Positions 1-22,097 of a DNA stretch of 22,097 nt are shown here, piece after piece. The stretch comes from a virus. The translations under genes were made by a program, and so were the position numbers. The notes below the pieces were generated by a model that ran no database searches, was not told the DNA's origin, and saw only the letters and a list, made by a program, of their open reading frames with translations. The first letter of the stretch is position 1, and every line of letters starts with the position of its first letter. Location: the IMG/VR virus record IMGVR_UViG_3300037189_026267, positions 1 to 22,097 of that record; one strand, 5' to 3'.

Positions 1-1
1 C

Positions 2-571
2 CTCGCAATTAAACGCCCCAAAGAGGTTTTCGACGCTATTTCGTGCGCTCATAGCAATTTTCGCAATAGAATAGCAGAATTAGCTAACCAAGGCATTCAT
101 TTTGCTCTGCTTGTGGACGGCAAAAAAATTACTGAATTACAAGAATTAAACATACAAAAAGAATCACAGGAAATTCATTTAGTTCCTTTGATTATTGGCG
201 CTGGAGGAGCCGCTATAGCAGGTGTAATTTTTGGTGCGGGCTCAGTGGCTGCGGGTGGACTCGCGGCATTTACTGCGACAGCGATCAATGCTGTGATTAT
301 CGGTGTTGCTACCATGGGTATCCAAATGATGTTGGCTCCAAAACCCGAAATGCAGAGACCCGAATCCGTAGTTAACTCCGCGAAACAATCTTTTCTTTTT
401 TCTTCTAAAGCCAACGTCGCAGAACAGGGTATTCCCGTTCCCGTGGGATACGGTAGATTGCGAGTAGGTTCGGCAGTTATACAATCTACCATTAAATCAT
501 ATCCGCAAGGATTTGAAAAAGAAATTGCTTTGAAATCAGACGGTCAATCTCTAAATAACAACAGATTGTAA
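2..571 (+). CDS. Tail tip assembly protein, lambda gpI-like (5' end outside window)
   Basis: The reading frame is open from base 2, so the start codon lies upstream of the window; an internal GTG at 113 is not the likely start. About 189 residues are present, close to the full size of lambda tail protein I. The visible N-terminal part (IKRPKEVFDAI, then FRNRIAEL and a VDGK turn) resembles the ubiquitin-like N-domain of the family. Next come EIHLVPLI, a long Gly/Ala-rich hydrophobic stretch (about residues 62-105), a MLAPKP motif and a VPVGYGRLRVGS motif, all in the order seen in gpI. In lambda this protein works in tail tip assembly together with J, and here the J-like gene follows after one base. 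The family call rests on motif order, not on a database search. Confidence 0.85.
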   Translation, partial: LAIKRPKEVFDAISCAHSNFRNRIAELANQGIHFALLVDGKKITELQELNIQKESQEIHLVPLIIGAGGAAIAGVIFGAGSVAAGGLAAFTATAINAVIIGVATMGIQMMLAPKPEMQRPESVVNSAKQSFLFSSKANVAEQGIPVPVGYGRLRVGSAVIQSTIKSYPQGFEKEIALKSDGQSLNNNRL

Positions 572-572
572 A

Positions 573-3500
573 ATGAAGCATCTCAATAAAAAACAATCAA
601 TTAGAGGGTCTGGTAAAGACAAGCCCAAGCCGCAACCAGCGATTTTGAGACCGCCGAAACTAGGGGGATTCAAATCTGTTTCCTCTTTTAGCGTTGCAGA
701 AATTGTCGATTTGATATCTGATGGGCCTATTGAGGGATTGGTTGACCAAAACGGCCAATTACTAAGCGATGAAGTTTTCAAGGGCGTTTATTTAGACAAT
801 ACGCCGATACAAAATACCGAACAATTAAATGATCCCGCCTCCTCCGCCATATATGGCAGCGTGTCTATAGCGGAAAAAGTCAATCCCATCGCACGGGTTT
901 GGATGGATGAGAATGGGAATTTTAAAACGATTGATGGTAAACAAAACTTATTGATTTTATCATTAAATTTTGGCCCGCTTCAAATTGCCAAGTATGCTCC
1001 ATTCTTGCAATCTATTAGGATTGGAGATATTTTTTTAAACGCGCTTAAGATCCCTACTTATTGGAAAATATCTGACGGCAAAATAGAAATACATAGCGCC
1101 TCACCGCCCGACAACCAATCTCCAATTTTTACCTCATTTGAAGCTCATGTAAAAAACCTCTCCAATAATGGAGATTCAATATCCAAAAAATTTGCGGATG
1201 AAAATATCAAAAAGCTGGAAAAAATCAAAACACTAATGAGGGAATCTCGGTATCCTCCTCTGGTTCCAGTCGGAAGTTTGGCATGTTCTTTCATTATTAT
1301 TGATTTGGGGCAAGTCGCCATGAGCAGCCTTAATAATATTCCTTACAATAATAAAATGAAATTTTTTGTAAGTGGCGCACTAAATGAATCTGCGTCTACA
1401 TTTATTCAGCCAGAAATTTCTAACGGTAATTTCACGGGATCTCTGAGAGGCATGATGGTTTTATATGTGCCGCTGATTGTAGTGAGGCCCAAGAACTCTA
1501 CCGAATATTATATTCCTCAATCTTTATTGAAATCTTTAAATAGCTTGGATATCAAATTACAAGCATCGGAGAGCTTAAGCATATCTGATGGAGCAAATGG
1601 TTTATTTAACTTTTCTAATGTATCTTGTCAATTTAAAAACGGTGAAGAATATCAGCGGTCTTTGAATAACTTTGATAAAGTTTTTAACGACTACCTATAT
1701 GACTCTCGACTATATGGACCATTCGATAAACAGAAAAATATTCAGAGAATTATATTAGACAGCAAATTTGCGAATGGAATTGGGAATATGTCTTTAACCA
1801 TTGCTCAATCACAGTTAACCCAAGGATCTGAAGGCTCTGTAGATGCGAGAACTAGCGACAATTACTCAAATTGGAATGATGAAAATGAAAAAAGAGATTA
1901 CGAATCTTTATCTGTCACGCACACTATTGAGAATCCTTTTGTAGACAAAGTGTCCGTTTCTATTGCTGTAAACTCTTTAAGCGACACTACGGAAATTGAT
2001 ACAAATTTGGGCGGCACTATCGGAAAGCTCCAAGCTGGCTCCAAAGTTCCTTCTATTGTTGCGGTAAGAATCGAAACTGGAAAAATAACTAACGGTCAGA
2101 AATTAGAGCAACAATTCTACACCTATTCTATTGCTGGGTTAATTGAGGGGTCATGTATTATTGATTTCGGCTCAGATTATAGTGAAGCGGAAAATTTATT
2201 AAAAGATTCTGTCAAATTCATTGATGGCGATAACTTAAAAGACGCTCCGCTGACTCAGCCTTTTATTCTACCCGCTCTTGTTGACGGCGAAGAGCCTTCT
2301 TCTACTAAAAGATATATTAAAATTGTTAAATTATCCGCCGAAACAAACTCTGTATTAATCAACAAAGATATCGCTCTCGCGAAAGTGACCGAAATAATTG
2401 ATCAGAGATTTTCTTATCCATTTTCAGCAATTGCTGGAGTCAAACTCGACGCTAGAAGTTTCGGCTCTGTTCCTGAGAGAAGTTACGATTGTAAATTAAA
2501 AAAAGTCCAAATACCTTCTAATTACAGAACTCAAGACCCCGCATCTTCTCTCGATATTCGATATGTCAGCAGCGCAACAAACTATACTACCAAAAAACAA
2601 ATATACATAGGAGACTGGGATGGAACATTCACTTTCGGTTGGACAGACAATCCAGCGTGGATATTATATGATTTGCTTACAAGCAAGCGTTACGGTTTAG
2701 GAGCTTATATCGACGAGTCTCAAGTAAACAAATGGGAGCTTTACAAAATCGCTAGATTCTGCGATGCAGTTGATGAAGAGGGGTATTTCGTTGGCGTTAG
2801 CAATGGATTCGGAGGTTTGGAGCCTAGATTCTCTTGCAACATTATGTTCAAAGAACTAACGAAAGTTTATGACGCAATCAATGTTATTGCTAATTTGTTT
2901 CGCGGCATAGTCTTTTTCGGCGGTTCAGAAATTCATTTCCTAGATGACAGGCCCAGAACGCCAATAGCTTTATTTAATAATTCAAATACAAAGGAAGGAA
3001 TATTTAACTACGGCAACGTGCGCAGAGACTTGCAGTTCAATACTGTAGAAGTTGTATACTTGGATCGCTTCGACAACTATAAAACAAAAGTGGAATATGT
3101 GCAAGATGAGCAGGATATTCGCAAAAGAGGTGTATTTAAAACCACAATCAATACATTAGGCGTAACTTCAAGAGCTATGTCTCGTCGCATTGGTCAGCAC
3201 ATTATTTATCAAACCACAAAAGAAAACCAAACAGTGTCATTTGATGCTGGGCTAGAATCTTTATTGTGTCGTCCAGGAGATTTAATCATCGTCGAAGACG
3301 AAATGAAAACGCGAGCTTCTAATTACGGAAGAATATTAGAGGTCGATGCAGTGAATAAAAAACTAAGAATCGACAATCAATTTATTAGTGGCGAATACAC
3401 GGGATTCATTACCGTCTATTCGCCGACAGGTTATTCGACAAACGAAGAATTAGAAGATGTCGCTCAAATAAATAGAACAAGAGTTCAACAATTTTCCATT

Positions 3501-4610
3501 ACCAATCCCTCTTTTGGCTCATTCGGCACTTCTCTCAGCGGCTTATATAAATTTTCTGGTTATACTTCTGGATTCAATAATTCAAGCTATCCGTCTCAAT
3601 TTCCGCTATATACGGGAACTGGATCAGTGGGGCAAAAACTGTTTTGCTATTACAACACGGGCGCTACTGGATTTGTTTTCGCTACTGGATTGGCATTCCA
3701 AAATAATAATACATACGATAAAATAATCACCAATACTGGTGTGTTTTATGGCGCAGATATTTCTCCTTTGGCAATTGTTGATAGTGGAAACAGCGGCAAC
3801 TATACTGGATTTACTTACGACTCGGCGGCATCTAATAAAAGAGGATCTCCAAGTGGACAAATCTCTGGAGCTATCAATTGGAATGCTAATTTATACCCAC
3901 CGACAAAAGGTATTTTAGATGCAGAAATTGACACTTACAACATTTCGCAAATTACAAAAATGTCGTTAACTGGTTACGATAATACCATTGATTATGGAAG
4001 CTTTATATACTTGAATCAGAACGATCCAAATGTAGCATTTTTACCAGCAGTAAAAGCGGGAAGTGTATATAGAATAGAGCGCACAGCCGCCTCGGATCAA
4101 ATTTACAAAATCGTTTCTATTCGCGAAAACTCTCAAAACGAATACAACATAACAGCTTCGCGATACGACACTGGAAAGTTCGAAACAATTGAAAAGTCTA
4201 TTACTCAAGACTTTCTCGAAAACACTTATTATACTGGAATCGTTACGGTCGGCAATGTCCAAGTTAAGCAGGTTGCTACGCCGCAAATAGTAACTTTTTC
4301 TGGATTTGATCAAACGTCTGCGGGCTTCAAGCTCACTGGAAGATGGACAAGCGGTGTCAACGCAACAGGCTTTAGAGCTTCCCTTAGCAACTCTTTGGCG
4401 GGATACTTTGAGTCTATTACTGTCAATCAAACAGGAGTTCAATTCACTGGATTGACTAATATCGGAAATTGGAACCTATCTGTTACAGCGCTGGCGAAGT
4501 CTCCAAATATAAACTCGTCAGCGGGAAGCACGGGGACGTTCGTAGCATACTCTGGCGCGGACACTACAACAATCACCAAACCAGCGGTTGTTGGTTTTTC
4601 TATCGAATAA
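573..4610 (+). CDS. Tail tip / host specificity protein, lambda gpJ-like
   Basis: A 1345-residue protein, of the size and position of lambda J, the central tail tip protein that contacts the receptor. The N-terminus has the family layout: a basic lead, then AEIVDLISDGPIEGLVD and VYLDNTPIQ, equivalent to the start of J. The middle (residues about 590-960) has the aromatic-rich hub region with WILYDLLTSKRYGLG. The region before the C-terminus (about 1140-1200) ends in a YNITASRYDTGKFETIE stretch typical of J, followed by a fibronectin type III-like domain (about 1225-1330). A Gly/Thr/Tyr-rich insert around residues 985-1110, with repeated TG pairs, is probably where receptor specificity varies. 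The start ATG is one base after the gpI stop, with no Shine-Dalgarno sequence. Confidence 0.88.
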   Translation: MKHLNKKQSIRGSGKDKPKPQPAILRPPKLGGFKSVSSFSVAEIVDLISDGPIEGLVDQNGQLLSDEVFKGVYLDNTPIQNTEQLNDPASSAIYGSVSIAEKVNPIARVWMDENGNFKTIDGKQNLLILSLNFGPLQIAKYAPFLQSIRIGDIFLNALKIPTYWKISDGKIEIHSASPPDNQSPIFTSFEAHVKNLSNNGDSISKKFADENIKKLEKIKTLMRESRYPPLVPVGSLACSFIIIDLGQVAMSSLNNIPYNNKMKFFVSGALNESASTFIQPEISNGNFTGSLRGMMVLYVPLIVVRPKNSTEYYIPQSLLKSLNSLDIKLQASESLSISDGANGLFNFSNVSCQFKNGEEYQRSLNNFDKVFNDYLYDSRLYGPFDKQKNIQRIILDSKFANGIGNMSLTIAQSQLTQGSEGSVDARTSDNYSNWNDENEKRDYESLSVTHTIENPFVDKVSVSIAVNSLSDTTEIDTNLGGTIGKLQAGSKVPSIVAVRIETGKITNGQKLEQQFYTYSIAGLIEGSCIIDFGSDYSEAENLLKDSVKFIDGDNLKDAPLTQPFILPALVDGEEPSSTKRYIKIVKLSAETNSVLINKDIALAKVTEIIDQRFSYPFSAIAGVKLDARSFGSVPERSYDCKLKKVQIPSNYRTQDPASSLDIRYVSSATNYTTKKQIYIGDWDGTFTFGWTDNPAWILYDLLTSKRYGLGAYIDESQVNKWELYKIARFCDAVDEEGYFVGVSNGFGGLEPRFSCNIMFKELTKVYDAINVIANLFRGIVFFGGSEIHFLDDRPRTPIALFNNSNTKEGIFNYGNVRRDLQFNTVEVVYLDRFDNYKTKVEYVQDEQDIRKRGVFKTTINTLGVTSRAMSRRIGQHIIYQTTKENQTVSFDAGLESLLCRPGDLIIVEDEMKTRASNYGRILEVDAVNKKLRIDNQFISGEYTGFITVYSPTGYSTNEELEDVAQINRTRVQQFSITNPSFGSFGTSLSGLYKFSGYTSGFNNSSYPSQFPLYTGTGSVGQKLFCYYNTGATGFVFATGLAFQNNNTYDKIITNTGVFYGADISPLAIVDSGNSGNYTGFTYDSAASNKRGSPSGQISGAINWNANLYPPTKGILDAEIDTYNISQITKMSLTGYDNTIDYGSFIYLNQNDPNVAFLPAVKAGSVYRIERTAASDQIYKIVSIRENSQNEYNITASRYDTGKFETIEKSITQDFLENTYYTGIVTVGNVQVKQVATPQIVTFSGFDQTSAGFKLTGRWTSGVNATGFRASLSNSLAGYFESITVNQTGVQFTGLTNIGNWNLSVTALAKSPNINSSAGSTGTFVAYSGADTTTITKPAVVGFSIE

Positions 4611-4613
4611 TTT

Positions 4614-6557
4614 ATGTTTTCATATTCAAATAAAGTAGTTGGCATTGAGATAAGAAATCAAAACGCAAGTAGCGGCTTATACGATATTTTACTTAATAAT
4701 GCATATGTGGGCAGCTCTACAGGTTCGGGGATTGGTGATGGAGCGTATTTGATTGGATCAAACAACAATTCATTGGCTTTCCCGATTACTGGGGGAGTTC
4801 CTTTGCCGACATATTATTTTAGCGATCTTTTGTTAAACACTGGAATTAATGAACTTTCCTTTGTTGGTCCTAGCGTTGAGAGCGGCTTAATCACCTCTGA
4901 AATTGATTTATATCAGATTAGCGGTTCTACATTGATTAAGTATAATACGCCTGGATGGGGGGGTGCGATTTCTATTAATTCGAGGCCGAAGCTGGATTGG
5001 TCAATATTTTATGGTCCTGGATCTGATGAAGAGGAAGACCCAGTAAGTATAACCAATGATGGATTTGAGATAAGCATAATTCAAGGAGCGCCTTCTTATT
5101 ATGGATTGGAAGAGCAGGAGTTATCAGTCGAGACTTTCGTAACGCTTCTGCCAGAAGAAAGCGTTACATTCGATTATGTCATAACTACCGTAGTTGCAGG
5201 TGACGGATATAATATATCGAATCTTCAGATTGATAATGTATTTGTGGGTGGCATAGACGATAGCGAATCTTCTTCGTTCGAAAGCGGTTACAGTTATACT
5301 AATGTCTCTGAAACGCCTTACGAATTAAGCATTAGACTGTATACTGAACTCACCAACGACACTGCCACAAATTTTAACATAAATAATTTCCAGACGACAG
5401 CGCCATCAAATTTTTATTTAAACTATCCTACGGGACTATCAGTTCCATTGTTTGAAATTTACCCCGTCTTTAATGTTGACACTGGTAACTTAAATCAAGT
5501 ATTCATAGGAAGCGGCGTTCATTTGAAAAAAGATGTCACACTTTTCTTTGACATTTTAGATCAACAGCTTAACGCGGTTTCTTCTAATCAACAATTTTTA
5601 GAAAACCCCCTAATTAGCGGATGCGTATTCGATATTTTAAATGCAAATGGAACGACTGCTTCCGAAAACTTCTTCACTGGAAAATACTCTCGCTCGCTAG
5701 CCTTTTCAGCTTTAGATAATGAAAATGTTTTTGGATCTTACCAAAAAGACTTCGGAGTAAGGTGCAAGCTGCCAAATACTTTCGATGGTTCTATTTTTAC
5801 GGGAGAGTTTTATGTCTATGGCAACGTGCCGAATATTTTGGACATTGTGCCAGATTATACAGAATTCTCTGGAGCGGCGCAAGCCACAGAGTTGATTAAC
5901 GCCGAGATTGTATTGCAGAACGATTTGAACTTCACACAAATGGATCGGTATGATGTTTACGCTTTGACTGGCAGCGGTTCAGCAGTGAACGAATTAACCT
6001 ATTTAAATCCATTCGCTCAAGAAGGCTACTTGTTCTCTCAAAGCGCAGCAGACGTTGTAAACGCTCGCTCCCTCACAATCAACAGGGGGACGTTGGCTCA
6101 AGACGTTCCACACTACTTCACGGTCGTTCCCTACGGAACGCTAGGCTCTGGAAGCTCATTCACGTTTGGACCTGCTACGTTTGTTACTGTCGAAAACATT
6201 ATTGTTTTCTCCGAAACTAATTCTAGCGCCTTAAATTTATACGATGGCAACTCTTTTGGTCAGACTGTCTATAAAACAGGAAGATTTTTAAGCAACACAG
6301 GCATATTGCACCAGTTCTCATCTGGACAATTCACTTCAGTAAAATATTTTATAGAAGTCTCTGGCAGCGGACAAAGAAGACTTTCCGAGTTGAAAGGCGT
6401 TGTCAATACAACGGGTTTCGATTTAACAAAAGAATCCGTAAACGATACCACTACACAGTATCGACTTACGGGTTTTTCAAGCGGGCAGTGCGGCTTATTT
6501 GCAAGTGGAAGCGGCTACGCCGACTACTCATACAAGTTGCAAGCTACTATGATCTAA
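4614..6557 (+). CDS. Putative tail tip-associated structural protein, FN3-like repeats
   Basis: A 647-residue protein of unknown specific function, three bases after the J-like gene and clearly co-transcribed with it. It is rich in Gly, Ser, Thr, Asn and aromatic residues and poor in Lys and Cys, which is usual for beta-rich phage tail and adhesin proteins. Around residues 430-530 there is a fibronectin-like pattern: a strand with MDRYDVYALTG, then VPHYFTVVPYGTLGSGS. An acidic run (DEEEDP, about residues 141-146) probably separates an N-terminal domain from the rest. There is no signal peptide or membrane segment. By position it may be a tail tip extension or side fibre. The name of the domain is an inference from pattern only. 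Confidence 0.6.
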   Translation: MFSYSNKVVGIEIRNQNASSGLYDILLNNAYVGSSTGSGIGDGAYLIGSNNNSLAFPITGGVPLPTYYFSDLLLNTGINELSFVGPSVESGLITSEIDLYQISGSTLIKYNTPGWGGAISINSRPKLDWSIFYGPGSDEEEDPVSITNDGFEISIIQGAPSYYGLEEQELSVETFVTLLPEESVTFDYVITTVVAGDGYNISNLQIDNVFVGGIDDSESSSFESGYSYTNVSETPYELSIRLYTELTNDTATNFNINNFQTTAPSNFYLNYPTGLSVPLFEIYPVFNVDTGNLNQVFIGSGVHLKKDVTLFFDILDQQLNAVSSNQQFLENPLISGCVFDILNANGTTASENFFTGKYSRSLAFSALDNENVFGSYQKDFGVRCKLPNTFDGSIFTGEFYVYGNVPNILDIVPDYTEFSGAAQATELINAEIVLQNDLNFTQMDRYDVYALTGSGSAVNELTYLNPFAQEGYLFSQSAADVVNARSLTINRGTLAQDVPHYFTVVPYGTLGSGSSFTFGPATFVTVENIIVFSETNSSALNLYDGNSFGQTVYKTGRFLSNTGILHQFSSGQFTSVKYFIEVSGSGQRRLSELKGVVNTTGFDLTKESVNDTTTQYRLTGFSSGQCGLFASGSGYADYSYKLQATMI

Positions 6558-6712
6558 TTCGCGACCATCGCTTCTAATCCCATCAAGAAGTCCACCTTGC
6601 TCTCTTCTGGAAGGCGAGAGTAGATTCTCTTGGCTCTACGATATGCTCGTTTAGAAATCGGGTTTTCGGGGCTGAGTATTTTTCTCAGTTTTTTTGCTTT
6701 TTTATTATTCAT
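6554..6712 (-). CDS. Small basic protein, 52 residues, unknown function
   Basis: An ATG at 6712 opens a 52-codon frame ending in TAG at 6554. It begins MNNKKAKKLRKILSPENPIS and continues with a second basic stretch (KRAYRRAKRIYSRL), then a short acidic to hydrophobic end. Its ATG overlaps the TGA stop of the GNAT-like gene as ATGA, the usual sign of coupled translation, and its own stop overlaps the end of the convergent plus-strand tail gene by three bases. This tight fit in an otherwise gene-free gap is the main argument that it is real. The high Lys/Arg content suggests nucleic acid binding, but no family is recognised. Confidence 0.6.
   Translation of the reverse strand: MNNKKAKKLRKILSPENPISKRAYRRAKRIYSRLPEESKVDFLMGLEAMVAN
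6672..6695 (+). terminator. Possible terminator for the plus-strand tail tip operon
   Basis: CTGAG, a seven-base T-rich loop and CTCAG form a 5-bp hairpin followed directly by seven T. It lies about 115 bases after the last stop codon of the I-J-647 tail operon, in the right orientation to end that transcript. It sits inside the coding sequence of the small convergent gene, and the stem is short, so it may be fortuitous. Confidence 0.35.
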
Positions 6713-7164
6713 AATTTACTAATGTATGTTTCGGAATCTTTAAGGAATCCCATTTTTTTGTAGAATGATTTTAATTTTTCATGAGAAGGATTGTTGACAA
6801 CTGTGGACATTGAGATGTATTTGCAACCCATTTTTCTAGCAGCGGCAATCGCCGCCTTAAACAGTTTATATCCCGCCGCAGGATTCTTGGACAACCAGAG
6901 GAATTCGTGAATTATTTGTTGATTAAATTTCGGGCATCTAACTTTTTGAAAAGCGATCATAGCGTCGAATTTTCCGTTTGTATAATTGCCCCACACCAAA
7001 AAGTCCCACGCCAAAATAGATGGATGTGCGAAGTTCGCCTTGATAGTCTCTGGACTATGAGCTAACAAGGCGTGTCCTTCATGAGAATCATGCTGTTCGA
7101 AAAGCTCATACATGTCGTCGATAAGCTTTTCGAACTCTGCGGGATTGGAAATCCGTTTAATCAT
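6709..7164 (-). CDS. GNAT-like N-acetyltransferase
   Basis: A 151-residue protein, the usual size for a single GNAT domain. The C-terminal half has the expected order: a strand with EFLWLSKN (about 87-94), a turn and helix where acetyl-CoA is bound (NPAAGYKLFKAAIAAARKMG, about 94-113), a strand (KYISMSTVVNN), and the typical NPSHEKLKSFYKKMGF helix and strand that ends many GNAT proteins. The classical Q/RxxGxG/A loop is degenerate (KNPAAG), so the acyl donor and activity are uncertain. The substrate is unknown. The start overlaps the end of the upstream gene by 8 bases and its stop overlaps the start of the small basic gene, so it belongs to the glycosyltransferase operon. Confidence 0.65.
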   Translation of the reverse strand: MIKRISNPAEFEKLIDDMYELFEQHDSHEGHALLAHSPETIKANFAHPSILAWDFLVWGNYTNGKFDAMIAFQKVRCPKFNQQIIHEFLWLSKNPAAGYKLFKAAIAAARKMGCKYISMSTVVNNPSHEKLKSFYKKMGFLKDSETYISKL

Positions 7165-7921
7165 TAATTTTTTTGATCAAAACCCTAGCAGTCTTCGCGG
7201 GAACGTCGGCGAAACTCTTCCAATCCTTGGCATCTGCCAAAAGACTTAGAGTAGATTCATCGCTAGCTTCCGAAGCGACAGTCCACATATTGCGGAGATA
7301 CGCCTTAAAGTCTTCAAACGAAAAGATTTTCAGCTTGTCGTTGACATTTTTTTCTAAAGCTCCTTGAGGAGTAATAGGAATCGCCGTTGATTGAATCAAC
7401 TCAGAAATATCAACCGCCTTGTTTTTGGATTTGTCGATTTCATCTGCCCCGACAATATGAATGTTGAGGAAGTTGCGAACGCAACGCACAAACGCTCGAT
7501 TACACGCGATAGTTTCCAAAAACTTTAAACAGAAACTGTCTGTATTTGCTTCTGTAGCGTTTGCGATATCTTCAAAATGAACGGGCTGATTGCTTGTTTC
7601 AAAGTTGCCCAGCCAATCAATTGAACAGTGCGCCACAACATAATTCGGAGACACATGATCGACTTTATAGCTGACGCTGGTAAAGCCTCGAAGACGAGCT
7701 AATTCTTTGATGCCGCCAAGCATAATCAATAGCTGCTTGTCATCCAATCCTTCAATTGAAGCGGGCATCTGCTGCTTTCGCAGTTCAAAGTAATCTTTGT
7801 TCGGATACAAAAACTGAGGATCAATCATCGCCCGCCAATCCACAAATCCTTCTGAAGTGAACTTGTATTCTTTTTCGTTGATTAGTCCGTCTTGGTCTCT
7901 TGTAATTTTATTTTGTGTCAT
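7157..7921 (-). CDS. Probable phage annealing/recombination protein, Rad52/ERF-like
   Basis: A 254-residue soluble protein. A central alpha/beta region (about 70-160) has beta strands (GFTSVSYKVDHV, YVVAHCSIDW) followed by a helix rich in conserved-looking small and basic residues: ANATEANT, then ETIACNRAFVRCVRNFL and IHIVGADE. That order, with an R-A-x-x-R-x-x-R helix ending at a short hydrophobic strand, resembles the core of phage single-strand annealing proteins of the Rad52/ERF group. The C-terminal region (about 200-254) is a separate helical part ending in a basic KTARVLIKKIND. It overlaps the neighbouring genes by 14 and 8 bases. I am not certain of the family; a plain phage protein of unknown function is the alternative. 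Confidence 0.4.
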   Translation of the reverse strand: MTQNKITRDQDGLINEKEYKFTSEGFVDWRAMIDPQFLYPNKDYFELRKQQMPASIEGLDDKQLLIMLGGIKELARLRGFTSVSYKVDHVSPNYVVAHCSIDWLGNFETSNQPVHFEDIANATEANTDSFCLKFLETIACNRAFVRCVRNFLNIHIVGADEIDKSKNKAVDISELIQSTAIPITPQGALEKNVNDKLKIFSFEDFKAYLRNMWTVASEASDESTLSLLADAKDWKSFADVPAKTARVLIKKIND

Positions 7922-9077
7922 AAAGATAAAAATGATTTAATTCGCTTAGCAGCAGCTCATTATCTTCTATGATGAGGTTTTTGTCAACAACATTTTTATC
8001 TTTTTTCCAGTGATAGGTGCTTGGGTATTTTTTACCACGCGATAAGATTGTTTTGTTCGAGTGAAATGAGGATTTATTAAAATTAATTTTTTTATCTTTT
8101 AAAATAGACTTATCCGCACTAACATAAACCTGCACATTAAAATCAAAATACTTGTCTCGAATCTTCGGAAGAGTGGCGCTGTCTTTCACCAGCAAATTGA
8201 CGACGATTCCTAAGCCGCCAATATAGTTCAGATAATCATTAGAAATGGAACTCTGCTCATCCACGAAAAAAGAAATGCTCTTTAGCTTGCCGCGAACTTT
8301 CTGAATGAATTGATGGGGTATCATTTTATCAGCAAAGAATGAAAACGACGGCAAATATTCGCACCACGTTTCAACATATGAATGAGAATCGAGATAATCA
8401 AGTCTCATAAACCAATGCTTTTCCGACATTCCTGGAATTTGTTCGAAGAAGTCTGGAACCAACTCGAAAACAGGATGATGATAAAAATCTCCAATAAAAC
8501 GAGTTTTAAGCGGAATAGATTTATCTGGCGCGAATTTTTTGATAATTGCGTTGGCAATGTCTTCGGGTAGAATTTTGTTGATTGAATCGTGTTGATCCAC
8601 GACGTTAAAGCTTGGCTTGACTTTCCAAGGAGCTTCGATATTTGTTTTATTTTCAGGAGAACTCCAATATCCATCGCAACAGGCGGCATAAGAATCTCCG
8701 AACAATGCGACAACGGGAACTTGGTTAAAGCTCGCGTAGTGCATGAGAGCGTCGTTGCACCCAATATGCAACAAGCTATTTTGAACGATATACGCTTGTT
8801 TTTTGAAATCAAGATCAAAAATCATTTCATCAACCGATGAAAGCTTTGGCGATTTTGACGAGCCGATTTGAATAATTTTGATTGACTGCTTTTGTAGCGT
8901 CGAGCGAATGCTGTCGAAAACCACATCAAAGTATTTGTATTGTTTCGATTGAATTTGAGACTCTACAGATACGGTGATATACTTATCTGGGATGACTGGA
9001 AAAAAATGCTCCGCCAAAACAGGCTTGCCAATTTTTACGCCAAGATTTTTGGCATACTCTTCTACTAAGTGACTCAT
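7908..9077 (-). CDS. Glycosyltransferase, GT9 (heptosyltransferase-like) C-terminal half plus unknown domain
   Basis: A 389-residue protein. The first about 180 residues match the second half of a GT9 fold: SHLVEEYAKNLGV at the very start corresponds to the linker helix between the two Rossmann domains, and HIGCNDALMHYASF with VPVVALFGDSY (about 104-130) is the nucleotide-sugar binding signature of heptosyltransferases. The N-terminal Rossmann domain is missing here and appears instead at the C-terminus of the upstream gene, which overlaps as ATGA. Residues 185-389 are a second domain that I do not recognise, Phe/Tyr/Lys-rich with KTRFIGDFYHHP near its start. It may act on a surface or DNA-linked sugar; the substrate cannot be read. 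Confidence 0.65.
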   Translation of the reverse strand: MSHLVEEYAKNLGVKIGKPVLAEHFFPVIPDKYITVSVESQIQSKQYKYFDVVFDSIRSTLQKQSIKIIQIGSSKSPKLSSVDEMIFDLDFKKQAYIVQNSLLHIGCNDALMHYASFNQVPVVALFGDSYAACCDGYWSSPENKTNIEAPWKVKPSFNVVDQHDSINKILPEDIANAIIKKFAPDKSIPLKTRFIGDFYHHPVFELVPDFFEQIPGMSEKHWFMRLDYLDSHSYVETWCEYLPSFSFFADKMIPHQFIQKVRGKLKSISFFVDEQSSISNDYLNYIGGLGIVVNLLVKDSATLPKIRDKYFDFNVQVYVSADKSILKDKKINFNKSSFHSNKTILSRGKKYPSTYHWKKDKNVVDKNLIIEDNELLLSELNHFYLYDTK

Positions 9078-10969
9078 TGTAAATTGAATTGAATTTTATC
9101 TTTGCCACCATGAATATAGCAAATATTTTTTTGAGTTGTAGTGGTCGGCATGAAGGCTATGTCGAAGTATCCCTTGTGATCACCCGCTCCCTCTAAAATA
9201 AATGAATTTTCTAGCATTTCAGAATATAAAATACATTTGTGAATAAAAGGATTGTCTTCAATCAACGGAAAATATTCTTGTCGCGTAGCGAAATAAATAT
9301 TGTAATTCGGATATTGCTTGTGCAGATTCTCCATCAGACCGTTCAATAAAAGAACGTCCGATTCTCCGCCTTGCACCAAAACGCAAATGCGTCTGCCTTC
9401 GTCGTCTTTTTCCAAAACGCTTTCAAAATCAATTGGTTTATGCTGTTGCTGTAAACACACTTGGCGAAAATGGTGATGCATTTGTTCTCGATTGATTTCT
9501 TGCTGCAATTTGCTTCTCCATACTTTAAATGAAGTGTGATTTTCATCTATTGTTTCTCCCAGCATTTCTTTGTGGAGAGAAATAATAAAGTCTTTTTCAT
9601 CCGCTTGGAAATCGGGCTGATATTCAGAATTGAATCGCGGAGGAGGATTGTCGAAGTCGTAATCGACTTCGGGCATAGAATCAATAATTGATTCAAGCTC
9701 TTGGCCGATTGCTTCAATCGAACATTCGTCTATTACAAACTGACGAGCCTTGATGCCGATTGCCGCTCTCTCAATCGAAGGCATATTATAAACAGCAAGT
9801 AACTGTTCGGCGATATGATTAGGATCGGTAGAAGCTTTAATAAATTGAGTTCCTGGCTCTCGGTATTCCGCCCAATTAAGAGGCAAGCCGCCGCTTTCTT
9901 CCGTGCAGTATTCTTCGCCACATGAATAGTTGGTGACGAGAGTAATCAGCTCTGCCAGTTTCGCTTCTTGAATTGGAATTTCTTGACCACCACTTGTGAA
10001 TGGGTGGCAATATACATCCATGAGGTTGTAGATTTCATTCAATTGGCTTTCGCTGGCTCCGTTGCTGATATTCGTAGTGCTTACTGTTTTTTTGCCGCCG
10101 CACGAAGGGCAGTCGCGATCTTGACCGATAAATGGAGAAACAAAATAACTTTTGCATTGATGACAAAAGTAAGTAGTTAGAACGTCTTTGCTATCAATAT
10201 TTTTTTCTTGTAGAAGCGTTGGGATATCCCACCCTTCCGACCAGTGAGTGTGAAGCAAAAGTTTGGCATTTGGGACTTGCTGTTTAAAAATTTTAAAACC
10301 TTCCAGCAAATTGGGAACGCTTTTTCTCAGTTGGTTTCTAAACACAAAGCCTACGATAAACTCGTCGGAAAGATTAAACTTCTGGCGCAATGCTGCGCGT
10401 CTATGATCGTCCATCCGATAGAATTGATTAACGTCTAAGCTTCCGTGCAGAGTCTTGATATGATTGTAGCCCATTTTTTGGAACGCTTTTTCCGCAAAAG
10501 AAGACCACACATAATAATGTTTGATTTTCGGCGCGGCATCAATAGCTGATTGCAGAATAGGCAAGCTATCAAGCGTAGTCCAAATCATTGAATTCACTCT
10601 ATTCCACCAAGGCTTTTCATAAAAACCATCAAATGCCCAAATATCCTCGATACCGATATAGACATCAGGGCGCACAGTATTGATAACATCGTCTATACCA
10701 AAAGCTCCATATGCAGCTTGGCGCTGCTGATGTTGATCTTGATTAATTTCCGCCATCTTTTGAACATCAGGCAAAGAGCCGTAGGTAGTCCATGGAGTGC
10801 TGCTCGCCTCTGGACAGCTTCTCATTAGCCCATTGGCAAGTTCAAAGACTTCATACTTACCCGTATTAAACAGATAGCGCAAGATATTCTTTTTATGCTT
10901 GCCGAAGCCTGTAAAAGCCTTGCAAAAATTTGAATGACAAAGCACTCTTTTTTTTCTAGTAGAATCCAT
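9074..10969 (-). CDS. GT4-like glycosyltransferase with inserted zinc ribbon and GT9 N-terminal domain
   Basis: A 631-residue, multi-domain protein. Residues about 1-430 have a GT-B, GT4-type layout: an N-terminal GFGKHKKNIL loop, a donor-domain RNQLRKSVPNLLEGF motif (about 211-225), and HPFTSGGQEIPIQEAKLAE (about 322-340) in the place of the EX7E donor-sugar motif. The second Glu (335) is kept, while the first is replaced by Ser/Gly. A C-x2-C ... C-x2-C zinc ribbon (Cys 269, 272, 287, 290) is inserted in the donor domain. Residues about 527-631 look like the first Rossmann domain of a GT9 heptosyltransferase (RICVLVQGGESDVLLL, then YNIYFATRQEYFPLI). The sugar and acceptor are unknown. It follows the 160-residue gene by 19 bases. 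Confidence 0.75.
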   Translation of the reverse strand: MDSTRKKRVLCHSNFCKAFTGFGKHKKNILRYLFNTGKYEVFELANGLMRSCPEASSTPWTTYGSLPDVQKMAEINQDQHQQRQAAYGAFGIDDVINTVRPDVYIGIEDIWAFDGFYEKPWWNRVNSMIWTTLDSLPILQSAIDAAPKIKHYYVWSSFAEKAFQKMGYNHIKTLHGSLDVNQFYRMDDHRRAALRQKFNLSDEFIVGFVFRNQLRKSVPNLLEGFKIFKQQVPNAKLLLHTHWSEGWDIPTLLQEKNIDSKDVLTTYFCHQCKSYFVSPFIGQDRDCPSCGGKKTVSTTNISNGASESQLNEIYNLMDVYCHPFTSGGQEIPIQEAKLAELITLVTNYSCGEEYCTEESGGLPLNWAEYREPGTQFIKASTDPNHIAEQLLAVYNMPSIERAAIGIKARQFVIDECSIEAIGQELESIIDSMPEVDYDFDNPPPRFNSEYQPDFQADEKDFIISLHKEMLGETIDENHTSFKVWRSKLQQEINREQMHHHFRQVCLQQQHKPIDFESVLEKDDEGRRICVLVQGGESDVLLLNGLMENLHKQYPNYNIYFATRQEYFPLIEDNPFIHKCILYSEMLENSFILEGAGDHKGYFDIAFMPTTTTQKNICYIHGGKDKIQFNLQ

Positions 10970-10988
10970 TTTATTGATAATTTAACTT

Positions 10989-11471
10989 TTAGTCATCGCT
11001 GCGATTTTGTGTTTGAGCGTTTGTGCGAGCTTCGTAAAGTTTCTGCAAAATCATTTTACAGAATTCTCGAATTGCATAAGCTTCCCCAGGTTCGATACCG
11101 ATACCGAATTTTAAAGCTGAGTTTTTGGTAATTGAAAATGAGAACGCTTTAGATCCATCGCTTTTCGCGTATGGTTTAAAAGAGATGGCGGTCTTGTTGG
11201 TTTCGTGGCTGTGGAATGCTTTGTATTCGCAGTAGTTTTCAATTGCATTGATGATGCCTCCCACTTCAAACTCGTTGAGTTTAATGATTGCAGTTTTTTC
11301 GGGGTTTTTGACATTCTCCGAAAAAGAACCGTTCTTGGTTTTCTCGTTCCAAGAATGCTGCATAATTGCATTGACATAAAGACACGGTTCTTTGAATTTG
11401 CCAGACGTTCCGAAACGAAAGGAGAATGCGCAACCACTATTTTTTGAATTGGGCTTGTAAAGTTGAATCAT
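10989..11471 (-). CDS. Conserved-looking hypothetical protein, possible nucleic acid binding
   Basis: A 160-residue protein that is the first gene of the leftward cassette. It appears to be a single beta-rich domain with repeated strands (CAFSFRFG, CLYVNAIMQHSW, KTAIIKLNEFEVGGI, AISFKPYAK, KAFSFSIT) alternating with basic, aromatic positions, followed by a C-terminal helix (EAYAIREFCKMILQKLYEA) and a short tail ending in two Asp residues. The beta-barrel-like pattern and acidic tip would suit a small single-stranded DNA binding protein, but I do not recognise the family and this is a guess. Its ATG is 21 bases from the divergent gene start, so regulatory sites must overlap coding DNA. Confidence 0.55.
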   Translation of the reverse strand: MIQLYKPNSKNSGCAFSFRFGTSGKFKEPCLYVNAIMQHSWNEKTKNGSFSENVKNPEKTAIIKLNEFEVGGIINAIENYCEYKAFHSHETNKTAISFKPYAKSDGSKAFSFSITKNSALKFGIGIEPGEAYAIREFCKMILQKLYEARTNAQTQNRSDD

Positions 11472-11492
11472 ATTCTGATTTTAAATACATAG

Positions 11493-12173
11493 TTGAATTT
11501 TTCCATCCAAAGTGTAAGATATTATGTGCCATACTTAAATCATAATATTCCCACGATTACCTGCTTATTGCGCAACGAATATCTTTTTAATCATGAAAAG
11601 GGGCATGGCGAATACACTTCATGCGATGTTCATTCCGTGGCATCTATTGAAAAAAGGGTTCCTTTATTTGAGGCGTTTTTAACAAATGGGGTTAATTGGA
11701 CGCGCAGACCCATCACGGCATTTTGTTGGAAGCCGTGCGATCCAGTTCCGCTTGAACATGCGATGTATTGGGATTGCTTTAGTCCATATATCGACGTTCA
11801 ATTTCGCGCTCGCATGAAAGGGCTTAGAGCTTTGCTCATCACACCGCAAAACACTAAAGAGGCTGGAGAATACATGTTTACGCTAGATTGGGGCTGGGAG
11901 AATAAAAGCATCTTGGACACTAATTTCTCTGAAACATCAGAGCATAAATGCGCTCATGTGTTCAAAATGGACAATGGTAACTTTTATGCTTATCCCAATA
12001 ACCGAATTGTGTGGCACGACAATGCGTGGGTAGATAGCCCCATTGACAAAAATCCTGGATATAAAATTGATTTGACTGTATATAGCGTGGAAAATAAACG
12101 GACTCTATTTACCGACTATAGCTACATGACCGAATTTACAGAAAAACCCCAAGAAGCCAAAGATGTTGTTTAA
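11493..12173 (+). CDS. Hypothetical protein, tail fibre operon, Trp-rich
   Basis: A 226-residue protein of unknown function, first gene of the fibre block. The frame begins with TTG at 11493 directly after an in-frame TAG, so TTG is the earliest possible start; GTG at 11526 is the next candidate and no ATG occurs before residue 91. The protein is rich in Trp, Tyr, His and Pro. It has a beta-rich C-terminal half with HKCAHVFKMDNGNFYAYP and NRIVWHDNAWV (about 151-180), resembling a cupin or other beta-sandwich in pattern only; no metal-binding triad can be assigned. It overlaps the SET gene by 11 bases, which suggests coupled translation and possibly a shared task. Confidence 0.55.
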   Translation: MNFSIQSVRYYVPYLNHNIPTITCLLRNEYLFNHEKGHGEYTSCDVHSVASIEKRVPLFEAFLTNGVNWTRRPITAFCWKPCDPVPLEHAMYWDCFSPYIDVQFRARMKGLRALLITPQNTKEAGEYMFTLDWGWENKSILDTNFSETSEHKCAHVFKMDNGNFYAYPNNRIVWHDNAWVDSPIDKNPGYKIDLTVYSVENKRTLFTDYSYMTEFTEKPQEAKDVV

Positions 12174-12573
12174 TAAACATCAATTAATTAGCCAAATACG
12201 CAGTGGTGCGTTGGTGAAACTCATTCCCAGCTCTATTGTCGGCGCTGGCGTAGGTGTCGAAGCTATCACGGAAATTGATAAAGGCGAAGTGGTTTTCGCT
12301 CCCAAAGACACTCATTTTGTGCGTTGGAGCGAACTTCTCAGTGTTGAAAGTGATGTGATAAACTATATTAAAAAAATCTGCAACAATAATGAATACGGCT
12401 TTTGGATAGACTGCTACATAAACGACATTGGCGCGGCTTATTTCGTAAACCATTCCGACGAGCCAAATTTAATCCACGATAGAGAGCGGGATATTTATTA
12501 TGCCGCAAAAAAAATCGAAATAGGGGAAGAGCTTACGTGTAAATATTCTCTAGACGAGATTGATTGGGTGTAA
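12163..12573 (+). CDS. SET-domain protein (lysine methyltransferase fold)
   Basis: A 136-residue protein that is essentially a bare SET domain. The diagnostic motifs are in order: GAGVGVEA followed by IDKGEVVF (about 27-45) at the start of the fold, YFVNHSDEPN (about 93-102), which matches the NHS-x-x-PN S-adenosylmethionine binding and knot motif, and IGEELTCKY (about 120-128), which matches the EELTxDY active-site segment. The Asp of that last motif is Lys here, but the final Tyr is kept. There are no pre-SET or post-SET cysteine clusters. It would transfer methyl groups to lysines of a phage or host protein. It lies in a structural operon between an unknown gene and a small tail-like gene, so a virion protein is one possible target. 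Confidence 0.8.
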   Translation: MLFNKHQLISQIRSGALVKLIPSSIVGAGVGVEAITEIDKGEVVFAPKDTHFVRWSELLSVESDVINYIKKICNNNEYGFWIDCYINDIGAAYFVNHSDEPNLIHDRERDIYYAAKKIEIGEELTCKYSLDEIDWV

Positions 12574-12582
12574 TAGTCTTCG

Positions 12583-12918
12583 ATGAGTGCTGCTTTCACT
12601 GGAATAACTATCGAACAAAGATCCTGCTACGATTTGACGCTTACTATTCAGCGGAATAATGGTATTTACAATTTAAGCGGAGTCACTTTAACTGGGCAGA
12701 TTCGCAGAAATTTTGATGATGCTTTACAGGCTGTGCTGACCACTCAAATTATCAGCATACCAAGCGGCATCGCAAAGATCAGTTTAAGCTCCGCTCAAAC
12801 GTCGAATCTTGATTTGTCGCCATGTTATTGGGATTTATATGCGGACAAATCTGGAGAATGCCCAGACAAACTTATGTATGGCACTGTTGATGTCGTTAAA
12901 TCCGCAACTTATCCATGA
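12583..12918 (+). CDS. Small structural-like protein upstream of tail fibre
   Basis: A 111-residue beta-rich protein. The N-terminal region (ITIEQRSCYDLTLTIQRNNGIYNLSGVTLTGQIRRNF) resembles the N-terminal domain found on some phage baseplate and receptor-binding proteins (BppU-like), where a short beta-sandwich attaches a fibre to the tail. It continues through alternating strands and ends near GTVDVVKSATYP. The stop overlaps the ATG of the fibre gene as ATGA, so the two proteins are likely made in step and may interact. The assignment is from pattern alone; an unrelated phage structural protein is possible. Confidence 0.5.
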   Translation: MSAAFTGITIEQRSCYDLTLTIQRNNGIYNLSGVTLTGQIRRNFDDALQAVLTTQIISIPSGIAKISLSSAQTSNLDLSPCYWDLYADKSGECPDKLMYGTVDVVKSATYP

Positions 12919-15404
12919 ATGAATTTGTAATAAATGTAGCGCAAGATCCATCGACAATTATTAATATAAATAATTCAGATAGCGCTGTGTCGCTGGATAT
13001 AGGCCAGAATCAACAAAATTCAATAACAATTGAAGACGACGTTAACAACGTGCTGTTGAATCCGTCTGTTTTTTACAATGGAATCAATATAGTTTATTTG
13101 AGCGGCGTAAGTGGAGAGCTTCTGCACAACACTTTCGGCGATTTACAGGGTGGAGCCGCTAATCAATATTATCATCTGTCGTCTGGTCAGTATTTTAATT
13201 TAACTACTGGTAGCGTGATTCGCCCAAATGAAACGGGAGTGTTTTATCCCACAAGTAATCCTTCTGGATATATCACGGGAGTTGATTTATCTAACTATTC
13301 CACCATTTCTTTCTCAACTGGTATTAGCGGTCATCTGCAAAATCAAGTGACCAACTTAAACAATCAAACGGGAAGCTATTACCCAAGAAATAACCCTTCG
13401 GGATACATTACGGGAGTAGATCTTTCTTCTTATGCTACCATAGGATTTGTTACGGGAATAAGTGGGTCTATCCAAAATCAAATCACTGATTTGAATTATA
13501 ATACTGGTAAGTTTTTAACAACTGGCGCAGCAGATAATAGATACGTCGATTTCAATAGCAATCAAACAATTTATGGAAATAAAACTTTCTCTAATGATGT
13601 TTATATTAATCATTTATTTGTCACTGGAACCCAGACAGTAGCGAATTCCACTGTTTCGAATGTCCAAAGTCCATACTTATTATTAAATTTAACAGGCGGC
13701 GCATTTGATGGCGGTTTATTTTTTGTTACTGGCTCAGGATTAACTGGAATAAATGATTCTGGCGCAATTATTGGTTTCGACCACTCTAATAAATTTAAAT
13801 TTGGAATCTCTACGAGAGCTAGCGATTTGTCTCCTCTGGCGACAATAGGTTCAGTTGAGGAGATTGCAGCTTTGAGCGGATATTTACAACCGCAAATCAC
13901 TAATTTAAATAATCAAACAGGTTCTTATGTGACTGGAAGTGTTGTGCGCCCCAGCGAAACAGGAGTGTTCGTTACTCAATCTCAAACGGGGCAGTTCTAT
14001 GCCGCTAGTAATCCTTCTGGATTCATAACGGGCGTTGATTTGTCTGGATATGTAACTGGCGAGGTAGTTCGCCCAAGCGAAACAGGAGTATTTATCGCTC
14101 AATCGCAGACTGGTCAATTCTACCCAAGGAGTAACCCCAGCGGTTTCATTACAGGAATAAATAATATTGTTTATACGACTGGAGATCAAAATATATCGGG
14201 TGTAAAAACATTTGCAGATAATGTGGGCATCGGCACAACATCGCCTTCTGCCAAACTCCACGCAGTATCTACTACGGAACAATTGCGTCTAGGCTATGAT
14301 GCTTCAAACTATTTAAGCACCACAGTCAATGCGTCTGGTCTGGTTACTCTAGATGCTGTTGGTTCGGGTGCTGCGTTTGCTTTTAGTAACCCTGTTACTG
14401 CTACGGCTCAACCATCATTGAATGCTTCAACGGCAAAAGGTGTCGTTACAAACGAATTGTTTGATGAAAGAATGATGGAAATAAGACAGTGTTTCGCTCA
14501 AACATCTGTGTTTGCAGCAAACGGAACACAAACTAATGGCCAATTTTTTATGAATAATGGAAGTATTGGTTTCGGCACTGCTCCAGTAGCTAATGATGCA
14601 GGCGCACACGCGATATTCAATTTCCCGACTATAAGCGCACACGGCAACAATTTATCAAGCAATAATGCTGGAGGTGGAGCTATGATAGATTGGAGAGTAA
14701 ATCATATTTTAGGATTTGATTTAATGACGTTTAGCAACAATACCGCCAGAGACGCAATTTTGCGAGTTGTTCTCGGAAACGTAGCCACTAGCGGAACTCT
14801 TAATGGTAGATTAGGCTCCTTGATTTCGTCCTCTGGATATGGTATAAAAATGTCCAAGCATCCTGTCAACAATACATATCAAATTCAACTTGTTGGAAGA
14901 ACATGTAATTTAAATAATACAAACATAAGCAACGCGACAAATGCTTCTCCTATTGTCATAACATACAATGGTCATAATCACCAAAACGGAGATTTAGTTG
15001 AAATAACGGGAGTTGGTGGAAATACAGCGGCAAACGGTGTTTTTACAATATCTGGAGTCACCACAAATACATTCATATTAAATGGAAGCACTGGAAACGG
15101 CGCTTATACTTCAGGTGGGGGATGTCAAAAAATATCTTCAGCAATTGTTGAAGTTAATCCATATACTTTTTACAAATTTTTTATTAAATACAACTTCACA
15201 AGCAGAACAATTACTTTGCATCTTGGCACTCCTTCAGCCACCGCATCATTAACGCTTACTGGACTTGGAGTAGGAACTAATGCAACCACCTATCAATTGG
15301 GAACAAGACCTCAAATTGGGATTATGGCAGGAGCGGATATCACTGGTCTTGGATTTTTAGGGATCAATTTCAATAGCCCGTATATTATGACAAACAGATA
15401 CTGA
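12915..15404 (+). CDS. Tail fibre protein with internal repeats and FCCH-like module
   Basis: An 829-residue fibre protein. Residues about 1-100 form the attachment end. Two repeat blocks follow (about 101-205 and 336-415), built from V-x-RPxETGVF and NPSG(Y/F)ITG(V/I)DLS units. Two modules with GNKTFSNDVYI (about 221) and GVKTFADNVGIGTTSPSAKLH (about 429-449) resemble the strand repeats seen before knob domains in other fibres. The C-terminal part (about 515-829) is a beta-rich, Gly/Asn-rich receptor-binding-type region with no S74 chaperone. It contains an inserted HNHQNGDLVEITGV ... GNTAANG ... GSTGNGAYTSGG unit (about 687-735), matching the module often labelled ubiquitin-activating-enzyme FCCH-like in phage proteins. 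Starts with ATG overlapping the upstream stop; no Shine-Dalgarno. Confidence 0.82.
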   Translation: MNEFVINVAQDPSTIININNSDSAVSLDIGQNQQNSITIEDDVNNVLLNPSVFYNGINIVYLSGVSGELLHNTFGDLQGGAANQYYHLSSGQYFNLTTGSVIRPNETGVFYPTSNPSGYITGVDLSNYSTISFSTGISGHLQNQVTNLNNQTGSYYPRNNPSGYITGVDLSSYATIGFVTGISGSIQNQITDLNYNTGKFLTTGAADNRYVDFNSNQTIYGNKTFSNDVYINHLFVTGTQTVANSTVSNVQSPYLLLNLTGGAFDGGLFFVTGSGLTGINDSGAIIGFDHSNKFKFGISTRASDLSPLATIGSVEEIAALSGYLQPQITNLNNQTGSYVTGSVVRPSETGVFVTQSQTGQFYAASNPSGFITGVDLSGYVTGEVVRPSETGVFIAQSQTGQFYPRSNPSGFITGINNIVYTTGDQNISGVKTFADNVGIGTTSPSAKLHAVSTTEQLRLGYDASNYLSTTVNASGLVTLDAVGSGAAFAFSNPVTATAQPSLNASTAKGVVTNELFDERMMEIRQCFAQTSVFAANGTQTNGQFFMNNGSIGFGTAPVANDAGAHAIFNFPTISAHGNNLSSNNAGGGAMIDWRVNHILGFDLMTFSNNTARDAILRVVLGNVATSGTLNGRLGSLISSSGYGIKMSKHPVNNTYQIQLVGRTCNLNNTNISNATNASPIVITYNGHNHQNGDLVEITGVGGNTAANGVFTISGVTTNTFILNGSTGNGAYTSGGGCQKISSAIVEVNPYTFYKFFIKYNFTSRTITLHLGTPSATASLTLTGLGVGTNATTYQLGTRPQIGIMAGADITGLGFLGINFNSPYIMTNRY
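13215..13529 (+). repeat. Protein-level repeat block 1 in tail fibre
   Basis: Encodes two copies of a unit of roughly 45 residues: ETGVFYP/TGSYYP, NPSGYITGVDLS, (S/A)TI(S/G)F(S/V)TGISG, then a QNQ(V/I)T(N/D)LN segment. The copies have drifted at the DNA level, so they are old duplications rather than recent ones. Confidence 0.75.
13920..14159 (+). repeat. Protein-level repeat block 2 in tail fibre
   Basis: Encodes two copies of VVRPSETGVF followed by QSQTGQFY and NPSGFITG. At the DNA level the two copies stay close, for example around 13948 and 14069, so they could recombine and change fibre length. Confidence 0.75.
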
Positions 15405-15408
15405 AATT

Positions 15409-15759
15409 ATGTATAACGTAATAAAAACAGAAGAACTAAAAGCGATTGCAGAAGTCAACGCCATGAACACTCATGCTGAAAATGCACTGAGACAACTACA
15501 ATCATTCACCCAACAAGCGTATGACGCTTTTTGGTATGGAGAGGCAAGCCCAAGCGTCAAGGTCGGTTTGCTTGGAACACAAGCACTCAAAGTGTTTACC
15601 GATTCGGCGGAAGCACAGGCGTTTCTTGCCAGCAAAATTGATGGATATGTGCCGCTGGGTGTTCCAACAGGATATAGCGTATCATTTGCACAAGATGGCA
15701 GTGCTGAGATTGTTTATACACCGCCAGTGGTGGAGGAAGAGATTTTCCCTGACGAATAG
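15409..15759 (+). CDS. Hypothetical protein, last gene of tail fibre operon
   Basis: A 116-residue protein starting four bases after the fibre stop codon. The first half is helical (EELKAIAEVNAMNTHAENALRQLQSFT), followed by an aromatic AYDAFWYGEASPSVKVGLLG turn, a short helix, and two C-terminal strands (GYSVSFAQDGSAEIVYT). It ends in an acidic tail (VVEEEIFPDE). Small proteins in this position are often fibre chaperones or fibre-capping proteins, but I do not recognise a family and that role is inferred from position only. It converges with the next minus-strand gene, leaving seven bases between stop codons and no clear terminator hairpin. Confidence 0.55.
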   Translation: MYNVIKTEELKAIAEVNAMNTHAENALRQLQSFTQQAYDAFWYGEASPSVKVGLLGTQALKVFTDSAEAQAFLASKIDGYVPLGVPTGYSVSFAQDGSAEIVYTPPVVEEEIFPDE

Positions 15760-15766
15760 GATTTTC

Positions 15767-16837
15767 TTACGAATCTGCGTTGTTTCGACCAGAACCAATC
15801 AAAGGCTCCATGATATCTCTAACTAAAAACGAAGTGTATTGATTAAGGCTTGGTATCATCGTCAAAGCTTCTTCATTGCGTAGAAAAACGCTGACAGTCT
15901 GTAGAATTTTTAAAGGGCGCGAATTTTCGTATAGATATATTTCGCACAGATAATTAAAAATCGTTTCAAAAACAAACAGCCGAAGCATTAAATTGAAGCA
16001 AAAGTTATACTCTTCGGTGAATTTCTCTTGATTAAAATCGGGGAAAAGAGATTTATAGTCCATCGCGAACTGTCGCTGATATTCTAGGGGGATTCCCATA
16101 TTAATAAACAAATAGCACAGATCGAACAATTGATTTCCCATGTAGCCAGCTTGTAGGTGCTGAAATTTAAATAGATTGTTTTTTATTAAAATGTTATTTG
16201 GAGTCAAGTTTCCATGACAAAAATCAGAGCTTTTACATAAACTCTGCCGCGAAAGATAATTGATTTCGTCTTTTAGAATGGCAACGATTGAGCGCAAAAT
16301 GTTTATATCGGAATTGCTGCTGATAGCTTCTATTGAGTGTTCGGGCAGTTTGTCTATATCACAGCGATCAAAAATATCATTTATATGATGAGAAAAATTC
16401 CTATCAACTGACACGCCGCGCAATTTATCAAAAGAAAATAGAAAAGAATCTTTATGTTCTAAAATGGAAGCTGTTCCGAATTCCGCAACGGTTTCCGCCA
16501 CTTCAAGAGAAGTGATGATGTATTGCAAAGAGTCTCCATATTTGATTTTTCCGTGCTTATGAGGAACTGGCGCAAATGGAGATAGCTGTTTAAGAATATC
16601 GAACTCGTGAGCGAAAAAAGAACCTTCTCCATCCAGCGAATACTTAAAATATCTAGGCTCGCCATCAATCACCGCTTTCAAGCAGTCGAAGTCCATCTGT
16701 GAATCTAAAAAGCAAACGTCCTCAACCGAAGCGAACCCAATCTTTTTAAGAACTTTTTCCGCAAATAGAGCCGCCTCAGAATCTTTGTTATCTGAAGAGA
16801 ACACGTAGGGCTTATTGGTTAATTCTTTAGGTTGCAC
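15767..16837 (-). CDS. APH/choline-kinase-fold protein, probable pseudokinase
   Basis: A 356-residue protein with the layout of the aminoglycoside phosphotransferase/choline kinase family. The N-lobe has the ATP-binding lysine strand (PRYFKYSLD, Lys 65) and a helix Glu (HEFDIL, Glu 78), followed by YIITSLEV as hinge. In the C-lobe the Brenner motif reads HGNLTPNNIL (208-217), not HGD...N, so the catalytic Asp is Asn 210. The following metal-binding Asp, usually in an IDW-like strand, is replaced in FQHLQAG (Gln 226). The structural Asp of the next helix (LFDLCYLF, Asp 239) is kept. The start is GTG, just downstream of a terminator hairpin, without a Shine-Dalgarno. Phosphotransfer looks unlikely; a binding or regulatory role is inferred. 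Confidence 0.7.
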   Translation of the reverse strand: MQPKELTNKPYVFSSDNKDSEAALFAEKVLKKIGFASVEDVCFLDSQMDFDCLKAVIDGEPRYFKYSLDGEGSFFAHEFDILKQLSPFAPVPHKHGKIKYGDSLQYIITSLEVAETVAEFGTASILEHKDSFLFSFDKLRGVSVDRNFSHHINDIFDRCDIDKLPEHSIEAISSNSDINILRSIVAILKDEINYLSRQSLCKSSDFCHGNLTPNNILIKNNLFKFQHLQAGYMGNQLFDLCYLFINMGIPLEYQRQFAMDYKSLFPDFNQEKFTEEYNFCFNLMLRLFVFETIFNYLCEIYLYENSRPLKILQTVSVFLRNEEALTMIPSLNQYTSFLVRDIMEPLIGSGRNNADS

Positions 16838-16842
16838 TTTAT

Positions 16843-16848
16843 ATTGTA
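16843..16848 (-). promoter_or_regulatory. Possible -10 element for the APH-fold gene
   Basis: TACAAT on the minus strand matches five of six bases of the TATAAT consensus and would start transcription at or next to the GTG start codon at 16837. The matching -35 position reads GTGGAA (weak) and lies inside the terminator hairpin. If real, the mRNA would be leaderless, in keeping with the missing Shine-Dalgarno. Confidence 0.25.
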
Positions 16849-16849
16849 T

Positions 16850-16880
16850 AAAAAAAACCCAGTGTTTCCACTGGGTTTTT
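16850..16880 (-). terminator. Rho-independent terminator after the 73-residue gene
   Basis: On the minus strand ACCCAGTG, loop GAAA, CACTGGGT form an 8-bp perfect stem with a GNRA-type tetraloop, followed by a run of eight T (16857 down to 16850). The stem can extend through flanking A/T pairs. It sits 23 bases past the stop codon of the 73-residue gene. The plus strand also has five T after the stem, so it may work in both directions. Confidence 0.85.
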
Positions 16881-16903
16881 GAGTTTGATGCGAGATGCCA
16901 AGT

Positions 16904-17125
16904 TTATGCGAAAAACGGCGTATTTTTGGAGTAAATAAAATTAATCTTCGACTTATTGATTCGTCTGTCGATACCGTTATTCCTATCATAGACTAGGACA
17001 GTCTTCGCAGTTTCTTGCCGAAACTGAGCGTTGATTGTTTCTCCATCCTTTAGATAAAGTCCGAAGAATCGTCCTTGTGTTTGCTTCATTACATCAAATG
17101 CTGATTGCTTAATTTGTTTTTTCAT
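16904..17125 (-). CDS. Small protein, 73 residues, possible SH3-like barrel
   Basis: A short basic protein with an N-terminal Lys/Gln-rich helix (MKKQIKQSAFDVMKQ) followed by a compact set of strands: GRFFGLYLKDGETINAQF, TVLVYDRNNGIDRRI and KINFIYSK. The strand-KDG-strand pattern resembles small phage proteins described as SH3-like barrels, and the KDG turn with basic strands would suit nucleic acid or protein binding. No catalytic residues are seen. The gene is a separate transcription unit, with a promoter ending within the stop codon of the upstream Clp-like gene and a strong terminator just after it. Function unknown; the fold is a tentative guess. Confidence 0.6.
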   Translation of the reverse strand: MKKQIKQSAFDVMKQTQGRFFGLYLKDGETINAQFRQETAKTVLVYDRNNGIDRRINKSKINFIYSKNTPFFA

Positions 17126-17134
17126 TGCGCCGAT

Positions 17135-17163
17135 ATACTAAGACAACTGAACCTTTTTGTCAA
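17135..17163 (-). promoter_or_regulatory. Sigma-70-type promoter for the 73-residue gene
   Basis: On the minus strand TTGACA (17163-17158, a perfect -35) is followed by a 17-base spacer and TAGTAT (17140-17135, four of six -10 matches). The elements overlap the last codons and stop of the Clp-like gene. Transcription would begin about 3-5 bases before the ATG at 17125, giving a near-leaderless mRNA. Confidence 0.65.
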
Positions 17164-19441
17164 CAACTTTTATCTTCAAATTGCGATTTTTTTTGCCAGA
17201 AGCGATGAATTGTGCAACTTTTGTCTGAACTTCGTTTCTAAATATATTTTTAATTTCGCGGGCGTGAAGCTTGCTGCTGTCGATTACCAGATCGGATATT
17301 TTAATTTGGCAGTCAATTTTTATTCCTTTTTTATGCGCTTTTTCTTTCATTTCGGCAACGTGTCGATCAAAGATTTTAGAGATAGCCTCTTCATTGATTT
17401 TTTCGAACACAATAGTCTCATCAATACGCGACCGCATTTCTGGAGACAGTGTTCTTTTGACGGATGATTCAAAAACGTTTACTGGGTCATCTGGATTAGA
17501 GATGAATCCCATAGACGATTTACCCGCTTCTGACGCTCCAATATTACTGGTAAGAACAAGAATCGTGCGCGAAAAGTCAATTTCGCGACCCTGCCCATCT
17601 CGTAATTTGCCTTCGTCTAAAATTTGGAGAAGAACATTCAAAACGGAGAAATCTCCCTTCTCAATTTCATCAAACAAAATAAGACTATTGGGATTCTGGC
17701 GAACAAACTCGGTGAGGGTTCCTCCATCGCTAAATCCAACGTATCCCGCGCTAGCTCCTAGAAGGCGCGATATGGACGCTGGCTCTTGATACTCGCTCAT
17801 ATTGAGCTGAAGATAACTTCTGTCATTGCCGAAGAATTCTTTGGCGATTTTTTTAGCGGTATAGGTTTTACCAACGCTTGTTGGACCAACAAACAAAAAG
17901 CTAGAAAGAGGTCTGTTCTCGGAGTTCAGTCCAGCCTTGGCGCAAGCGAGGCAATTATATATTTTATCAATAGCCTTGTCCTGTCCAAAAATTTCTTTTT
18001 TAAAATTAGTGGCCAAATTGGAAAACTTTTTTTCTAAATTGTTTTTTAGAATATCTGCACTGATTCCTGACAGATTAGCAACAGCTTGCAATAGATCTTC
18101 GAGAACAACTGTTTGAGGAATTTCTTCCTGCACTTGATCATCGGAACTTAAAATTCTAATTTTTGCTCTAGCAAAAGAGCGATCAATCACATCAAAAGCT
18201 TTGTCGATGAATCTTTTGTGCGGCAAGTAGGTTTCGCACATGTCGATTGATGTTTTCAACAGTTTTTTGGGGAATTTTATCTTATGGTAATTTTCATAAC
18301 TTGGTAAAGCTTTAAGAGCGATATCTTTCATTCGATCTATATCGGGGTCTTTAATCTCTAAAGTATAAAATCTTCGAGCTAAAGCGGGGTCATTTTCAAT
18401 ATATTTCTTGTATTCTGAAAATGTCGTAGCTCCTATGCATTTGATTTCACCGCGAGCTAACGCTGGCTTAATCGAATTGGATAAATCGGGGGAATTGTCT
18501 CTTCCTGATCCCGCTCCGACGATATTGTGAATTTCATCTATAAATAATATCGCATTCGGATCTGCTTTTAACTCTTCCAGAAGTTTGTTGAGCCTCATTT
18601 CAAATTGACCTCGATATTTGCTACCAGCGATTAGGGCGCATATATCTAGCGAATAGATCTTTTTATTTTTAAGAGATCCTGTATATTTTGGAGAAGAAAT
18701 ATTTTGAGCCAAACCTTCAACCACCGAAGTTTTTCCCGTGCCAGCTTCTCCCACTAGAATGCAATTGCTTTTAATTTTGCAGCTTAATATCTCTTCAAGA
18801 TCGCTGATTTCTTTATCTCGTCCCGAAATCACGCCAAAGTCGCTCTTTGTAACCGTCTCGTTCAAGAGAGTGCAAAATCTCTTGATTTGAGATTCATTAA
18901 GCCGCTGCTGCTCTTCGTTTGCATCTTTATGAGCAACTTCGCCTGATTCATCAAAGTCCTCATCCTCTTCAATCGACAAAGCATCGCTTGTTAAAAACGC
19001 TTCAATACAATTTTTAAAATGCTCCGTATCTATCCCGTTTTCTAGCAAACATTCGCAAAACTTTTCTGAGCATTCGAGAATGCTCCAAATAAAATGCTCG
19101 GTTCCAATAAATAAATTACCATGCTTGTTGGCTAAGAGGGAAGCTTTATCAACGCAATTTTCAATTTCTTTTTGAATAATCGACTCCATTTGGGAGTTCA
19201 AAAACATGTCTGGATTCTTTTTGGCGAATTTGTCAACAATGGCGTGTATAGTCCTCGGCTTAATCGCGAGACCCCTGTTGTCTATAAATTCTAAGAAATT
19301 AGAGCTGCTTCTCTCCCACAGAGAAACAAAAAGATGATAAATATTAGTGATTTTGTGATTTTTGGATCTGGCAATCTTAGAGACCTCCAGCCAAGATTCT
19401 AAAGCGCTAAATGTCCAATTTTGTTGATCTAGTTCCATCAT
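17138..19441 (-). CDS. ClpA-like AAA+ unfoldase with two ATPase domains
   Basis: A 767-residue protein, close to E. coli ClpA in length. It has a Clp N-domain (about 1-150), an acidic linker (about 156-170), and two AAA+ domains. D1 has Walker A GEAGTGKT (231-238), pore loop KYRG (275-278), Walker B ILFIDE (298-303) and an ARRF arginine finger (355-358). D2 has Walker A GPTSVGKT (519-526), a GYVG pore loop (566-569), Walker B LILFDE (587-592), TSN sensor 1 (631-633) and Arg 728 in sensor 2. There is no long ClpB-type middle domain, and an MGF tripeptide (644-646) sits where ClpA has its ClpP-docking IGL loop. It should unfold proteins for a ClpP-type peptidase, host or phage. ATG 19441 is followed by a second ATG codon, and either could be the start. 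Confidence 0.9.
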   Translation of the reverse strand: MMELDQQNWTFSALESWLEVSKIARSKNHKITNIYHLFVSLWERSSSNFLEFIDNRGLAIKPRTIHAIVDKFAKKNPDMFLNSQMESIIQKEIENCVDKASLLANKHGNLFIGTEHFIWSILECSEKFCECLLENGIDTEHFKNCIEAFLTSDALSIEEDEDFDESGEVAHKDANEEQQRLNESQIKRFCTLLNETVTKSDFGVISGRDKEISDLEEILSCKIKSNCILVGEAGTGKTSVVEGLAQNISSPKYTGSLKNKKIYSLDICALIAGSKYRGQFEMRLNKLLEELKADPNAILFIDEIHNIVGAGSGRDNSPDLSNSIKPALARGEIKCIGATTFSEYKKYIENDPALARRFYTLEIKDPDIDRMKDIALKALPSYENYHKIKFPKKLLKTSIDMCETYLPHKRFIDKAFDVIDRSFARAKIRILSSDDQVQEEIPQTVVLEDLLQAVANLSGISADILKNNLEKKFSNLATNFKKEIFGQDKAIDKIYNCLACAKAGLNSENRPLSSFLFVGPTSVGKTYTAKKIAKEFFGNDRSYLQLNMSEYQEPASISRLLGASAGYVGFSDGGTLTEFVRQNPNSLILFDEIEKGDFSVLNVLLQILDEGKLRDGQGREIDFSRTILVLTSNIGASEAGKSSMGFISNPDDPVNVFESSVKRTLSPEMRSRIDETIVFEKINEEAISKIFDRHVAEMKEKAHKKGIKIDCQIKISDLVIDSSKLHAREIKNIFRNEVQTKVAQFIASGKKNRNLKIKVVDKKVQLS

Positions 19442-19455
19442 ATGTAGTTACACTG

Positions 19456-22014
19456 TCATTTAAGCTCTGAGAGCTTCATATATATTTTATCTTCCAAAAG
19501 CACCATCTTGTCAAGCATAATGATGTCGTTATTTTTTCTGCCGATACCGATCACCACCGCCCCCTTTTTAGGAATTTTTTTACCAGAATTAAGGAAGCTT
19601 GTTAGTTTTTCTTCTCGCGAATTATCCATAAGCAGCATTGAAATGTTTCCACATTCATCGGCGATATCAATACGGGCGTATTTGTTGCCATTTGCGCTCG
19701 TTCTGCAAATAGAGTCTATTACAAACCCGACAGAGCATACGGAAGTGTTGTTATCAACTGAATGTAAGTCTTGTGAAGAAACAAAATGAGACCTGCCAGC
19801 TTCCTTAAAAACATCTCGGATGTTTTGTGAATAACTGTAGCCCAATAATTTACTCTCAAAAAACCAATTAGCATATTTGAGATGTTGTTTGTTTTGGTCA
19901 TAGATTTGTCGATATGGTTTATATTTAGTTTTAAATGTTTCAAAGCGCTTATCGGAAAAAACGGCTTTATTGTCGTCTGCGACAGATTTTGTCTTAACGC
20001 AATCGCTAATGCAATCCAAGAGATTGAAATTGTATTTTTCTCCCAAGATGATTAAATTTCTTTTTTCTCGATCTGTTAGAATATTAAATGTTTGAGCTTC
20101 TAGAACTAATCGGCATCGGTCTTTTTCAACAAAGTGGTCAAGCAAACCTGCTTGAATCAATGCAGACATCAGGCCAATATTGACACCCGCCTGTTTTGCC
20201 GCCAAGAACACCTCATACTTGTTTTCAAATGCGTTCTGGCGGAACTCTAGCAACGACTCTAAAGACTTCGTAGAAACGCCCTTGATCGTATTAAGACCAT
20301 AACGGATATCTTCGCCTTCGATAGAAAAATCAATTTGCGACTTTGTGAGACTGGGGGGCAACAGTTTGATTCCAAACGATGATAGCTCTTGTGAAATTTT
20401 CAGGATTTCTTCGTGGGGGTTCGGCTCAAATTGAGCAAATTTCAAAAGACTCAAAAAGAATTGCTGGGGATAGTTGAATTTAAGATATACCGTCGTAGCG
20501 GCAAGATACGCATAAGCCATCGAGTGCGATTTATTGAACGAATAATTTGCAGAGTCTTCGGCGACCTTCCATAAAACATCTCCAATGATCGGGTCGAGAT
20601 TATTTTCTTTGATTTTTTGAGCGATCTTATCTTTCCACTCAGCCATTTTATCAACTTTTTTCTTGCCGACAATTCGACGCAATTGTTCTGATTCATCCAA
20701 ACTGAATCCGACTTTTACAGCCATCTTCATCAACTGCTCTTGAAACAGAGGAATGTTGCCAGTGTAGGAGAGAACATCATCGAAGAAAGGGTGGATAGAC
20801 TGAGACTCTCCTGTTCTTGCGTATTCCACGTATTTGTCAAGGAAATCCAATGCTCCTGGTCTTGCAATAGCCACTACCGCCGAAAGCTGTTCTAGATTAC
20901 GTGGCGCGACTTTTTGAGCCACCTTGAAGTTTGTGTCCGCCTCGATCTGGAAAAGTCCCATGGGAGCTTGCAGCACTTGAAGAGCGGCGTAAATAGATGG
21001 ATGCTCTACATCAATATCGTGCGCGTTTAAACCAATTTGTTGGCAAACATCATTAACTACCGACAATGTGCGCAGACCAAGAATATCAAACTTGACCATC
21101 AACTCGGCAACGTCGTTCATGTCATACCCCGAAACAAGAGCCTCTTCCCCAGTGGTTTGCACGGGCATTACTTCTTGGATCGAGTAATAGCTGATAGCAA
21201 TACCAGAAGGATGAACTCCCACGTTCTTGTTGAGTCCTTCGATTTTTTTAGCAACGCGATAGACTCTCTTATTTTTGTCCGCGAATTCTTTGAAGACTTC
21301 GCTATCTTCGTATGCCGCTCCAAGCTTAGCGACCTTGCCAAACTTTTTGGAGATGGAATCACTAATAATATTAACGTCCGATTCCGACATTTCGCCGACA
21401 ATCTTGCCGCACTCTTTAATACATAGCTTGCTACTGAGAGTGTTCAGCGTGAGAATCTTAGAAGTTCTGCCAGCATATTTTTTATTAATATAATCCAACA
21501 CCTCTTGTCGTCTGTCATAACTAATATCGTTATCAACATCGCACAAAAGAGAGCCGTCCAAAAAGATCTCTCCATTATGTTCGATTTTTCGCGCACGGCT
21601 TTTCGAGACAAACCTCTCGAAGAATAGATCGTGTTTAATTGGATCAATGTTGGTTACGCCAATGGCATATAGCACTAAACTTCCAGGGGCTGAACCGCGA
21701 CCCGCGCCTGTAGGAACGCCTGTTTCATGACAGAAATTAATGACATCCCAATTCAGCAAAACATAGTCAATGAATCCCAGCTCCTCAAAGACCGACAGCT
21801 CCATCTTTAAGCGTTCGAAATATTTTTCTTTGTTGGGTTTATCTAGAATGCCTCTTTTCTTAACGCCCTCAAAGCAGAGGCGGCGCAAAAACTCAAAGTT
21901 GGAAGTATCGTTGGCGATACCCAAGCTTTGATAATGGCGCTGCTCAATTTTAATTTCAGGGAGCTTAACCCCCGCTGGAAATGGAGATTCGTAATTAGAA
22001 AATTGTTGGATCAT
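19456..22014 (-). CDS. dnaE: DNA polymerase III alpha subunit (C-family), lacking PHP domain
   Basis: An 852-residue C-family replicative polymerase, against about 1160 in E. coli. Palm motifs are clear: GRGSAPGSLVLYAIG (105-119), the DVDND segment with Asp 159, 161 and 163 in place of PDFDVDF, VGVHPSGI (265-272), and KFDILGLRTL with the third catalytic Asp (310). Fingers follow (VAIARPGALDF 381-391, FQEQLMKMA 424-432, FNKSHSMAYAYLA 493-505), then a helix-hairpin-helix region (about 572-620) and an OB-fold (about 758-800). The N-terminus begins shortly before the thumb/palm entry (LRRLCFEGVKKRG), so the whole PHP domain is absent, and no tau-binding C-domain is visible. It overlaps the upstream exonuclease gene by ATGA. 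Confidence 0.93.
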   Translation of the reverse strand: MIQQFSNYESPFPAGVKLPEIKIEQRHYQSLGIANDTSNFEFLRRLCFEGVKKRGILDKPNKEKYFERLKMELSVFEELGFIDYVLLNWDVINFCHETGVPTGAGRGSAPGSLVLYAIGVTNIDPIKHDLFFERFVSKSRARKIEHNGEIFLDGSLLCDVDNDISYDRRQEVLDYINKKYAGRTSKILTLNTLSSKLCIKECGKIVGEMSESDVNIISDSISKKFGKVAKLGAAYEDSEVFKEFADKNKRVYRVAKKIEGLNKNVGVHPSGIAISYYSIQEVMPVQTTGEEALVSGYDMNDVAELMVKFDILGLRTLSVVNDVCQQIGLNAHDIDVEHPSIYAALQVLQAPMGLFQIEADTNFKVAQKVAPRNLEQLSAVVAIARPGALDFLDKYVEYARTGESQSIHPFFDDVLSYTGNIPLFQEQLMKMAVKVGFSLDESEQLRRIVGKKKVDKMAEWKDKIAQKIKENNLDPIIGDVLWKVAEDSANYSFNKSHSMAYAYLAATTVYLKFNYPQQFFLSLLKFAQFEPNPHEEILKISQELSSFGIKLLPPSLTKSQIDFSIEGEDIRYGLNTIKGVSTKSLESLLEFRQNAFENKYEVFLAAKQAGVNIGLMSALIQAGLLDHFVEKDRCRLVLEAQTFNILTDREKRNLIILGEKYNFNLLDCISDCVKTKSVADDNKAVFSDKRFETFKTKYKPYRQIYDQNKQHLKYANWFFESKLLGYSYSQNIRDVFKEAGRSHFVSSQDLHSVDNNTSVCSVGFVIDSICRTSANGNKYARIDIADECGNISMLLMDNSREEKLTSFLNSGKKIPKKGAVVIGIGRKNNDIIMLDKMVLLEDKIYMKLSELK

Positions 22015-22097
22015 AAATCAATGTTAAAAATTTGTTTTTTGAAAATCTCAAAAGTCATTTCGACATCATAAAGACTGTCATGTAGTCTTTTGGGGTC
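22011..22097 (-). CDS. DnaQ-like 3'-5' exonuclease, C-terminal fragment
   Basis: Only the last 28 codons are in the window; the gene continues past base 22097. They read DPKRLHDSLYDVEMTFEIFK and end at a TGA that overlaps the DnaE ATG. H-x4-D followed by ExT (HDSLYDVEMT) is the Exo III motif of DEDDh exonucleases, as in the epsilon proofreading subunit (DnaQ) and RNase T. Its place directly before the polymerase gene suggests that it is the proofreading partner. Only this one motif can be checked here. Confidence 0.75.
   Translation of the reverse strand, partial: DPKRLHDSLYDVEMTFEIFKKQIFNIDL

Follow-up and report, generated by a model that had tools for sequence, protein, structure and literature searches.

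Is a glycosyltransferase of family GT9 divided between two adjacent phage genes, or do the two reading frames look divided owing to a sequencing indel or to a frameshift that joins them? The question is raised by the window, by which we mean the whole stretch analysed here, 22,097 bases of the IMG/VR virus record IMGVR_UViG_3300037189_026267 (positions 1 to 22,097). Among its other phage genes are lambda J-like tail genes and one for a SET-domain protein. A preliminary description of this sequence had drawn attention to two overlapping genes (Table 1), and their ORFs, the ATGA overlap and the frame were all correct as it gave them. It read the pair as one enzyme split over two genes at its domain boundary, with the first half fused to a GT4 enzyme and the second to a domain that it could not name, and it offered an indel or a frameshift as alternatives.

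Table 1. Features of the split locus in the window, followed by the genes that stand between the two halves in related loci (given as the gap between gene 1 and gene 2).
Feature	Position or gap	Strand	Basis or remark
Gene 1, protein 1, 631 aa	9074..10969	-	GT4 glycosyltransferase and N-terminal half of the GT9 fold
Protein 1 residues 1-430, complete GT4-type GT-B domain	9680..10969	-	Pfam, AlphaFold2, Foldseek
Protein 1 residues 265-292, four-cysteine zinc-ribbon-like insert in the GT4 domain	10094..10177	-	Invariant cysteines; sub-threshold zinc-ribbon matches
Protein 1 residues 525-631, N-terminal half of GT9	9077..9397	-	hhalign; hmmsearch (3TOV); conservation
Protein 1 Asp538, putative HepI Asp13 equivalent	9356..9358	-	Register from hmmsearch and hhalign
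ATGA overlap	9074..9077	-	Gene 2 start codon over gene 1 stop codon
Gene 2, protein 2, 389 aa	7908..9077	-	Inter-domain helix, GT9 C-terminal domain, further C-terminal domain
Protein 2 residues 1-188, GT9 inter-domain helix and donor-binding domain	8514..9077	-	Profile, Pfam, hhalign, structure
Protein 2 Lys45, putative HepI Lys192 equivalent	8943..8945	-	Aligned to WaaF K195
Protein 2 Asn108-Asp109, at the HepI Asp261 position	8751..8756	-	Alignment with 1PSW
Protein 2 residues 189-389, well-folded alpha/beta C-terminal domain	7911..8513	-	Confident fold, no recognised relative
Neighbour, 254 aa, overlapping the end of gene 2	7157..7921	-	Present in 119/122 loci
Upstream neighbour, 160 aa	10989..11471	-	Present in 114/122 loci
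Junction insert: cupin	+359 nt		L041
Junction insert: DUF6165 protein	+375 to +400 nt		L133, L137, L200, L204
Junction insert: Anp1-like glycosyltransferase	+637 nt		L230, L236, L243

Two proteins that tile one GT9 fold

Protein 1 contains a GT4 enzyme with a complete GT-B fold, to which both Pfam (Glyco_transf_1, 26.8 bits against a cut-off of 26.4) and the best PDB matches of its AlphaFold2 model in Foldseek (pLDDT 88.4) point, confirming the GT4 fusion proposed earlier. The protein matches PHROG 2170 (E 3e-18), and its GT4 part resembles both that phage family and 3OY2 from Chlorella virus NY2A, while adding to them a zinc-ribbon-like insert, a linker and the N-terminal half of GT9. The insert is uncommon for GT4, and its four cysteines (C269, C272, C287 and C290) are invariant in 100/100 aligned homologues. 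The preliminary description missed this fold, and it held that a complete GT-B in one protein would speak against a split; protein 1 does have one, but it is that of GT4, and neither protein contains a complete GT9.

Since Pfam gives no match for either GT9 half in the window, family alignments of the homologues were built and compared, profile against profile (hhalign), with 15 ordinary single-chain bacterial GT9 proteins. The last 115 residues of protein 1 aligned to GT9 columns 11–73 (97.8%, E 8.5e-13) and the first 200 residues of protein 2 to columns 140–350 (98.8%, E 7.8e-17), stretches that are adjacent and non-overlapping; the joined pieces cover columns 11–350 (99.7%, E 1e-25), and the negative controls, the GT4 part of protein 1 and the tail of protein 2, gave a probability of about 1%. 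The alignment of protein 2 starts at residue 3 (HLVEEYA), facing the inter-domain helix of ordinary GT9 (HEVERNL), and the cut falls just ahead of this helix, at the domain boundary. These comparisons establish the GT9 fold of both halves, N-terminal on protein 1 and C-terminal on protein 2, much as the preliminary description had proposed.

For the C-terminal profile of protein 1, the best PDB match is the GT9 structure 3TOV, residues 8–65, in the correct register but at an E-value of only 0.015 (hmmsearch), and 1PSW residues 2–56 ranks lower in an identical register. This half is shorter than its counterpart in ordinary GT9. Its last 20 residues have a pLDDT below 50 when protein 1 is folded alone (AlphaFold2), yet TTQK, Y, HNGKDK and QF within them are strongly conserved, so we read this tail as a likely partner-dependent segment or interface. 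Protein 2 is modelled with a mean pLDDT of 95.3 and a pTM of 0.90, and its best PDB matches in Foldseek are WaaC, TibC and 3TOV, with WaaF also among them, all over the GT9 C-domain only (about 195–210 aligned columns for the best three). The family profile of protein 2 matches PDB 1PSW (HepII) residues 195–338 (E 7e-7), and PF01075 (Glyco_transf_9) is matched at E<=0.01 by 81 of 100 homologues (best 3.8e-12). The window's own protein 2 has no Pfam match and is therefore placed through the family profile and the predicted structure. Annotation is at some hazard here: Pfam misses the N-terminal half, and all that the records list for such a pair is a GT4 protein beside a hypothetical one.

The earlier remark that the second half is fused to an unfamiliar domain also holds, as residues 189–389 of protein 2 gave no match in Pfam, PDB sequences or the GT9 profile, and the PDB structure matches all lie over the GT9 part. 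Among 296 Bacteroidota genomes this region matched only two phage-like contigs, bar short run-overs. The GT9 half of protein 2 had cellular matches in 119 of these genomes, mostly in frames of about 310–400 aa, as expected of ordinary single-chain GT9.

In HepI (WaaC), D13 is the catalytic base, and the D13A, D261A and K192A substitutions lower activity 4688-, 2027- and 926-fold, respectively (PMC5713226). Judged from the alignments, these residues are partitioned in the phage pair, with the D13 equivalent in the Rossmann domain of protein 1 and the K192 and D261 equivalents in the PF01075-type domain of protein 2. Position 538 is Asp in 151/154 and in 172/176 pairs (two alignment sets); position 45 of protein 2 is Lys in 134 and Arg in 15 of 154, with Lys in the window; and position 108 is Asp in 138, Asn in 11 and Glu in 4 of 154. 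All three positions (D, K/R and D) are kept together in 149/176 pairs, and K45 or D108 is lost in 11 further clades or single lineages. The window's clade has Asn at position 108 throughout, and this replacement of Asp108 by Asn108-Asp109 in the window and its close relatives makes the activity of the window's own member less certain.

The junction across homologous phage loci

Seven viral-contig scans and one genome-contig scan yielded 195 distinct protein pairs, spread over a broad tree. In every one of them both genes share a strand, with gene 1 ahead of gene 2, and the two are separate; neither a pair with both GT9 domains on one polypeptide nor a fused homologue to serve as a structure template was found in these eight scans, where the preliminary description had suggested looking for a fused version among relatives. 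The GT9 fold is always two genes in this large group of mostly aquatic phages. Four loci in which a partner seems missing or broken (L092, L240, L250 and L257) are contig-edge or interrupted cases. The split is also kept in L255 and L256, whose protein 1 is divergent and mostly lacks the linker between GT4 and GT9, and in the clade of L225, L229 and L232, where Asp538 and the conserved tail have been lost from protein 1 and the first helix of protein 2 is divergent. Known and cultured phage isolates held nothing similar to protein 2 and only remote GT4 similarity to protein 1.

If the division were a sequencing indel, a pseudogene or a programmed −1 frameshift joining both frames, the ATGA overlap in the −1 frame would be accounted for, as would the loose slippery heptamer that 46/192 loci have within the final 60 nt of gene 1, although AT-rich DNA yields such heptamers by chance. 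Against this stands the variety of the junction, where gaps lie between −14 and +7 nt and each of the three relative frames occurs across the 195 pairs, and where 19 pairs, including one metagenome-bin copy, have a whole gene between the halves; three separate clades carry three unrelated genes at this place (Table 1). Both genes are under strong purifying selection in all segments (dN/dS 0.0–0.1 where estimable), and in the window a TAA closes the frame of protein 2 six codons before the ATG, the 18 nt between them being free of slippery heptamers. The homologues share neither a frame relation nor a slippery site at the junction, and what they do show is a GT-B fold cut at its domain boundary into two conserved genes. 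The varied gaps and frames, the inserted genes and the closed upstream frame exclude an indel, a pseudogene or an obligate frameshift for the family, and we give a joined product hardly any credence. The reading of one enzyme split over two genes is supported by the same pairs.

Proposed assembly, alternatives and precedents

Our preferred reading, to which we give a probability of about 70%, is a heterodimeric GT9-type site that is assembled in trans and tethered to a GT4 site. Proteins 1 and 2 would form a heterodimer, or a larger complex, with two glycosyltransferase sites, of which one is the intact GT4 site within protein 1 and the other a GT9-type site built between the two chains. The acceptor-side Rossmann half of the latter, with Asp538 as the putative catalytic base, would come from protein 1; its donor-side half, with Lys45 and Asp/Asn108, and the helix between the domains would come from protein 2. 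Because the catalytic residues are split over two proteins, the halves probably must come together to work. The overlapping or abutting start and stop codons may allow both chains to be made in step from one mRNA, and the order of the genes and their overlap point to translational coupling. Engineered GT-B domains that are expressed separately are known to self-assemble into active dimers (PMC10937113). Co-variation between the proteins is suggestive only: 26 of the top 50 pairs lie between the two halves against 4.2 expected, mainly reflecting one deep split at which positions 543, 570 and 572 of protein 1 and 7, 10, 12 and 24 of protein 2 switch jointly, and within clades the larger shows no enrichment and the smaller about twofold. 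Since a single deep branch supplies most of this signal, we do not use it as proof of contact.

The halves might instead associate in a composite GT9 that is no longer catalytic and has become a docking or acceptor-recognition module holding protein 2 to the GT4 enzyme. Such a role would fit the window's clade and several others, in which the equivalents of D261 or K192 are lost or altered. It would also fit the retention of both genes by L225, L229 and L232 after the loss of D538 and the tail, and the far better conservation of the GT4 part than of the GT9 halves. A pure docking module, however, has no need of a catalytic base, and the retention of D538 in 172 of the 176 pairs counts against it, together with the large majority of pairs in which all three positions are canonical; we consider this reading unlikely. 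It is still less probable that the halves do not associate at all and, left over from an ancient break in the gene, now have independent roles. Association is deduced here from sequence and models, and the co-variation fades within the larger clade, which leaves some room for such relics, but they would hardly account for 195 pairs that occur together without exception and in one order, for catalytic residues that are complementary between the proteins, or for a protein 1 tail that is conserved though disordered.

Split GT-B enzymes as such are already known from Alg13/Alg14 and EpsE/EpsF, which are related to GT1/GT28 (PMC8993221). Like the phage pair, these have a GT-B fold cut at the domain boundary with acceptor and donor halves on separate genes, and their active site lies in the cavity between the halves, as is proposed for the phage pair. 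They are GT28/MurG-like, whereas the family and structure evidence for the phage pair is all GT9, with no GT28/MurG-like membership in sequence; Alg14 has a membrane anchor without a fused GT4, which protein 1 has; and Alg13/14 re-fusions are known, whereas the phage scans yielded none. Compared with ordinary single-chain GT9 (PF01075), such as HepI (WaaC), HepII (WaaF) and TibC, the fold, the order of the halves and the D13 and K192 positions are alike, and the D261 position agrees in most phage homologues, being Asn in the window's clade. The ordinary enzyme is one chain of about 320–400 aa, while the phage version is two chains, with a shorter N-terminal half fused to GT4 and a C-terminal half fused to a domain without a recognised relative. 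TibC and related bacterial autotransporter heptosyltransferases are GT9-related and act on proteins, with Asp110 as the catalytic base (PMC4358343). This residue is the equivalent of D13, and TibC is the second-best structural match of protein 2; however, it is a single-chain dodecamer without a GT4 fusion, and for the phage pair a protein substrate is only putative. We found no description of a split GT9, or of a split GT-B in phages, in the open-access literature. With the phage pair, a second family would have its own, apparently independent GT-B split, established throughout a diverse group of phages. Such a case would let one ask why this fold becomes divided and stays so, and whether two steps of sugar transfer are coupled when the acceptor half is attached to another transferase.

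Neighbouring genes and likely substrates

The gene pair and its two neighbours (Table 1) form a four-gene block that is more strictly conserved than the surrounding genes. The 254-aa neighbour has no Pfam, PHROG or PDB match, and the 160-aa neighbour no PHROG match and no significant PDB match. In relatives, glycan-related genes occur near the pair (Anp1-like, WavE, GT8, HAD and nucleotidyltransferase, sulfotransferase), and tail genes lie close to it; on these grounds the acceptor could reasonably be a structural protein or a surface glycan. It is less likely to be DNA, as none of the 18 large related contigs, which may be incomplete, has a thymidylate-synthase-family gene (PF00303) over the cut-off. 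With no base hydroxymethylase of this family detected there, we rejected phage DNA-base glycosylation as a candidate role; no paper on DNA modification by a phage heptosyltransferase was found in the open-access literature. In the same 18 contigs no GmhA-type SIS gene was seen, so a donor other than the ADP-heptose of heptosyltransferases is conceivable, and a heptose supply of the phage's own was likewise rejected. The pair would most likely attach a short glycan, either to one of the phage's structural proteins or to a glycan on the host surface. More speculatively, and with rather more doubt than confidence, the GT4 and trans-assembled GT9 sites in one heterodimer might build a disaccharide or longer glycan stepwise on a structural protein, the split letting glycan genes insert at the junction and acceptor and donor halves be swapped.

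As for the hosts, at least half of the MAG bins holding homologous contigs are Bacteroidota. Shine-Dalgarno-like motifs occur at 7% of gene 1 starts and 5% of gene 2 starts, against 7% in shuffled sequence (181–192 loci), and this lack of excess would fit hosts such as Bacteroidota.

Other modification genes were observed in the window and its relatives. The window encodes a SET-domain protein (12163-12573; Pfam SET, E 8e-11), possibly a protein lysine methyltransferase, which has tail genes on one side and a conserved ORF of 226 aa on the other. The L041 locus has an unusual modification-gene set near its tail genes (4355-5532 and 10947-12705), comprising a sulfotransferase (Pfam), an oxygenase-like ORF with no Pfam match and a GT8. 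In L061 (2765-4138), a HAD phosphatase-nucleotidyltransferase fusion, found in about 20 related loci, stands beside a WavE-like gene and might provide a sugar or polyol in activated form.
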